A stretch of 64,000 bases of DNA from Pseudemcibacter aquimaris (GTDB lineage Bacteria; Pseudomonadota; Alphaproteobacteria; Sphingomonadales; Emcibacteraceae), in assembly GCF_028869115.1 (NCBI RefSeq), contig NZ_CP079800.1:1178001-1242000 (forward strand), read 5' to 3'. Below, in pieces: positions 1 to 64,000 of this stretch; the first letter of the stretch is position 1; each line of letters opens with the position of its first letter. The position numbers and the translations under genes are program-made. Under the pieces are notes generated by a model that did not search any database, was not told where the DNA came from, and worked only from the letters and a program-made list of their open reading frames with translations.

Positions 1-122
1 TTATCGGGTATTTGGGAATGGGGTACGCTGAAAAATGGATGACAAGCATACTCATGCTTATTGGAAGATTGGAAATTATTGCATTTCTAATATTTTTAAC
101 GCCGTCATTTAGAAAAAATTAA
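1..122 (+). CDS. trkH: Trk potassium uptake protein TrkH, C-terminal end (partial)
   Basis: Only the last 39 codons are present, read from base 3 and ending at TAA 120-122; the gene begins left of the window. The tail has the hydrophobic last helix and the motif MLIGRLEI followed by FLTPSFRKN, typical of the C-terminus of TrkH/KtrB potassium translocators. TrkH is the membrane subunit that moves K+ with the NAD-binding regulator TrkA. In many alphaproteobacteria trkA-trkH sits directly before hfq-hflX, which is what follows here. The identification rests on a short tail plus this gene order. Confidence 0.85.
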   Translation, partial: IGYLGMGYAEKWMTSILMLIGRLEIIAFLIFLTPSFRKN

Positions 123-258
123 CCACTAGTTTTCAATATGTTATCTTATTAGTTTAATTAAAATGAATCCTGTGATATACTCCGCAAGCAACACTATGCA
201 GCATAATCAGGTTATACTGTTTTAAGGCTAGAATAATAATAAAAGTGGAATAAAAATA

Positions 259-513
259 ATGTCAGAAAAAATGCACAACTTACAAGATGCCTTTCTAAAC
301 CATGTCCGTAAAAACAAAACGCCAATTACCGTTTTCCTTGTTAATGGGGTTAAGCTTCAGGGAATTATTACGTGGTTTGACAATTTCTGTATTTTGCTTC
401 GCCGTGATTCAAATGTTCAATTGGTTTATAAGCATGCGATTTCAACAATCATGCCTGGGGGTCCAATTAATCTATTTGACGGTGATGAAGAGGGGACACT
501 TGATGGGGAGTAA
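259..513 (+). CDS. hfq: RNA chaperone Hfq
   Basis: An 84-residue Sm-like protein that forms a hexameric ring and pairs small RNAs with mRNAs in the cytoplasm. The Sm1 motif is visible at about residues 15-50 ([17 protein letters not shown], then FDNF) and the Sm2 signature YKHAIST at about 57-63, the usual Hfq signature with the conserved K-H pair. The length is typical for alphaproteobacterial Hfq with a short acidic C-terminal tail (DGDEEG). hflX follows after 12 bases, so the two are probably co-transcribed. A 136-base A+T-rich leader precedes it; I could not define a promoter there. Confidence 0.97.
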
Positions 514-525
514 TTTCTTCATCTA

Positions 526-1914
526 ATGACCAATCAAGACTTTAAAGAAACATTAGAGTTTCGAAAGAAGAAAATTTCATCCGTATGGGATGGTCAGGAA
601 CAGAATGATGATATGCCGCATCACTCTTCGGGTGCGCGCACATTTGTATTCCATCCAAACATCAACAGTAAAGATGCACCATTAAGTTTAAGAGGCGCAG
701 AAGATCGCTTGGCTGAGGCCGTGTCACTTTCTGCCGCGCTTGAGCTGGACATTATTATGGCTGAAGTCGTTCAGCTTAATAAAGTGCGTCCTGCGACTTT
801 CCTCGGTAAAGGTAAGCTTGATGAATTGGCTGTACTCATTCGTGCCAATGAAATTGAACTTGTTGTGGCCGATTGCGAACTCTCGCCAGGACAGCAACGA
901 AACCTTGAAAAGGAATTAAAAACCAAGGTCATTGACCGAACAGGGCTGATTTTGGAAATCTTTGGTGAGCGCGCCCAAACCAAAGAAGGTGTGCTTCAAG
1001 TTGAACTGGCGCATCTTAGTTATCAAAAAAGCCGTCTTGTCAGATCATGGACCCACTTGGAACGCCAGCGCGGTGGTTTCGGATTTATGGGTGGACCCGG
1101 TGAAAGCCAAATTGAATCAGATAGACGTCTTATCGATGAACGTATTGGTAAAATTAAAAAACAACTAGAAACCGTTGTTAAAACCCGTGAACTTCACCGC
1201 AATAGCCGCAGGAAAGTGCCATTCCCAATTATCGCTTTGGTGGGATACACCAATGCGGGGAAATCGACGCTGTTCAATTATTTGACCAAAGCAGAGGTCA
1301 TGGCGGAGGATTTATTGTTCGCCACACTTGACCCGACCATGCGTAATGTGGATTTGCCGGGCGGGAAAAAGGCGATTTTTTCAGATACGGTAGGATTTAT
1401 TTCCGATTTGCCGACCCATTTGGTGGCTGCGTTCCGCGCGACGTTAGAGGAAGTCACCGAAGCAAACATAATCCTTCATGTACGTGATATTTCCCATCCT
1501 GAAACAGAAGCGCAAAAGCAAGATGTGATGGAAATTCTTAAATCGCTTGGTGTGCTTGATGATGACAGCAAAAGCATATTTGAGGTTTGGAATAAAATGG
1601 ACTTGCTTGATGATGAACATCGGTCAGTTGTTCAAAATATGGCTGAACGCAAAGATGATGCCATCATGCTTTCTGCCATTTCGGGTGAAGGATGTGATGA
1701 ATTACTGCTTCAGATGGAACAGGAACTTGCCAAGGGCAAGGAAGTCATTGAATTTACCTATAAACACCATGAAGGGGCGGATATCGCGCTTCTTTATCAG
1801 TATGGTGAAGTGCTTGACCGTGTTGATACAGAAGAGCATTCAACACTGACGGTAAGGCTGGATCAAGCGGCCATAGGACAATTGGTTAAACAGGGAAAAC
1901 TAGATGCGCGTTGA
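526..1914 (+). CDS. hflX: ribosome-associated GTPase HflX
   Basis: A 462-residue HflX GTPase, which binds the 50S subunit and splits or rescues stalled ribosomes. The N-terminal HflX domain contains the glycine-rich stretch RGGFGFMGGPGE before the G domain. G motifs are clear: P-loop GYTNAGKST at about 240-248, G3 DTVGF at about 288, and G4 NKMD at about 356. The start 12 bases after hfq gives the normal family length. The 3' end overlaps the next gene by 11 bases, so hfq, hflX and the phosphatase gene look like one operon. In many alphaproteobacteria mazG follows hflX; here it lies about 4 kb further on, on the other strand. Confidence 0.96.
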   Translation: MTNQDFKETLEFRKKKISSVWDGQEQNDDMPHHSSGARTFVFHPNINSKDAPLSLRGAEDRLAEAVSLSAALELDIIMAEVVQLNKVRPATFLGKGKLDELAVLIRANEIELVVADCELSPGQQRNLEKELKTKVIDRTGLILEIFGERAQTKEGVLQVELAHLSYQKSRLVRSWTHLERQRGGFGFMGGPGESQIESDRRLIDERIGKIKKQLETVVKTRELHRNSRRKVPFPIIALVGYTNAGKSTLFNYLTKAEVMAEDLLFATLDPTMRNVDLPGGKKAIFSDTVGFISDLPTHLVAAFRATLEEVTEANIILHVRDISHPETEAQKQDVMEILKSLGVLDDDSKSIFEVWNKMDLLDDEHRSVVQNMAERKDDAIMLSAISGEGCDELLLQMEQELAKGKEVIEFTYKHHEGADIALLYQYGEVLDRVDTEEHSTLTVRLDQAAIGQLVKQGKLDAR

Positions 1915-2698
1915 TGATATTTGCGCCATTATGAAAAAAGTAGCCAAAGTCGAAATCATGCCACGGTTTCGAAATCTTAAAGAAACAGAAGTTCAGTTTA
2001 AAGAGCCCGGCGAATTTGTTACTGCAGCGGATGTGGGTGCAGAAAAAATGTTGAGCCGTGAATTACAGGAATTATACCCCTATGCCATTGTCACCGGGGA
2101 AGAGGATATTTCCATAAACCTCGGCAGGTTAAATGAACTTATCAATTCTGAATGCGGGTTTTTGATCGATCCAATTGATGGTACCAATAATTTCATCAAG
2201 GGAAATGAACAGTTCGCCGTTATGGTCACGGCTCTCCAGCACGGAGAGGTTGGCGCAAGCTGGATATATTTACCCGCAAAGGATTTAATGGCATTTGCCC
2301 GTAAGGGTGAGGGAGCCTTTATTAATGGTGAACGAGTGACCATTAACAACCATAAATCGAATATTTCCGATATGATTGGCGCCGCGCATATCAATCGTAT
2401 GCCACCAGAAATCAGGGTAAAAGCGAAAGAAAACCTGTCCCGTTTTAAAGAAAACCGTCCTGCATTTTGCGCGGGGTATGATTATGTAGCACTTCTAACA
2501 GGTGAAAAGGATTTTTCCGTTTATTACCGTACTCTTATCTGGGATCATTTGCCAGGAACGCTCTTGTTTAAGGAAGCTGGCGGTTATGTTATGGGGCTTG
2601 ACGGGAAGCCCTATACACCCAAAAATGAAGGCACTGGCCTACTATCCGCGCCGTCATTAGAAGCATGGCAAAAAATAAAAGAAAATTTGTTTGAATAA
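1904..2698 (+). CDS. inositol monophosphatase family protein
   Basis: A 264-residue member of the Mg2+-dependent, Li+-sensitive phosphatase family (IMPase/HisN/CysQ). The metal-binding motifs are present: GEEDIS at about 66-71, DPIDGTNNF at about 89-97, and WDHLPG at about 213-218 followed by the EAGG loop. Family members dephosphorylate inositol phosphate, histidinol phosphate or 3'-phosphoadenosine phosphate, and the sequence alone does not say which. It overlaps hflX by 11 bases, implying translational coupling. It is soluble, with no signal peptide. Confidence 0.88.
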   Translation: MRVDDICAIMKKVAKVEIMPRFRNLKETEVQFKEPGEFVTAADVGAEKMLSRELQELYPYAIVTGEEDISINLGRLNELINSECGFLIDPIDGTNNFIKGNEQFAVMVTALQHGEVGASWIYLPAKDLMAFARKGEGAFINGERVTINNHKSNISDMIGAAHINRMPPEIRVKAKENLSRFKENRPAFCAGYDYVALLTGEKDFSVYYRTLIWDHLPGTLLFKEAGGYVMGLDGKPYTPKNEGTGLLSAPSLEAWQKIKENLFE

Positions 2699-2776
2699 AG
2701 CACAACTCTTTCTTGTATTGGTTTTGAAAATAGTGCAACCTGTTTTCCAAAACGAGAATATAAGAGGAGGACTTTC

Positions 2777-5700
2777 TTGAAAAAATCAATATTAATGACA
2801 TTGATGATGACTGTGGCTATGCCAACGGGGCTAATGGCGCAGGATAACGATGAAAGCCCGATGAACAGTAGCACGTTCAAGGGGATGGAAATGCGAAATA
2901 TTGGCCCGTCATACATGTCTGGCCGAATTGCTGATGTTGCAGTTGATCAAAAGGATCCGGGTACATGGTACGCGGCTGTTGCATCTGGCGGTGTTTGGAA
3001 AACCGTAAATGCGGGTACAACATGGGACCCGATTTTTGACAATGAAAGTGTTTATTCAATTGGTGATGTTACCATTGATCCATCCAATTCAAATGTGATC
3101 TGGGTTGGTACTGGTGAAAATAATGCCGGTCGCCATATTGCATTTGGTGACGGGATTTATAAATCGGAAAATGGTGGTAAGTCCTGGAAAAATATGGGGC
3201 TTGAAAATTCAGAACATCTTGGTGATATCGTAATCCACCCTGAAGATGGCGATACAGTATGGGCGTCGGCACAAGGACCACTTTGGTCCAAAGGTGGCCA
3301 GCGCGGCGTATTTAAAACCACTGATGGCGGTAAAACATGGCGTAATACGCTTGAAATTGATGAATGGACTGGTGTTGGATCACTTGCCATTGACCCGAGC
3401 AACCCGGATATCCTTTATGCGGCAGCATGGCAACGCCAACGTACAATCGCGGCATTAATTGACACAGGACCTGGTTCCGCGCTTTATAAATCAACGGATG
3501 GCGGCGAAACATGGGAAAAAATGACCGAGGGGTTACCGAAAGGTAACATTGGTAAATCAAGTATTGCCGTTTCACCGATTGATCCGAATGTTGTTTATGC
3601 AACAATTGAACTGGATGAACGAAAAGGTGGGTTCTGGCGTTCAAGTGATAAGGGTGCAAGTTGGACAAAAATGTCCGACCGTGTATCAGGTGGTACAGGG
3701 CCACATTATTATCAGGAAATATTCGCAGACCCGCATACATTTGACATGGTTTATATGGCCAATAACTTAAGCGCTTATTCTATGGATGGTGGTAAAACCT
3801 GGACAGATATTAATCTTGTGAATAAGCACGTTGATGACCATGCATTCGCATTCCACCCAACCGATCCTGATTTCGTATTGATCGGTTCTGATGGTGGCCT
3901 ATACGAAAGCCGTGACAATATGAAGAAATGGCGCTTCATGCAGGGCATCAGTGCGGCACAATTTTATAAAATTGCAGCCGATGACACGTACCCGTTTTAT
4001 AACGTTTATGGCGGAACACAGGATAACTCAACACAAGGCGGCCCAAGCCGCACAATGCGCGCCGATGGTATGCGTAATGGTGATTGGTACCTGACGATGG
4101 GTGCTGATGGCCATCAACCAGCCGTTGAGCCGGGCAACCCGAACATCATGTATTCACAGTGGCAGCAGGGCGGATTAATGCGTCATGATAAATTACTACG
4201 TGAAAATGTGAATGTTAAGCCACAGGAAAGACCGGGCGAGCCAGCAGAAAGGTTCAACTGGGATGCACCGATTAATGTGTCCCATCATGATCCAAAGCGA
4301 CTTTATCATGCGTCACAACGTTTATGGCGTTCTGATGATCGTGGTGATAACTGGACACCAATTTCTGGTGATCTTACTAAAAACGGTAATCGTCTGACCT
4401 ATGAAATGATGGATACAACATGGGGTCCGGAAGCGGGCTGGGATCTTTCTGCCATGTCAAATTTCCATACGATCGCCAATGTGGCCGAAAGCCCGATTGA
4501 TGAAAATATTCTTTATGTCGGTACTGATGACGGCCTTATTCAGGTGACATCGGATGGTGGTGAAAACTGGACCCGAATTGAAATCGCTGATATTCGCGGC
4601 ATTCCTGCCAATTCATATGTGAATGATATTCGTGCTGACCGTTTTGATGCCGATACGGTTTATGCGGCCCTTGATAATCATAAAGAAGGGGATTACGCAC
4701 CATATCTGATTAAAAGTACCGACCGCGGTCGTACTTGGACGTCGATCACAAATGGCCTTCCTGAAAAATCGCTTGTGTGGCGAATTACACAGGATCATGT
4801 GAATAGCGATCTTATGTTCCTTGGGACAGAGTTTGGTATTTATTTCACCGTTGATGGTGGTGATAACTGGATCGAACTGGAAGGCGGTATGCCGACAATT
4901 TCCGTTCGCGACGTTCGTATTCAACGCCGTGAAAATGACCTTGTCGCCGGTAGCTTCGGTCGTGGTATTTTCATTCTTGATGATTATACACCGCTTCGTG
5001 GATTAAACGCAGAAACGCTTGAAAATGATGCGCTTTTATTCGCGGATGAAAAGGCACCATGGTACCGCGAAGATACACAGCACAGCGACAGTCAGGGCGA
5101 TGACCAATGGACGGCGAAAAATCCTGCTTTCGGTGAAACATTTACTTATTACCTGAAGGATAGCTTTAAAACGGCAAAACAGGTTCGTGTTGCCGCGGAT
5201 AAAGAAAAACGTGAAGACGGCGAGGGCGTTGATTATCCTGAATTCAGCACCCTTGAACAGGAACGCCGCGAACAAGACGCCGCCGTATACATCACCGTGC
5301 GTGATGCATCGGGTAATGTGGTTCGTACTGTTGATGCACCGAATAAAAAAGGTGTTCACCGTGTCACATGGAACCTACGTCATTCACCAATGAACGCGAT
5401 TGTAAATGAAAATAGCGGTACTGGTGGTTACAGCACACCGGGCGTGATGGCGATGCCGGGTAATTACACCGCGACATTACACGCACGTGTGAATGGTGCC
5501 TCTAGCCAGATTGCCGGACCGGTTAATTTTGAACTGGTTGATGTGACAGAAGCCGGCCTTGCGGGAGCAAGCCGTGCTGATGCATTCGCGTTCCAACGTG
5601 ATGTGGAAGCGGCCCGTGCGACATATGCTGCGGCCAATAACACCATTAGCGAATTACAAGCGAAACTCGGTCTTTACCATATGGCGATGGACCGTTCAAA

Positions 5701-6025
5701 TGATGCCGCGGGTCTTGAGGGACAATATGAAGCATTGCGTCAGGAATTATACGCCATTGACGAAATGCTAAATGGTGAACGTTCCCGTTCTGGTAAGGGC
5801 TCACGCCCAGCCACAGTCGGTAGCCGCCTAAGCTTTGCTGCGGGGTCAAGTTCCGGAACATATGGCCCAACAGGACAGGCAAAAGACCAGTTTGGTTATG
5901 CGATGGAAGGCTTAAATGCCGCAAAGGCCCGCCTCGCGACGCTAACCGGTACAACCGTTCCGGCATTTGAAAGTGCCCTTGATAACGCCGGCGCCCCATG
6001 GGTCCGCGGCGGTGAGGTCGATTAA
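2777..6025 (+). CDS. exported Asp-box (BNR/sortilin-like) beta-propeller protein
   Basis: A 1082-residue exported protein. A signal peptide (residues 1-22, ending GLMAQ) precedes a long repeat region with at least nine Asp-box motifs of the form S/T-x-D-x-G-x-T/N-W, for example TTDGGKTW, STDGGETW, SMDGGKTW, TSDGGENW and STDRGRTW, which indicates one or two sialidase/sortilin-type propellers. The C-terminal third (about 760-1082) looks like a beta-sandwich plus a helical region. Databases often call this group 'glycosyl hydrolase', but no catalytic residues can be assigned, so the function is unknown. The start is TTG, chosen because a strong Shine-Dalgarno (AGAGGAGG, 2763-2770) lies 6 bases upstream and the signal peptide begins there. 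Confidence 0.85.
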   Translation: MKKSILMTLMMTVAMPTGLMAQDNDESPMNSSTFKGMEMRNIGPSYMSGRIADVAVDQKDPGTWYAAVASGGVWKTVNAGTTWDPIFDNESVYSIGDVTIDPSNSNVIWVGTGENNAGRHIAFGDGIYKSENGGKSWKNMGLENSEHLGDIVIHPEDGDTVWASAQGPLWSKGGQRGVFKTTDGGKTWRNTLEIDEWTGVGSLAIDPSNPDILYAAAWQRQRTIAALIDTGPGSALYKSTDGGETWEKMTEGLPKGNIGKSSIAVSPIDPNVVYATIELDERKGGFWRSSDKGASWTKMSDRVSGGTGPHYYQEIFADPHTFDMVYMANNLSAYSMDGGKTWTDINLVNKHVDDHAFAFHPTDPDFVLIGSDGGLYESRDNMKKWRFMQGISAAQFYKIAADDTYPFYNVYGGTQDNSTQGGPSRTMRADGMRNGDWYLTMGADGHQPAVEPGNPNIMYSQWQQGGLMRHDKLLRENVNVKPQERPGEPAERFNWDAPINVSHHDPKRLYHASQRLWRSDDRGDNWTPISGDLTKNGNRLTYEMMDTTWGPEAGWDLSAMSNFHTIANVAESPIDENILYVGTDDGLIQVTSDGGENWTRIEIADIRGIPANSYVNDIRADRFDADTVYAALDNHKEGDYAPYLIKSTDRGRTWTSITNGLPEKSLVWRITQDHVNSDLMFLGTEFGIYFTVDGGDNWIELEGGMPTISVRDVRIQRRENDLVAGSFGRGIFILDDYTPLRGLNAETLENDALLFADEKAPWYREDTQHSDSQGDDQWTAKNPAFGETFTYYLKDSFKTAKQVRVAADKEKREDGEGVDYPEFSTLEQERREQDAAVYITVRDASGNVVRTVDAPNKKGVHRVTWNLRHSPMNAIVNENSGTGGYSTPGVMAMPGNYTATLHARVNGASSQIAGPVNFELVDVTEAGLAGASRADAFAFQRDVEAARATYAAANNTISELQAKLGLYHMAMDRSNDAAGLEGQYEALRQELYAIDEMLNGERSRSGKGSRPATVGSRLSFAAGSSSGTYGPTGQAKDQFGYAMEGLNAAKARLATLTGTTVPAFESALDNAGAPWVRGGEVD

Positions 6026-6050
6026 GGACTTAAATTGATATTTGAATGAG

Positions 6051-6080
6051 ACGGGGCCAATTGGCCCCGTTTTTATTTTT
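6051..6080 (+). terminator. intrinsic terminator
   Basis: A perfect 20-base palindrome (ACGGGGCCAA / TTGGCCCCGT, 6051-6070) is followed directly by TTTTATTTTT. It lies 25 bases after the propeller gene stop and serves that transcript. The mazG stop codon on the opposite strand falls inside the T tract, so the site also separates the convergent genes; on the minus strand no T tract follows. Confidence 0.9.
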
Positions 6081-6858
6081 CCGCCTTTTTCGCTTTTACC
6101 CACATTTCTTCCAGTTCATCCAGTGAATATTCGTCGAATGATTTATCGGAATTTTCCACTTCGGTTTCGATCTGGTTAAACCGTCTTGTGAATTTGTTGT
6201 TGGCTTTTTTTAACGCTTGTTCGGGGTCGATTTTTAAATGGCGGGCGAGGTTGGCGTATACGAACATCATGTCGCCGAATTCTTCTTCTATTTTGTCATG
6301 ATCTTTATTTTCTGCGACCAGTTCTGCTGATAATTCCGCCATTTCTTCGTTTAATTTATCGACGACTTGTGATGTTTCCGGCCAATCAAAACCGACACGG
6401 GCAGCGCGTTTTTGCAGTTTCACGGCGCGGGTAAGGGCAGGAAGACCAACAGTAACGCCATCAAGAATGGAATGTTGTTTTTTCGCGGCGCGTTCTTTTG
6501 CCTTTTGTTCTTCCCATGCGACCGTCTGTTCTTCGGCGTTTCTGTAATTTTCATCACCAAAAACATGGGGGTGTCGGCGGATCATTTTATCGGAAATGGC
6601 ACCGACCACATCATCAAAATTAAAATGGCCGGCTTCTTCGGCCATGCGGGCGTGGAAAACGGCTTGGAATAATAAATCACCCAGTTCGTCTTTAAGGGCA
6701 TCCATGTCGTTGTTATCAATGGCTTCACTTACTTCATAGGCTTCCTCGATCGTATAGGGGGCGATTGTTTCAAATGTTTGTTCCACATCCCAAGCGCAGC
6801 CATCCTTTGGATCGCGAAGCTTCGCCATGATATCAATTAATTTTTGCATATTTTCCAT
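6073..6858 (-). CDS. mazG: nucleoside triphosphate pyrophosphohydrolase MazG
   Basis: A 261-residue MazG that hydrolyses NTPs or dNTPs to the monophosphate and pyrophosphate (house-cleaning). Two tandem MazG all-alpha domains are visible. The N-terminal one has CAWDVEQT, EEAYE (about 37-41) and DELGDLLFQ (about 59-67). The C-terminal one has EEMAEL and EEFGDMMF, the E-x-x-E...E-x-x-D metal-binding pattern. The length matches E. coli MazG. The neighbouring acetyltransferase gene ends 8 bases before its start, so the two are probably co-transcribed. Confidence 0.95.
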   Translation of the reverse strand: MENMQKLIDIMAKLRDPKDGCAWDVEQTFETIAPYTIEEAYEVSEAIDNNDMDALKDELGDLLFQAVFHARMAEEAGHFNFDDVVGAISDKMIRRHPHVFGDENYRNAEEQTVAWEEQKAKERAAKKQHSILDGVTVGLPALTRAVKLQKRAARVGFDWPETSQVVDKLNEEMAELSAELVAENKDHDKIEEEFGDMMFVYANLARHLKIDPEQALKKANNKFTRRFNQIETEVENSDKSFDEYSLDELEEMWVKAKKAEK

Positions 6859-6866
6859 AAATGAAA

Positions 6867-7430
6867 TTACCTGTATTGCGTTAATTTTAATGCTGGTTTT
6901 TCGTTGACCATTATTTCTGTTGGATTACCCGCACCCATTTTTTCCGCGACCCTTACGGACGCCGTATTTTCCTTGATCATCATGGATGCAAGTTTATCGT
7001 ACCCAAGGTTTTCAAATGAATAATCACGTACCCCCGATGCAGCCTCGGTCGCGAAACCCTTGCCCCATGCGGCTTTATCAATGGTGTATCCCAGGTCAAT
7101 GACTTCCATCACGTCACCCTGTTTTTTAACGCTGTCGCGCCCGAATGTATAAAGCCATTCCATATCGTCTTCAATAACGCCATAAAAGGGATAAAGGCCC
7201 GCACGACCAACCGGGGTTAAGTCCGACTTTTGAATGACCAGTAAGTGCCCCAAGTCACGTTCATAAAATTCATGCATCATTTTTAAAAAGCCAATGTTTT
7301 CTTCATGGCTACGGGTATAACCGCTGGTATATCTGACCACGTCCATATCGCTATGCAGATAATCAAGAAAATCAACATCATCCATTTCAAATGGCCGCAT
7401 CAGCAGGCGTTCTGTTTCAATTGAGTACAT
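6867..7430 (-). CDS. GNAT family N-acetyltransferase (RimJ/RimL type)
   Basis: A 187-residue acetyltransferase of the Acetyltransf_3 type. It begins IETERLLMRPFEMDD, the usual opening of RimJ/RimL-like proteins, and has the acetyl-CoA loop region AWGKGFATEAASGV (about 125-138) and ENTASVRVAEKMGA near the C-terminus, the alpha4 signature. The acceptor substrate cannot be read from the sequence. It is upstream of mazG in the same direction (8-base gap) and divergent from the amidohydrolase gene. Confidence 0.87.
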   Translation of the reverse strand: MYSIETERLLMRPFEMDDVDFLDYLHSDMDVVRYTSGYTRSHEENIGFLKMMHEFYERDLGHLLVIQKSDLTPVGRAGLYPFYGVIEDDMEWLYTFGRDSVKKQGDVMEVIDLGYTIDKAAWGKGFATEAASGVRDYSFENLGYDKLASMMIKENTASVRVAEKMGAGNPTEIMVNEKPALKLTQYR

Positions 7431-7559
7431 ATTCGTTCCTTTAATAAAACGCAGAGTAACGAAGGCACGGATTTTTTCAAGCCATATAAACTATTTACAT
7501 CGCGCGCGTTTTCTGGAAAGCTGCGAAGCATAAAAATTATCAAAATATGAGGGAAGAAC

Positions 7560-10500
7560 ATGCGGCATTGGTTTAAGGGCGCTTTAATATCAATTGGAAT
7601 GGTGGCTTCGGCATTTGCAGAAGATATTACCTTTAACCAAGGAACCAATTTCGGATTAAGCACAAGCCCAGACGGCGCCTATATCGCAATGGATCTGCAA
7701 GGGATACTCTGGGTGTTGCCAACACGCGGTGGGGAGGCACATGCAATCACCAGCGGTCAACAGCCCGAGGTCCGCGAACCAAGCTTTTCACCGGACGGTA
7801 AAAAAATTGCATTTCAAGGTTTCCATGCCGGTTATTTCCACATCTGGACTGTGAATATTGATGGTTCGGACCTTAAACAAATCACAACGGGTAATTTTGA
7901 TGACCGTGAACCATTTTGGAATGCGGACGGGAATACAATTACCTTTTCATCCGACCGAACCGGAAATTATGATATCTGGGATATTGATGTAAATACGGGC
8001 GCGTTAACACAGCTTACCAGCCACCCAGATGATGCGGGCCATCCCCATAAATCGATTGATGGAAATCGTTTGATTCATACACGGGAAATTAAAGGGGATT
8101 ATTCAGAAATAATCCTGCTTGATGATTTAAACGAAACACCGTTTGAAATTTCATTGATGAAATCGGAAAGCATAAATTATTACCGCCCGAACCTTTACCG
8201 TGATGGAATTGGTTTTACCTATATTGAACAGGATGGCCGCGATATTTCATTGAATTATGTGGTTAATGCATTTGACAGGCGCACTTACCGCGATAAACAT
8301 ATCCTTGATCAAGGTGATATATTCCCGTTTCGTGGGTCTTGGGGCCGTGCGGGGCTTTATTACACAGCAGATGGCATGATTAAGTTCCTGGGGTTTAAAA
8401 GCGAACTTAGAAACAATGAAGAATGGCTTGTGAATGTGCGTGATATGGTCACCATTCCTTTCGAAGCAACCATCACCGCCAACCCACCGAGCTATACTAA
8501 AAAAATACGTGATTTTGATAGCGCCGAAAGTCAGGTCGTGCGCGGCATTGGCGGTTTGGATGTTAACCCCCGTAATAACAGGCTGATTTATTCCGCGCTT
8601 GGCGGCATGTGGGTACAGGACGGCAATGCACCGGCCGAAAATATCGATATCGATGATATTGGACAGGTCAATGACCCGACATGGGCACCGGATGGCAACA
8701 TGGTTGCCTTTGTCGCCGAACGTGATGGTCAGATGGACATCTGGACCCGTAATATGATCAGCGGCGAAGAAACGCGTCTAACCAATGATAAGCACCGTGA
8801 ATACCGCATCAGCTGGTCACGCGACGGAAGCAAGATTGCGTATCTATCGACCCGTGGTGTGTCCAACACATGGGGCAGGGCAGATGTTAAGGTCATTGAT
8901 GTCGAATACGGAAATATCGAGGTCGTTGACGAAGCCATTCATACACCAGGCCGTCCTGTTTGGGCACGGGATGATAAACACATCCTGATGGCGGTGGCAA
9001 ATCCGGCAACCAGCCGTTTTCGCGAAGGGATGCATGTCATCCGCCAATATCATGTTGAAAGCGGTAGAGCCAACGATTTCGAAATGCCTAATGACATCGG
9101 CCTATCGACCCGTGATGGCAGTGGCCCCGTGTTATCACCGGATGGAGGCAAGCTTGCTTATATATCCGAAGGGGAAATTCGCGTTGCCACTGTGGATGAG
9201 GATGGCAATATCACTGGCACATTACCAAATTATTGTACCGATGTGGCCTTAATGCCCAGATGGAAAATGAATTCAGAAGATATTTTCTATATGTCGGGCG
9301 CAAATCTTAAAAGCTGTAACATCAGAACAGGACAAATCAGTGATAGCATGATCAACGCCAATTGGACGCGTGATATTGCGGATGCAAAAACCATTCATGT
9401 GGGCACGCTTTTTGACGGGGTGTCTGATCAGGTACGTAACAATGTGGACGTGTTTGTCCAAGATGGCCGTATTACGAAAATCGCGCCACACGGCACCGAA
9501 GCGCCCATTGGTGAAATGATCGATCACAGCGGCGATGTGATGATACCGGGGTTAATGGCGGGCCATACCCACCAAACGGAACTGCTTGGGGAAAAGCTTG
9601 GCCGTAACTGGCTTGCGTACGGCATTACCAGCGTGCGTGATCCGGGCACAAACCCGTATAAATCATTGATGCGTAAGGAAACGTGGGAAAGCGGTGCTGC
9701 CGCAGGGCCGCGCATGTTTTATGCAGGGTGGCTGACGGGCGGCCCGCGTGTTTATTACGGCCAAAGTTATAATGCGGTTAATGAAAAGGCCCTTCGTCAT
9801 GAAATAACCCGCGCCCGTGCGCTTGATTATGACATGGTGAAATCATATGTGCGTCTTCCGGATGAATATCAACAGATATTAATTGAGGAAGCCCACAAAA
9901 TGGGTATTCCGTTATCATCACATGAAATCGCACCGGCCATTCAAAACGGCATGGATAGCCTTGAACATATCGCCGCGACCAGCCGCCGTGGATATTCACC
10001 AAAATTTTCTTACCTTGCTAATAGTTACGATGATGTTCGTAAAATCATAAGCCAGTCCGGCCTGTTTATTACCGCGACCAATATTTTGGATGGGGGATAC
10101 CATAAATATATTGCGGATCATCCGGAATATGTTACGGATCCGAAATATTCGGCCTTTCTTGATGAATTACAGCGGGATGGACAAGCCGCATCGGGTAATG
10201 CGGATTATTCAAAAAAGGAAATCGAACAAAACACACCAATGCTTGATACCATTAAGGCATTATATGACGCAGGTGCCAATTTCGCCGCCGGTACCGATAG
10301 CCCGTTTATCCCATATGGCATTTCACAACATTTTGAAATGTTGATGATGGCGGAAGCCGGCATTCCAAACGCGGATGTGATCCGCGCCGCAACCATTAAT
10401 GTGGCAAAAAACATCGGTGTTGATGATGATCTGGGTACCATCGAGGTCGGCAAGCTCGCTGATATGGCGATCCTGAGCGCGAACCCGCTTGATGATCTAA

Positions 10501-10583
10501 AGAACATCAGGAATGTTGTCGCGACCGTTAAGGGCGGCCATCATTACACCATTGAGCAACTATTACAGAGGGGCGCGGAATAA
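7560..10583 (+). CDS. exported TolB-like propeller / amidohydrolase fusion
   Basis: A 1007-residue two-part enzyme. A signal peptide (about 1-20, ending ASAFAE) is followed by TolB/WD40-like repeats (SPDGKKIAF, APDGNMVAF, SRDGSKIAY, SPDGGKLAY) to about residue 570, then an amidohydrolase barrel. Metal-binding residues are visible: the H-T-H pair at 669/671, the MVKSYVR strand with the candidate carbamylated lysine, SSHE, LEHIA, and GTDSPF with the catalytic aspartate. Relatives include imidazolonepropionase-like hydrolases and Xaa-Pro-type dipeptidases; the substrate is not known. The stop overlaps the ATG of the next gene by one base, linking this enzyme to a symporter pair, so a periplasmic hydrolase with uptake of its product is a reasonable inference. 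Confidence 0.9.
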   Translation: MRHWFKGALISIGMVASAFAEDITFNQGTNFGLSTSPDGAYIAMDLQGILWVLPTRGGEAHAITSGQQPEVREPSFSPDGKKIAFQGFHAGYFHIWTVNIDGSDLKQITTGNFDDREPFWNADGNTITFSSDRTGNYDIWDIDVNTGALTQLTSHPDDAGHPHKSIDGNRLIHTREIKGDYSEIILLDDLNETPFEISLMKSESINYYRPNLYRDGIGFTYIEQDGRDISLNYVVNAFDRRTYRDKHILDQGDIFPFRGSWGRAGLYYTADGMIKFLGFKSELRNNEEWLVNVRDMVTIPFEATITANPPSYTKKIRDFDSAESQVVRGIGGLDVNPRNNRLIYSALGGMWVQDGNAPAENIDIDDIGQVNDPTWAPDGNMVAFVAERDGQMDIWTRNMISGEETRLTNDKHREYRISWSRDGSKIAYLSTRGVSNTWGRADVKVIDVEYGNIEVVDEAIHTPGRPVWARDDKHILMAVANPATSRFREGMHVIRQYHVESGRANDFEMPNDIGLSTRDGSGPVLSPDGGKLAYISEGEIRVATVDEDGNITGTLPNYCTDVALMPRWKMNSEDIFYMSGANLKSCNIRTGQISDSMINANWTRDIADAKTIHVGTLFDGVSDQVRNNVDVFVQDGRITKIAPHGTEAPIGEMIDHSGDVMIPGLMAGHTHQTELLGEKLGRNWLAYGITSVRDPGTNPYKSLMRKETWESGAAAGPRMFYAGWLTGGPRVYYGQSYNAVNEKALRHEITRARALDYDMVKSYVRLPDEYQQILIEEAHKMGIPLSSHEIAPAIQNGMDSLEHIAATSRRGYSPKFSYLANSYDDVRKIISQSGLFITATNILDGGYHKYIADHPEYVTDPKYSAFLDELQRDGQAASGNADYSKKEIEQNTPMLDTIKALYDAGANFAAGTDSPFIPYGISQHFEMLMMAEAGIPNADVIRAATINVAKNIGVDDDLGTIEVGKLADMAILSANPLDDLKNIRNVVATVKGGHHYTIEQLLQRGAE

Positions 10584-10852
10584 TGAGCCAGAATACCGAT
10601 AATTATTGGAAAGAAAATGTGTCGCTGGTGCTTAAACTGCTCGCGATATGGTTTATGGCGTCATACGGCATGGGGATACTCTTTGTTGATTTCCTAAATC
10701 AATTTCAATTCTTTGGTTTTCCGTTTGGTTTCTGGATGGCGCAGCAGGGTGCGATTTATATCTTCGTGATCCTGATTTTCGTATATGTCGCCAAAATGAA
10801 TAAGCTCGATAAAAAATACGGCGTCGATGAAGAAGAAGGGGAGAATGAATAA
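10583..10852 (+). CDS. sodium/substrate symporter small subunit (DUF4212)
   Basis: An 89-residue protein with two transmembrane helices (about 12-32 and 48-72) and an acidic C-terminus (DEEEGENE). The opening YWKENVSLVLKLLAIWF and the FGFPFGFWMAQQG segment are typical of the DUF4212 small subunit that accompanies VC_2705-type sodium:solute symporters. It overlaps the amidohydrolase gene upstream by 1 base and the symporter gene downstream by 1 base, so the three are translationally coupled. Confidence 0.92.
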   Translation: MSQNTDNYWKENVSLVLKLLAIWFMASYGMGILFVDFLNQFQFFGFPFGFWMAQQGAIYIFVILIFVYVAKMNKLDKKYGVDEEEGENE

Positions 10853-12600
10853 TGGATGTTCAAACCCTGACTTACATCATCGTGGGCGCCACATTCGCGC
10901 TTTATATCGGTATTGCCATCTGGGCCAAGGCGGGCACGACAGATGATTTTTATGTGGCGGGCCACCATGTGCCGCCGCTAGCAAACGGTATGGCGACCGC
11001 TGCCGACTGGATGAGTGCCGCAAGCTTCATTTCCATGGCGGGATTGATTTCATTCATGGGCCGTGATGGTTCCATGTATTTAATGGGCTGGACGGGTGGA
11101 TATGTGTTGCTCGCGTTATTGCTGGCACCATATTTGCGTAAATTCGGCCAATTCACCGTGCCGGATTTTGTCGGCGACCGATATTATTCCGATGCGGCCA
11201 GAACCGTTGCGGTAATATGTGCGCTGTTTATTTCATTTACCTATGTCGCGGGGCAAATGCGCGGTGTGGGGATTGTGTTTTCCAGATTTCTTGAGGTCGA
11301 TATCACAGCAGGCGTGCTGATCGGTATGTCGATTGTGTTTTTCTATGCGGTTCTTGGGGGAATGAAGGGGATTACCTATACCCAGGTGGCGCAATATTGC
11401 GTTTTAATTTTCGCCTTTATGGTGCCGGCAATATTCATTTCGATCCTGATGACAGGGAACCCTGTGCCGCAACTTGGCTTTGGATCGGAACTGGCCGATG
11501 GATCGGGTTATCTGCTTGATAAACTAAACGGACTGTCGGTGGAACTGGGGTTTGGTGAATATACGGCGGGGAATAAATCCACATTTGATATGTTTTGTAT
11601 TGTTGCGGCGTTAATGGTTGGTACGGCGGGTTTGCCGCATGTGATCGTGCGATTTTTCACGGTGCCAAAGGTCCGTGACGCAAGGCTTTCTGCCGGATAT
11701 GCGCTTGTGTTAATCGCGATCCTTTATACAACCGCGCCTGCGGTTTCCAGCTTCGCACGACTTAACCTGATTGATACAGTATCGAACGCAGAATATCAGG
11801 CAACACCACAGTGGTTCAAAAACTGGGAAGCCATCGACCTAATCGCGTGGCGCGATAAAAACGGCGACGGCAAAATCCAATATACGGCTGGGAACGCATT
11901 CGAAGGAAAGCCGGATTTCCGTGACGGTACTGGCCCAAGTGGCGAACGTCTATTAAGAAACCAAGACGGGCCAAGCGCCAATGAATTATATATCGATCAG
12001 GATATCATGGTGCTTGCCAATCCGGAAATTGCAGAGCTTCCTGATTGGGTGGTGGCCCTTGTGGTTGCGGGCGGTCTTGCGGCGGCTCTATCGACGGCGG
12101 CGGGTTTACTGCTGGTGATTTCAACATCGGTGGCCCATGATTTGTTCAAAAAAATGCTGCTGCCGAATATTACCGATAAACAAGAATTAATGTTCGCGCG
12201 GATGGCGGTGGCCATTGCCGTGTTAATCGCCGGGTATTTCGGTATCAATCCCCCGGGTTTTGTGGCGCAAGTGGTGGCATTCGCATTTGGCCTTGCCGCA
12301 TCAACATTCTTCCCGATTATCCTGATGGGGATATTCTATAAACGCATGAACAAAGAAGGCGCCATCACCGGCATGGTCACGGGGTTAGTGTTCACGAGCC
12401 TCTATATCATCTATTTTAAATTCATCGATCCATCCGCGAATACGTCTGAGCACTGGTGGCTCGGCGTTTCACCAGAAGGGGCAGGGACGCTTGGCATGAT
12501 GCTTAACTTTGTTGTGGCCTTTGTGGTTAGTAAAATGACCAATGAGCCACCGAAAGAGGTTCAGGGCATGATCGAAAGGATTAGGGTGCCACGGGGATAG
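10852..12600 (+). CDS. sodium:solute symporter family protein (VC_2705 type)
   Basis: A 582-residue inner-membrane transporter of the SSS family related to the acetate permease ActP. The N-terminal GTTDDFYVAGHHVPPLANG and the SAASFISMAG segment are family hallmarks, and about 13 hydrophobic segments can be traced. The soluble insert at about 320-385 contains DKNGDGKIQY, an EF-hand-like loop. It works with the DUF4212 subunit encoded immediately upstream. The probable substrate is a small organic acid or amino acid, perhaps a product of the upstream amidohydrolase; that link is inferred only from the operon. Confidence 0.92.
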   Translation: MDVQTLTYIIVGATFALYIGIAIWAKAGTTDDFYVAGHHVPPLANGMATAADWMSAASFISMAGLISFMGRDGSMYLMGWTGGYVLLALLLAPYLRKFGQFTVPDFVGDRYYSDAARTVAVICALFISFTYVAGQMRGVGIVFSRFLEVDITAGVLIGMSIVFFYAVLGGMKGITYTQVAQYCVLIFAFMVPAIFISILMTGNPVPQLGFGSELADGSGYLLDKLNGLSVELGFGEYTAGNKSTFDMFCIVAALMVGTAGLPHVIVRFFTVPKVRDARLSAGYALVLIAILYTTAPAVSSFARLNLIDTVSNAEYQATPQWFKNWEAIDLIAWRDKNGDGKIQYTAGNAFEGKPDFRDGTGPSGERLLRNQDGPSANELYIDQDIMVLANPEIAELPDWVVALVVAGGLAAALSTAAGLLLVISTSVAHDLFKKMLLPNITDKQELMFARMAVAIAVLIAGYFGINPPGFVAQVVAFAFGLAASTFFPIILMGIFYKRMNKEGAITGMVTGLVFTSLYIIYFKFIDPSANTSEHWWLGVSPEGAGTLGMMLNFVVAFVVSKMTNEPPKEVQGMIERIRVPRG

Positions 12601-12643
12601 GAGATGATTATTCTAGAATTGATAATTTATAATGGGGGCGATA

Positions 12644-13087
12644 ATGCAGAACGTAATAAAACCAAATTTATTTAAATATTTATGTCTTTTTTCTATCGTA
12701 TATTTGGTAGTTTTAATGACGATTTCTTTTGCAATGAATTTATTGGAAATTAAAGAAATTCCAGGGCTTACAACAACTATAATTATGATATGTGCTGCTT
12801 ATACTGCTAAGTTGTTTGTAGATAATGAAGGTCGAGCACCACACAAAAAGGAACAAAAAATATTAAGCGCTGGTGGCCTTGTTTCTTCTTATATAGTGTC
12901 CATATTATTGACAATTATTTATAGTATTTTTCTCGGAATGGATTTAGGTGTTTATGTCAGTCTCTTTATAGAAATGCCTTTGTTGTTAGCTCTTCCTATT
13001 TTGTTGTTTATATCTGCTTGTTATTATCTTGCTTTTTATATTGTTTTTGGAAAAGTAGCTCAAAACATGGCTGACAAAATAAAATAG
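12644..13087 (+). CDS. ABZJ_00895-like small membrane protein
   Basis: About 147 residues with four hydrophobic segments and a polar loop FVDNEGRAPHKKEQK between the second and third. The layout (four TM, F-x-x-x-x-x-R-x-P loop) recalls the ABZJ_00895 family of uncharacterised proteins; that is a tentative match. I chose the second ATG (12644) because GGGGG at 12634-12638 sits 5 bases before it, while the first ATG (12632) has no ribosome-binding site. The gene is visibly more A+T-rich than its neighbours and looks like a later arrival downstream of the symporter. Confidence 0.65.
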   Translation: MQNVIKPNLFKYLCLFSIVYLVVLMTISFAMNLLEIKEIPGLTTTIIMICAAYTAKLFVDNEGRAPHKKEQKILSAGGLVSSYIVSILLTIIYSIFLGMDLGVYVSLFIEMPLLLALPILLFISACYYLAFYIVFGKVAQNMADKIK

Positions 13088-13249
13088 TTTTTTGGCAGGT
13101 GCTTTTTTGTGATGAAAATAAATTGCCTAACTCATAATGCTTCTTATAACTATTATTAAGTTATTGATTTTATTGATATTTTTCTTGAAAATAGTGTTTT
13201 CTTGTTGTATCTATAATGAAAATAGTCACTCAGGTATAAGGATAGCCCC

Positions 13250-13729
13250 ATGAAAGGTAATCAAAAAATTATTGATGCGTTAAATTCGCTTCTTACTCAT
13301 GAATTATCAGCAGCAGATCAGTATTTCATTCATTCACAAATGTATGAAGATATGGGGCTAGAGGCATTATATACCCGCCTTGAACATGAACGTGAAGAGG
13401 AATTAGACCACGCGAAAATGCTTGTGGAACGTATTCTGTTTCTTGAAGGAAAGCCTGATGTGGGATCACGTGCGGCGCTGAATATCGGGGATGATGTGCC
13501 AAGCATGTTAAAAAGCGATCTTGATTATGAACTGATGGTCGTGGATGCGCTTAAGGATGTGATTGAGCTTTGTGAAAAAGAACGCGATTACCAAACACGA
13601 CAAATCCTTCTTAAGCTTCTTGAGGATACGGAAGAAGACCACACATACTGGCTTGAAAAACAATTAGGCCTGATCGAAAAAGTCGGTCTTCAGAATTACA
13701 TGCAGTCGCAAATGGGTAGTGCTGGCTAG
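13250..13729 (+). CDS. bfr: bacterioferritin without the haem-ligand methionine
   Basis: A 159-residue ferritin-like protein that aligns without gaps to E. coli Bfr through about residue 120 (MKG start, HELSAADQYFIHSQM, VERILFLEG, GLQNY near the C-terminus). The di-iron ferroxidase ligands are present: E18, E51, H54, E94, and an E-x-x-H pair at 128/131 shifted by one residue. Position 52, which is methionine (axial haem ligand) in classical bacterioferritin, is leucine here (codon TTA at 13403-13405, context EEELDHAK). It should therefore oxidise and store iron, but either be haem-free or need a second Met52 subunit encoded elsewhere. A Shine-Dalgarno AAGGA precedes the ATG. The gene stands alone. 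Confidence 0.9.
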   Translation: MKGNQKIIDALNSLLTHELSAADQYFIHSQMYEDMGLEALYTRLEHEREEELDHAKMLVERILFLEGKPDVGSRAALNIGDDVPSMLKSDLDYELMVVDALKDVIELCEKERDYQTRQILLKLLEDTEEDHTYWLEKQLGLIEKVGLQNYMQSQMGSAG

Positions 13730-13734
13730 GCGCC

Positions 13735-13828
13735 ACCTGTCATACTCGGACTTGTTCCGAGTATCTCTTGAAAAACATTGAAATTGAAACTTTTGTCGAG
13801 ACCCTCGGAACAAGTCCGAGGGTGACGG
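13735..13828. repeat. REP-like paired hairpins (inverted repeat)
   Basis: Two hairpins face each other. The left is ATACTCGGA (13742-13750), loop CTTGT, TCCGAGTAT (13756-13764). The right is ACCCTCGGA (13801-13809), loop ACAAG, TCCGAGGGT (13815-13823). The whole left arm (13735-13767) is also nearly the reverse complement of the right arm (13798-13828). Where the two copies differ, both sides of each stem change together (TA to CC with the matching complement), so the fold is conserved rather than the bases. It lies between bfr and the oxidoreductase gene. Similar GTCA...CGGACTTG...CCG...GATCTC palindromes are common between genes in alphaproteobacteria. Confidence 0.8.
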
Positions 13829-13931
13829 TGAGTAGTATTTCATGAACATTTTTTCATTCACATATTGTCTCAAACTCAAATTACCGATAATGTGATCACA
13901 AATTTATTTGTAAAAATAAAGGGTGATTGGT

Positions 13932-15518
13932 GTGACACAATATGATGCGGTGATTATCGGGGCGGGGCATAATGGATTGACGGCCGCCAATTATCTGGCG
14001 ATGGGGGGATTGAAGGTTTGTGTGCTTGAACGCCGTCATATTGTTGGCGGTGCGGCGGTCACCGAAGAATTCCATCCCGGATACCGAAATTCCATCGCGT
14101 CTTATGTGGTCAGCCTGCTACGGCCCGAGGTCGTGGAGGAATTAGAACTTAAAAAACATGGGTATCAACCCATGCGCCTTAAAAATTCATTTTATCCTGA
14201 TTTGAACGGTGAATATTTGTTGCTGAATGATGATGACAATCATAACAGACGCGAATATGAAAAATTTTCCAAAACCGATTATGACGCGCAAATTGAATAT
14301 CATGGCATTGTTGATAAGCTGGGTGCGATCCTATCCAAACAATGGCTAAAAGAGCCGCCGAAATTGCATGGCGGCGGGTTAACGGACCTGATCAGCGCGG
14401 CGAAATCCGGAATGGATATTTATAAGCTTGATAAAGACACCCGTTACCGCATGGTGCAGTTTTTTATCGGTGCGCCTGATAGTATCATCGAACGCTGGTT
14501 TGAAAGTGATAAAATCAAAGCGATGATCGCATCGCACTGTATCCCCGCCAATTATATATCGCTGCATAACCCGGGGGCGAGCCTTTCGATGCTACATCAT
14601 TCGGTTGGTGAGTTGGATGGTCATCATGGCGCGTGGGGTATCGTAAAGGGCGGCATGGGCGCCATTACGCAAGCCATGGCCAAATCGGCGATGGCAAAGG
14701 GCGTTGAAATCAGAACGGATGCGGCCGTGAAGAAAATCATCGTTGAAAATGGTGTGGCGAAAGGCGTGATGCTTGAAAATGGTAAAGCAATTCTCGCCCG
14801 TGTTGTCGCCACCAATGCGGACCCAAAGGGCGCCTTTTTAAACATGATCGGTAAAGAACATTTACCGGAAACATTCGCCAAGGATATTGCCGCCATCAGA
14901 CAGGAATCCGCGTCACTACGCATGAATTTGGCGCTTTCGGGTTTGCCTGATTTTGCCTGTCTGCCGGGCACGGAAATTGGCGAACATCACAAAAGTAGTA
15001 TTTCATTCATTGACGGCAAAGATCATATCGAGCGTGCCTATAGGTCCGCACGGGCAGGAATACCGTCCGACCCACCAATTATTGAATCGATCATCCCCAG
15101 TGCATCAGATGATACATTGACCGATGAACCGGGCACCCATGTCATGAGCTTACTATGTAAATATATGCCTTATGAACTGGCGGATGGGAAAAATTGGGAT
15201 GATGAAAAAGAACGGGTGGTTAAAAATATCCTTGATCATTTGACGAAATATATTCCGAATTTGCCGGATATTTTGGTGGGATGGCAATGTTTAACGCCAC
15301 TTGATCTGGAACGAATATTCGGTCTGCCGCGTGGTGATATTTGCCACGGAAAGCTGGAACCGGATCAACTTTATAGCGTCAGACCACACCCCGACGCGGC
15401 GCAATATGCCACACCGGTAAAGGGTTTTTATCTTTGTGGATCGGGTACCCATCCCGGCGGCGGTGTGACCGGTGCGCCGGGGCGGAATGCGGCAAAAAGG
15501 ATTTTAAAAGATATTTAA
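13932..15518 (+). CDS. PYROXD2-like NAD(P)/FAD-dependent oxidoreductase
   Basis: About 528 residues. The N-terminal dinucleotide fold DAVIIGAGHNGLTAANYLA and the following LERRHIVGGAAVTEE are the FAD-binding signature of phytoene-desaturase-like amine oxidases. The C-terminal GSGTHPGGGVTGAPGRNAA is characteristic of the PYROXD2 group rather than true carotenoid desaturases. No carotenoid genes are near, and the substrate is unknown. I prefer GTG 13932, which has AAGGG 8 bases upstream (13918-13922), over GTG 13923, which overlaps that site. It converges on an aldehyde dehydrogenase gene, overlapping it by 4 bases. Confidence 0.85.
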   Translation: MTQYDAVIIGAGHNGLTAANYLAMGGLKVCVLERRHIVGGAAVTEEFHPGYRNSIASYVVSLLRPEVVEELELKKHGYQPMRLKNSFYPDLNGEYLLLNDDDNHNRREYEKFSKTDYDAQIEYHGIVDKLGAILSKQWLKEPPKLHGGGLTDLISAAKSGMDIYKLDKDTRYRMVQFFIGAPDSIIERWFESDKIKAMIASHCIPANYISLHNPGASLSMLHHSVGELDGHHGAWGIVKGGMGAITQAMAKSAMAKGVEIRTDAAVKKIIVENGVAKGVMLENGKAILARVVATNADPKGAFLNMIGKEHLPETFAKDIAAIRQESASLRMNLALSGLPDFACLPGTEIGEHHKSSISFIDGKDHIERAYRSARAGIPSDPPIIESIIPSASDDTLTDEPGTHVMSLLCKYMPYELADGKNWDDEKERVVKNILDHLTKYIPNLPDILVGWQCLTPLDLERIFGLPRGDICHGKLEPDQLYSVRPHPDAAQYATPVKGFYLCGSGTHPGGGVTGAPGRNAAKRILKDI

Positions 15519-16936
15519 ATACCAGTAATTGCCTTAATTTCAAGGTAATCATGGAAACCCCATACGCCATTTTCACGGCCGTTTCCGGATTGTTTATACC
15601 CACCGAACGGAACTTTTTGACCGCCGCTTTTTAGGTTGATTTTAATCTGACCCGCGCGGATTTGCTTCGCCACATCACGGGCGTGATCCATATCGTTTGA
15701 ACTGATATAACCCGCAAGGCCGTATTCGGTATCATTGGCGATGTCGATGGCTTCTTCCTCTGTATCATAACCAAGAAGGGCGATGACAGGGCCGAATATT
15801 TCTTCGCGGGCGATGGACATATCGTTATTCACATTGGCAAAGACGGTTACTTTTACATAATAACCTTTTGAAAGGTGATCCGGTCTTCTGGTGCCGCCGG
15901 TGACAAGGGTTGCTCCTTCGTCGATGCCTTTTTGAATAAGACCTTGAATTTTTTCAAACTGAACGTCGCTGACCACGGGACCGAGGTCGGTTGTTTCATC
16001 CAGTGGATCACCGACCTTAAGGCTTTCTGCTGCCTTACGGGCGGCTTCTATGGCGATGTCCATGCTTTCGTTCGGTACCAGCATACGGGTTGGCGCGTTA
16101 CAGGATTGACCGCTGTTATCCATACAGAAAATAACGCCGTCATAAACGGCCTGTGCGATGTCAGCGTCCCTTAGGATGATATTCGGTGATTTGCCGCCCA
16201 GTTCTTGTGCAACGCGTTTGACGCTGTCGGCTGATGCCTTTGCAACGGCGATACCGCCACGGGTGGACCCGGTAAAGGACATCATATGAATGTCTGGGTG
16301 TGATGACATGGCTTCACCAACTTCGGGGCCATATCCGTTTACAAGATTAAAGACACCAGCGGGAAGACCTGCTTCTTCCATAATGTCAGCGAGGATCATG
16401 GCATCGAGAGGCGCGATTTCACTTGGTTTTAAAACGACGGTGCATCCGGCGGCGATTGCTGGTGCAACCTTTGCACCAACCTGGTTCATTGGCCAGTTCC
16501 ATGGCGTGATTAATCCGCAGACGCCGATTGGTTCATAACGAAGGATGGCGCCGTCATCTTCTTTTTCAAATTCGAAATTTTTAAGCGCATCAAGTGTTGC
16601 TTGAAAGTGGCTTGTGCCGACGGCTGCCTGATCTTCACGGGAAAGGGTGATGGGCGCGCCCATTTCAGCGGTGATAGCTTGGGCGACTTCTTCTAATCGG
16701 CTTTCGTATAATTCAATGATGCGTTCCAAAAGCGCGATGCGTTCCTCCACAGACCATTTTGAAAATACGGGGAAGGCGGCCTTGGCAGCGGCAACGGCCT
16801 TATCAACATCGGCTTTTGATCCCATGCTGATTTTCGTGAATGCTTCTTCGGTTGCGGGGTTAATAACATCGGCTGTGTTTGGGGTTACGGGATCAACCCA
16901 TTCGCCATTAATGTAAAATTTCAAATAGTCTATCAT
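15515..16936 (-). CDS. NAD(P)-dependent aldehyde dehydrogenase
   Basis: A 473-residue member of the ALDH superfamily that oxidises an aldehyde to the acid in the cytoplasm. Visible features are the PWNWPMNQ segment, KPSEIAP, the cofactor loop FTGSTRGG, the general base in ELGGKSPN (about E245), the catalytic cysteine in NSGQSCNAP (about C279), and EEIFGPV. It resembles the broad-specificity 'aldehyde dehydrogenase family' proteins of alphaproteobacteria; the substrate is not assignable. Probably transcribed with the PAS gene 55 bases upstream, and its stop overlaps the convergent oxidoreductase gene. Confidence 0.93.
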   Translation of the reverse strand: MIDYLKFYINGEWVDPVTPNTADVINPATEEAFTKISMGSKADVDKAVAAAKAAFPVFSKWSVEERIALLERIIELYESRLEEVAQAITAEMGAPITLSREDQAAVGTSHFQATLDALKNFEFEKEDDGAILRYEPIGVCGLITPWNWPMNQVGAKVAPAIAAGCTVVLKPSEIAPLDAMILADIMEEAGLPAGVFNLVNGYGPEVGEAMSSHPDIHMMSFTGSTRGGIAVAKASADSVKRVAQELGGKSPNIILRDADIAQAVYDGVIFCMDNSGQSCNAPTRMLVPNESMDIAIEAARKAAESLKVGDPLDETTDLGPVVSDVQFEKIQGLIQKGIDEGATLVTGGTRRPDHLSKGYYVKVTVFANVNNDMSIAREEIFGPVIALLGYDTEEEAIDIANDTEYGLAGYISSNDMDHARDVAKQIRAGQIKINLKSGGQKVPFGGYKQSGNGRENGVWGFHDYLEIKAITGI

Positions 16937-16990
16937 GATTAAGCATTCCTAATTTTAATATTGATAGATTATTTATAACGTTTAGGCGCG

Positions 16991-17557
16991 TTAATCGCTA
17001 GGGTATAAGTCTTCGCGGTTAAAACTTTCGTATGATAAATTCACATTGGGGAAAGGGGAACCATCACTATAAAGCGGTAAATTAATGGCTGCGCAATGTT
17101 TAATCTCATGGTTATCATATTCAAATGAATAATATTCCAAGTAAACTTTTCCATCGTCGGTCAGCATTTTAAGATTATCCTCCCAAAATTTCTGGGTTTT
17201 GGGTTTTGCGTAATCTTCGAATGTTTTATTGGATGCATCAAGGCCAACGCTGTCGGCGATACCGCTGCCGCAATATGTGGTTAACCATTTTCCGTCATCC
17301 GTTAATTTTCCAATAAATATATTGGTGCCGAATTTGATGAATTCTTCTACGGCAAAATCTTTTCTGTCTGGAATGCCACCGCTTTCAATAACTTTTTCAA
17401 ACCAAAGTTCACTTAAAGATTTGCTTTTGTCACATAGAATTTTTTCTTTAAAATCTGCCCATTCAGCGGCCTCTGGAATGCCGTTTAAAAAAGACGGTCC
17501 TTGGATCGTTCGGTAATTAAAAGTTCGCATTGGTCGCGAGATATTTTGTGACAGCAT
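16991..17557 (-). CDS. PAS-like (PAS_5 type) sensory domain protein
   Basis: A soluble protein of about 188 residues with no output domain. The middle part, LSELWFEKVIESGGIPDR then GTNIFIGKL, YCGSGIADSVGLD and KTFEDYA, follows the pattern of PAS_5-family domains found as single-domain proteins in alphaproteobacteria (W-x-x-x...G-x-P-x-R-x-D, then a G-x-x-I beta strand). The ligand and partner are unknown. The ATG at 17557 is preceded by TAGGAA at a usable distance; an ATG six codons earlier (17575) lacks a ribosome-binding site. The family match is from pattern memory. Confidence 0.6.
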   Translation of the reverse strand: MLSQNISRPMRTFNYRTIQGPSFLNGIPEAAEWADFKEKILCDKSKSLSELWFEKVIESGGIPDRKDFAVEEFIKFGTNIFIGKLTDDGKWLTTYCGSGIADSVGLDASNKTFEDYAKPKTQKFWEDNLKMLTDDGKVYLEYYSFEYDNHEIKHCAAINLPLYSDGSPFPNVNLSYESFNREDLYPSD

Positions 17558-17681
17558 GTATTTGTTCCTACTCATGAATAAAGTAAAAGTTAAAAGTTAA
17601 TTTTTGATTATGAAAAAATGCGAAGCTGTAGAAAAATTGCCACAATTATGCGATACTTCAAAAGATACAAGGAGATATCCC

Positions 17682-17990
17682 ATGAAAAAAATTATTACCG
17701 TTATTATGTGTTTGGGTCTGTTAGGAAGTATTAGTTCCGCGAACGCCATGAATAAGGCTGAACTTATTGATGCTCTGGCGTCAAATAGCGGCCTTAATAA
17801 GAAACAAGCTACAGAGGCTGTGAATGTAATTTTTGCGGAAATAAACCGTGCTGTAGCACGTGGCGAGCGCGTTATGCTTCCGAAATTTGGAACGTTTGCA
17901 CCCGCAGAAGATAGAACAAAAGGGGCGATATTTATTCCAGAAACAGCAATGAAGGTTAGACCATCTATTAAACGACGGAGTACTAATTAA
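17682..17990 (+). CDS. HU-family DNA-binding protein with a signal peptide
   Basis: 102 residues. Residues 1-22 form a textbook signal peptide: MKK, a hydrophobic core (ITVIMCLGLLG) and SSANA as signal peptidase I site. The remaining 80 residues begin MNKAELIDALA and run through ATEAVNVIFAEI and LPKFGTF, colinear with HU/IHF. The part after FGTF is about ten residues shorter than E. coli HU: the beta-arm motif RNPQTG, which carries the intercalating proline, is missing. The start is set by AAGGAGA (17669-17675) 6 bases before ATG 17682. The internal ATG at the HU domain start has no ribosome-binding site, so a cytosolic form is unlikely. The next gene starts 1 base after the stop. Confidence 0.85.
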   Translation: MKKIITVIMCLGLLGSISSANAMNKAELIDALASNSGLNKKQATEAVNVIFAEINRAVARGERVMLPKFGTFAPAEDRTKGAIFIPETAMKVRPSIKRRSTN

Positions 17991-17991
17991 C

Positions 17992-18333
17992 ATGCGGTTT
18001 TTAAGCTTTAGTCTTATATGTGTTCTCGCTGCCAGTACATCACTTGCGGCGGAAAAACGGGACCGGGCGCTTGTAAAACCGGGGGAAACATACGAATTAT
18101 GTATCGATCTTAATTTCGCACAAAAACTGGAATATGGTTTTATCAGTCGTCGTGCCATGAATTTTAATATTCATTTTGGCGAAGGTGACAATGTAAAATT
18201 CCCCGTCGCGGAACATTTAACCCGGGAAAAAAATGAAATATTCACTGCCATGGATGATCAGAAACATTGTTTGACATGGACAAATCCAAATGATCGCGGG
18301 CAGTGGGTCAATGTCATCTATAATATCCGATAA
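17992..18333 (+). CDS. small exported protein, possible GOLD-like fold
   Basis: 113 residues with a signal peptide (about 1-19, ending STSLAAE). The mature part has two cysteines (LCIDLNF and HCLTWTN) and alternating beta-type segments, including MNFNIHFGEG. The order 'x-F-N-I-H ... x-C-L-x-W-T-N ... V-x-x-I-Y-x-I' resembles GOLD-type beta-sandwich proteins of the periplasm, a weak structural guess. The ATG is 1 base after the stop of the exported HU-like gene, so the two are co-translated and probably both act outside the cytoplasm. The 3' end overlaps thpR. Confidence 0.65.
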   Translation: MRFLSFSLICVLAASTSLAAEKRDRALVKPGETYELCIDLNFAQKLEYGFISRRAMNFNIHFGEGDNVKFPVAEHLTREKNEIFTAMDDQKHCLTWTNPNDRGQWVNVIYNIR

Positions 18334-18895
18334 CAAAGACAATAATTCGGTACGCGTTTTTGTTGCTTTATCACTTAGTGGTGAAGTGATGGACGTATTA
18401 AAAACGCGTTCAATTGAATTGCAGCAACAGCTGTCTGATTTTAATATCCGCTGGGTGCCGTTTGAAAATTATCATATAACGTTGATTTTCATTGGAAATG
18501 TACCAGAAACCGATCTCGATCAATTACAGTTACTGATTAAAGAGGCGGTAAACGGTGTTAAACCATTTTCAGTAACACTTGGTGATACAACGTTATTCCC
18601 GCCGGATAATGAAAAAAAAGGGGTTATGATTGCATCCGTTGAAAATTCTGATGCGCTTGCTGATTTGCAATCACGTCTTGATGCAAGATTTCGCGAAGCA
18701 GGGTTTGATTTGGTGGTACGTCCTTATAGGCCGCATGTCACACTTTCCAGGTTAAGGCGGGCAAAAGTGACGGAAGAACATTTAATTAAAACAGGTGAAA
18801 CGTTCACGACTGACGTAAATCAGGTGCATTTATATTTCACAGAAAAACGGGACGGTCGGGTTTATAACGGGATACTCAGGACGGTTGATCTTTGA
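18311..18895 (+). CDS. thpR: RNA 2',3'-cyclic phosphodiesterase (2H family)
   Basis: About 194 residues of the 2H phosphoesterase superfamily, which opens 2',3'-cyclic phosphate ends on RNA (formerly 2'-5' RNA ligase LigT). The two catalytic H-x-T-x motifs are visible: HITL at about residue 51 and HVTL at about 138. The fold begins VRVFVALSLSGEV. The start could be ATG 18311 or 18290; both overlap the upstream gene, consistent with coupling to the exported pair. The stop is only 4 bases from the convergent EAL gene. Confidence 0.92.
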   Translation: MSSIISDNKDNNSVRVFVALSLSGEVMDVLKTRSIELQQQLSDFNIRWVPFENYHITLIFIGNVPETDLDQLQLLIKEAVNGVKPFSVTLGDTTLFPPDNEKKGVMIASVENSDALADLQSRLDARFREAGFDLVVRPYRPHVTLSRLRRAKVTEEHLIKTGETFTTDVNQVHLYFTEKRDGRVYNGILRTVDL

Positions 18896-18899
18896 TAAA

Positions 18900-20462
18900 T
18901 CACCCTTGTTTGATACCTGTGTTCGGCTGACCGTAGTAATAACCCTGCGCATAGGTAACATTCAGGTTTTGAAGCAGTTCTTCTTGTTCGGATGTTTCAA
19001 CCCATTCGCCGATCGTAACAATATCCAGGTCATTACAAAGCGTAACGATTGCTTTTAAAAAGGCGCGCATTTTTTTATCGCTTAGGGCATCTCTAACATA
19101 TTGTCCGTCGATTTTAACACCATCAATTTCCAGATCACGTAAATATTGGAAACCAGCAGCACCCGCACCAAAATCATCAAGATATACTCGAAAACCCATT
19201 GATCTGATTTCATCAATAAATTCAGATAATTGTTCTAAGTTAGTAATTTCGGATGACTCAGTAATTTCCAGTGAGATGTGATTTTTTAAATGGCTGTATT
19301 TCTGAAGCTGTTTTAATAAATCTTGTAAAAATACGTTCTTGGAAAGCGATTTTCCTGACATGTTAACGGCTAATTTTATGGAAGGATCGTCTTTTATAAT
19401 TTTTTCTAGTTTTTCTACCGTTTGCATGAATATCGCTTTGTCAAATTCATGGATCAATCCAACTTTTTCCGCAAAACAAATGGTTTCAAATTGTAAGTCA
19501 TGTAATTCAGGGTCATTAAACCTAATCAGTGCTTCTGAATGATGTGTTTCCTTGGTTTTAAGGTCAATTATCGGTTGATAGACAAGCGAGAATTTTTGAT
19601 CTTTTAAAATAGTTCTTAACTTTTGAACTTTACCTGATGTGTTTTCAATAATTTCATCATAATTATTTGCGATTTCATCAACGTTGAAATCTTCATGTTC
19701 ATCTGCAAATTGCTGAAGACTATAAACGAGAGCGCGAATACCGTCTTGTTCACTTAAGCTCTCGTCATCGGCATCAATGGTCGTGGAATTTAGGTTTATC
19801 CCTGTTGATTTGGTCAGTTCCCTTAACAAATCCTTGGTTTCCATGCCGTCCGGTTCTTTTTCATGAACCAGCGCAAATCTATTATCGGCTAATCTTCCGG
19901 CTGTATTGCCACCTGTAGAATATTTCTTTAGCAGGTGATTTAAATTATCCAGATCCTGTTCTTTTAGATTCTCTGTATCCTTTGTTTCCATCAAGGTGAT
20001 ATTCAGGTTTTTATCCTGACCCTGATATTCGGTTAGGATGTTTTCGATTTTTCCTAATAAATTTTCAGTTTCGGATTTTGTATCCGTAACCTGTTGGCGA
20101 GAATTGTTTCTGTTTAAACGATATGATGAAACCAGACTGATGAAGATACGGTTTGGGTATTCAGGCAGTTTGTTAATGAATAATGAAAATTTACGTTTGC
20201 TGTCTTTATCTTTACCAATACGGAAATTGGCAGGGCCAATTCTATTGGCAGGCTTTAAAGGAAGTGTAATCGCCAGAAAATCTTTCTGATCATTCGAATT
20301 CATTAGATCAAGAAAACATATTTTTTCATCAAATTCTTTAGAAAGGCCAATATCGCTCGCAGCACCATCGATTGATTTAATATTAAAATCACGATCCGTT
20401 TCAATTAAGATGTCACCTACTGAAAAGGCAAACCCTAAAAACCTATCTGGAATTCTTGCCAT
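18900..20462 (-). CDS. EAL-domain c-di-GMP phosphodiesterase with degenerate GGDEF
   Basis: 520 residues, no membrane segment. The N-terminal part (about 1-120) looks PAS-like (ILIETDRDFNIKSIDG). A middle segment reads AGRLADNRFALV where an active cyclase would have R-x-GGDEF, so it is a degenerate GGDEF domain. The C-terminal EAL domain (about 280-520) keeps the active-site pattern: SEALIRF, VNMSGKSL, ITESSEI, DDFGAG, KIDGQYV, and WVETSEQ. It should hydrolyse c-di-GMP, with the N-terminal part as sensor. It stands alone, divergent from the P1 peptidase gene and converging with thpR. Confidence 0.9.
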   Translation of the reverse strand: MARIPDRFLGFAFSVGDILIETDRDFNIKSIDGAASDIGLSKEFDEKICFLDLMNSNDQKDFLAITLPLKPANRIGPANFRIGKDKDSKRKFSLFINKLPEYPNRIFISLVSSYRLNRNNSRQQVTDTKSETENLLGKIENILTEYQGQDKNLNITLMETKDTENLKEQDLDNLNHLLKKYSTGGNTAGRLADNRFALVHEKEPDGMETKDLLRELTKSTGINLNSTTIDADDESLSEQDGIRALVYSLQQFADEHEDFNVDEIANNYDEIIENTSGKVQKLRTILKDQKFSLVYQPIIDLKTKETHHSEALIRFNDPELHDLQFETICFAEKVGLIHEFDKAIFMQTVEKLEKIIKDDPSIKLAVNMSGKSLSKNVFLQDLLKQLQKYSHLKNHISLEITESSEITNLEQLSEFIDEIRSMGFRVYLDDFGAGAAGFQYLRDLEIDGVKIDGQYVRDALSDKKMRAFLKAIVTLCNDLDIVTIGEWVETSEQEELLQNLNVTYAQGYYYGQPNTGIKQG

Positions 20463-20605
20463 TCTAGCCCCTGATTACAATTGCTTAGGAATTTATTCTT
20501 TTAACAATACTCAAAAAGACGGAAAGTGTAAATGACCAGTTTAGGGTGATTGACAATAAGAATAAAGAAGTTCAGGATACAGGAGATTATAAATGAGGGC
20601 CAGTC

Positions 20606-21808
20606 ATGAAAATTATCTATTTTTCTTTTATTTATTTGGGGTTGGTGGTTTTTTCTAATGCGCAGGATAATGTGCGTGCGCGCGATCTTGGGGTGCCTTT
20701 TGATGGTAAGACGGGTCTTTATAATGCCATCACTGATGTCGCCGGTATCGAAGTTGGTCATAAAACAATTATCCGTGGCGAAGGGGATCTTGTGGTTGGT
20801 GAAGGTCCTGTGCGAACAGGGGTAACGGCAATCCTTCCACGTGGTCGTGGTGCAATCCTGTCTGATCAGGACAATGACTATAAATATAAACCAGTATTTG
20901 CAGGATGGTATAGCCTTAATGGTAATGGTGAGATGACAGGAACAACATGGGTTGAAGAAAGTGGTTTTCTAGGCGGTGCCATCGCAATCACGAATACACA
21001 TAGTGTCGGTATCGTCCATGATGCCCTGATTGAATGGGAAATTGAAAACGGTATTGTTAATCCATTAAGCGGTGAACCCGGGGTGTTCTGGTCACTTCCT
21101 GTTGTTGCGGAAACATGGGACGGAAGCTTGAATGATATTAATGGTTTCCACGTCACTAAAGAAGACGCGTTCGAAGCTCTTAATAATGCAAAGCCCGGCC
21201 CTGTTGCAGAAGGGAATGTCGGAGGTGGGACAGGAATGGTTACCCATCAATTTAAAGGCGGTATCGGTACATCATCACGCGTATTATCAGAAGAGCAGGG
21301 TGGATATACAGTTGGTGTGCTTGTTCAATCCAACTATGGAATACGTGATACGCTGACCATCGCAGGGGTTCCTGTGGGTAAGGAAATCACAGATTTAATG
21401 CCGGAACGTGGTGGGCCGCAAAATCAACCATATGGTTCGATCATCGTTACGGTGGCAACAGATGCGCCGCTATTGCCACATCAGTTAAAGCGTATCGCAA
21501 GACGCGTACCAATGGGAATTGCCAAGGTTGGTGGTTATGCATCTAATGGATCAGGTGATATTTTTATTGCCTTTTCAACGGCCAATGAAGGGGCATTTCA
21601 CCGTGATAAAAATACGAATGTGGAAATGATGTCCAATGATGATATGGGGCCGTTATTTCTTGCAACCATCCAGGCAACAGAAGAAGCCATTATCAATGCA
21701 ATGGTTGCCGCAGAAACCATGGTGGGCCGCGATTATATCACCATTCATGAATTACCCCATGACCGCCTTCGCGAAGTATTAAAAAAGTATAATAGATTAG
21801 AGGAATAA
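20606..21808 (+). CDS. exported P1-family aminopeptidase (DmpA/BapA type)
   Basis: A 400-residue precursor with a signal peptide (about 1-19, VVFSNAQ). The P1 family self-cleaves before a serine or threonine that becomes the nucleophile. The motif YGSIIVTVATDAPLLPHQLK is present, placing the cleavage at Gly277-Ser278, the position expected for DmpA/BapA. Other family landmarks are GLYNAITDVAGIEVGH, GGGTGMV, FKGGIGTSSR and NGSGDIF. Members release N-terminal D- or beta-amino acids from small peptides. The next gene, an ornithine-cyclodeaminase-like enzyme, starts 5 bases after the stop, so the pair may degrade an unusual amino acid. Confidence 0.94.
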   Translation: MKIIYFSFIYLGLVVFSNAQDNVRARDLGVPFDGKTGLYNAITDVAGIEVGHKTIIRGEGDLVVGEGPVRTGVTAILPRGRGAILSDQDNDYKYKPVFAGWYSLNGNGEMTGTTWVEESGFLGGAIAITNTHSVGIVHDALIEWEIENGIVNPLSGEPGVFWSLPVVAETWDGSLNDINGFHVTKEDAFEALNNAKPGPVAEGNVGGGTGMVTHQFKGGIGTSSRVLSEEQGGYTVGVLVQSNYGIRDTLTIAGVPVGKEITDLMPERGGPQNQPYGSIIVTVATDAPLLPHQLKRIARRVPMGIAKVGGYASNGSGDIFIAFSTANEGAFHRDKNTNVEMMSNDDMGPLFLATIQATEEAIINAMVAAETMVGRDYITIHELPHDRLREVLKKYNRLEE

Positions 21809-21813
21809 TCATA

Positions 21814-22749
21814 ATGAAAGTCGTATCATTAACGGAAATTGAAAAAGTGCTACCAAACATTGACCCTATGCCATTAATTGAGGATGGGTTCGTTGATTAT
21901 TCCGCCGGTAAATGCACGATCCCGCCTGTTGGCGAGTTACTGATGGAAAAGGGCGATATCCACATTAAATATGGATGCAGCAATGGTGGTGATTATTATG
22001 TTGTTAAAATCGCATCCGGATTTTACAGCAATAATGAAATTGGCCTTCCGACAAGTAACGGTATGATGCTGTTGTTCGATCAGAATACAGGAATGCCCGC
22101 TGTTATATTACATGATGAATGTTATTTGACAGACGTAAGAACCGCTGTCGCGGGGGCGATATCGGCGAAATATCTTGCTCCGAAAAACGTGAAAGCCATT
22201 GGTATTGTGGGTACTGGCATTCAAGCACGCATGCAGCTTGAATATTTAAAGCCTGTGACCGATTGCAAAAATGTTGTCGTTTGGGGACGAAATGTCCAGA
22301 AAGCGGAACAATATAAAAGCGATATGGAACAGAAAGGATATTCTGTCACGGTCGTCACTGACTTGGCTGATTTATGCGAAAAGGCAAATTTGATTGTTAC
22401 AACAACCCCATCGGAAGAAGTTCTTATTACCGCTGATATGGTTAAGCCGGGTACCCATATTACAGCAATGGGTTCAGATACACTTGATAAAAAAGAACTA
22501 GATCCTGAAATTTTAAAAATGGCTGATAAAGTTGTTGTTGATAGTGTTGATCAAAGTGAAACGCGAGGCGAAATAATGTGGGCACGAAAAGCTGGCATGA
22601 TTACAAATGATGATATTGTGGAGCTCGGGACGGTCATTGCAAATGGCGGTGGTCGTGATAATGATGATCAGATCACGATTGCTGATTTAACAGGCGTTGC
22701 CGTTCAGGATTTAAAAATTGCGGAGGCCGTATTTAAAGGGCTTTCTTGA
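21814..22749 (+). CDS. ornithine cyclodeaminase / mu-crystallin family enzyme
   Basis: 311 residues of the OCD/mu-crystallin family. The catalytic region KIASGFYSNN and the cofactor loop GIVGTGIQARMQ (about 131-142), with LTDVRTAVAGAISAKYLA before it, are diagnostic. Members act as ornithine cyclodeaminase, ketimine reductase, delta1-pyrroline-2-carboxylate reductase or alanine dehydrogenase, and the sequence does not decide. Placement directly behind the exported P1 peptidase suggests that it handles an amino acid or imine released by that peptidase (inference). GAGGA precedes the ATG. Confidence 0.9.
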   Translation: MKVVSLTEIEKVLPNIDPMPLIEDGFVDYSAGKCTIPPVGELLMEKGDIHIKYGCSNGGDYYVVKIASGFYSNNEIGLPTSNGMMLLFDQNTGMPAVILHDECYLTDVRTAVAGAISAKYLAPKNVKAIGIVGTGIQARMQLEYLKPVTDCKNVVVWGRNVQKAEQYKSDMEQKGYSVTVVTDLADLCEKANLIVTTTPSEEVLITADMVKPGTHITAMGSDTLDKKELDPEILKMADKVVVDSVDQSETRGEIMWARKAGMITNDDIVELGTVIANGGGRDNDDQITIADLTGVAVQDLKIAEAVFKGLS

Positions 22750-22826
22750 TTATCATCAAGGAATGTGCCTTATTTCTGCGTTAGTTTGATGGTTAAGTGA
22801 GCAGTAAACTTGGGAGGCTTGTCTAT

Positions 22827-23552
22827 ATGCTCGATACAAAAAGTGCAGAAGAAATAGTATTCAGAACCGACAATATCACCAAGCAATATGGCGTTGGTGA
22901 ACTGGTGGTGCATGCGCTGCGTGGTGTTACGATGGAAATTCCACGCGGTGAAATGATTGTTCTTTTGGGGCCGTCCGGTTCCGGTAAATCAACGTTTTTG
23001 AATATTATCGGTGGTCTTGATCAGCCGACAAGTGGCGCAGTTCATTTCGAAGGGGCCGTGCTTGCTAATATGACGGATAAGGAATTAACGTATTTTAGGC
23101 GCGAAAATGTCGGTTTCGTGTTCCAAAGTTATAACCTTGTCCCAAGCTTAACGGCGCTTGAAAATGTCGAATTGATCACTGATATCGCGGCCAATCCGAT
23201 GAAGGCGGAAGAGGCGCTTGCTGCCGTGGAGTTAACAGAGCGCCTTAACCATTTCCCTGCGCAACTTTCTGGTGGTGAACAGCAACGCGTCGCCATCGCC
23301 CGTGCCATTGTCAAAAGACCGGAAGTGCTTCTTTGTGATGAACCAACGGGTGCACTTGATAGCGAAACAGGTATTTTGGTTTTGGAAGCGCTGCAGAATG
23401 TCAATAAAACATACGGCACGACCACTATGATTATTACCCATAATGTGGCGATTGCGGATGTGGCCGACAGGGTCATTTATTTTGCGGACGGTGCGGTATC
23501 GGATGTGGTTATCAATGAAAATCCAAAACCCATTCGTGACATAAGGTGGTGA
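22827..23552 (+). CDS. ABC transporter ATP-binding protein (MacB/LolD type)
   Basis: About 241 residues with a full ABC cassette: Walker [11 protein letters not shown]-loop [16 protein letters not shown], signature [14 protein letters not shown], Walker [12 protein letters not shown], and the H-loop ITHN. The FQSYNL and PTGALD forms are typical of the MacB/LolD/FtsE class that partners FtsX-like permeases. The start is ATG 22827, with GGGAGG at 22812-22817; an upstream GTG (22797) lacks a site. It forms an operon with the permease (1-base gap) and the adaptor. Confidence 0.94.
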
Positions 23553-23553
23553 T

Positions 23554-25932
23554 ATGGCGGGGCGTCTTGTTTCATCATTAAACCGAAAATTGCTTCGTGA
23601 TTTATGGAAAATCAAAGGGCAATTGGTTGCGATTGTGCTTGTGATGGCGTCCGGCATTATGTCTTTTGTTTTATCCTTTGGGGTGATTGATAGTTTGGAA
23701 CTGGGCCGTGATGTTTATTATGACAGGTATCAATTCGCCGAAGTGTGGGCGGGGGCGAAACGAGTTCCCGATAATGTACGTGAACAGATTGCCGAAATTG
23801 ATGGTGTTACCCGTTTTGAAACACGCGTGACGTTCGGCGGAATTGTTCAGGTGGACGGTATGGAAGAACCAGCCACGGGCCGTATTATTTCAGTGCCGGA
23901 TGGGTATGAGTCGACATTAAATAAACTTTATCTAAAGCAGGGCAGATGGTTACTACCTGACGAGGAAGATGCAATTCTAGCAAGCGAAGCATTCGTAAAT
24001 GCCCATGAATTTATCCTTGGTGATACTGTGGATATGATCATCAATGGGAAAAAACGAACATTAAAAATCGTTGGTGTGGTTTTAAGCCCGGAATATGTTT
24101 ATGCCATGGGACCGGGGGCGTTAATTCCTGATGATAAAAGGTTTGGTGTTTTTTGGATGAGCCGCCGTGCGCTCGAGGCTGCCGTAAATATGGATGGTGC
24201 CTTTAACGATGTTTCCTTAATGCTTGGTCGCGATGCAAATGTTAGTGATGTAAAAAGCGAACTGGACCGGATTTTAAAGCCATACGGTGGCTTGATTTCA
24301 TTTGACCGCAGCGAACAAATGTCAAACTGGTTTGTGGAAAATGAGCTTACCCAGCTTGAGACAACAGGAAGTATCACACCAGTGATCTTTTTAGCGGTGG
24401 CAGCATTTTTAATTAATGTTGTGATGACCAGACAGGTTGCAACACAGCGCGTACAAATCGGTATGTTAAAGGCCGTTGGTTATCGGGAAAGTGAAATTGC
24501 CCTTCATTTCTTGAAAATGGTAATGGTCATTGTGTCAATTGGCAGTGTCATCGGCCTTATTGGTGGTGTTTGGTTGGGCGCAGGTCTATTGGAACTTTAT
24601 GGGACTTATTTCCGCTTCCCGGATCTTAGATATATTTATTCAATTGATGTAATGGTATTTGCCGTTTTTCTTTGTGCAGGGTCAGCAACCGCAGGAACAT
24701 GGATCGCAATGAAACAAGCAGCAAGCTTACCACCCGCAGAAGCAATGCGACCGGAATCACCAACAGAATTTAAAGAAACTATTCTGGAACGCATTGGCGT
24801 TGACAGGATTTTTTCGTTTTTAAGTCGTATTGTTCTGCGCCAAGTCGAAAGAAGGCCGATACGGGCATTACTATCGTCTATTGGTGTCGGGTTTGCACTT
24901 TCCATACTGATATTTGCAAACAGCTTAAATGACAGCGTTATTCATATGATGAATATCCAATATGATGTTGGTAACCGCGAAGATTTAATGCTTAGTTTCG
25001 TTGAACCACGCCATAAAAAAGCACTTGAAGAAATTCGCCTTATGCCCGGTGTGATGAAAGTGGAACCCTTACGTGATGTGCCGGTGGAATTAAGTCATGG
25101 GCATCTGGCCAAACGCACTGGTATATCCGGAATTATTCCGGAACCCGATCTGCACCGCATGCTGGATCAGGATTTAAACCCGGTAGAGCTTCCGGCGAAT
25201 GGCTTTATTCTTTCCAGAAAACTGGCGGAAATATTAAATGTCCAGATCGGGGATGTGGTTAAGGCTGATGTTCTTGAGGAAAAACGCCCCGAATTATATT
25301 TACCCGTCACAGCCATTTATGATGAATTTATGGGTATTGGTGCGATGATGGATATTGAACGGGTTAATTCGCTTCTTAACGAAGGGCCGGTTGTAACTGG
25401 TGCCGCATTGATGATTGATCCAAACTGGAATGGGCCGCTTTATCAAAATATCAAAGAAATTCCATCTATTATCGGCATGACTATGATGGACAAAATGCGT
25501 GAAATTTTTGAACAATTGATGGATGAAAATATGATGCGCATGATGGCCGTATATATTGTGTTTGCTGGGATTATCGCATTTGGGGTTATTTATAATACGG
25601 CACGAATTGCTTTTTCAGAAAGATCACGTGAACTGGCGAGTCTTCGTGTACTTGGGCTTACGCGGGGTGAGGTGGCCTATATTTTATTTGGTGAACTTGC
25701 CATTGTTGTATTGATTGCAATTCCGATTGGTATGTTGCTTGGATACGCAATGGTGGCTGGTATGATCGAAAGTCTTGATACGGAACTGTTCCGAATACCT
25801 TTATATATCAAAAGTAATACATATGCTTATGCAGTGATCGTTGTACTCATAAGCACGCTTATTTCATTTTATCTTGTTTGGCGACAGGTCGATAAAATTG
25901 ACCTTGTAACCGCCCAAAAGGGAGTTGAATAA
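23554..25932 (+). CDS. ABC transporter permease with two FtsX modules
   Basis: 792 residues. A first helix (about 18-42) precedes a large periplasmic domain, then a three-helix FtsX module (about 275-390). A second helix plus periplasmic domain (about 435-650) and a second FtsX module (about 665-790) follow, giving eight helices in one chain. The VGYRESEIALHF and LGLTRGEVAYIL segments after helices are the cytoplasmic coupling helices typical of MacB-like permeases. It should work as a mechanotransmission pump with the ATPase upstream and the adaptor downstream (2-base gap). The substrate is unknown, and no outer-membrane factor is encoded nearby. Confidence 0.92.
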   Translation: MAGRLVSSLNRKLLRDLWKIKGQLVAIVLVMASGIMSFVLSFGVIDSLELGRDVYYDRYQFAEVWAGAKRVPDNVREQIAEIDGVTRFETRVTFGGIVQVDGMEEPATGRIISVPDGYESTLNKLYLKQGRWLLPDEEDAILASEAFVNAHEFILGDTVDMIINGKKRTLKIVGVVLSPEYVYAMGPGALIPDDKRFGVFWMSRRALEAAVNMDGAFNDVSLMLGRDANVSDVKSELDRILKPYGGLISFDRSEQMSNWFVENELTQLETTGSITPVIFLAVAAFLINVVMTRQVATQRVQIGMLKAVGYRESEIALHFLKMVMVIVSIGSVIGLIGGVWLGAGLLELYGTYFRFPDLRYIYSIDVMVFAVFLCAGSATAGTWIAMKQAASLPPAEAMRPESPTEFKETILERIGVDRIFSFLSRIVLRQVERRPIRALLSSIGVGFALSILIFANSLNDSVIHMMNIQYDVGNREDLMLSFVEPRHKKALEEIRLMPGVMKVEPLRDVPVELSHGHLAKRTGISGIIPEPDLHRMLDQDLNPVELPANGFILSRKLAEILNVQIGDVVKADVLEEKRPELYLPVTAIYDEFMGIGAMMDIERVNSLLNEGPVVTGAALMIDPNWNGPLYQNIKEIPSIIGMTMMDKMREIFEQLMDENMMRMMAVYIVFAGIIAFGVIYNTARIAFSERSRELASLRVLGLTRGEVAYILFGELAIVVLIAIPIGMLLGYAMVAGMIESLDTELFRIPLYIKSNTYAYAVIVVLISTLISFYLVWRQVDKIDLVTAQKGVE

Positions 25933-25934
25933 CA

Positions 25935-27128
25935 ATGAAAAAAATCAAACTCTATATCAAAATTGCACTTGGTGTTTTTGCGCTTGGGATGCTGGTATTT
26001 GCCTTAATGCCAAATCCTGTGCTTGTTGATATTGGCCGTGTGGAACGTGGTGATGTTCTTGTATCCCTTGATGGTGAAGGGAAAACAAAAATTCGCGATA
26101 TTTACGTCGTTTATTCACCCATTGAAGGGCGCGTGACACGCATTGAAAGAGAACAGGGCGACAGTGTTGCTGCTGGTGAAACGGTTATTGCTAACATGCG
26201 CCCTGCCGACCCGAGGTTTATTGATAGCCGCACTGAAATTCAGGCGCAGGCCGATATTCAGGGTGCCGAAGCGGCCCTTGGGTTTGAAGTCGCGAAATTA
26301 GAACGCGCAGAAGCAGAACTTGAATTTGCGAAAGCGGAACTGGAAAGAACAAAAAGATTATATGATAATGGCAATGTTTCTATAGCGAGGTTGGAACGCG
26401 CGCAATTGACATTAAGGCTTCGTGAAACCGAATTAAATACTGCGAAATCCGGTATGGTCGTGGCAGATAGTGTTCTAGCGGCAGCAAAAGCAAGGCTAGT
26501 TCAGCCAAGTGATAATCAAGGCGCGGATAGTAGTACGCTGGTGGTACGGGCCCCCGTATCCGGAAAAGTATTAAGGCTTCTTCATGAAAGTGAAGGGGTA
26601 ATCCCGGCGGGTACACCACTTGTTGAGGTTGGAAATCCGGAAGATTTGGAAATTGTCATTGAAATGCTTTCGCGCGACGCGGTGAAGGTAGAAGCCGGTG
26701 ATACTGCCCTTATTAAAAGATGGGGTGGTGATGAGGATATACTGGCACAGGTACGTGTTGTTTCACCGTCCGGTTTTACTAAAATTTCTGCACTTGGTGT
26801 CGAAGAACAGCGTGTGAATGTTTATCTTGATTTCATTGATCCAATTGAAAAATGGCGGGGGCTTGGCGATGCGTTCCGGGTAGAAGCAAGTATAATCGTT
26901 GATCAGTCAAGTGATGTTTTATATGTCCCCATCAGTGCATTATTTAGATACGAGGAAAATTGGAACGCTTTTGTTGTTGAAGATGGCATTGCTATTAGAA
27001 GAGAAGTCGAAATAGGAAAAATGAATGATCAAATGGCCGAGATAAAAAAAGGCCTGGATGATGGGGGAGAGGTGATCATACATCCAGGCTCAAATATTTC
27101 AGATGGGGTTAGAGTAGAACAGCGCTAG
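25935..27128 (+). CDS. HlyD-family periplasmic adaptor subunit
   Basis: 397 residues. An N-terminal membrane anchor or signal (about 7-27) is followed by a lipoyl-like half (IEGRVTRIEREQGDSVAAGE), an alanine- and glutamate-rich coiled-coil hairpin (about 95-185, e.g. AEAELEFAKAELERTK), the second lipoyl half (VRAPVSGKVLRLL) and beta-barrel regions. This is the membrane-fusion component of the ABC exporter encoded just upstream. It would bridge the permease to a TolC-type outer-membrane channel. Its stop overlaps the convergent 102-residue gene by 4 bases. Confidence 0.92.
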   Translation: MKKIKLYIKIALGVFALGMLVFALMPNPVLVDIGRVERGDVLVSLDGEGKTKIRDIYVVYSPIEGRVTRIEREQGDSVAAGETVIANMRPADPRFIDSRTEIQAQADIQGAEAALGFEVAKLERAEAELEFAKAELERTKRLYDNGNVSIARLERAQLTLRLRETELNTAKSGMVVADSVLAAAKARLVQPSDNQGADSSTLVVRAPVSGKVLRLLHESEGVIPAGTPLVEVGNPEDLEIVIEMLSRDAVKVEAGDTALIKRWGGDEDILAQVRVVSPSGFTKISALGVEEQRVNVYLDFIDPIEKWRGLGDAFRVEASIIVDQSSDVLYVPISALFRYEENWNAFVVEDGIAIRREVEIGKMNDQMAEIKKGLDDGGEVIIHPGSNISDGVRVEQR

Positions 27129-27427
27129 TTCAGTCTATTTTTCTGGAGGTACTTACCCATCGTGAATATTCGTAAGTAAGGAGAGAGCTTTTCTTTGTCT
27201 TTTTCTTCGAGGTCAAGATACACTGTGTAGAATCTTTCTTCTAGCGATTCTAGTGCATCTATTTTCTTCACATCTGACAAATTAGCTCCTGGGAAAGCGG
27301 TTGTGTATAACCGTCCTACATATTCCAACGTCATAAACATTAAGGCAATCTCAGTCGAGTTGTCGGCAATTGTATTATACATTTCCGCTTCTCTTACCAT
27401 TTGTTCATTTAGCGTTGCAGCTTTCAT
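27125..27427 (-). CDS. hypothetical small soluble protein
   Basis: About 100 residues, mostly helical and charged, without signal peptide or membrane segment. I do not recognise the family. Two ATGs compete: the one at 27427 is preceded by AAGGAG with 6 bases spacing, while the one at 27433 directly abuts that site, so 27427 is the likely start. It ends inside the HlyD stop region. A 40-bp near-perfect palindrome lies about 90 bases upstream and could control it. Confidence 0.65.
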   Translation of the reverse strand: MKAATLNEQMVREAEMYNTIADNSTEIALMFMTLEYVGRLYTTAFPGANLSDVKKIDALESLEERFYTVYLDLEEKDKEKLSPYLRIFTMGKYLQKNRLN

Positions 27428-27514
27428 TGTCATCTCCTTAACTTTTGTAATCCCAAAATACTCATTTAATTCAGTACATTATTGTAAAGGTAGGCAGTGA
27501 TTTCTTCACAAGAT

Positions 27515-27554
27515 GTATTTATAATATATGTTATATAACATGTATTGTAAATAC
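27515..27554. promoter_or_regulatory. 40-bp near-perfect A+T-rich palindrome
   Basis: The left half (27515-27534) pairs with the right half (27535-27554) at 18 of 20 positions. The core ATGTTAT/ATAACAT is perfect. It sits in the longest empty stretch of this region (27428-27717), between two divergent genes of unknown function. No T tract or G+C-rich stem argues for a terminator. An operator for a dimeric or tetrameric regulator, or a cruciform-forming site, fits better. The rest of this 290-base stretch is A+T-rich and shows no gene. Confidence 0.6.
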
Positions 27555-27717
27555 TTTTTATCAAAAAAATCGTTATTTTCAGCGGGCTTTAGGGTTATCT
27601 ATTTATAAAGGTTAATAAAAAGTTAAAAAAAGAACTTGCTAAATATATACCTTTTCTATACTTAACCTCGCTGATTAAGCCTTTTTATTACAGAATTGTG
27701 ACAAGGAAGATTTTGAA

Positions 27718-28104
27718 GTGATTAATGAGTATGAGTATCCCGCAGAAATGCCGGAAATACATATCGATGATAATATTGCTATTATTGATTTTGGCACTAC
27801 CATAATTACGCCAGCACATTTGGTGCATTGTTCTGCACAAAGACGAAAGTTAAGGCCGGGCGAAAAAATGCCAGTTATGTTAATCGGTGAATTTGCCACT
27901 GATATTTTTGGTGAAATCTCAAACCTTGGTAGTAATCCTTGGATCGTGGAAGTTACAAAAGCGGTAGCGCTCGTAGCAACAGCGAATATCGGATCTGTAA
28001 TCGGCGAAATTTACATGAAATTGCAAAATAACCCTTATCCGACAAAATTATTCAACGAAAGAAGCGAAGCAAAAGAATGGCTTTTAAGTCACGTTAATAT
28101 TTAA
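27718..28104 (+). CDS. STAS/SpoIIAA-like (DUF7793-type) protein
   Basis: 128 residues, soluble. A short N-terminal beta region (IHIDDNIAIIDFGTTI), then AHLVHCSAQRRKLRPGEKMPVMLIGEF, VTKAVALVATANIGSVIGEIYMK and a C-terminal TKLFNERSEAKEWL. The last two resemble the 'kA-x-A-x-x...s...g...N-x-F...P...lF-x-x-x-x-A-x-x-W-L' layout of small SpoIIAA-like proteins now called DUF7793. The function is unknown. The start is GTG, supported by AAGGAA about 9 bases upstream. It faces the hxlR-type gene tail to tail with a 4-base overlap. Confidence 0.6.
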   Translation: MINEYEYPAEMPEIHIDDNIAIIDFGTTIITPAHLVHCSAQRRKLRPGEKMPVMLIGEFATDIFGEISNLGSNPWIVEVTKAVALVATANIGSVIGEIYMKLQNNPYPTKLFNERSEAKEWLLSHVNI

Positions 28105-28469
28105 GCTGATTTTGCGTTTTCTCTATCGTAATTGTTTCTTGCTAAATAGACGCTGCTTGCATTTTCCTCATTCCATGTAACAAGTGCTTTGAAAACGGGT
28201 TGCAAAGAATTTGCAAGTTCTGTTCGTTCATATTCAACACGTGGTGGTATTTCGGCATATTGTTTTCTAATGACAAGGCCGTCTCTAATAAGCTCTCTTA
28301 ATTGTTGTGTGAGCATTTTTTGAGAAACGCTTCCCACCAATCTTTTTAATTCATTAAAACGAATTGGCCCATTTTGTAGATGCCAAAGAATTTCCGGCTT
28401 CCAACGTCCGGCAATGATTTCCAGAGTACCACCGATAGGGCAGGATGCATTTTCAAGTATTCTTACCAT
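28101..28469 (-). CDS. HxlR-family transcriptional regulator
   Basis: 122 residues, a single winged helix domain. It has CPIGGTLEIIAGRWKPEILWHL (the HxlR opening with its conserved N-terminal cysteine), RFNELKRLVGSVSQKMLTQQ (recognition helix) and VIRKQYAEIPPRVEYERTE (wing and the E-Y-x-L/R-T-x-x-G-like strand). HxlR/YodB-type regulators often sense electrophiles, quinones or oxidants through that cysteine and repress a divergent detoxification gene. Here the divergent gene is a pirin (quercetinase-like), with an inverted repeat between them. Confidence 0.93.
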   Translation of the reverse strand: MVRILENASCPIGGTLEIIAGRWKPEILWHLQNGPIRFNELKRLVGSVSQKMLTQQLRELIRDGLVIRKQYAEIPPRVEYERTELANSLQPVFKALVTWNEENASSVYLARNNYDRENAKSA

Positions 28470-28497
28470 TTTGTCATCTTTCTAAAATTATTTACAA

Positions 28498-28517
28498 TAG
28501 TTACCAAAAGGTACCTA
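28498..28517. promoter_or_regulatory. candidate HxlR operator
   Basis: An 8-4-8 inverted repeat, TAGTTACC AAAA GGTACCTA, matches at 7 of 8 paired positions. It lies between the HxlR start (28469) and a TTGACT hexamer (28519-28524) that may belong to the pirin promoter. Position and size fit a dimeric HxlR regulator acting on both divergent genes. Confidence 0.6.
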
Positions 28518-28590
28518 GTTGACTTTATATACTAATGGCTTACATGATCAATATCAAGAAAGAAAATTCTTAAGATTAAAGGAGAATATT

Positions 28591-29268
28591 ATGGGTATTG
28601 AAATTTTAAAAAGAGATGACTTGCCACTTGGTGGATTTGCAGGGCTTACTGAAAAAAGATTGATCGTTGATCAGAAAGTCGGTGGTTATGCTGATACATG
28701 GAATGGAATTGGCAGTTTAGTATATTTGGCTGATGCCAATTTCCAACCTTTCGGTGAAACGAGAATGCACCCACATAAGGAAATTGATGTGATTTCAGTT
28801 ATGGTCGAAGGAAACATAGCCCATGAAGGGTCACTTGAACATGGTGGATCATTAAGTAGGAACCAAGTACAGGTTCAACGCGCTGGCGGTGAAGGGTTTA
28901 AACATAATGAAATTAACCCTGATGATGTTGAAAATCGTATGATCCAGTTATGGGTATTGCCGGAAAATGCCGGCGAGCCAGCAAGTTACAAACTTTATAC
29001 ACCTGATGAGGGGAAACTAAACCGTGTATACGGCGGTAAAAGAGGTAACCCTGATTATATGGATAGTCATACCATTATGGAAATTGGTCTATTTAAAAAT
29101 GGTGAAGAGTTTAATGTCGATGGCGAAGCGATATTATATCTTACGCGCGGTACCATGTCTTTAAAAGGACAAGGGCAAATTACAGACGGTGATTTAATCC
29201 GTGGTAATGACCTCTCTTTTGAAGCAACCAGCGATGATGTGCAGGTTATCGTAATTCGTGAGGAATAA
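28591..29268 (+). CDS. pirin family protein
   Basis: About 225 residues, a two-domain cupin. The metal-binding pattern MHPHKEIDVIS (H-x-H) and the later HNEINPDD in the N-terminal cupin are typical of bacterial pirins such as YhhW, which have quercetin dioxygenase activity or act as redox-sensing co-regulators. The start is ATG 28591, supported by AAAGGAG; the longer open frame upstream has no such site. It is divergent from an HxlR-type regulator, a frequent pairing. Confidence 0.88.
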   Translation: MGIEILKRDDLPLGGFAGLTEKRLIVDQKVGGYADTWNGIGSLVYLADANFQPFGETRMHPHKEIDVISVMVEGNIAHEGSLEHGGSLSRNQVQVQRAGGEGFKHNEINPDDVENRMIQLWVLPENAGEPASYKLYTPDEGKLNRVYGGKRGNPDYMDSHTIMEIGLFKNGEEFNVDGEAILYLTRGTMSLKGQGQITDGDLIRGNDLSFEATSDDVQVIVIREE

Positions 29269-29290
29269 TAGATTTTCTTCTTTCTCTATC

Positions 29291-29329
29291 CTGGTCCATA
29301 AGCTAGTGTAACGCCAAGTTTTGGACCAG
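29291..29329 (+). promoter_or_regulatory. inverted repeat abutting the nitrilase ribosome-binding site
   Basis: CTGGTCCA (29291-29298) and TGGACCAG (29322-29329) are perfect complements separated by 23 bases. The right arm ends directly before the Shine-Dalgarno AAGGAG (29330-29335). It could be an operator or an mRNA hairpin that affects initiation of the nitrilase gene. No T tract follows, so it is not an intrinsic terminator for pirin. Confidence 0.4.
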
Positions 29330-29341
29330 AAGGAGAGAGGC

Positions 29342-30298
29342 ATGGATAAGTTAACAGTTGGACTGGCGCAGATGGCGCCTGTATGGCTTAACCGGGGAAA
29401 AATACTTGAAAAAGTGATTGATTATATCAATGAGGCAGGCGAGAAATCGCTTGAGCTTATTGCCTTTGGTGAAGCACTGGTTCCGGGATATCCATTCTGG
29501 ATTGAACCAACGGGTGGTGCAAGGTTTAATGCCAAGGACCAAAAAGAACTTCATGCACTTTATATGAAGGAAGCCGTGCAAATTGAAGCAGGTCATTTGG
29601 ATGCGGTTTGCGCTGCTGCAAAAAAGAATAATGTCGCCCTTTACTTAGGCATTATTGAGCGGGCAAAAAATCGTGGTGGCCATAGTCTTTATTGCACAAT
29701 GGTTTATATCAATAAAGATGGTGAAATTTGTTCCACACACCGCAAATTAATGCCGACCTATGAAGAACGTCTGACATGGTCACCGGGTGATGGCCATGGT
29801 TTAAGGGTTCATGAACTTGGTGCCTTTACGGTCGGTGGTTTAAATTGTTGGGAAAACTGGATGCCCTTACCGCGTGCGGCGCTTTACGGCATGGGCGAAG
29901 ATCTTCATGTGGCGATTTGGCCGGGTGGTGATCATAACACCCATGATATTACCCGCCATATGGCAAAAGAAGGCAGATCATATGTCATGTCCGTTTCGGG
30001 ATTGATGCGCGCAAGCGACTTTCCTGATGATACACCTTACCTTGATGAAATTTTGAATGGCGCAGGCAATAAAGAATATTTTGCAAATGGTGCATCATGT
30101 TTAAGTGCACCAAACGGTGAATGGGTCATTGAGCCACAAATCGGTGAAGAAGGGCTTTATGTAGCGGAAATCGATCATGCCCGCGTGCGCGAAGAACGCC
30201 AGAATTTTGATCCCGCGGGTCATTATTCAAGGCCGGATGTAACCAAACTGGTCGTTGACAGGCGTCGTCAGTCTACGATAGAAATTATAGAAGATTGA
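29342..30298 (+). CDS. nitrilase-type carbon-nitrogen hydrolase
   Basis: About 318 residues. The catalytic triad of the nitrilase superfamily is visible: E44 in FGEALVPGYP, lysine in HRKLMPTYEERLTW (about 134), and C169 in LNCWENWMPL. The CWEN-x-MPL form belongs to branch 1 (true nitrilases and cyanide hydratase-like enzymes), which convert nitriles to carboxylic acid and ammonia. The start is ATG 29342, with AAGGAG 6 bases upstream; a TTG seven codons earlier is unsupported. The gene is monocistronic as far as the sequence shows, and its natural substrate is unknown. Confidence 0.92.
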   Translation: MDKLTVGLAQMAPVWLNRGKILEKVIDYINEAGEKSLELIAFGEALVPGYPFWIEPTGGARFNAKDQKELHALYMKEAVQIEAGHLDAVCAAAKKNNVALYLGIIERAKNRGGHSLYCTMVYINKDGEICSTHRKLMPTYEERLTWSPGDGHGLRVHELGAFTVGGLNCWENWMPLPRAALYGMGEDLHVAIWPGGDHNTHDITRHMAKEGRSYVMSVSGLMRASDFPDDTPYLDEILNGAGNKEYFANGASCLSAPNGEWVIEPQIGEEGLYVAEIDHARVREERQNFDPAGHYSRPDVTKLVVDRRRQSTIEIIED

Positions 30299-30301
30299 TT
30301 T

Positions 30302-30317
30302 AAAAAAAAGGGGGGGG
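30302..30317 (+). repeat. A8G8 homopolymer tract serving as ribosome-binding site
   Basis: Eight A (30302-30309) are followed by eight G (30310-30317), two bases before ATG 30320. The G run is the only possible Shine-Dalgarno for the next gene. Tracts of this length can slip during replication, which would change the spacing rather than the reading frame. Confidence 0.55.
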
Positions 30318-30319
30318 AT

Positions 30320-31120
30320 ATGCTCAAAAATATAATATTTATATTCTGTATAATTGGTTTTCAAAATGTATTGGCACAAGGTCAGCTGACAGAAGAAAAC
30401 GATCTAAGTCCCGTAGAAGATTTACCAACGGAACTTGCAGAAACGAGAGGGGCAAAAATATATTTAAAAGATCAATATGCTTGGAAAGCATCAGATATTC
30501 TATTTAGCGACCCTAACCGTGATTTAAATAAATTACGAGGATGGATAACTAAAGATACACACAAGACAGCTAGTACTTATTTTATCGGAATAGAAGATGA
30601 TGGAACGTACTTTATCAAATATCAGGTGGATTTTGATGAATATATGAATGGTACGCTGGTTGAACCGATAGAAATCACTGAAGATATAAGTAATATGTTT
30701 GAAGCCAGAATGACATCTTTAATGTCAATGAAGAACATGTGTAGTCAGACATATAATTCTGTTGTGTTGGAAGAAAACGGGAAAATAATAATTTATTGGT
30801 TAGCAGGAACCAAAGTTCATGGCGAAATTCCAATAGGTGGCCATTACCGATTTACGTTTAATAAAGGTGAGAAAGATTTTATACGTAAAGAACGGCTTTC
30901 AAATTCTTGTTTAACGATAAGTCCTGAAAAGAATGAAGAAGAAATGGAAGCCGAACCAGTGATGACGATGTTTTCGCATGTCGTTTCAAAGAAGCCACAA
31001 GATGTACATATATTTTTGAATCTACTATATGGTGATATGAGCGTGTTGGCAGACGAAAAAATATATGTCCTTCAAAACGGCAGGGTTACTCATGAAATGA
31101 CAATGAATGTAGAAAATTAA
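30320..31120 (+). CDS. exported protein of unknown function
   Basis: 266 residues with a signal peptide (about 1-19, QNVLAQ). The mature part is mixed alpha/beta with two cysteines (KNMCSQTY and SNSCLTIS) that may form a disulfide. I recognise no domain. It is visibly A+T-richer than the nitrilase gene before it. The gene starts after an unusual A8G8 tract. A cyclophilin gene follows after 22 bases, so both may be transcribed together and act in the periplasm. Confidence 0.7.
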   Translation: MLKNIIFIFCIIGFQNVLAQGQLTEENDLSPVEDLPTELAETRGAKIYLKDQYAWKASDILFSDPNRDLNKLRGWITKDTHKTASTYFIGIEDDGTYFIKYQVDFDEYMNGTLVEPIEITEDISNMFEARMTSLMSMKNMCSQTYNSVVLEENGKIIIYWLAGTKVHGEIPIGGHYRFTFNKGEKDFIRKERLSNSCLTISPEKNEEEMEAEPVMTMFSHVVSKKPQDVHIFLNLLYGDMSVLADEKIYVLQNGRVTHEMTMNVEN

Positions 31121-31142
31121 ATATTATTGAAGGGGAAGAAAA

Positions 31143-31748
31143 ATGAAAAAGATATTTTTAGCCGTAATGGGATTGATGGTGGCAACTGTCGCAAACGCGC
31201 AAAATCCAAAAGTAAAAATGATTACGGAAAAGGGCGAGATTATCGCAGAGCTTTATGCTGATAAAGCGCCCATCAGTGTTGCCAATTTCCTGCGTTATGT
31301 AGATGCAAAAGGATATGACAATGCGACTTTTTTCCGTGCTGTGCGTATGGATAATCAAATTCAGAATAAAATCAAAATCGAAGTGGTTCAAATTGGTGTT
31401 GATGACAGTGTTGAACATTTTGATCCGATCCCGCTTGAACGGACCCGTGATACGGGCATAAATCATGTCGATGGAACGCTATCTATGGCCCGTGGTGGCG
31501 CGGATACGGCAACAGCATCATTTTCTATTGCGATAAATGAAAATCCAAATCTTGATTTTGGTTCCATGCGTGCGTCTGATGGTCAGGGATTTGCGGCCTT
31601 TGGTCGTGTAATTAGCGGTATGGAAATCGTTAGGGAAATACAGTTGGCCGAAACCGTCCCGCCTGCCGATCCTGATAATCTGGAATTTACGGCCGGGCAA
31701 ATGATTGTTAATCCAGTTGTTATTCATACGATAGAGCGTTTAGAATAA
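31143..31748 (+). CDS. exported cyclophilin-type peptidyl-prolyl isomerase (divergent)
   Basis: 201 residues with a signal peptide (about 1-19, TVANAQ). The cyclophilin domain is clear: KGEIIAELYADKAPISVANFLRYVD is the normal opening, followed by FFRAVR with the catalytic arginine, MARGGADTATASF, and DGQGFAAFGRVISGM. It departs from the usual pattern at two places: VVQIG instead of x-QGG, and ASFSIAINE instead of SEFFI. Activity may therefore be reduced. A closer match to the canonical form is encoded at 54023. It shares one base with the following acetyltransferase gene. Confidence 0.88.
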   Translation: MKKIFLAVMGLMVATVANAQNPKVKMITEKGEIIAELYADKAPISVANFLRYVDAKGYDNATFFRAVRMDNQIQNKIKIEVVQIGVDDSVEHFDPIPLERTRDTGINHVDGTLSMARGGADTATASFSIAINENPNLDFGSMRASDGQGFAAFGRVISGMEIVREIQLAETVPPADPDNLEFTAGQMIVNPVVIHTIERLE

Positions 31749-32254
31749 TGAACAAAACCGCACCGGTAGTTCGTCCCTCAACAGATGATGATATCGGGGC
31801 GGTTCAGCGTATTTATGAATATGAAGTGTTAAACGGCACGGCGACATTTGATAAAGTGCCGCCGACCGTAGAAGACTTAGTGATAAAAAGACAGGCAATT
31901 ATTGACCAAGGGTTCCCACACTTTGTGGCCGAAATAAATGACCTTGTTGTTGGGTATTCTTATGTTTCACTTTATAGACAACGTTCCGCATATTCACAAA
32001 CGGTTGAAAACGCGATTTATATTGATCCGGATTATCGGGGGCAGGGCGTCGCGTCTGCCCTGATGAAAGAATTACTGGATAAATGCCAAGAGTTAAATTT
32101 AAAGCAGGTTATAGCGGTTATTGGTGATAGTGAAAATCATGGATCTATAAAGCTTCATTCAAACTTAGGGTTTAGAAAAGTTGGAACCATGGAAAAGGTT
32201 GGGTTTAAATTTGACCGCTGGATCGATGTGGTTTTGATGCAAAAATCACTTTGA
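31748..32254 (+). CDS. GNAT acetyltransferase, phosphinothricin/methionine-sulfone type
   Basis: 168 residues. LNGTATFDKVPPTVEDL and VVGYSYVSLYRQRSAYSQTVE are hallmark segments of the Pat/Bar/MnaT group, which acetylate the amino group of phosphinothricin, methionine sulfone or similar amino acid analogues. The acetyl-CoA loop DPDYRGQGVASAL is at about 95-107, and SENHGSIKLHSNLGF is the C-terminal signature. Presence of this family does not by itself imply herbicide resistance. It is translationally coupled to the cyclophilin gene. Confidence 0.88.
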   Translation: MNKTAPVVRPSTDDDIGAVQRIYEYEVLNGTATFDKVPPTVEDLVIKRQAIIDQGFPHFVAEINDLVVGYSYVSLYRQRSAYSQTVENAIYIDPDYRGQGVASALMKELLDKCQELNLKQVIAVIGDSENHGSIKLHSNLGFRKVGTMEKVGFKFDRWIDVVLMQKSL

Positions 32255-32259
32255 TTTTA

Positions 32260-32745
32260 TCAATCAACTACCTTTTCGATTTCATCAATTATTAGACTTT
32301 CATGGTTAGTTGGCTTTAACTCTTTCCATCTATTTTTAACGTATATTACATTCAACGTGTAAATTATTATAGGCAGAATTGCTTCCAATACATCACCTAT
32401 TATTAGTTGAGAAAAAATAGAAATACCATATAAACCTAATCCAACAATCCAAGGCCATTTATATCTTTTATAAATAAACCAAGATAATGGTAAAAAGATA
32501 ACTAGGGTTAATACGAAAGGAATCAACATCAGCATGTTTGCGGTAGTTATTATGGATGTAATTAGCAATAATAGAATTGTTAAAGGATAAGAAACACCCA
32601 TGCTTATAGCATTAAAATATCCCCATCTGTAAGGCCTAGCAGTTGGTTCATTTTCGCGTAATTTTTTATTTAAATGAAAAGCGAAAAAAATTGGGATTAC
32701 AAAAATGATTAAAAGTATTAAAATCTGTGGAATGCTAGGTGACAT
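32260..32745 (-). CDS. hypothetical polytopic membrane protein
   Basis: About 161 residues with four to five hydrophobic segments, starting PQILILLIIFVIPIFF, and a charged C-terminal tail. I do not recognise the family. ATG 32745 is preceded by GGGGGG at a good distance; a TTG at 32757 overlaps that site and is rejected. The gene is strikingly A+T-rich. It ends 6 bases from the convergent acetyltransferase gene. Confidence 0.6.
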   Translation of the reverse strand: MSPSIPQILILLIIFVIPIFFAFHLNKKLRENEPTARPYRWGYFNAISMGVSYPLTILLLLITSIITTANMLMLIPFVLTLVIFLPLSWFIYKRYKWPWIVGLGLYGISIFSQLIIGDVLEAILPIIIYTLNVIYVKNRWKELKPTNHESLIIDEIEKVVD

Positions 32746-32811
32746 GTTTCCCCCCAATAATCGAAAATATCATAATAGAACCATAGTGATCCGCAAGATG
32801 TGAGTCAAAAA

Positions 32812-32910
32812 TTATTTTTTCTTGCGCTTTTTATATCTGGCTATCGCAACAGGGGTAAAGAGAACACCAGCGACAATAAGCACAATTAAAATTTTTACGA
32901 TAAACCACAT
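32812..32910 (-). CDS. very small single-span membrane protein
   Basis: A 32-codon frame reading MWFIVKILIVLIVAGVLF, then a short PVAIARY and a KKRKKK end: one hydrophobic helix followed by a strongly basic cytoplasmic tail. ATG 32910 is preceded by AGAGGA (9-10 bases upstream); an in-frame ATG at 32919 would add three residues but is too close to that site. The positively charged tail on one side of one helix is what a real inner-membrane small protein looks like. I know no family for it. It lies 66 bases upstream of the membrane protein gene on the same strand. Confidence 0.55.
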   Translation of the reverse strand: MWFIVKILIVLIVAGVLFTPVAIARYKKRKKK

Positions 32911-33105
32911 TGAATTCATTCCTCTTAATTCTTGGAAAATATAAACAGGGGACTGATATTGTCAACAGGCATAAGAGAAGTTCATAAACCGCTCAGGTCA
33001 TGCAGTTAAAAATAACATGAGGGACAAATGCATATCTGTAATTCTGGTGTCATAATATTCGTTATTCTAGATAAAAAAGTTTGATCTTATTGGGAGTTAT
33101 GAAAA

Positions 33106-34401
33106 ATGATCAAGGCTATTACCAATTTCATGTTTCTTTTTGTTATCGCAGTGGTTTTATCCGGCTGCGATGATCGACAAGAAATTGATGATAAATTCAC
33201 CATCGCCGTTATTCCAGATACGCAATATTATGTGGATTTTACCAGACAAAAAAATGAAGGTTATCCCATTAATGCCGCCGATCTGTTTATTCAGCAAATG
33301 GAATATGTTGCTGTAAATAGTGAACAAAATGGTGGTGAGATTGTTTTTACGACTGCCGTTGGTGACATATGGCAAAATTACGAAATCGGCATGGATGAAG
33401 CCCATAAAAAACGCGGTTTAAAACAATTGCCGCGTGAAACGAACTTGCCCGCGGAAAAGGTAAATGCCGGGGTACGTGATTTCGAACTTCCCTTAACCAA
33501 AAAAGGGTACGATATGATTGCCAGAACGGGGATGCCGTTCTCTGTGGCGCCTGGAAACCATGACTATCAATATTGGTGGACGGTTAATCCTGTGCCGAAT
33601 GATCCGGTGGCTACGGCAAAACTTATCGAAGAAAAGGCAAGGCCCAATACTCATATTGGCGGATATGATACTTTTAATGGCGTCTTTGGGCCGGATAGCC
33701 ATTATTTTAAAGACAAGGATTGGTATATCAGCAGCTTTAATGGTGGTGTTAATAGTGCGCAGATATTTGAAGCTGGCGGCTATCGCTTTCTACATTTTGC
33801 CTTTGAAATGCAGGCTGGGGATGATGTGCTTGAATGGGCGCAAGGTGTTATTGATGCAAATCCGGGGCTGCCGACAATTATGTCGACCCATGATTATTTG
33901 AATCCGCGTGGCGAAAGAAAGCCTGCATCACCATTGGATCTAGCAAAATATGACCCGCTTGGTCATAACAGTGCAGAAGACATCTGGAATGACTGGATTA
34001 AGAAAAATGATCAGATTTTTATGATTTTATCCGGCCATCATATTGGGCAATCAATTCGAACAGATAAGAATGAAGCGGGGCTTGAGGTTTATCAGGTTTT
34101 AAGTGATTTTCAGGGAAGAGGAAAAGTCGTTAATCAGGATGGTGATACAAAACGTCTGGATAGGACAGGTGATGGCTGGCTTCGATTAATGGAATTTGAC
34201 TTTAGCGAAAAAGTGCCACACATTAACGTTCGTACTTATTCGACATATTTCAAAAAATATTCTTATGAAGTTCCTGAATATGTTAGTTGGTATCGGGATA
34301 TAGAACAAAAAGGAATGAGCGATCAGGAATTTCTGAACGCAGATCATTTCCAAATCGAATTAAGTGATTTCAAACAAAGGTTTGGAGATCCAAGATTATA
34401 A
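33106..34401 (+). CDS. calcineurin-like metallophosphoesterase lipoprotein
   Basis: 431 residues. The N-terminus is a lipoprotein signal with lipobox LSGC (cysteine about 22). The metallophosphatase motifs follow: IPDTQYYVD (D-x-x), VGDIWQN (G-D), PGNHDYQYW (G-N-H-D), STHDYLN (H), and SGHHIGQ (G-H-x). It should be a membrane-anchored periplasmic phosphoesterase of unknown substrate. The next gene (gluconate-dehydrogenase-type subunit 3) begins 22 bases downstream, so they may form an operon. Confidence 0.9.
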   Translation: MIKAITNFMFLFVIAVVLSGCDDRQEIDDKFTIAVIPDTQYYVDFTRQKNEGYPINAADLFIQQMEYVAVNSEQNGGEIVFTTAVGDIWQNYEIGMDEAHKKRGLKQLPRETNLPAEKVNAGVRDFELPLTKKGYDMIARTGMPFSVAPGNHDYQYWWTVNPVPNDPVATAKLIEEKARPNTHIGGYDTFNGVFGPDSHYFKDKDWYISSFNGGVNSAQIFEAGGYRFLHFAFEMQAGDDVLEWAQGVIDANPGLPTIMSTHDYLNPRGERKPASPLDLAKYDPLGHNSAEDIWNDWIKKNDQIFMILSGHHIGQSIRTDKNEAGLEVYQVLSDFQGRGKVVNQDGDTKRLDRTGDGWLRLMEFDFSEKVPHINVRTYSTYFKKYSYEVPEYVSWYRDIEQKGMSDQEFLNADHFQIELSDFKQRFGDPRL

Positions 34402-34423
34402 CGTTGAAAGGAAATCAGGCGTC

Positions 34424-35038
34424 ATGACACATAAATTAAACCGCCGTACGATACTTGAGCGTATGGCGATGGTGACGGGTGGCGCTATTTCTTTAACAAT
34501 TGTCGCAGCATGTGATGGCGGAGTGAGTGTTCCGGACAATGTTGATGGTCTTGAACTTAAAGCATTGAATGAAGCACATCTAAATCTGATTGGTGATATT
34601 GCCGATATGATAATTCCAGATACTGATACGCTGGGTGCAAAATCAGTAAATGTACATTATTTGATCGATGAACTTGCGGCCAATTGGATGACCGCAGATG
34701 AAAAGGTGGATTTTCTCGCCGAATTAACAAGGCTGGATGAAAATATCAAAGCTAAATATGGGATGACTTTTTCAGAGCTTGATCAAGAAGGGCGTGGTCG
34801 CGTACTTGATTCATTGGGATTGGAAATGCTTGCGTCATCACAAGGTGGGCAAATACCTGGCTCTGCTAATATAGAAACAAGAAAGCATATATATTTGGAA
34901 CTTCGTGAACTAATTATATTCGGATATTACACATCCGAGGTTGGTGCGAGCGAAGAATTAAATTACGATCCTGTACCGGGTGAATTTAAAGGTTGTATTC
35001 CGCTTGAAAGTGTTGATGGTAAAGCCTGGTCTACTTAA
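34424..35038 (+). CDS. gluconate 2-dehydrogenase subunit 3 family protein, Tat lipoprotein
   Basis: About 204 residues. The start is ATG 34424 (AAAGGAAA upstream); it begins with a twin-arginine signal (NRRTILERMAMVTGG) and ends the signal with a lipobox-like VAAC. The mature part has the subunit 3 layout ending in YDPVPGEFKGCIP. In known systems this small subunit is exported together with an FAD-dependent GMC dehydrogenase (subunit 1) and a cytochrome c (subunit 2). Neither partner is encoded in this window, so it is an orphan next to a metallophosphatase. Confidence 0.82.
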   Translation: MTHKLNRRTILERMAMVTGGAISLTIVAACDGGVSVPDNVDGLELKALNEAHLNLIGDIADMIIPDTDTLGAKSVNVHYLIDELAANWMTADEKVDFLAELTRLDENIKAKYGMTFSELDQEGRGRVLDSLGLEMLASSQGGQIPGSANIETRKHIYLELRELIIFGYYTSEVGASEELNYDPVPGEFKGCIPLESVDGKAWST

Positions 35039-35116
35039 GTTAATTCGTACATAAAGCACTGTGATAACCGGGAAATGGTTATTCAAATATAAAAATGGGG
35101 AATAGGGGCAATAAAC

Positions 35117-36523
35117 TTGGATATGAGTAAACAACCATCATTTTTGCATTCTGCCATCTGTTTTGGCGGAATTATCGTCATGATCATTACCGGGTTGATC
35201 GTTTATAGTATTCCCATTCATGTAATTATTATTTTAGCAATCGTCTGGACCGCGGTGCATTCATATTTTCTGGGTTACCGTTTTCCAGAAATGAAAGCCG
35301 CGATGAGCAAAGGGATAGAACGTGGCTTAAGCGCCATGTATATTTTTATTCTAATCGGTGTTGTAATTGCTTCATATCTTGAAAGTGGCACGATCACGAG
35401 CATTGTTTATTATAGTCTGGATTTGATCAGTCCATCTGTCTTTTTGCCTGCGGGTCTTTTGATTTGTAGCTTTATGTCACTTGCAGTAGGGACCAGTTGG
35501 GGGACGGTTGGTACGGCTGGTGTGATCCTCATCGGTGTTGGTTCTGCTATGGGAATTCCGCTTCCTATCGTTGCTGGTGCTGTTGTATCAGGTGCGACAT
35601 TTGGTGATAAATTATCCCCTGTTTCTGACACCACGAACCTTGCTGCGGTGGCGGCCGGAACGGATCTTTATAAACACATAAAATCAATGATTTATACAAC
35701 CATTCCGACGTATGTTATTTGTATTGTTTTATTTGCATTGGTGGGTATGCAATATTCCGCCGATAGTGTTGCAAAAGAAGGGATAGAAGCTTTCCAAAGC
35801 GCAATCGCAGATAATTATATCGTTAGTATCTGGAGCTTATTACCGCTTGTTGTATTGTTTACGCTGAGTATGCGTAAAAAAGCAGCTGAAATTGCAATGA
35901 TTTCAAGCGTGGGTATGGCGGTTTTATTGGCGCTATTCTTACAGGATCGTTCCATATTTGATGTTCTGATAAATCTGCATGTTGGGCATTCAGCGGAAAC
36001 CGGTCATGCGGGTTTAAATTCACTTGTTAATCGTGGTGGTGTGATGAGCATGATGGAAACATTGTCGATGACATTATTCGCACTTGCGCTTGGCGGGTTG
36101 CTTGATAAAGGCGGTTACTTAAGGTCTTTACTGACGGGAATACTGGATTTGATTAGGTCAGTATTTGCGCTTATGTTGGCGACAATTTGCACGGGTATTC
36201 TCGCATGCTGCAGCATGGGCGAAAGTTATATTTCGATCATTGTAACGTCGCAGCTCTTTAAGAAAAAATATGAAGAAATGAAACTAAAACCGTATATGCT
36301 TTCAAGATCGGTGGAAGAAAGCACAACAATGTCTTCACCGCTGATCCCTTGGTCAACGGCGGGTGCATTCTATTTTGGTGCAATGGGTATTCCGGTCTTA
36401 GATTATTTGCCATATACGTTTTTGAATTTACTAAACCCAATAGTATCGCTTGTGATGACATATTTCGGAATTGCTGTATTCCGTGAAGTTAAAAAAGAGC
36501 TGGAAATCCAATCCGCAAAATAG
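35117..36523 (+). CDS. Na+/H+ antiporter NhaC family protein
   Basis: A 468-residue inner-membrane protein with about 11-12 hydrophobic segments. The stretch GTSWGTVGTAGVILIGVG, followed by GATFGDKLSPVSDTTNLAA, is a hallmark of NhaC-type antiporters; the later MGESYISIIVTSQLF and EESTTMSSPLIPWSTAGAF fit as well. It would exchange Na+ (or a malate/lactate pair in some members) for H+. The start is TTG 35117 with AGGGGC upstream, or ATG 35123 two codons later; the choice hardly affects the protein. Confidence 0.92.
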   Translation: MDMSKQPSFLHSAICFGGIIVMIITGLIVYSIPIHVIIILAIVWTAVHSYFLGYRFPEMKAAMSKGIERGLSAMYIFILIGVVIASYLESGTITSIVYYSLDLISPSVFLPAGLLICSFMSLAVGTSWGTVGTAGVILIGVGSAMGIPLPIVAGAVVSGATFGDKLSPVSDTTNLAAVAAGTDLYKHIKSMIYTTIPTYVICIVLFALVGMQYSADSVAKEGIEAFQSAIADNYIVSIWSLLPLVVLFTLSMRKKAAEIAMISSVGMAVLLALFLQDRSIFDVLINLHVGHSAETGHAGLNSLVNRGGVMSMMETLSMTLFALALGGLLDKGGYLRSLLTGILDLIRSVFALMLATICTGILACCSMGESYISIIVTSQLFKKKYEEMKLKPYMLSRSVEESTTMSSPLIPWSTAGAFYFGAMGIPVLDYLPYTFLNLLNPIVSLVMTYFGIAVFREVKKELEIQSAK

Positions 36524-36637
36524 CCTATCTAGATTTGTTCTTTACTTTCTGCTACGGTGTTTTTGTTGTAAATTAATTTATGATAAATAAGGACTTCATA
36601 AAGTTATGAGTTCTTTAACTATTATATTCTATGTTAT

Positions 36638-38120
36638 TTGGAAGTTTGGATAACCAATTTGGGGGAGAAGCGGATCCTTAAGTTGACTGTAATAGTACCA
36701 ATTTGCGTTTTACGCTCAAAAATAAATGCGGTTATATATAGTTTATTATGCATTTTTCTAATTGCTGAAAGTGCATTTGGTCAATCATCTTCAAATGAAT
36801 TTACTCTCACTCAGGAAGAGCAAATTTGGGTTTCTGAAAACCCTGTTATTACGGCGACCAATACTGTTCATTGGGCGCCTCTTGATTTTGTGCAGGGTGG
36901 CGAACCAGCTGGTTTTTCAATAGATTACTTAAATTTGATTGCATCAAAGGTCGGTTTAACATTTGAATTTGTGAACGGATATACTTTTGATGAATTGATG
37001 ACTATGGTCCGTGATAGAGAGATTGATATCACACATGGTATCAGTATCACAGAAGATCGTCAGGGATATTTGAATTTCACAGATTCATATTTAGAGCTGC
37101 CGACAGCATATTTTGGTAGAACAGGATCGGAAAAAGTAAATTCATTAGATGATCTACGTGGAAAACGTATTGGTGTTATTAAAGGATATTTAAGAGAGCA
37201 GCTTTATGGCGATCTTTTCCCGGACCTTCAAACTGTTTCTTATGACACTTCCAAGGATGCTCTTCTAGGACTTTCTGCCGGTGATATTGATGTTTTTGCA
37301 GACAATCTTCCGGTTGCCAGATATTTAATTTCTAAGCATTTTATCACTGATGTAGAGGTGATAGGCGGAGAGTTCCTGCCGGAATTGAATGAAGATAATC
37401 AATTAAGAATTGCCGTTAGAAACGATTGGCCCGTATTATATTCAGTATTACAAAAAGGTATGCTTGCGGTATCTGATAGGGAATATATCGAACTGGCGAA
37501 TAAATGGCAGGCACGATACCGGGAAAGTAATCTTGATATCGGTCTTTCTGATGATGAAATTGAATGGTTAAGCAATAATCCTGTCATTAAGGTTGCGCTG
37601 GATCAATATCTCGCGCCATTTGAAATTGTTGATAAAGATGGCAGTATCAGCGGTATTGTTGGGGATTATTTTAAGATTTTCTCTGAACGATTGAATGTAG
37701 AGTTCGAATGGGTCGGCAATGAAAACTTTAGTGAAGGTCTTGAAATGGTCAGGACGGGTGAAGCGGACGTTGTTGCACATGTTACCCCCACAGTTGATCG
37801 CAGAAAATATTTAGAATTTACAGATACATTTTTAACTCCATCAATCGTTATATTCGCAAGAGAGGGCGAACAAGTATTCGGAAATTTGGGGGCTATGGCC
37901 GGGTATAGTGCTGCTATGCCAAGATAAGCTCGAACATGTTTTAAATCCGTTTGAACAAATCAACGAAGCATATGATATTAATGAAGAGGGCACCGGACTT
38001 GGTTTATCTATCATTAAAAACTTTACAGAACTGCATGGCGGCATGTTTAAATTGAAAAGCAAGGTCGATGAGGGAACTCAAGCCTTAATTTCTATTCCAA
38101 CGAGTAGAGTTGTAAATTAA
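36638..38120 (+). pseudogene. remnant of a BvgS-like hybrid sensor histidine kinase
   Basis: Two frames join here. The first (36638-37927) encodes a signal-like segment and two type-3 periplasmic solute-binding domains, the second one cut short (last sensible stretch FTDTFLTPSIVIFAREGE). The second frame (from about 37910 to 38120, different phase) encodes only the end of a kinase ATPase domain: NPFEQINEAYDINEEGTGLGLSIIKN (N and G boxes region), ELHGG and DEGT. Everything between, including membrane span, PAS, HisKA and most of HATPase, is missing. An intact relative would have tandem VFT sensor domains, TM and kinase. This is a large internal deletion with a frame break; no functional kinase can result. 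The exact start is unclear. Confidence 0.85.
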
Positions 38121-38144
38121 GGCTTAAGTATTCATGTGCGAGGG

Positions 38145-38819
38145 CTATAGATTTTCAAAGAATGTCGGGTTTCTGCCACCAATAACTATGTCAAACCTGT
38201 AACCGCAATCAAAGTCTTCGCCCGTAGTTTCATATTCAACGCCTATATTCTTATCAAAATTATCACCCATTAAGATACGCATAGGATCGGTATCATTATG
38301 CGGGTCATCTTTAAAATACATTTGTGTAATCATGCGTGAAGATCCGCCACGAATGGAAAAATGGATGTGTTTCGGGCGCCAGCGGCCGATATCAGGGCGG
38401 GCAAGATATTCACCCGGGCGGATGGTCCAAAATTCATAATTGCCGTCATTGTCACTTAATGTGCGACCTATACCGAGGAAGTTTGGATCAAGCTGTAAAC
38501 CGGAATGATCCTCAATATGAGTGTAGCGTCCATATTTATTGGCATTCCATACTTCGACCAGTGAATTTCTGAGCGGGCGGCCATATTCATCCATTAGCTT
38601 CCCTGTGACCTTAATCGGGTCACCTTCGGCGCGTGGGCGACCAGGGGCAATACGGGTCATATCCGCTTCAGCAGGGTTGATGCCGTAATTTTGCGGGGCA
38701 TAAGGGGCAAATGATGCGCGTGCGGCCTCAGGGATTAAATGAAGGCGATTGCGAGGTGTGCGTTCATTTGATGTGTTATCGGTAGGGCCGATTTCAATTT
38801 GTCTGCCTAGTTTTGTCAT
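38145..38819 (-). CDS. pcaH: protocatechuate 3,4-dioxygenase beta-chain-like intradiol dioxygenase
   Basis: 224 residues. Non-haem Fe(III) intradiol dioxygenase fold with the iron ligands of the catalytic beta chain: tyrosine in NKYGRYTH, tyrosine in RPGEYLARP, and the His pair in RPKHIHFSI. The N-terminal PEAARASFAPYAPQNYGINP segment is also typical of PcaH. With the alpha chain it opens protocatechuate (or a related catechol) to 3-carboxy-cis,cis-muconate. It is transcribed after the alpha-chain gene (11-base gap), the reverse of the common pcaH-pcaG order. pcaB, pcaC and pcaD are not in the window, so the true substrate may differ. Confidence 0.85.
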   Translation of the reverse strand: MTKLGRQIEIGPTDNTSNERTPRNRLHLIPEAARASFAPYAPQNYGINPAEADMTRIAPGRPRAEGDPIKVTGKLMDEYGRPLRNSLVEVWNANKYGRYTHIEDHSGLQLDPNFLGIGRTLSDNDGNYEFWTIRPGEYLARPDIGRWRPKHIHFSIRGGSSRMITQMYFKDDPHNDTDPMRILMGDNFDKNIGVEYETTGEDFDCGYRFDIVIGGRNPTFFENL

Positions 38820-38830
38820 AATATCAGCTC

Positions 38831-39424
38831 CTAACTCAGTAAATCATCAAAGAATGGTGTTTCATTTTCACCGGCCATTATGATTTCAATTTCATATGAA
38901 TTGTCTCCAGTGCTTTTGATCATTAGACGGTCACGCAAATTTTCCGGGATTGATTGTAATAATGGGTCGCTTTCATTGGCCGGATTGCCTTCAAAAAATA
39001 GTTGCGTAACCACTCGCATGATACCATCAGAAAAAATCGTAAGCGTGATGTTCGGGGCGCGGTCACCGCTTTTTCCAGGCTTAATAGTTGTCAGCTGAAA
39101 ATTACCGTCCTTTGAACGTGTGCGTGCATATCCGGTAAACCACGGGTCCAGATCAGGGTGTGTTTCAGTATCAGGACGACGGTAAATGCCATCTGCATTT
39201 GCTTGCCAAAACTCAAGCAATACGCCATTAGCTAAATTGCCATTTATATCTTTAACAGAACCACTTATGGTTATTTTCTCACCTTTTGGTTTATGTATAA
39301 TGCCTGACCTGACCGCTGTCATATCCATACTATCGTTGTCACAAAGCGATATTGGGTAGTATGGCCCAAGGGTATCTTCGTTTGTGGCAATGAGGCGGTT
39401 GCTTTTTCCGCTTGATTGTGTCAT
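38831..39424 (-). CDS. pcaG: protocatechuate 3,4-dioxygenase alpha-chain-like protein
   Basis: 197 residues, the same beta-sandwich as PcaH. It begins with TNEDTLGPYYP, followed by GNLANGVLLEFWQANADGIY and a tail with VVTQLFFEGNPANESDPLL, as in alpha chains. The H-x-H pair of the catalytic subunit is absent (APNITLTIF in its place), so this is the non-catalytic partner that shapes the active site. First gene of the minus-strand unit, divergent from the IclR regulator gene, with a palindromic motif in the 54-base gap. Confidence 0.83.
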   Translation of the reverse strand: MTQSSGKSNRLIATNEDTLGPYYPISLCDNDSMDMTAVRSGIIHKPKGEKITISGSVKDINGNLANGVLLEFWQANADGIYRRPDTETHPDLDPWFTGYARTRSKDGNFQLTTIKPGKSGDRAPNITLTIFSDGIMRVVTQLFFEGNPANESDPLLQSIPENLRDRLMIKSTGDNSYEIEIIMAGENETPFFDDLLS

Positions 39425-39437
39425 TTCTATTCCTTAA

Positions 39438-39460
39438 GTTTTGTATATAAAACAATACTG
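39438..39460. promoter_or_regulatory. candidate IclR operator between pcaG and the regulator gene
   Basis: GTTTTGTATATAAAAC (39438-39453) is a 16-base palindrome with 7 of 8 pairs matching. It runs into AATACTG. The word TATAAAACAATACTG (39446-39460) recurs with one change at 42541-42555 in the other divergent promoter region of this cluster. The gap is only 54 bases, so a protein bound here would influence both genes. Confidence 0.6.
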
Positions 39461-39478
39461 GTTTAAATAATTGAGCAA

Positions 39479-40273
39479 TTGATGACTGAAACGCTTCATA
39501 AAAATCATGATAGATATTTTATTCCCGGCTTGTCCAGAGGGCTTAAAGTCCTCGAGATCATTGCCGAGGCAAAAAAGCCGCTTACAATCGCTGAAATTGG
39601 CAAAAAGCTTGGCGTTTCCCGCTCTTCTGCTTTTCGCATTACATATACCCTTGAATATCTTGGTTTTTTGCTGACTGACCAGTCCGGCAAACTTTATTCG
39701 CTTGGCCCGCGCGTCATGGGGCTTGGTTTTTCTTATCTGAATGATCAAGGGATCATTAATATCGCAAGACCGCATCTTGAAAAACTTCGTGATCTTACAA
39801 AAGTATCCAGCCATCTTGCTATACGTGATGGGGCAGAGGTTCTTTATCTTGATAATATTGCCCCAAACACGTCGTTTGTCAGTAACATTTCTACTGGTGA
39901 GCGCAGGCCCGTTTATGCCAGCGTTCTTGGTTGGATGTTGCTTGCCGGACTTGGGGATAGTGAAATCATTGATATCTTTGGCGATGATGAATTTACCATT
40001 TTGACGGAACATACGCCAAAAACGATTGATGAATTGATTGCGAATGTCAGAAAAGTTTCCGTTGCGGGATATGCCGTTTCGCGTGGGTTTGTACAAAAGG
40101 GCGGATCGACCATCACTGCGCCTATTAAAGACGAGAGCGGTAAAATCATTGCAGTGATTGATATTTCCGGTCCTGATAGTGCCTATGATTTTGAAAAAAT
40201 GGACAGCTTTTATGTGCCGGCGGTGGTTGAAACCGCCAGCGAAATTTCCAGAAGTCTGGGTTATAAAAGCTAA
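39479..40273 (+). CDS. IclR-family transcriptional regulator
   Basis: 264 residues. Winged helix at about 15-75 (SRGLKVLEIIAEAKKPLTI, IGKKLGVSRSSAFRITYTLE) followed by the IclR effector domain (HLAIRDGAEVLYLDNI, RRPVYASVLGWMLLA, GYAVSRGF). This type, including PcaU/PcaR, controls aromatic catabolism and usually responds to a pathway intermediate. It is divergent from pcaG and near a palindrome, so it probably controls pcaGH and, by the shared motif, also the aminotransferase/CoA-transferase unit. A long open frame on the opposite strand is an antisense shadow. Confidence 0.93.
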   Translation: MMTETLHKNHDRYFIPGLSRGLKVLEIIAEAKKPLTIAEIGKKLGVSRSSAFRITYTLEYLGFLLTDQSGKLYSLGPRVMGLGFSYLNDQGIINIARPHLEKLRDLTKVSSHLAIRDGAEVLYLDNIAPNTSFVSNISTGERRPVYASVLGWMLLAGLGDSEIIDIFGDDEFTILTEHTPKTIDELIANVRKVSVAGYAVSRGFVQKGGSTITAPIKDESGKIIAVIDISGPDSAYDFEKMDSFYVPAVVETASEISRSLGYKS

Positions 40274-40282
40274 TCCTGTCAT

Positions 40283-41152
40283 TTAAAGGCCTAAAATCTC
40301 TCTCGCTTCATCGGTAGACGCAATATTGCCGCCAAGTTCTTCGACAATATGAACGGCTTTTTCAACAAGTTGCACATTGCCGGAACAAAGTTCGCCCTTT
40401 TTAATGTAAACGTTATCTTCCATGCCCACGCGTACATGACCGCCGGCAACAAAGCTTTGCGCGAGCATAGGATATTCCATGCGGCCAATACCGAAAGCGG
40501 CCCAAACCGCGTTATCAGGAAGTTGCGATTTCATATAAAGCATCGATTCAGAATTAGCAGGTAAGCCAAAACGCACACCCATCACCATTTGCACCATAAC
40601 AGGGTTTTTAATAACGCCTTCGGCAATAAAGTGATTAAGCAAGTGCATGTCGCTGCTATTGAAAACTTCGATTTCCGGTTTTACGCCAGCGGCATAAATA
40701 ATATCCGCCATGATTTTTAAATTTTCCGGTGAATTGATCACGGCGGCTTGTCCGGACCACATGGTGTTTAAATCAAGTGTACATATTTCCGGTTTTAGTT
40801 TTTCAATATGCGAAACACGTAGTTCCGGACGGCAAAGTGTTGAATTTTCCGCCGCAATTTTCGGGTTTTCTTTACCTGGAACAAATCGTCCACCTTCACC
40901 AGTTGTAAGGTTTAAAATCACATCCGTGTTTTTTTCGCGGATGCGTGTCACCATTTCATCATAAAGATCAAAATTCATTGACCCTTTTCCGGTTTCCGGA
41001 TCACGAACATGAAGATGCAAAATTGCCGCACCTGCGTCGGCGGCTTTAAGTCCTTCTTCAGCGATTTCCTTTGGTGTGATAGGCAGTGCCGGGTTCATTT
41101 CCTTGCTGGTGAGGTTACCTGTTACCGCACATGTGAGGATCCTTTTGGTCAT
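40283..41152 (-). CDS. beta-keto acid cleavage enzyme (BKACE, DUF849/Kce family)
   Basis: 289 residues, a TIM-barrel enzyme that condenses a beta-keto acid with acetyl-CoA to give acetoacetate and a new acyl-CoA. Zn2+ ligand pattern HLHVRDP (about 47-53) and the late HVRVGMEDN with its glutamate are present, as is the VTGNLT opening with a proton-transfer role. The founding member, Kce, uses 3-keto-5-aminohexanoate in lysine fermentation, but the family accepts several beta-keto acids. Its ATG overlaps the stop of the aminotransferase gene by 4 bases, so both belong to one operon. Confidence 0.9.
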   Translation of the reverse strand: MTKRILTCAVTGNLTSKEMNPALPITPKEIAEEGLKAADAGAAILHLHVRDPETGKGSMNFDLYDEMVTRIREKNTDVILNLTTGEGGRFVPGKENPKIAAENSTLCRPELRVSHIEKLKPEICTLDLNTMWSGQAAVINSPENLKIMADIIYAAGVKPEIEVFNSSDMHLLNHFIAEGVIKNPVMVQMVMGVRFGLPANSESMLYMKSQLPDNAVWAAFGIGRMEYPMLAQSFVAGGHVRVGMEDNVYIKKGELCSGNVQLVEKAVHIVEELGGNIASTDEAREILGL

Positions 41153-42501
41153 TTTGATACCTTGCTTAATATTGTTTCGAGTGAATTTTTAACTGTTTCC
41201 ACGATGATGGTTAGTTCATCATCGGTGACTGTATAGGGTGGGGCGAGCAATATATGATCACCGCGAATGCCATCCACGCATCCATTTGATGGATAACTGA
41301 GCATACCATTTTCCAGAATGTCAGACTTGAGTTTGGCGGATAGGTTCGCTTCGGCGGGGAAAGGCTCTTTGGTGGTTTTGTCTTTGACGACCTCGAGCCC
41401 CCAGAATAAGCCGCGACCGCGTATATCGCCAATATTTGGATGATCTTCAAATTCAGCACGCAGCATGGATTCAAGTTTTTGCCCTTGTGTACGAACATTG
41501 CCAAGTAGCTGATCTTCTTCGATCACCTTTAACACGGCAAGTGCACCAGCGCATGCAATGGCGTGGCTCATGTAAGTATGGCCATTCCAAAGGTTACCAC
41601 TCCCGTCTTGAATGGCGTCTATCACTTTTTCGGATGCCAGTACGGATGCAATTGGTTGGTAACCGGCACCAAGTCCCTTGGCAATTGTATATATGTCGGC
41701 GGTGACGCCTTCCCATTCCATGGCGAACAGGCGGCCGGTTCGGCCAATGCCGCACATGACCTCATCCGCGATGAAAAGAACGCCATATTGATCACAGATT
41801 TCGCGGATACGTTTGAAATATCCTGGCGCTGCTGGCTCTGCACCAAGGGATGCGCCGGATACGGGTTCTGCAACAAAGGCAGCAACTGTTTCTGGGCCTT
41901 GTTTTAATATTTCTTCCTCAAGCGTATTTGCCATTCTGATACCAAATTCTTCTGGTGTTTCATCGTCACGTTTGAAGCGGTACGCGTAACATGGTGGAAT
42001 GTGATGCACATCAATCAATAAAGGTGCAAATGGTTCCTGTCTTTGTTTATGGCCGCCCGTTGCAAGGGCACCAAGTGTATTGCCATGATATGATCTGTCG
42101 CGTGCGATAATCTTGCTGCGCTGTTTATCGCCACGTTCAAGGTGATATTGACGAGCGAGTTTTAATGCGGCCTCCATCGCTTCTGATCCGGAACCCAAAA
42201 ACATGGCGCGACCATTGCCAAAACCTTCTGGTGCGTTTTGGATAAGATATGTTGCTAGTTCCTCAGCCGCTGTGTTTGAAAATACGCCTGTGTGGGCAAA
42301 TGAAACCTTGTCCAATTGGTCTTTGATCGCCTGAATAACACGGTCATTAGTATGACCAAGGCAGCTAACGGCAGCACCGCCGCTTGCGTCAAGATAACGT
42401 TTGCCGTTTTCGTCAATAAGGTAGTTTCCATCTGCGCTATCGACAATAGGGACGGGTTTGCTAATATTCCGATGTAGTACATGTGACATAATCTTATCCA
42501 A
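41149..42501 (-). CDS. class III (omega-amino acid type) aminotransferase
   Basis: 450 residues, PLP-dependent class III aminotransferase of the 'aspartate aminotransferase family' group. Visible are GGAAVSCLGHTN, FLGSGSEAMEAALKLARQ, DRSYHGNTLGALATGGH, the PLP-binding IADEVMCGIGRTG, and IAKGLGAGYQP with the Schiff-base lysine. Such enzymes transaminate omega-amino acids, diamines or beta-amino acids to the aldehyde or beta-keto acid. Coupled with BKACE downstream, the natural reading is amine to keto acid, then cleavage with acetyl-CoA (inference). Divergent from the CoA transferase gene. Confidence 0.92.
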   Translation of the reverse strand: MDKIMSHVLHRNISKPVPIVDSADGNYLIDENGKRYLDASGGAAVSCLGHTNDRVIQAIKDQLDKVSFAHTGVFSNTAAEELATYLIQNAPEGFGNGRAMFLGSGSEAMEAALKLARQYHLERGDKQRSKIIARDRSYHGNTLGALATGGHKQRQEPFAPLLIDVHHIPPCYAYRFKRDDETPEEFGIRMANTLEEEILKQGPETVAAFVAEPVSGASLGAEPAAPGYFKRIREICDQYGVLFIADEVMCGIGRTGRLFAMEWEGVTADIYTIAKGLGAGYQPIASVLASEKVIDAIQDGSGNLWNGHTYMSHAIACAGALAVLKVIEEDQLLGNVRTQGQKLESMLRAEFEDHPNIGDIRGRGLFWGLEVVKDKTTKEPFPAEANLSAKLKSDILENGMLSYPSNGCVDGIRGDHILLAPPYTVTDDELTIIVETVKNSLETILSKVSK

Positions 42502-42513
42502 TAAATATAAAAA

Positions 42514-42555
42514 GTTTTATATATCAAACTTACGTTTAATTATAAAACAATATTG
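42514..42555. promoter_or_regulatory. candidate IclR operators between aminotransferase and CoA-transferase genes
   Basis: Two related sites. GTTTTATATATCAAAC (42514-42529) is a palindrome with 7 of 8 pairs, identical to the 39438 site at 14 of 16 positions. GTTTAATTATAAAAC (42534-42548) continues into a word, TATAAAACAATATTG (42541-42555), that matches 39446-39460 at 14 of 15 positions. Both divergent regions hold the motif in the same orientation, which points to one shared regulator. Confidence 0.6.
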
Positions 42556-42587
42556 CAATAAATGACAATAGGGAATATAAAGAAAAT

Positions 42588-43502
42588 ATGACACGACCTT
42601 TTGAAAATATCAGAATTCTCGATTTGACCCATGTATTGGCGGGGCCGTTTTCTACTTATCAGTTTGCGCTTCTTGGTGCAGACGTGATTAAGGTCGAAGC
42701 TCCAAACGCACCGGATTGTGCCCGTGGGCGCGGTCCTGATGGTAATCTTAATAATGATCTGCGTGGTCTTAATTATCAGGTGCAGGCTTCCAATAAACGC
42801 GCAATGACCCTTGATTTAAAAACGGATAAGGGGCGGAGTGTTTTCAAAAAAATGGTGAAGAAAACTGATGTTCTTGTGGAAAATTACCGTACGGGCGCGC
42901 TTGGGTCACTTGGTCTTGGGTATGATGAATTAAATGCATTAAATCCGAAACTTATTTATTGCTCATTAACTGGGTATGGTGATTACGGCGACCGTGCTAT
43001 GGTTAATGCATATGATAATACCATTCAGGCAACCAGCGGAATTATTGAACAATCGGGTGGTCACAAACCCGGCGTGTCTTTTGTTGATTATGCGGCCGGG
43101 TATAACGCGGCATTTGCTATTTCGGCGGCGCTTCATCAAAGAAATACAACGGGCAAAGGCACACACATAAGTTCATCAATGCTTGAAGTTGCCATGACCA
43201 TGATGGCGCCTGAGGCCGCCGCCGCACTTCATCCGGTAAAAATAAAACGTGATAAAGAAGCGGGTATTAGTGCGTATCAGACTTCTGAAGGCATTTTGAT
43301 GATTGGTGCCTTTACACCGGATCAAAACTGCCGCATGTGGGAAATGTTAGGGTCGCAAGGATATAAAATTGATGCTGCATTTAAAGAAACGAATGACTGG
43401 GAAGCGTTATGGGAAAAGACATCCGCGATAAAAGAAACGCTTACGTATCAGCCAATACATGAACCCAAAGGCAAAATGGAAGAATATGATACTGCCGCCT
43501 AA
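42588..43502 (+). CDS. family III CoA transferase (CaiB/BaiF type), probably truncated
   Basis: 304 residues, against about 370-400 for the family. The N-terminal part is good: FENIRILDLTHVLAGPFSTY, LGADVIKVEAPNAPD, the nucleophilic aspartate region at about 155-165 (ATSGIIEQSGG, VSFVDYAAGYNAA). After WEALWEKTSAIKETL (about residue 284) the family resemblance stops and the last 20 residues are antisense to a membrane protein gene on the other strand. The normal C-terminal 80-100 residues are missing, so the enzyme is likely inactive. It belongs to the catabolic island by position and promoter motif. Confidence 0.75.
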   Translation: MTRPFENIRILDLTHVLAGPFSTYQFALLGADVIKVEAPNAPDCARGRGPDGNLNNDLRGLNYQVQASNKRAMTLDLKTDKGRSVFKKMVKKTDVLVENYRTGALGSLGLGYDELNALNPKLIYCSLTGYGDYGDRAMVNAYDNTIQATSGIIEQSGGHKPGVSFVDYAAGYNAAFAISAALHQRNTTGKGTHISSSMLEVAMTMMAPEAAAALHPVKIKRDKEAGISAYQTSEGILMIGAFTPDQNCRMWEMLGSQGYKIDAAFKETNDWEALWEKTSAIKETLTYQPIHEPKGKMEEYDTAA

Positions 43503-43700
43503 TGCGATAGCCTTTCCTCTGTTCATCTCATGAAGATTGGTAATGTACCAGTAGATTATCCCTCCGGAGACAAGTATCACAAAAAAAGAGATAAGAAATA
43601 CAAGAAGGTATGACCTTATCTTACCAAGCCATCCACGGTCTGACCCTGATTGAAGCCATCCCGCAAAAATCTCAAGGATTATCTCTAAGACAAACTGCAC
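43407..43700 (-). CDS. small membrane protein, possibly a fusion end
   Basis: 97 residues with two hydrophobic segments (IRSYLLVFLISFFVILVSG and ALGGSIIFFHFAFGF). Start GTG 43700 with AAGGGGGA upstream. The final ten residues (after about WLIRKRF) are antisense to the CoA-transferase frame, which suggests that its natural 3' end was also replaced at a recombination joint near 43440. I do not recognise the family. Confidence 0.5.
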   Translation of the reverse strand: MQFVLEIILEIFAGWLQSGSDRGWLGKIRSYLLVFLISFFVILVSGGIIYWYITNLHEMNRGKAIALGGSIIFFHFAFGFMYWLIRKRFFYRGCLFP

Positions 43701-43898
43701 TATGTTCCCCCTTACAACTCATTTCGTTGAGTTTTGTTACAAGAATATTCTCATTCTAATACTAACTGAAAGCCTTATCAAACATTCAATGTAGTAAACA
43801 ACGAAAGGCAGATAATGGACGGAATGTGGATTGTTGGAAAAACATTAAAGCAAAACATCAAGAAACTTTGATAAAGCTATGTAATTGAAAATAAAGGG

Positions 43899-43994
<96 letters not shown>

Positions 43995-44029
43995 ATATAA
44001 GATTGCAACTGGTTGTGCGTGAAGAGAGG

Positions 44030-44057
44030 ATTTAAAGGATCATGATCAATAGGTCAA
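44030..44057 (-). promoter_or_regulatory. probable tRNA-Ser promoter
   Basis: On the minus strand TTGACC (44052-44057) is followed after 16 bases by TTAAAT (44030-44035). This resembles a sigma70-type promoter, with the tRNA 5' end 36 bases downstream. Confidence 0.5.
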
Positions 44058-44208
44058 GAACAGAATGTGCTTTTTTTGTTATTTTATTTTTTTTTAGGCA
44101 AATTTCGTATTTGCCTTTGAAACGCCATGATTTATGACCTATATATATTGGCATATATTTAACCATAAAAAATTCGCAAAAATACTCGCATAATATAAGG
44201 GCAGATAA

Positions 44209-45261
44209 GTGATCAGAGCTTTTTTCATTTTAATAATTTCAAGTCTATTTCTTAGTGGTTTTTCGGTGGCAAGCGCGCAGCGTCAAGTGCCGGATAATCC
44301 GGTTCCGTTTGAAGAGTGGCTCGAAGGATTAAAAGCGGAAGCAAAAGAGAACGGTATTTCTGATCAGATTCTAAATGCTGCCTTTGATGGTCTTACACCA
44401 AACCCGAAGGTTGTTGAGCTGGATCGTCGTCAGCCGGAATTTACACAAACATCTGCGCAATATCTTGAAAAACGCGTTAGTCCGTTAAGGATTAAAAATG
44501 GCCGTAAGAAAATGGCTGAATTTAAAGATGTTCTTGATCCATCTGCGAAAAACATTGCAGTGCAAAAAAGATTTATTGCCGCAATTTGGGGGATGGAAAC
44601 AAATTACGGGACCTATACCGGCAATTTTAACATCGTTCGTTCGTTAATGACGCTCGCGTATGATATGCGTCGCAGTAGTTTTTTTAGAAAAGAACTTTTA
44701 AAAGCGCTTCAGATTTTGGAAGAAGGACATATCGCCCCAGATGAAATGATCGGGTCATGGGCCGGTGCAATGGGCCAGGGGCAATTTATGCCAACAAGTT
44801 TCTTTGCCTATGCCTATGATATGGACGGTGACGGTAAAAAGAATATCTGGACCAATGAAGCGGATGTTTTTGGATCAATTGGTAATTATCTGTCGGTGCA
44901 TGGATGGCGACCTGATCAAACATGGGGCAGGGAAGTGAAGCTTCCGGATGATCTTGCGGCGCGTCAGGCTCTTGTTGATTTAACCCATGAACCAAACCCA
45001 CCAAGGTCATGTAAGCGTGCCTTAAGTGACCATAGTAAGAAGTATTCGCTTGATGAATGGCAGGAAATGGGCGTACGTAACCTTGATGGTAGCGATCTTC
45101 CGAAAGTGACAAGTACCAATATCGAAGCAACACTTTTGATGCCAATGGGTGTCGAAGGGCCGGCATATTTGACATATCAGAATTTCCGTTCCATTCTGAC
45201 TTATAACTGCTCTAACCTTTATGCATTGGGCGTAAGTTTGCTATCAGATGAATTGAAATAG
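44209..45261 (+). CDS. lytic murein transglycosylase (MltB type)
   Basis: 350 residues with a signal peptide (about 1-23, SVASAQ). The SLT_2 fold of MltB is clear: AAIWGMETNYGTYTG with the catalytic glutamate, GSWAGAMGQGQFMPTSF, and an EF-hand-like DMDGDGKKNIW loop as in Slt35. It cleaves peptidoglycan to 1,6-anhydro-muropeptides in the periplasm. No C-terminal peptidoglycan-binding domain is present. The start is GTG 44209, two codons upstream of a short hydrophobic core. It precedes rlpA by 9 bases, and the two probably work together. Confidence 0.92.
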   Translation: MIRAFFILIISSLFLSGFSVASAQRQVPDNPVPFEEWLEGLKAEAKENGISDQILNAAFDGLTPNPKVVELDRRQPEFTQTSAQYLEKRVSPLRIKNGRKKMAEFKDVLDPSAKNIAVQKRFIAAIWGMETNYGTYTGNFNIVRSLMTLAYDMRRSSFFRKELLKALQILEEGHIAPDEMIGSWAGAMGQGQFMPTSFFAYAYDMDGDGKKNIWTNEADVFGSIGNYLSVHGWRPDQTWGREVKLPDDLAARQALVDLTHEPNPPRSCKRALSDHSKKYSLDEWQEMGVRNLDGSDLPKVTSTNIEATLLMPMGVEGPAYLTYQNFRSILTYNCSNLYALGVSLLSDELK

Positions 45262-45270
45262 GCACAAAAG

Positions 45271-46137
45271 ATGGAATTTAAGAAATTATCAGCATTGTTT
45301 CTTTGTACTGCCGTTCTTAGTGCCTGTGGTGGTGAGGGGGAGTTACAAACATCTGCGCCGCCAGCACCAAGTGGTGAAGGAAGTTATAAAGTCGGTGATC
45401 CATATCAAATTGCTGGAAAATGGTATACGCCAAAAGAAGACCCCGATTATAACCAGGTTGGTATTGCGTCATGGTATGGACCTGATTTCCATAATAAACA
45501 AACGGCCAATGGTGAAATCTTTAATATGAATGATTTGACGGCGGCGCATACGACGCTTCCGATGCCGAGTTATGTCCGGGTAACGAACCTTGCTAATAAC
45601 CGTTCGTTAATCTTAAAAATTAATGATCGTGGCCCGTTTGTTGGTAACCGTATTATTGATGTATCCCGTAGAAGCGCGCAGCTATTGGGTTTTGAAGAAC
45701 GCGGTACAACACGTGTTCGGGTTGAGGCCGTATCAGGGCCAGATGCACCAGTGCAAGTCGCAAGATCATCTGAACCACCACCCCTTGAAAGACAATCCGT
45801 CGCAAAAGTAGAGGTTGCCACATTAGAAGTTTTAGAGCCATTGCAAGTTGAGACAACACCAGCACAAATCGCCGCAATTGATCCGGGGCCAGCAGCACCG
45901 GAAGCGGGTGATGAAATTTTTGTGCAAGTTGGTGCCTATAGTCAGATCGGTAATGCATCGCGTGCAATTACTGCTGTGAAACATTTGGGCTCAATCGCCA
46001 TGGAAGGTGTCACGCTAAACGGCAGAAAATTATATCGGGTACGAATTGGCCCGCTTCATACAACAACATCCGCAAACGCCGCACTAGAGCAGGTGCTGGC
46101 GTTAGGGCATAATACCGCCAAAGTCGTATTTGATTAA
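45271..46137 (+). CDS. rlpA: septal lytic transglycosylase RlpA
   Basis: 288 residues. Lipobox LSAC (cysteine about 19) makes it an outer-membrane lipoprotein. The double-psi beta-barrel reads GIASWYGPDFHNKQTANGE, MPSYVRVTNL and KINDRGPFVGNRIIDVS, with the catalytic Glu and Asp. A proline- and alanine-rich linker leads to a C-terminal SPOR domain (about 210-288, FVQVGAYSQIGNASRA) that binds denuded glycan at the division site. Second gene of the murein operon, with dacC following. Confidence 0.94.
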   Translation: MEFKKLSALFLCTAVLSACGGEGELQTSAPPAPSGEGSYKVGDPYQIAGKWYTPKEDPDYNQVGIASWYGPDFHNKQTANGEIFNMNDLTAAHTTLPMPSYVRVTNLANNRSLILKINDRGPFVGNRIIDVSRRSAQLLGFEERGTTRVRVEAVSGPDAPVQVARSSEPPPLERQSVAKVEVATLEVLEPLQVETTPAQIAAIDPGPAAPEAGDEIFVQVGAYSQIGNASRAITAVKHLGSIAMEGVTLNGRKLYRVRIGPLHTTTSANAALEQVLALGHNTAKVVFD

Positions 46138-46173
46138 TAGGCAGGAATACAGGAAATAAGGTAATTTATAATC

Positions 46174-47361
46174 ATGAATAAAATGACAATGAAAAAATCA
46201 TTTAAGCTTCTTGCTTTTACCGGGCTTGCGACAGTTACGGCAATGGGGGGTGCTTTTGCGCAAACATTTTCAAGCCCTGCGAAACAGGCGATATTGATCG
46301 AAGCATCCACAGGTGATGTATTATTCGAAAAAAATGCTGATGAGCAAATGACGCCTTCATCCATGAGCAAGCTGATGACTGTTTATATCGCTTTTCAACA
46401 GTTAAAAAGCGGCGCATTAAGTCTGGATGATGAATATTATGTTGAAAATACACCGGACTGGCAGCAATGGCGCAACACCAGCACACAGGACCGTGGGTCA
46501 ACCATGTATGTGAATGCAGGTGATACTGTTACCATTGGTGATCTTCTACGTGGTATCATTGTTCAATCTGGTAATGATGCATGCGTACAGCTTGCGCTGG
46601 CGATTGCGGGTGATGTTGGTGTTTTTGTCAATATGATGAATGATGAAGCAGGACGTCTTGGTTTAACGGCAAGTAATTTCGTTAACACAAACGGCTGGCC
46701 TGACCCTGACCATTATATGTCCGCACGTGATATTGCGACATTGTCATTAGCACTTGCGACAGAATTTCCTGAATATTATTCAATGTTTGCTGAAAAACAG
46801 TTTAGTTATGCGGGGGTAAACCAGCCAAACCGTAACCGTCTTTTATACCGCATGGAAGGGGCCGATGGCCTTAAAACCGGACATACAGAGGCCGGTGGAT
46901 ATGGCCTTGCGTCATCTGCGGTGAGTGAAGATCGTCGTTTGGTGCTCGTTGTCAATGGTATGACAAGCGATAATGCCCGTGTTGGTGAATCAACAAGACT
47001 TCTGAATTATGGTTTTCGCAATTTTGGCATCTATGACATGCTGAAGGCCGGACAAGTTATTGATGAAGCCAACGTTTGGCTTGGTGAAGAGGCAACCGTA
47101 CCACTTGTCGCAGAAGAGGGCGTAACGCTTTCAATGAACAGGCAAGCCCGCCGTAATATGACCGCCAAAGTGGTTTATGATGGCCCAATCCCGGCACCAA
47201 TTCAGGCGGGGCAACCAATTGCTACGCTTGAACTTTCAGCAGAGGGCATGGAAACAAAATCATATCCGCTTGTTGCTGGAAAAGATGTTGAGGTTCTTGG
47301 TGGTATGAGCCGGATTAAAGCGGCATTAGGTTACATGATTATGGGTTCAACGGGTGACTGA
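46174..47361 (+). CDS. dacC: D-alanyl-D-alanine carboxypeptidase (PBP5/6 type)
   Basis: 395 residues with a signal peptide (about 1-30, GGAFAQ). All three serine-peptidase motifs are visible: SMSK (S63-x-x-K66), SGN in IVQSGNDAC, and KTG in GLKTGHTEAGG. The C-terminal PBP5_C beta domain and a final amphipathic anchor (MSRIKAALGYMIM) follow. It trims the terminal D-alanine from muropeptides. Three in-frame ATGs lie close together, so the exact start is open. It overlaps tmk by 8 bases. Confidence 0.95.
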   Translation: MNKMTMKKSFKLLAFTGLATVTAMGGAFAQTFSSPAKQAILIEASTGDVLFEKNADEQMTPSSMSKLMTVYIAFQQLKSGALSLDDEYYVENTPDWQQWRNTSTQDRGSTMYVNAGDTVTIGDLLRGIIVQSGNDACVQLALAIAGDVGVFVNMMNDEAGRLGLTASNFVNTNGWPDPDHYMSARDIATLSLALATEFPEYYSMFAEKQFSYAGVNQPNRNRLLYRMEGADGLKTGHTEAGGYGLASSAVSEDRRLVLVVNGMTSDNARVGESTRLLNYGFRNFGIYDMLKAGQVIDEANVWLGEEATVPLVAEEGVTLSMNRQARRNMTAKVVYDGPIPAPIQAGQPIATLELSAEGMETKSYPLVAGKDVEVLGGMSRIKAALGYMIMGSTGD

Positions 47362-48001
47362 TCCAGTGGCTGGCAAAGGGCGTTTCATTACATTTGAAGG
47401 TGGCGAGGGGGTTGGTAAATCGACCCAGGTACGTATCCTTTTTGAAAAATTGATGGAACGCGGCATTGATTGTCTGCTTACCCGTGAACCGGGTGGATCA
47501 ACGGGCGCAGAAGAGGTCCGTGAATTACTTGTTAAGGGTGGAACCGATAAATGGCATCCAATGACGGAAGCGCTTCTTCATAATGCGGCGCGTGCAGAAC
47601 ATCTTGAAAGCACTGTTAAACCAGCGATAAAAGATGGTACATGGGTTATTTCTGATAGATACGCGGATTCAACCCTTGCTTATCAAGGGTATGGTCAAGG
47701 TGTTGAAGTTGAAACACTTTTGAAACTTCACGCAATTTCGACAGCAGATTATTGGCCGGATTTAACCATTGTGCTTGATGGGAACGAGCTTCACCGCGCT
47801 ATAGAACGTGAAGAAGAAAGTTTTGATAAAGAAGATCGCTATGAACGCATGGGTGAAGATTTTCATGAAAGACTTCAGAGAAGTTTCGTTGATATTGCAA
47901 ATAAAAATCCAGAACGTTGCGTTCTTATAAGCGCGAATGGCACTATTGATGAGGTGGCGGCCCGTGTTTGGCTGGCTGTACAAGATAGATTGGGACTTTA
48001 A
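47354..48001 (+). CDS. tmk: thymidylate kinase
   Basis: 215 residues. P-loop FEGGEGVGKSTQ, the DRY-like SDRYADSTLAYQG, and TREPGGSTGAEEVRELL identify dTMP kinase, which makes dTDP for DNA synthesis. The start is GTG 47354 inside the end of dacC, which suggests coupling. The LID region EREEESFDKEDRYERM follows the usual form. Next to holB in most alphaproteobacteria; here one small lipoprotein gene separates the two. Confidence 0.96.
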   Translation: MTDPVAGKGRFITFEGGEGVGKSTQVRILFEKLMERGIDCLLTREPGGSTGAEEVRELLVKGGTDKWHPMTEALLHNAARAEHLESTVKPAIKDGTWVISDRYADSTLAYQGYGQGVEVETLLKLHAISTADYWPDLTIVLDGNELHRAIEREEESFDKEDRYERMGEDFHERLQRSFVDIANKNPERCVLISANGTIDEVAARVWLAVQDRLGL

Positions 48002-48442
48002 ATGATAAGAGCATTATTCACATTTCTTTTTCTAATGATCTTAAACGGATGTGGCACCATTACACAGGATTGCACCAGTCTTTCAGGTGATCGTGACGCA
48101 TACCGTAATTGCATTGCGATACAAGGGGATCAGGCGGCCCAATATGAACTTGGTTTAGCTGCATTTGAAAATCGTGAATATGCAACTGCCATTAGCTGGT
48201 TTAAGCGTGCTGCTGATAATAAACCGGTTGGCAGTAATACGAATTATGCCGCATCGCAGCCATTGACGGACCCACGTACATCCCCAAGATATGCGCCGGA
48301 ATTTACCAAGACAGAAGTTAAAATGTTGCCTGGCCACCGTGGGGCGCAGCGAATGCTTGTCGATATTTATGAGAAAGGATTGGGTGTAACAGCCGATCCT
48401 GAACAAGCACAAAAATATCGTGATATGATTAATCAGCTATAA
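48002..48442 (+). CDS. small lipoprotein with Sel1-like repeat
   Basis: 146 residues. Lipobox LNGC (cysteine about 17), then a helical region with one or two TPR/Sel1-type motifs (AAQYELGLAAFENREYATAI, and near the end MLVDIYEKGLGVTADPEQA). Sel1-like repeats usually mediate protein contacts. The ATG follows the tmk stop directly. The function is unknown; its position in the murein/replication operon suggests an envelope role. Confidence 0.8.
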   Translation: MIRALFTFLFLMILNGCGTITQDCTSLSGDRDAYRNCIAIQGDQAAQYELGLAAFENREYATAISWFKRAADNKPVGSNTNYAASQPLTDPRTSPRYAPEFTKTEVKMLPGHRGAQRMLVDIYEKGLGVTADPEQAQKYRDMINQL

Positions 48443-48503
48443 AAGTTCAATTATCCAAATTTACCGATAGCCATTTAATTCCATTTAATGTTACATAGAT
48501 TGC

Positions 48504-49628
48504 ATGGATATCGATGTTAATGAATTAAGGCGTAATACGCAGGACCTTGTCGGGCATGAGCATGCGGAAAAATTATTTCTGGATGCGTATAATGCTGACA
48601 AAATTCATCATGCATGGATGATAACGGGACCCCAGGGGATCGGTAAAGCGACGCTTGCTTTTAAAGTCGCGCGTTTTTTATTGAATAATCCGCCAATTGA
48701 TGATCAAGGGCCGGGATTGTTCGGTGATGTTCTTGAAAAAACGGAACTTCTTTCATTAAAAACCGATATGGATAATCCGGTAAACAGTCAGATCACAGCA
48801 GGCAGTCATCCGGATTTAATGATTGTTGAACGTACAGAAGATCCAAAAACGGGAAAATTACGCAGCAATATCCTTGTGGATGATGTTAGAAAAATTAATG
48901 AATTTTTCCACAAAACATCAACGGACGGTGGTTGGCGTGTTGCACTTGTGGATACCGCAGATGAAATGAATAGAAACGCGGCGAACGCGATCCTTAAAAT
49001 CTTGGAAGAACCGCCTGCCAATTCAATTTTAATTATTCTTGCCAATGCACCGGGAAGGCTTTTGCCGACCATTAAATCCCGTTGTCGTATGCTCCCGTTA
49101 AAACCGCTTAAATCAGACACGGTGAAGGAAATTCTAACCAAGCATTTTCCTGACAAGGAAGATAACGTCATTGATGGTTATGTTGCCCTTTCAAACGGTA
49201 GCCCCGGTTATGCAATTTCATTGATTGAGCATGAGGGATTAAAGGTCTATAGCGAAATTCTGGGTCTTCTTTCGACGATGCCCAATATCAATGTGCCGTT
49301 GATGCATGATTTTGCGACCGCCATCACAACCAAGAAAGCAGGGGATACATTCCATCTGTTTTCAGAACTGCTTTCACATTTCATTAGCCGGATGATTAGA
49401 CACGTTAGCTATTTAAATACTGATCATACCCATAATATTAAAGAAGCCCTTACAGAAGAATTCGCACTTATGGAAGAGCTGGGAACGAATATTCCGCTTG
49501 ATCAATGGGCAGAGCTGTGGGAAAAGATATCCGAAAAAATGGCAACGGCTGACAGACTTCATATGGATAAGAAACAAACAGTTATCGATATTCTGAATAT
49601 GATTAATTCGGCCATTAGAAAAAACTAA
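48504..49628 (+). CDS. holB: DNA polymerase III subunit delta prime
   Basis: 374 residues of the clamp-loader AAA+ fold. The opening GHEHAEKLFLDAYNADKIHHAWMITG and the P-loop-like GPQGIGKATLA are typical of alphaproteobacterial HolB; DTADEMNRNAANAILKILEEPP is the Walker B/sensor region and SRCRML the SRC motif. It loads the sliding clamp with HolA and DnaX. In order with tmk and metG, as usual in this class. Confidence 0.94.
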   Translation: MDIDVNELRRNTQDLVGHEHAEKLFLDAYNADKIHHAWMITGPQGIGKATLAFKVARFLLNNPPIDDQGPGLFGDVLEKTELLSLKTDMDNPVNSQITAGSHPDLMIVERTEDPKTGKLRSNILVDDVRKINEFFHKTSTDGGWRVALVDTADEMNRNAANAILKILEEPPANSILIILANAPGRLLPTIKSRCRMLPLKPLKSDTVKEILTKHFPDKEDNVIDGYVALSNGSPGYAISLIEHEGLKVYSEILGLLSTMPNINVPLMHDFATAITTKKAGDTFHLFSELLSHFISRMIRHVSYLNTDHTHNIKEALTEEFALMEELGTNIPLDQWAELWEKISEKMATADRLHMDKKQTVIDILNMINSAIRKN

Positions 49629-49662
49629 TTAATAGCCTTCAGTTAAATAGAAAGAATAAATT

Positions 49663-51213
49663 ATGTCATCGAATGACGCATTTTATATTACAACACCGAT
49701 TTATTATGTGAATGATATCCCGCATATTGGACATGCATATACAACACTTGCCTGTGATTTTATGGCACGTTTCAAAAGACTAGATGGCTATGATGTGATG
49801 TTCCTAACGGGAACTGATGAACACGGGCAAAAAGTTGAAAAGTCAGCAGAAGCCGCAGGCAAAACCCCAATTGAATTTTGCGATCAGGTGTCCCAAAGGT
49901 TCCGTGAACTTGCGGAATTTATGAATTTTTCAAATGATGATTTTATTCGCACAACAGAAGAGCGCCATATCAAGGCCTGTCAGGCATTATGGACGAAATT
50001 AGAAGAAAACGGTCACATATATCTTGATAAATATGCGGGTTGGTATTCGGTTCGTGATGAAGCCTTTTATGGTGAAAAAGAATTAATTGAGGGCGATGAC
50101 GGTGAAAAACTTGCCCCAACAGGTGCGCCTGTTGAGTGGGTTGAGGAAGAAAGCTATTTCTTTAAGCTTTCTGCATTTGAAGATAAGCTTCTTGAATTTT
50201 ATGAGAGTATCGACCCGACAGTGCTGCCGAAAAGCCGAAAGAACGAAGTGAAAAGCTTCGTAGAAGGTGGCCTTCGTGATTTATCCGTATCACGTACCAG
50301 TTTCAAATGGGGCGTTCCTGTCCCCGGCAATGACAAGCATATTATGTATGTATGGATTGATGCGCTTACCAATTATATGACGGCAGTTGGTTATCCGGAT
50401 ATGGATTCTGACAGTTTCCAGAAATTCTGGCCTGCGGATATCCATATGGTTGGTAAAGACATCCTGCGTTTCCACGCGGTATATTGGCCGGCGTTCCTTA
50501 TGGGGGCGGGTATTGAACCAGGTAAACGAGTGTTCGCCCACGGTTGGTGGACCAACGAAGGACAAAAAATTTCAAAATCACTTGGCAATGTGATTGACCC
50601 ATTCCAGATCGTAGAAGAATTCGGCCTTGATCAGGTTCGATACTTTTTAATGCGTGAAGTACCATTTGGTAACGATGGTGATTTTAACAAGCAAGCAATG
50701 ATCAACCGTATTAATAGTGACCTTGCGAACGACCTTGGTAACCTTGCGCAGCGTAGCTTAAGTATGATTTTCAAAAACTGCGATGGTGCGATGCCGACGC
50801 CGGGCGATCTAAACGATAATGATAAAGCAATCCTTGCTGATCTTGATGCGTTATTGCCAAAAGTGCGTGAATTTATGGATGTGCAAGCATTCAACAAAGC
50901 ACTTGAAACCATTTGGAAGGTCGTATCAGACGCAAATGGATATTTTGCAGGCGAGGAACCATGGGCATTGAAGAAAACTGATCCTGACCGCATGGGGACG
51001 GTGCTTTATACAACCGCAGAAATTATCCGTCAGATTGGCATTATCATTCAACCGATTATGCCGGATAGTGCAGCAAAGCTACTTGATCTATTAAAAATTC
51101 CAGCCGATGAGCGCGGTTTCGATAAGTTAGGAAGCGATCATAGACTGCCAAGTGGTACAGCCATGGATAAGCCGGAAGGCGTTTTCCCAAGATATGTTGC
51201 GGATAAAGAGTAA
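49663..51213 (+). CDS. metG: methionyl-tRNA synthetase
   Basis: 516 residues, class I synthetase charging tRNA-Met. HIGH motif at about 21-24 (PHIGHAYT) and the KMSKS loop as KISKS at about 302-306, followed by LGNVIDP. The connective peptide lacks zinc-knuckle cysteines (YAGWYSVRDEAF is typical of the short, zinc-free type), and no C-terminal Trbp111 dimerisation domain is present. Normal for alphaproteobacteria. The stop overlaps the tatD start. Confidence 0.97.
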   Translation: MSSNDAFYITTPIYYVNDIPHIGHAYTTLACDFMARFKRLDGYDVMFLTGTDEHGQKVEKSAEAAGKTPIEFCDQVSQRFRELAEFMNFSNDDFIRTTEERHIKACQALWTKLEENGHIYLDKYAGWYSVRDEAFYGEKELIEGDDGEKLAPTGAPVEWVEEESYFFKLSAFEDKLLEFYESIDPTVLPKSRKNEVKSFVEGGLRDLSVSRTSFKWGVPVPGNDKHIMYVWIDALTNYMTAVGYPDMDSDSFQKFWPADIHMVGKDILRFHAVYWPAFLMGAGIEPGKRVFAHGWWTNEGQKISKSLGNVIDPFQIVEEFGLDQVRYFLMREVPFGNDGDFNKQAMINRINSDLANDLGNLAQRSLSMIFKNCDGAMPTPGDLNDNDKAILADLDALLPKVREFMDVQAFNKALETIWKVVSDANGYFAGEEPWALKKTDPDRMGTVLYTTAEIIRQIGIIIQPIMPDSAAKLLDLLKIPADERGFDKLGSDHRLPSGTAMDKPEGVFPRYVADKE

Positions 51214-52013
51214 TGAACAAGCCATTTATTGTGGATAGCCACTGTCATTTGAATTATGGCAATTTGGTGGATGACATGGACGGTGTGCTTGAACGTGCGG
51301 CGGAAAATGGCGTTGGTACCATGCTTGCGATTAATGCGCGCCTTAAGGAATTCGATGACGTGCTTAAAATTGCGGATGCGCATGATCATATCTGGGCAAC
51401 AGTCGGTAGTCATCCACATGATGCAGAAGAAGAATATGGCATTACCGCAGAAGAATTAATCGAAAAAGCAAAACATCCGAAAGTGGTTGGTATCGGTGAA
51501 ACGGGTCTTGATTATTATTATGACCGCTCACCACGTGATAAACAGAAAGATAATTTTATCGCCCATATCGAAGCAAGCCGTGAAACCGGGTTACCGCTAA
51601 TTGTGCATGCACGTGACGCGGACGAAGACTGCGCCCGTATCATGCGCGAAGAAATGGAAAAGGGTGTATATCCGGCCGTAATCCATTGCTTTACGGCAAG
51701 TGAATGGTTTGCACGTGAAAGCCTTGATATCGGTTGTTATATTTCAATTTCCGGCATTGTGACCTTTAAAAGCGCGAAAGAATTGCAGGAAGCTGTGAAA
51801 ATTATCCCGCTTGAAAAAATGCTGATCGAAACGGATTCGCCGTTTTTGGCGCCGGTTCCAATGCGTGGTAAACCATGTGAACCGTCATATGTAATGCATA
51901 CAGCGGAATTTCTGGCGAACCATATGGGCGTTGAATATGAGGAAATCGCCAAAGTCACCACAGATAATTTCTTTGAATTATTCAGTAAAACCAAAAGACC
52001 GGATATTTCATGA
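51213..52013 (+). CDS. tatD: TatD family hydrolase
   Basis: 266 residues, metal-dependent TIM-barrel deoxyribonuclease-type hydrolase. Motifs in order are VDSHCHL (H-x-H), GIGETGLDYYYDR, HARDAD, HCFTAS, and ETDSPFLAPVPMRG. Members have 3'-5' DNase activity, and the metG neighbour is the standard context. It overlaps metG by one base and the next gene by 4 bases. Confidence 0.94.
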   Translation: MNKPFIVDSHCHLNYGNLVDDMDGVLERAAENGVGTMLAINARLKEFDDVLKIADAHDHIWATVGSHPHDAEEEYGITAEELIEKAKHPKVVGIGETGLDYYYDRSPRDKQKDNFIAHIEASRETGLPLIVHARDADEDCARIMREEMEKGVYPAVIHCFTASEWFARESLDIGCYISISGIVTFKSAKELQEAVKIIPLEKMLIETDSPFLAPVPMRGKPCEPSYVMHTAEFLANHMGVEYEEIAKVTTDNFFELFSKTKRPDIS

Positions 52014-52777
52014 AAGTCACGATATTAGGATGCGGTACATCGCAAGGCGTTCCCAGAATTGGCGGTAAGCTGAATAATGGTTGGGGCAATTGTGACCCGA
52101 ATAATCCTAAAAACCGCAGACGTCGTGCATCTATCATGGTGGAGCAGGGTGATACCCGACTGATTGTGGATACAGGCGCCGATTTTCGTGAGCAGGCATT
52201 AAGCGCAGGCATCACAACTCTTTCCGGTGTGCTATATACCCATGATCATGCGGATCATACCCACGGTATTGATGATCTTCGGGCCTTTGCCCAAAACATG
52301 AATGAAAATGTCAATATTTATGCAAACGCTCATACGCTTGACGTTTTAACCAGTCGTTTTGGTTATATCTTTTCCGGACGTAAAGGATACCCATCTATAT
52401 GCAAGGCCAACGAAATTGACCTTAATCAATTCAGCATCGGGGATATTGATGTAAAACCGCTTGAACTGATTCACGGGGGTATTATTTCATATGGATACCG
52501 GTTTGGAAATGTATGTTATTGCACCGATTTCAATGATATCCCTGAAAGCAGTTTTGAAATGTTGGAAGGGCTTGATTTATGGATTGTGGATTGCTTGCGT
52601 TATACGCCGCATCCGACCCACAGTCATTATGAACAAACACTTGCATTCATTGAAAAATTTAAACCAAAACAGGCAATCCTTACCCATATGATGGCCGATC
52701 TGGATTATGAAACATTAAAAAATGATTTGCCAAATGGCATTCAACCCGCCTATGACGGGATGGTTATTGAATTATAA
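52010..52777 (+). CDS. MBL-fold metallohydrolase (PhnP-like)
   Basis: 255 residues. Beta-lactamase fold with GCGTSQGVPRIGG at the start and the metal-binding THDHADHTHGIDDLR (H-x-H-x-D-H). A late HYEQTLAF and LTHMMADLDYE complete the site. It resembles PhnP-type cyclic phosphodiesterases, but in alphaproteobacteria this gene regularly follows metG-tatD without phosphonate genes, so the real substrate is unknown. It overlaps tatD by 4 bases. Confidence 0.93.
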   Translation: MKVTILGCGTSQGVPRIGGKLNNGWGNCDPNNPKNRRRRASIMVEQGDTRLIVDTGADFREQALSAGITTLSGVLYTHDHADHTHGIDDLRAFAQNMNENVNIYANAHTLDVLTSRFGYIFSGRKGYPSICKANEIDLNQFSIGDIDVKPLELIHGGIISYGYRFGNVCYCTDFNDIPESSFEMLEGLDLWIVDCLRYTPHPTHSHYEQTLAFIEKFKPKQAILTHMMADLDYETLKNDLPNGIQPAYDGMVIEL

Positions 52778-52795
52778 GGATATAAGGCCGCATCA

Positions 52796-54010
52796 ATGGA
52801 AAATGTAAAACGTAATATATTTCTGCTTTCTATGGCGCAATTTGTGCTGCTTGCATCCGTTGTGACGGTAATTACATATTCGTCGCTTGTGGGTATGATG
52901 CTTACGAATGATACAGCGCTCGCGACCATTCCATCTGCTACTGCGTTTCTTGCAACAGCATCTTTTGCTTTTCCAGCATCAATGTTTATGAAACGATTTG
53001 GCCGTAAGGCGGGTTTTGCCTTTGGTGCGGTATGTGGTGGCCTTGCCGGGTTGTTCGCGGTTATGTCGATTTATATGGAAAGCTTTGCACTTCTTTGTTT
53101 TGCAACATTTGTTCATGGTATTTATCAAGCATTTGCCAACTTTTACCGATTTACTGCGATGGAAGTTTCGCCAATATCATTCCATAAACAGGCTGTATCC
53201 TACGTTATTTTAGGTGGTGTACTTGCTGGACTTAGCGCGCCGACACTCGCGGGCTTTTTTGAAAGCAATTATTTCGAACCGATCCAATATGCGGGCACTT
53301 ATTGTCTGATTATTGCGCTTAGTATTGTAGCGCAGTTCTTGATTTATAATATTAAATTACCACCACGGAAAAAAGTTGCGGATGATCATGTTCCTGTTTC
53401 CAATCCAAAATTAATGGATGTTTTAAAACGTCCTGCGTTTATTTGTGCATCATTAAGTGCAACGGCTGCATATGGTTCCATGTCATTCATTATGACGGCA
53501 ACCCCGCTTGAGGTCGTTGAGGTTTGCGGATACTTGGTTTCAGATGCCGCAGGGGTTATTCAATGGCATTCAATGTCCATGTTTGCACCCGCTGTCATTA
53601 CGGGAACGTTAATCGCGCGTTATGGGTCAGTGAAAATTATTCTTCTTGGCATGATTGGTATGCTTGTTTCTACACTTGCAGCGAAACAGGGGTTAGAGCT
53701 TTATAATTTCTATGCGGCCTTGATCTTAATCGGTATGGGCTGGAATTTCATGTTTACTGCAGGAACAACCCTTCTGGAGCATGCCTATAACGAAGAAGAA
53801 AAAGCATATGTGCAAGGTTTGAACGATTTGGTTGTGTTTGGGCTTGCGGGACTTGCGACGCTTTCAAGCGGATTTATGCTTGACCGTGTGGGATGGAACG
53901 TCATGAATAATATCGTGATCGGTATTTTGTTTACTCTGCTGTTTGTTATAATCTGGTTCACAAAGGTTCGTGATAGCGGGCCTAAGGATAGGAAAGAAGC
54001 TGTTATTTAA
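52796..54010 (+). CDS. MFS transporter
   Basis: 404 residues with 12 hydrophobic segments and the MFS loop between helices 2 and 3 (KRFGRKAGFAFGA). The arrangement is that of proton-driven exporters of the Bcr/EmrD-like or YcaD type; I cannot name the substrate. It begins 18 bases after the hydrolase gene and is followed 12 bases later by the cyclophilin gene, so it could be the distal end of the metG transcript. Confidence 0.9.
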   Translation: MENVKRNIFLLSMAQFVLLASVVTVITYSSLVGMMLTNDTALATIPSATAFLATASFAFPASMFMKRFGRKAGFAFGAVCGGLAGLFAVMSIYMESFALLCFATFVHGIYQAFANFYRFTAMEVSPISFHKQAVSYVILGGVLAGLSAPTLAGFFESNYFEPIQYAGTYCLIIALSIVAQFLIYNIKLPPRKKVADDHVPVSNPKLMDVLKRPAFICASLSATAAYGSMSFIMTATPLEVVEVCGYLVSDAAGVIQWHSMSMFAPAVITGTLIARYGSVKIILLGMIGMLVSTLAAKQGLELYNFYAALILIGMGWNFMFTAGTTLLEHAYNEEEKAYVQGLNDLVVFGLAGLATLSSGFMLDRVGWNVMNNIVIGILFTLLFVIIWFTKVRDSGPKDRKEAVI

Positions 54011-54022
54011 AAGGGGATAACC

Positions 54023-54601
54023 ATGTTTCGTTATGTATCAATAATATTTTTTGTTTTGTTTGCTAGTCTTTCTGTGCATGCAGAAACAGTAAAAGTAAAA
54101 CTTGAAACCACAATGGGTGATATCCATATTGATCTATATGCTGATAAAGCACCGAACACAGTGGACAATTTTCTTAAATATATTGATGCCGGTCTAATGG
54201 GCGAAGGTTCTTTTTACCGCGCCGTAAACTTGCAGAATCAAGTACGAAAAGATGTATTAATCGAAGTCATTCAAGGTGGTATTGGTGGCAGTGATGTAGA
54301 TGGGTATGGTGCAATATCATTGGAACGTACACGTGACACAGGGCTTAAGCATCTGGACGGTACCATTTCAATGGCCCGTGGCGGTCCTGATACTGCAACA
54401 TCAGAATTTTTCATCTGCATCAATGACCAACCAAGTCTTGATTTCGGTGGTGAACGAAACGCAGACGGGCAGGGCTTTGCTGCATTTGGTCAAGTAACCA
54501 AAGGTATGGAAGTAGTTCGTGCTATTCAAATGGCACCGACTGAAGAAGGCAGTGAAACTATTGTTGAGCCAGTAAAATTTATTTCATTTACAAGAGAATA
54601 A
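54023..54601 (+). CDS. exported cyclophilin-type peptidyl-prolyl isomerase
   Basis: 192 residues with a signal peptide (about 1-20, SVHAET). Cyclophilin motifs are canonical: GDIHIDLYADKAPNTVDNFL, FYRAV with the catalytic arginine, VIQGG, MARGGPDTATSEFFI, and DGQGFAAFGQV. It should catalyse proline isomerisation in the periplasm. It is a paralogue of the protein at 31143 and keeps the residues that the other has lost. Confidence 0.92.
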   Translation: MFRYVSIIFFVLFASLSVHAETVKVKLETTMGDIHIDLYADKAPNTVDNFLKYIDAGLMGEGSFYRAVNLQNQVRKDVLIEVIQGGIGGSDVDGYGAISLERTRDTGLKHLDGTISMARGGPDTATSEFFICINDQPSLDFGGERNADGQGFAAFGQVTKGMEVVRAIQMAPTEEGSETIVEPVKFISFTRE

Positions 54602-54606
54602 CGTAA

Positions 54607-55602
54607 ATGCGTGATCCGCTCGAAGTTACCATCACGGTTAATACGGCCTTTAGTCCCGGTAAATCAATTTTTGATGAAAAGGGATTTAAGCCCGTCGGAA
54701 AAAGATCCATCTTAGGCGAGGTGGAGGGCGTTGGTCATGGTCTTGATTTTATCCTGAATACATTTGAAAACCATAATATCAAAAGCAGTTTTTTTGTTGA
54801 TGCGGCACAGCACTGTTATTTCGGTCATGAACCGATGCAGGAAATTGTGGATAAAATTAAAAAGGCAGGACAGGATACTCAATTACTTGTTCATCCGTTC
54901 TGGTATTATTTCGACGAAGGAGGCGAATTTCCGCGTGATGATTCTCTTGCGGACAGGTCAGTGGATGAACTTAAGCAAATTATCTCGAAGTCTGTTGTTG
55001 AATTTGAAAAGCTTACCGGCAAAAAGCCGTCGGCGTTTCGTTCAGCGAATGGTGCGGTGGATCCGAATTTATATAAAGCACTTTCTGAACTTGAAATTGG
55101 CATCAGTTCAAGTGTTGCTATCGAAAAGTTTATCCCGTACGGGAAAAAGTTTCTTTTAAATGGTGGCAGGCATAAGTTTGAAGACGTGACGGAAATTCCG
55201 CATTTTACCTATCAAGATATGGATAACATGGGCGGATACCCGAAAAAGACGTTGCAAATCGCAACATGCTCCTGGCGAGAAATGCGTTCAATTCTTAAAA
55301 AAGCCTATCAAGGCGGAATGCCGCAGATTGTGGTTTTGATGGAACCTTCTGATTTTATTAAGAAAAAAGATCATCAGTTCCTCGAGATAACAAGAAACAG
55401 GGTCAATCAGCAAAGATTGATCAAATTGTGTGAGTTTATTAATGAAAATAGCGATGAATATGTTGCTGTTGATTTTGAAAGTAATGCCGAGCGCTGGCAA
55501 CAAACGCAATTAAAAAATATTGACCGATTTAGAATCCCCACAAGGTATCGTAATTTCAGAAAAATTGAGAATATGTTGAATCGACTATTCTGGAATTATT
55601 AA
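54607..55602 (+). CDS. NodB-like polysaccharide deacetylase family protein (metal site altered)
   Basis: 331 residues. The order GLDFILNTFENHNIKSSFFVDAA, EPMQEIVDKIKKAGQD, LLVHPFWYYFDEGG and KPSAFRSANGAVDPNL is that of NodB-fold proteins of the WalW type. In active members a D-x-E pair near the N-terminus and an H-x-H-P pair bind the metal. Here these read TVNTAFS (Asp to Asn, Glu to Ala) and LLVHP (first His lost). The protein may be a non-catalytic member or use another chemistry. It starts 5 bases after the cyclophilin gene. Confidence 0.65.
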   Translation: MRDPLEVTITVNTAFSPGKSIFDEKGFKPVGKRSILGEVEGVGHGLDFILNTFENHNIKSSFFVDAAQHCYFGHEPMQEIVDKIKKAGQDTQLLVHPFWYYFDEGGEFPRDDSLADRSVDELKQIISKSVVEFEKLTGKKPSAFRSANGAVDPNLYKALSELEIGISSSVAIEKFIPYGKKFLLNGGRHKFEDVTEIPHFTYQDMDNMGGYPKKTLQIATCSWREMRSILKKAYQGGMPQIVVLMEPSDFIKKKDHQFLEITRNRVNQQRLIKLCEFINENSDEYVAVDFESNAERWQQTQLKNIDRFRIPTRYRNFRKIENMLNRLFWNY

Positions 55603-55895
55603 TAAACATGCTTAATAATTTTTTTAAAATTCCCTAAAATCCGCGCTTCAAAAGGTGGATAAAATTTCTACTATTTACAATGAGTGATAATAAGTTAAAT
55701 TAATACGGTTTTTTACCGAAAAAGCATTGCAAATTGATGCCAATGTCGGTAAACAAGGCTCGCATGCTATGCGAAGGGTAAAGGGGAAACGACTGAACTT
55801 TGATTTTATATTCTGGATCAAGGCTTTTTTCTTTGCTCATTTAGTTATTGCTAACGCGTTAAAAATATTAATCGAACCCATTACGAGGTTTATGT
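55603..55895. other. leader region upstream of the bc1 operon
   Basis: 293 bases without a convincing gene. A 60-codon open frame at 55727-55909 overlaps petA and has no recognisable domain or good ribosome-binding site. The region must hold the pet promoter, but I could not define its hexamers. Confidence 0.4.
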
Positions 55896-56417
55896 ATGAC
55901 TACACATGATGACGTTGTTGAAGAAAGACGTAATTTTCTTTATCTAGCCACTACTGCAGCTGGTGCTGTGGCTGCTGGCGGTGCGGCTTGGCCTTTGATC
56001 GATCAAATGAATCCATCAAAAGACGTTCTTGCACTATCTTCTATCGAAGTTGACCTTTCCAAAATCCCTGTTGGCACAAGCGCTGTATTCCTATGGCGTG
56101 GTAACCCAGTTTTTGTGCGTCACCGCACAGAAGAAGAGATCGCCCGCGCACAAGCAGACGATGCTGCAGATGATTTGATTGATCCGGAAATTGACGCAGA
56201 CCGCGTACAACGCCCAGAGTGGCTTGTAATGAGTGGTGTTTGTACTCACCTTGGCTGTGTTCCGCTTGATCAACAAGGCGAATTTGGCGGTTGGTTCTGC
56301 CCATGTCACGGTTCTCACTATGATATCTCTGGTCGTATCCGTAAGGGTCCGGCACCACTTAACCTACCGGTTGTGGAATATGAGTTCATGAGCGATACAT
56401 TAATCAAGATCGGATAA
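55896..56417 (+). CDS. petA: ubiquinol-cytochrome c reductase iron-sulfur subunit
   Basis: 173 residues. An N-terminal Tat-like anchor ([20 protein letters not shown]) leads to the Rieske domain with the [2Fe-2S] ligand boxes CTHLGCVP and CPCHGSHYD (two Cys, two His, and the disulfide cysteines). It passes electrons from ubiquinol to cytochrome c1 in complex III. First gene of petABC; the spacing to petB is 9 bases. Confidence 0.97.
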
Positions 56418-56426
56418 GGATAAAAA

Positions 56427-57689
56427 ATGGCTTCAGATAAAAAATTCGAACCAACGAATCCGACAGCGAAATGGGTGGAAGATCGTCTACCTATCATGGG
56501 TTTGATTTATAGTTCATTAGGGGCTGGATACAATGCTCCTCGTAATCTTAACTACTGGTATAACTTCGGTGTTCTTGCCGGCTTTATGCTTGTTGTACAA
56601 ATCATCACAGGTATCATCCTTGTAATGCATTATGTGCCACATGTTGATCTTGCGTTCGACAGTGTGCAGCACATCAGACGTGATGTTAACTATGGTTGGC
56701 TAATTCAAGCGGTTCACGCGAATGGTGCCTCCATGTTCTTCATTGTGGTTTATATCCACATTCTTAGAGGTTTCTACTACGGTTCTTATAAAGCACCACG
56801 TGAAATCCTATGGTTCCTCGGCATTATCATTTATCTTCTTATGATGGCAACTGGCTTTATGGGCTATGTTCTTCCATGGGGTCAAATGAGTTACTGGGGT
56901 GCGAAGGTTATTACAAACCTATTCAGTGTGTTTGACTTTATCCCATTCATTGGTGATGGTCTTGTGAACTGGTTATGGGGTGGTTTTGCGGTTGATCAAC
57001 CAACACTGAACCGTTTCTTCAGCCTTCACTACCTACTACCATTTGTTCTTGTGGGTGTTGTTATTCTTCACGTATGGGCGCTTCATATCCCGGGTTCAAC
57101 TAACCCACTTGGTATTGATGCAACTGGTAAGCACGACAAAGTGCCATTCCACCCATACTACACAGCAAAAGACGCATTTGGTCTTGGTGTTTTCATCATT
57201 TTCTTTGCTGGCTTTGTTTTCTACATTCCGGATTTCCTAGGTCATCCAGATAACTATGTAAAAGCAAACCCGCTTGTAACACCTGCACACATCGTGCCTG
57301 AGTGGTATTACCTACCGTTCTATGCGATCCTTCGTGCGATCCCGAATGCTTTCCTTGGTGTTGTTGCAATGTTTGGTTCAATCCTGATCCTATTTGCAAT
57401 GCCATGGCTTGATGGTTCACGCATTCGTTCAATGCGCTTCCGTCCGCTATCTAAGTTCTTCTTCTGGTGTTTCGTTGTAAACGGACTATTCCTTGGCTAC
57501 CTTGGTCAAAGATCACCTGACGATGTACTTGCACTTGGCGTGACAGCATTAACATATGCACAAGTATCAACATTCTTCTACTTTGCTTACTTCGTAGTGG
57601 TAATGCCGCTAGTCAGCAGAATGGAAACAACGAAACCAGTACCAACCAGCATTGCTGCTGCCGTACTTGAAGAAAATAAGAAGGGCTAA
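56427..57689 (+). CDS. petB: cytochrome b subunit of the bc1 complex
   Basis: 420 residues with eight to nine membrane helices. The haem-binding histidines lie in the second and fourth helices ([13 protein letters not shown], and [20 protein letters not shown]), and the Qo-site PEWY motif is present ([13 protein letters not shown]). Codons ending in C for Asn, Phe, His and Tyr are more frequent here than in most neighbours, consistent with high expression of petABC. It is followed by petC after 5 bases. Confidence 0.98.
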
Positions 57690-57694
57690 TAACA

Positions 57695-58531
57695 ATGATG
57701 AAAAACATCAAAATTAAAGGCCTTATGGCAACACTGGCTGCTGCAACAATGTTTGTAAGTGGCGCAGAAGCAGCAACATCAACTGCGGCTCATCCAGAGC
57801 GTAACGAGTACACATCTGCTGGTATCTTCGGTAAGTGGGACATCGCGTCAATTCAACGTGGTCTTCAGGTTTACCAAGAAGTTTGTGCAGCATGTCACTC
57901 AATGGATCTGGTTGCTTTCCGTACACTTGGTGATGTTGGTTACAACGAAGACGAGATCAAAGCGATCGCAATCGAGTATGAATATGAAACACTCGATGAA
58001 GATGGTGAAATTACTTTCCGTCCTGGTCTACCGTCTGACTATTTCCCGGCACCATTTGCCAACGAAACAGCAGCACGCGCAGCCAACAATGGCGCTCTTC
58101 CACCTGACTTCTCGACAATGGTAAAGGCAAGAGAACATCTTGCGTTTAACCCAATGAGCAGCACATACGGTGAAGATTATATCGTTGCGCTGATGACTGG
58201 TTACGAAGATGAAGCACCAGAAGGTTTCGAACTAATGGCTGGTCTTTATTACAACCATTATTTTGAAGGCAACCAAATTGCGATGGCTCCGCCACTATTT
58301 GATGACATGGTTGAGTATGCCGACGGCACACCAGCAACTGTTAAGCAAATGGCGTATGACGTAGCGAACTTCATGGCGTGGGCATCTGACCCAACTATGC
58401 AAGAGCGTAAGCAAATGGGTCTTAAAGTGATGCTATTCATGTTTGTATTTGTGATCCTACTATACTTCACAAACAAGCGTGTTTGGGCACGTGTGAAAAA
58501 AGGCGAAGATATCGATCCTTCAAACGTTTAA
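57695..58531 (+). CDS. petC: cytochrome c1
   Basis: 278 residues. Signal peptide (about 1-26, SGAEAATS), the haem c site CAACHSMD at about 66-73, a long periplasmic domain (PNFGALPPDFSTM-like NNGALPPDFSTMVKA), and one C-terminal membrane anchor (KVMLFMFVFVILLYF) with a basic tail. It accepts electrons from the Rieske protein and reduces soluble cytochrome c. Last gene of the operon; an intrinsic terminator follows. Confidence 0.96.
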   Translation: MMKNIKIKGLMATLAAATMFVSGAEAATSTAAHPERNEYTSAGIFGKWDIASIQRGLQVYQEVCAACHSMDLVAFRTLGDVGYNEDEIKAIAIEYEYETLDEDGEITFRPGLPSDYFPAPFANETAARAANNGALPPDFSTMVKAREHLAFNPMSSTYGEDYIVALMTGYEDEAPEGFELMAGLYYNHYFEGNQIAMAPPLFDDMVEYADGTPATVKQMAYDVANFMAWASDPTMQERKQMGLKVMLFMFVFVILLYFTNKRVWARVKKGEDIDPSNV

Positions 58532-58567
58532 GATATTGTCTTAAATCACTAAATAGTTTTAAATGTA

Positions 58568-58599
58568 AGGGCTGCCAAATTTGGTGGCCCTTATTTTTT
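58568..58599 (+). terminator. intrinsic terminator after petC
   Basis: AGGGCTGCCA (58568-58577) pairs with TGGTGGCCCT (58582-58591) over ten positions, including two G-T wobbles, with the loop AATT. TATTTTTT follows. It lies 36 bases after petC and just before mtnP, so mtnP-apt probably have their own promoter or depend on read-through. Confidence 0.8.
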
Positions 58600-58619
58600 G
58601 TGTACTAGCGGGAGAAGAA

Positions 58620-59492
58620 ATGACAAACGTCTTGGGAATAATTGGCGGTAGCGGTCTTTATGATATTGAAGGGATAGAAAACCCACAATGGATTGCTGTT
58701 GATAGCACATTTGGGGAAACTTCCGATGAATTGCTGGTGGGTTTCGTTGATGGCTTAAAAGTGGTATTTCTGCCGCGTCATGGCCGTGGTCATAAGATAT
58801 CCCCATCTAATATCAATTACCGCGCCAATATCGACGCTATGAAACGTGCTGGGGTAACCGACATTGTCAGTATCAGTGCATGCGGGTCTTTCCGTGAAGA
58901 AATGGCGCCCAGAGATTTTGTTATTGTTGATCAATTCATCGATAGGACATTTGCACGTAAAAAAACATTCTTTGATGATGATGTAGTTGCCCATGTTTCT
59001 GTTGCGCTTCCAACATGCGGGAACTTAAGCGATGTTGTTGAAATGGCAGGGAAAGATATTGATGTAAAAATTCATCGTGGTGGTACGTATCTCGCTATGG
59101 AAGGACCACAATTTTCATCACTGGCAGAATCACATATGTACCGCAGTTGGGGCTGTGATGTGATCGGTATGACCAATATGCCAGAAGCCAAGCTCGCGAG
59201 GGAAGCTGAAATTTGTTATGTCACAGTGGCAATGGTCACCGATTATGATAGCTGGCATCCCGATCATGGCGAGGTAGATGTTACGGAAATCATCAAAACG
59301 CTAGGTCAGAATTCAGCCAACGCAAAGACGCTTGTAGGAAATATTGCAAAGGGTTTAAAAGCCGCTGAAAACAGACACCCTTGTGTACAAGGATGCGATC
59401 ATGCACTTGAATTTGCAATTATGACCCAGGATATCAATCCAGAAACAAAAGCAAAATTATCAGCCGTTGCGGGAAGGGTACTAAATAAATGA
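58620..59492 (+). CDS. mtnP: S-methyl-5'-thioadenosine phosphorylase
   Basis: About 290 residues of the purine nucleoside phosphorylase/MTAP family. IIGGSGLYDIEG, PRHGRGHKISPSNINYRAN, GTYLAMEGPQFSSLAES and IGMTNMPEAKLAREAEI are the MTAP landmarks. It splits methylthioadenosine with phosphate into adenine and methylthioribose-1-phosphate. ATG 58620 follows GGGAGAAG; the frame extends 13 codons upstream into the petC terminator, which is not the start. The adenine product is used by Apt, encoded immediately downstream. Confidence 0.94.
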   Translation: MTNVLGIIGGSGLYDIEGIENPQWIAVDSTFGETSDELLVGFVDGLKVVFLPRHGRGHKISPSNINYRANIDAMKRAGVTDIVSISACGSFREEMAPRDFVIVDQFIDRTFARKKTFFDDDVVAHVSVALPTCGNLSDVVEMAGKDIDVKIHRGGTYLAMEGPQFSSLAESHMYRSWGCDVIGMTNMPEAKLAREAEICYVTVAMVTDYDSWHPDHGEVDVTEIIKTLGQNSANAKTLVGNIAKGLKAAENRHPCVQGCDHALEFAIMTQDINPETKAKLSAVAGRVLNK

Positions 59493-60019
59493 GCTGGATT
59501 AAAGATTATGTCAGAACCATTCCCGATTACCCACATGAGGGCATTATGTTCCGTGATGTCACAACCATATTTGAAAGTGATGAAGCATACCCGCGCATGA
59601 TTGATGAATTTGTTGCCCATTACCGTGATAAAGGGATCAATAAAATTGCGGGGATAGAGGCGCGCGGATTTATCCTTGGTGGTGCGATCGCCCATATGCT
59701 TGGGATTGGGTTTATTACCATCCGCAAGAAGGGAAAATTACCCCATGACACCCATACCGAAGAGTATGAGCTAGAATACGGCACAGACGCATTAGAGATC
59801 CATGTGGATGCTATAAACGAAGGTGATAACATTCTTATCGTTGATGATCTTATTGCCACTGGTGGTACCGCAATTGCTGCGCTGAAACTTATTAACAGGG
59901 CAGGCGGTAAGGTTAGTGATGCTTGTTTTATTATTGATTTACCGGAATTGGGGGGGAGCAATGCATTAACCGAAAAAGGATGTGATGTATTTTCATTAGC
60001 GCAGTACGAAGGGCTATGA
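59489..60019 (+). CDS. apt: adenine phosphoribosyltransferase
   Basis: 176 residues. PRPP-binding motif ILIVDDLIATGGTA (about 113-126) and the APT opening IPDYPHEGIMFRDVTT are diagnostic. It converts adenine and PRPP to AMP, recovering the base freed by MtnP. The start overlaps mtnP by 4 bases, so the two form a coupled salvage unit. Confidence 0.96.
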   Translation: MSWIKDYVRTIPDYPHEGIMFRDVTTIFESDEAYPRMIDEFVAHYRDKGINKIAGIEARGFILGGAIAHMLGIGFITIRKKGKLPHDTHTEEYELEYGTDALEIHVDAINEGDNILIVDDLIATGGTAIAALKLINRAGGKVSDACFIIDLPELGGSNALTEKGCDVFSLAQYEGL

Positions 60020-60161
60020 TTAGTCTTAAATTCTAGTTTTTGCGTTAAAGCGTCAGTTTTCTGAGATCAAACTATAGTTGTGCTGTCGAAGTTATTTTCA
60101 TTTTAAGCTATACTTTCAATAAATTCATAAAAAAATTTATGAATATTGGAGGGACATATAA

Positions 60162-61319
60162 ATGAGAATCTTAAAAAAAATAGCTCCACTTTTAGTGCTG
60201 ATTGCAGGTGCCGTTGTATCTGTGATGATTATTAATTCAAAAGAACAGCCGCAAAGTCAGGAAGTCGAAACCAAACCCCGTAACATTAAGGCTGTCGTTG
60301 CAAAGAGCGGTGATGTTGAATTAAAGGTCTTAACCCAAGGGTCGGTGAGAGCAAGACAAGTTATTAATATTGTCCCTCAGGTTGCTGGCCAAATCACATA
60401 TGTTTCACCAAAATTTGTTGCTGGTGGTAAATTCAAAGAGGGTGAGGTCATAATCAGGATTGACCCACGAGATTATGAAGTTGCCGTCATTGCCGCAGAA
60501 AGCCAAATCGCAGAAAGCCTACAAAGGTTAGAAGAAGAAAAGGCAGAAGCCGCGCTTGCATTATCAGAATGGAACGAATTGGGGCAAGGCGAAGCAAGTG
60601 ACCTAACGTTAAGGAAACCGCAACTCGCTAGGGCAGAAGCGCAATTAAAAGCAAGCGAAGCAAGCTTGCTTACAGCCAAGTTAAATCTGGAAAGATCAGT
60701 TATCAAAGCACCATTTAATGGATTGCTTACATCAAAAAATGCTGATCTTGGGCAGTTTTTAAGTCCCGGTATTCAGATTGGAGAATATCATTCAACAGAC
60801 ATTCGTGAAGTGCGATTGCCGCTTTCCCCGCTCGACAGGACCAAGGTTGATTTAACCAGCCTTAAAGATGGGAATGGTCAGCTTGATGTAAAATTCACTG
60901 TTTCAATTGGCGAAACCACCAATACATGGATGGGGAAAGTGGTTCGAACCGAAGGTATGATTGTGAATAACACAGATATATTGTGGGTTGTTGCTGAACT
61001 ATCTGGGGCTCAATTGAGTTCTATTGAAAATGGTGAATTGATTGAAATCGGACAGTTCGTCAATGCTGAAATCAGCGGAAAATCATTATCAGAAACGGTA
61101 ATATTGCCGCGCGCCGCATTAAACCAAGGCAGCAATGTTATGGTTGTTGACGAAAATAATGCTTTAAGAACTCAAAAAGTTACCTTAATGGACACCAACC
61201 GTGATTTCATTGTTGTTTCAAGCGGGGTAAATCCGGGGGACATCATTAACACCACACAGTTAGGCGCCGGAATGGATGGTATGCTTGTTAATGCAACGAT
61301 TGAAGAAGGCGTAAACTGA
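60162..61319 (+). CDS. RND efflux periplasmic adaptor subunit
   Basis: 385 residues. Membrane anchor at about 8-26, lipoyl-like half (IVPQVAGQITYVSPKFVAGGKFKEGE), an alanine-rich coiled-coil hairpin (about 105-180), second half (SVIKAPFNGLLTSKNADLGQFL) and beta-barrel. GGAGGG precedes the ATG. Its TGA overlaps the ATG of the pump gene. It would link the RND pump to an outer-membrane channel not encoded here. Confidence 0.93.
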   Translation: MRILKKIAPLLVLIAGAVVSVMIINSKEQPQSQEVETKPRNIKAVVAKSGDVELKVLTQGSVRARQVINIVPQVAGQITYVSPKFVAGGKFKEGEVIIRIDPRDYEVAVIAAESQIAESLQRLEEEKAEAALALSEWNELGQGEASDLTLRKPQLARAEAQLKASEASLLTAKLNLERSVIKAPFNGLLTSKNADLGQFLSPGIQIGEYHSTDIREVRLPLSPLDRTKVDLTSLKDGNGQLDVKFTVSIGETTNTWMGKVVRTEGMIVNNTDILWVVAELSGAQLSSIENGELIEIGQFVNAEISGKSLSETVILPRAALNQGSNVMVVDENNALRTQKVTLMDTNRDFIVVSSGVNPGDIINTTQLGAGMDGMLVNATIEEGVN

Positions 61320-64000
61320 TGGGTATCGTCAAATGGTTTGTTAAAAATCCGGTCGCTGCTAATCTTTTGATGATCATCATATTGGCTGGCGGTATTTTGG
61401 GGATGTTCAGGGTTGGAAAGATAGCAAATCCGCCCATCATGGGACCAATTGTTGAAGTGTCCCTCGTATATCCAGGTGCTGGTCCCGAAGAGGTTGAAGA
61501 ACGCATCATCGTCCGCATAGAAGAGGCCGTTTATAATATCGACGGTGTAAAACGACTTGAGGCGCGGGCCGTAGATAGTTTTGGTCAAGTGTTGATTTTT
61601 GCGGAAGAGGGGTACGACCTTGATAAATTGCTTAACGAAGTAAAGGCAAGGGTCGATGCAATAAATACATTCCCCAGAACGCCTGAACGCCCACAAATCA
61701 GACAGTTAAAAGGTGAACAACCCGTACTTAGGATTGCAATTACAGGTAACTTTGACGAAAGAGGTTTGAAAGAAATCACCAGACGTGTCCGTGATCAGAT
61801 ATCAACCGTCGAAGGTGTAAACCGTATCGATTTACAAGGGGTAAGAAACTACGAAGTATCCATTGAAATATCTGAGTTTGGTCTTCAGAAATATGGATTA
61901 AGTTTTGATCAGGTTGCAAACGCAGTGAAGCAATCGTCGGTCAATATGCCAGCAGGACGGGTTGATAACGAAGCCGGACAAATTCAAATCATGACCCGCG
62001 GACAAAGTTACGTAGAAGAAGATTTTGAAAATATTGTCGTACATAAAGGGGCGGACGGCACACGTGTTTTATTAAAAGATGTTGCGACCATTAAGGATGA
62101 TTTTGAACAGAATAAATATCAGCTAAGTATGGATGGTCGCCGTGCAACAAGCCTTAGGGTGATTGCAGGCGATAATCCGGATACGGTAAAGCTAAGCCGT
62201 GACGTTAATAAATTCCTTGATGATGTGGTAAGACCCTCATTACCAGAGGGCACAGAAGTTATCGTTTATAATGATAATTCTGAAAGTTTTGCAAGCAGAT
62301 TGAATATGATGCTTTGGAATTTAATTTCCGGTCTTGCCTTGGTTTTCATTGGGCTTAGTTTGTTTTTGACGCCTGCTTTGGCCGGTTGGGTTTGTGTGGG
62401 CATATTGGTTTCCTTTATGGGGACTTTCTTTATGTTGCCGTATCTTGATATGTCCTTAAATATGATTAGTCTGTTTTCATTTATTCTCATATTGGGGATT
62501 GTGGTGGATGATGCGATTATTGTTGGTGAAAATGTTCATAGGCAAAATCAGAAAGGCTTCCTTGGTGAAGAGGGGGCCATTAAAGGGGCAACAATGATTG
62601 CCAAGCCTGTGATATTTTCTGCTATTACGACCATGATATTCTTTTCACCGATGATGTTTGTTGAAGGCTTTATCAAACAAGTCGTGATTTATATTCCTGT
62701 TGTTGTGATTTTAACGCTTTCTTTCTCACTGTTTGAAAGTTTGCTTATCTTGCCATCGCATTTGCGTCATGGTTACAGCAGTGTTCCCGGCAGATTAAAC
62801 CGCATGGTGACGGCATTTTTTGAATTCTTTGGAATTCGTAAGATATTCGCATATTTAAGAGGAAAAGCGGCAGCAGGTCTTAGTTACTTTGTTGAAAATT
62901 TTTATTTGCCATCACTTTATGCGGTTTTAAAACGCAAAGGCATGGCCATTGCGTCTTTTATCTGTGCATTCATGATATTCGTTTCACTGCAGCTTGGTGG
63001 TATCGTTGGTTCTGCATTTATGGTCAATATTCCAGGGGATAGAATTTTTGTTGTTGTCGACTATCCGATGGGTGCGCCATATGAAGATCTGGTGAATGCT
63101 ATGACAGAACTTGAAAAGTCAGCAGAGCTTTTGAAAATTGATCTTGAAAAAGAATTCCCCGGCGAAGAAATAATTCATCATATTGAGGCAAGTACAAACC
63201 ATGGCCAAGCGCAAGCATTTGTGAATTTATATCTTAAACCGTCCGAGGACCGTGAACTTACAATCGGTGATATCGTAAGCAGATGGCGTGCGTTTGAACC
63301 TTATATTCCGGATGCTAAAAACATCAGTTGGGACGAGGGGGGCGGTTCAACACGCCTTAATGTTCGCTTATCATCCGCTGACATTGCCCAATTGGAAGAG
63401 GCAAAACAGGAAATGAGAGATAAGTTCTCATCATATTCCAGTGTGTTTTATGTAACCGATACCGGGGCGGCGGCTGAATCAGAAGCGGTATTAAAATTAT
63501 TACCAAAGGGCGAGAATTTAAATTTGAGCCTTGCTGATCTTGGCCGTCAGGTAAGGCAAGCCTTTTACGGCGAAGAAGTTCAACGTATTCCACGCGGTGC
63601 TGATGACGTAAAAGTAATGGTGCGCTTGCCGGAAAGTGACAGACGTTCATTTGATACGCTTGATCAATTAAGAATAAGAACACCTGATGGGTTAGAGGTG
63701 CCATTTAATTCGGTAGCAACCGTAACATATCGGCCAGCGCCCACACAGATTATCAGAAATGGGCGTCAGCGTAATGTGGATGTCATCGGTATTATCGGTG
63801 AAGAAAATAAAACGGATGTTGCAAACATCGTTAGCGATATGCGTGACGGCTTTTTTCAGGAAATGGAAGAAAAATACCCGAATGTCGACGTCTCATTTGC
63901 AGGCGGGCAGGAAGAACAAGATGACTTTATGCAGTCACTCGCCATTAATTTTATCATTGGCCTGTTCATTGTTTATTGTTTGATGGCGGTTGCCTTTAAA
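61319..64000 (+). CDS. RND efflux pump permease (5' part, continues beyond window)
   Basis: The frame is open from ATG 61319 (overlapping the adaptor stop) to the right edge, 894 codons of an expected 1030-1050. It begins VKWFVKNPVAANLLMIIILAGG, the usual first helix of HAE-type RND pumps, and has the periplasmic porter region (YPGAGPEEVEERI), then helices 2-6 with VVDDAIIVGENV carrying the intramembrane Asp pair for proton relay, and a second porter repeat. The end lies in helix 8 or so (FIIGLFIVYCLMAVAFK). Substrate unknown; multidrug or organic compounds are usual. Confidence 0.95.
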   Translation, partial: MGIVKWFVKNPVAANLLMIIILAGGILGMFRVGKIANPPIMGPIVEVSLVYPGAGPEEVEERIIVRIEEAVYNIDGVKRLEARAVDSFGQVLIFAEEGYDLDKLLNEVKARVDAINTFPRTPERPQIRQLKGEQPVLRIAITGNFDERGLKEITRRVRDQISTVEGVNRIDLQGVRNYEVSIEISEFGLQKYGLSFDQVANAVKQSSVNMPAGRVDNEAGQIQIMTRGQSYVEEDFENIVVHKGADGTRVLLKDVATIKDDFEQNKYQLSMDGRRATSLRVIAGDNPDTVKLSRDVNKFLDDVVRPSLPEGTEVIVYNDNSESFASRLNMMLWNLISGLALVFIGLSLFLTPALAGWVCVGILVSFMGTFFMLPYLDMSLNMISLFSFILILGIVVDDAIIVGENVHRQNQKGFLGEEGAIKGATMIAKPVIFSAITTMIFFSPMMFVEGFIKQVVIYIPVVVILTLSFSLFESLLILPSHLRHGYSSVPGRLNRMVTAFFEFFGIRKIFAYLRGKAAAGLSYFVENFYLPSLYAVLKRKGMAIASFICAFMIFVSLQLGGIVGSAFMVNIPGDRIFVVVDYPMGAPYEDLVNAMTELEKSAELLKIDLEKEFPGEEIIHHIEASTNHGQAQAFVNLYLKPSEDRELTIGDIVSRWRAFEPYIPDAKNISWDEGGGSTRLNVRLSSADIAQLEEAKQEMRDKFSSYSSVFYVTDTGAAAESEAVLKLLPKGENLNLSLADLGRQVRQAFYGEEVQRIPRGADDVKVMVRLPESDRRSFDTLDQLRIRTPDGLEVPFNSVATVTYRPAPTQIIRNGRQRNVDVIGIIGEENKTDVANIVSDMRDGFFQEMEEKYPNVDVSFAGGQEEQDDFMQSLAINFIIGLFIVYCLMAVAFK

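Follow-up and report, generated by a model that had tools for sequence, protein, structure and literature searches.

The 64,000-nucleotide stretch of Pseudemcibacter aquimaris DNA analyzed here, hereafter the window, contains a gene whose product joins an HU domain directly to a predicted Sec-type signal peptide. Export of the product, P0001, is well supported by the sequences of the gene and of its ortholog from a congeneric species (G008). The alignment likewise supports the loss of the proline-intercalating arm tip with which HU proteins act on DNA. We propose, with moderate confidence, that P0001 is a dedicated extracytoplasmic, basic HU-fold protein that coats or bridges polyanions without sharply bending them. 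The features of the locus are as follows.

17632..17657, plus strand: upstream block common to both orthologs (two-sequence DNA alignment), containing an extended -10-like TGCGATACT that stops 24 bases short of the ATG
17669..17675, plus strand: Shine-Dalgarno AAGGAGA for the signal-peptide start, identical letters in the G008 ortholog
17682..17990, plus strand: gene of the exported HU-domain protein (P0001, 102 aa), ortholog G008:C118:6580-6900, 69% identical
17682..17747, plus strand: Sec-type signal peptide MKKIITVIMCLGLLGSISSANA, 22 aa, from a rule-based test, with predicted cleavage after ANA placed by eye
17748..17987, plus strand: HU domain, 80 aa, net charge +6, pI 10.4, from PF00216 (residues 23-80) and a structure match
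17898..17936, plus strand: degenerate arm APAEDRTKGAIFI, 13 residues versus 21, without RNPxTG (19-sequence alignment)
17958..17987, plus strand: basic C-terminal tail RPSIKRRSTN, replacing the canonical HU GKALKDAVN helix (alignment with the ortholog)
17992..18333, plus strand: second small protein, P2, starting one base after the P0001 stop and passing the same leader rule

Re-reading the DNA, we found the initial annotation to be exact in the coordinates, stop, leader, junction and AAGGAGA position that it had given for P0001: the gene starts at ATG 17682, stops at 17988-17990 and has an internal ATG at 17748, and its translation reads MKKIITVIMCLGLLGSISSANA then MNKAELIDALASNSG, which, together with the PF00216 match, bears out the claim of a signal peptide joined without linker to an HU domain. 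The same annotation had held that the signal-peptide start alone has a good ribosome-binding site. Taking Shine-Dalgarno strength as the duplex energy with an anti-Shine-Dalgarno tail, we obtained -8.5 kcal/mol 5′ of ATG 17682, equaled by 2.2% of the 1697 plus-strand ATGs in the window, versus +0.1 kcal/mol 5′ of the internal ATG, equaled by 77% of them, in agreement with that claim. The corresponding energies in the G008 ortholog are -9.3 and +0.1, so that the one ortholog found offers no internal start with a conserved ribosome-binding site. We thus rejected translation from ATG 17748, which lacks a Shine-Dalgarno in both carrier genomes; occasional initiation at that codon would nevertheless be compatible with the Met that both carriers retain where the HU domain begins. 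Further upstream, the shared block with TGCGATACT may represent a promoter, a candidate that the alignment suggests; the element was not among the reports of a promoter consensus scan.

To the N terminus we applied a leader rule of our own, which asks for a basic n-region, a hydrophobic 10-mer and small residues at -3 and -1. P0001 passes it, as do 20 of the 147 six-frame ORFs in the real window and 16 of 949 ORFs from shuffled sequence; its best-scoring cleavage position is 20, versus 22 by eye. The G008 ortholog carries MKKLVLMIGVLAMSVTSAQA at the position of the P0001 leader and retains the leader type, the AxA|MNKAELIDAL junction and the Shine-Dalgarno. A predicted signal peptide is thus not lost in the ortholog (n = 1), and the leader-like N terminus of both exported HU proteins (2/2) speaks against the cytosolic, leaderless state that characterizes DNABII proteins. 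A lipoprotein was also considered and rejected, because Cys 10 follows Met and is missing from the ortholog leader, and no lipobox was seen by eye.

The part following the leader is recognizably HU. PF00216 matches residues 23-80 with 54.5 bits (E 1.4e-14, cut-off 22.4), covering positions 1-58 of the 90 in the profile, the sole partial match among the four in this genome. A PDB sequence search returned 31 distinct sequences of HU, IHF and relatives at E up to 0.01 (best 1.2e-10), in which the homology begins exactly at the internal Met encoded by ATG 17748. Residues 1-56 of the predicted model superpose on 1huu_C with 56 aligned residues, an rmsd of 1.5, 48% identity and a Z of 7.6, a score that, being below 8, may on its own mean no more than a common arrangement. 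The best Foldseek match to the P0001 model is HU at E 1.3e-3, with none at 1e-3 or better, and fold searches with the ortholog model likewise return HU and IHF. These models indicate that the two-helix plus beta HU core is retained. P0001 thus resembles the HU/IHF family (DNABII, PF00216) in this core, in its MNKxELI start and in its FGTF, but differs from it in having a leader, an arm 6-8 residues shorter without RNPxTG and a basic tail, and in falling far below the NCBIfam equivalog cut-offs for HU-alpha, HU-beta, IHF-alpha and IHF-beta (best 42.1 versus 111 bits). Neither the HU-HIG profile PF18291 (20.4 bits, cut-off 26.2) nor that of the bacterial CCDC81-like HU, PF18175 (18.3 bits, cut-off 35), was reached. 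A 22-row tree groups the two exported proteins (100/99) on a branch of 1.87 and leaves their place among HUs unsettled, the program warning of long branches meeting.

The arm was compared in an alignment of 19 sequences, comprising the two exported proteins and 17 hand-chosen rows (HUs of the order, the two IHFs of this genome, two Bacteroidaceae HUs and one prophage-like HU), and its length was counted between position 50 and the alignment column in which the window protein has its next proline, that of IFIP. It measures 13 residues in the window protein and 15 in the ortholog, versus 21 in 17/17 other rows; R/KNPxT is present in all 17 and in 0/2 exported proteins. The initial annotation had described the arm as missing and about ten residues shorter: the loss of RNPxTG stands, whereas the arm is present, shorter by 8 residues (by 6 in the ortholog). 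Its suggestion that this HU relative may have lost DNA bending is favored by the missing arm tip, as far as sequence alone can indicate. The tail reads RPSIKRRATN in the ortholog, differing in one residue with RPSIKRR identical, and the HU domain has a net charge of +6 in the window protein and +5 in the ortholog. AlphaFold confidence is modest for both models (mean pLDDT 76 and 70). Block means are 84-91 for the two helices (residues 1-40), 78-79 for the first strands, and 54-64 in the window protein or 43-55 in the ortholog for the arm and tail, a low confidence at which the models do not test the arm shortening.

Conservation was assessed on a single sequence pair, the window genome and G008, the latter being the one close relative returned by a protein search of 60 relatives (E 3e-33, 69% identical); the other matches listed, at 1.6e-9 to 4.5e-4, are of the strength that canonical HU and IHF give. 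In the HU part, 60 of 80 aligned codons specify the same residue, with pN 0.165 and a saturated pS of 0.783. In the leader, 9/20 residues are identical, with pN 0.444 and pS 0.469, a ratio that is rough at 20 codons. Judging by these counts, the HU part is under strong purifying selection and the letters of the leader are weakly constrained; a leader that keeps its type but not its letters is the pattern expected of an exported protein. Between the two carriers the HU part (75% identity) is better conserved than P2 (42%) and the neighboring LigT gene (40%), and less so than the permease (89.8%). We rejected an assembly artifact because G008 has the gene at this same locus, with synonymous change saturated.

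The exported protein is additional to separate genes for HU, IHF-alpha and IHF-beta in the window genome, whose four PF00216 matches are P0001 and three that we named canonical HU, IHF-beta and IHF-alpha from a reading of their sequences. Together with the leader, Shine-Dalgarno and junction kept in the ortholog, this supports the earlier view of a dedicated exported HU relative. In G008, an assembly of about 210 contigs that is 96% complete, the PF00216 scan found no canonical HU; the only two further PF00216 genes that it returned resemble IHFs in the length of the match and in the part of the profile covered. The missing HU may reflect an assembly gap or a real loss.

The exported form is rare and patchy within a more stable locus. 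It was found in 2/13 genomes of the genus and, with a two-row profile, in 2/32 genomes of the family. In the order, the same profile matched 4/396 genomes, namely the two carriers and two normal HUs, and in the class 8/385, namely the window genome and seven normal HUs, G008 not being among the matches; these two and seven extra matches at the profile cut-off have a normal arm by eye. A profile of the C-terminal half returned the two carriers and two weak stretches in the order (396 genomes), and the window genome and two weak stretches in the phylum (398 genomes); the four weak stretches were rejected as members, because their sequences do not look like HU and two are interrupted by a stop. 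The search for other HU proteins with signal peptides that the initial annotation had proposed thus yielded one, in G008, and no new carrier in the order, class or phylum samples, which hold one genome per species and were searched at thresholds of 1e-10 to 1e-12 that can miss divergent members. Across the 32 family genomes, PF00216 gave 1 to 5 matches per genome, the odd ones being G006:C15 (L031, at a contig edge), G022:C169 (two frames, with a stop) and two below cut-off (in G006 and G030). As a separate observation, an additional gene of the HU family, its product bearing an RNPxTG arm, lies among genes that look prophage-like by eye in locus L057 (G009:C23:6000-11479, at 4551-4853), directly downstream of a leader-bearing ORF that resembles an outer-membrane protein.

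Mobile elements gave no comparable protein among the matches inspected. Searches matched 37 phage records, none over 80% of the query, and 264 plasmid records, every best place below 60% identity, of which 5 matched over 80% or more of the query. Nine of the 30 matches listed (15 per search) were inspected: H27 and H28 are annotated as HU family, while H1, H2, H3, H7, H16, H20 and H29, read as sequence, all seven show an NPxT arm and, by eye, nothing leader-like joined to the HU start (the frame printed for H1 starts at its Met). Scanning viral_contigs with the two-row profile gave no relative; with the mature ortholog it gave 9 loci, with an NPxT arm in 9/9 and no leader by eye in 8/9, the ninth, L072, beginning at a contig end. 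The three Bacteroidaceae HUs found in genome_contigs have arms of the normal kind and, by eye, lack a leader.

Two HU-related systems offer points of comparison. The HU homolog of the Plasmodium apicoplast is targeted by an N-terminal leader. It and P0001 are thus both HU homologs with a leader, that of Plasmodium belonging to a eukaryotic organelle. It binds plastid DNA, according to a title cited in PMC11634067. The DNABII proteins of biofilms are also HU folds outside the cytoplasm, which P0001 would be if its export is right; P0001, however, encodes a Sec-type leader, whereas biofilm DNABII proteins are described in two reviews as being released by lysis, by unknown routes or, in H. influenzae, by a T4SS-like route (PMC9445418, PMC8878592). 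The former also names LPS and eDNA as ligands of HU and calls the mechanisms of HU secretion incompletely described (PMC9445418). No signal peptide on a bacterial HU was apparent in the titles and abstract openings of the open-access papers found, and an Anabaena surface-protein paper mentions “HU protein” once, in the title of a reference.

Based on these observations, our model is that P0001 would be made with a Sec signal peptide and cleaved after AxA, leaving the HU domain from its ancestral Met. The mature protein would then be released to the periplasm or beyond and would most likely dimerize via the retained HU core. Its basic body and RPSIKRR tail would bind polyanions, presumably DNA of the envelope or extracellular matrix, or LPS, while the short arm without RNPxTG would leave DNA coated or bridged rather than kinked. 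We favor coating without bending because the core appears retained, the charge is +6/+5, the tail is basic and conserved and the arm motif is lost, and because of the ligands that the HU review reports (PMC9445418).

The neighborhood of the gene bears on a different reading, which we consider possible though doubtful, in which the exported HU fold no longer binds nucleic acid and its dimer core serves as a periplasmic scaffold or chaperone-like partner, perhaps of P2. The loss of the RNPxTG arm would suit such a role, as would the position of P2 directly downstream and its passing of the same leader rule; moreover, in both carriers the permease and LigT genes flank a stretch in which the exported HU gene precedes P2. 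On the other hand, the HU part is still basic with RPSIKRR identical in both carriers, an opposite-strand gene sits between the exported HU and P2 genes in G008, and P2 homologs are present in five genomes without the exported HU. P2 homologs occur in 7/32 genomes of the family, all within this genus; the seven members have no Pfam match, and no PDB match was found. A third genome, G001, has permease, P2 and LigT genes adjacent without the exported HU. Its permease is closer to that of the window (93.5%) than that of G008 is, which indicates that the exported HU gene was lost or moved. We also noted that the P2 family has a leader-like start and two invariant Cys, and that its relatives in G010, G009 and G004 carry an HYHE motif and lie near a gene that reads by eye as a copper-type P-ATPase. 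The LigT/2′-5′ RNA ligase-like ORF (18290-18895) overlaps the end of P2 and is 40% identical to its G008 copy and 68% to that of G001.

Two further readings involve DNA entering the cell. Unlikely in our estimation is a Sec-exported “periplasmic histone” that would package incoming or matrix DNA without kinks, in a lineage that has ComEC and in which no ComEA is shown. We regard as distinctly improbable the more specific idea, raised in the initial annotation, of a DNA-uptake factor, in which P0001 would be a periplasmic DNA binder replacing ComEA beside ComEC. ComEA is an exported small DNA binder, as P0001 would be; its domain, however, is a helix-hairpin-helix, and P0001 has no HHH_3 match in a Pfam scan at E up to 1. 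The circumstantial points for such a factor are that the ComEC family is present in 11/13 genomes of the genus, both carriers included, and that HHH_3 (ComEA-type) is found in 0/13, while 11/14 control genomes are positive. Nevertheless, nine other genomes of the genus have ComEC without HHH_3 and without the exported HU, no competence gene was noticed among the ORFs listed near the exported HU gene, and the presence of ComEC does not in itself show transformability. Since just 2 of the 13 genomes have the exported HU, it is not a general uptake component in the genus. Finally, a fortuitous leader on a divergent cytosolic HU translated from ATG 17748 is very improbable, for although the HU homology begins exactly at that Met and no canonical HU was found in the fragmented G008 assembly, the internal ATG lacks a Shine-Dalgarno while the outer one is strong, both carriers keep the leader type, few shuffled ORFs pass the leader rule and the window genome has its canonical HU.

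Taken together, these results suggest that a fold built for packing DNA has here been redeployed beyond the cytoplasm. If this reading is true, having an HU domain and its export signal in one gene would open one route of HU export to genetic tests. The reduced arm would also offer a naturally occurring HU with which to separate the coating of DNA from its bending.
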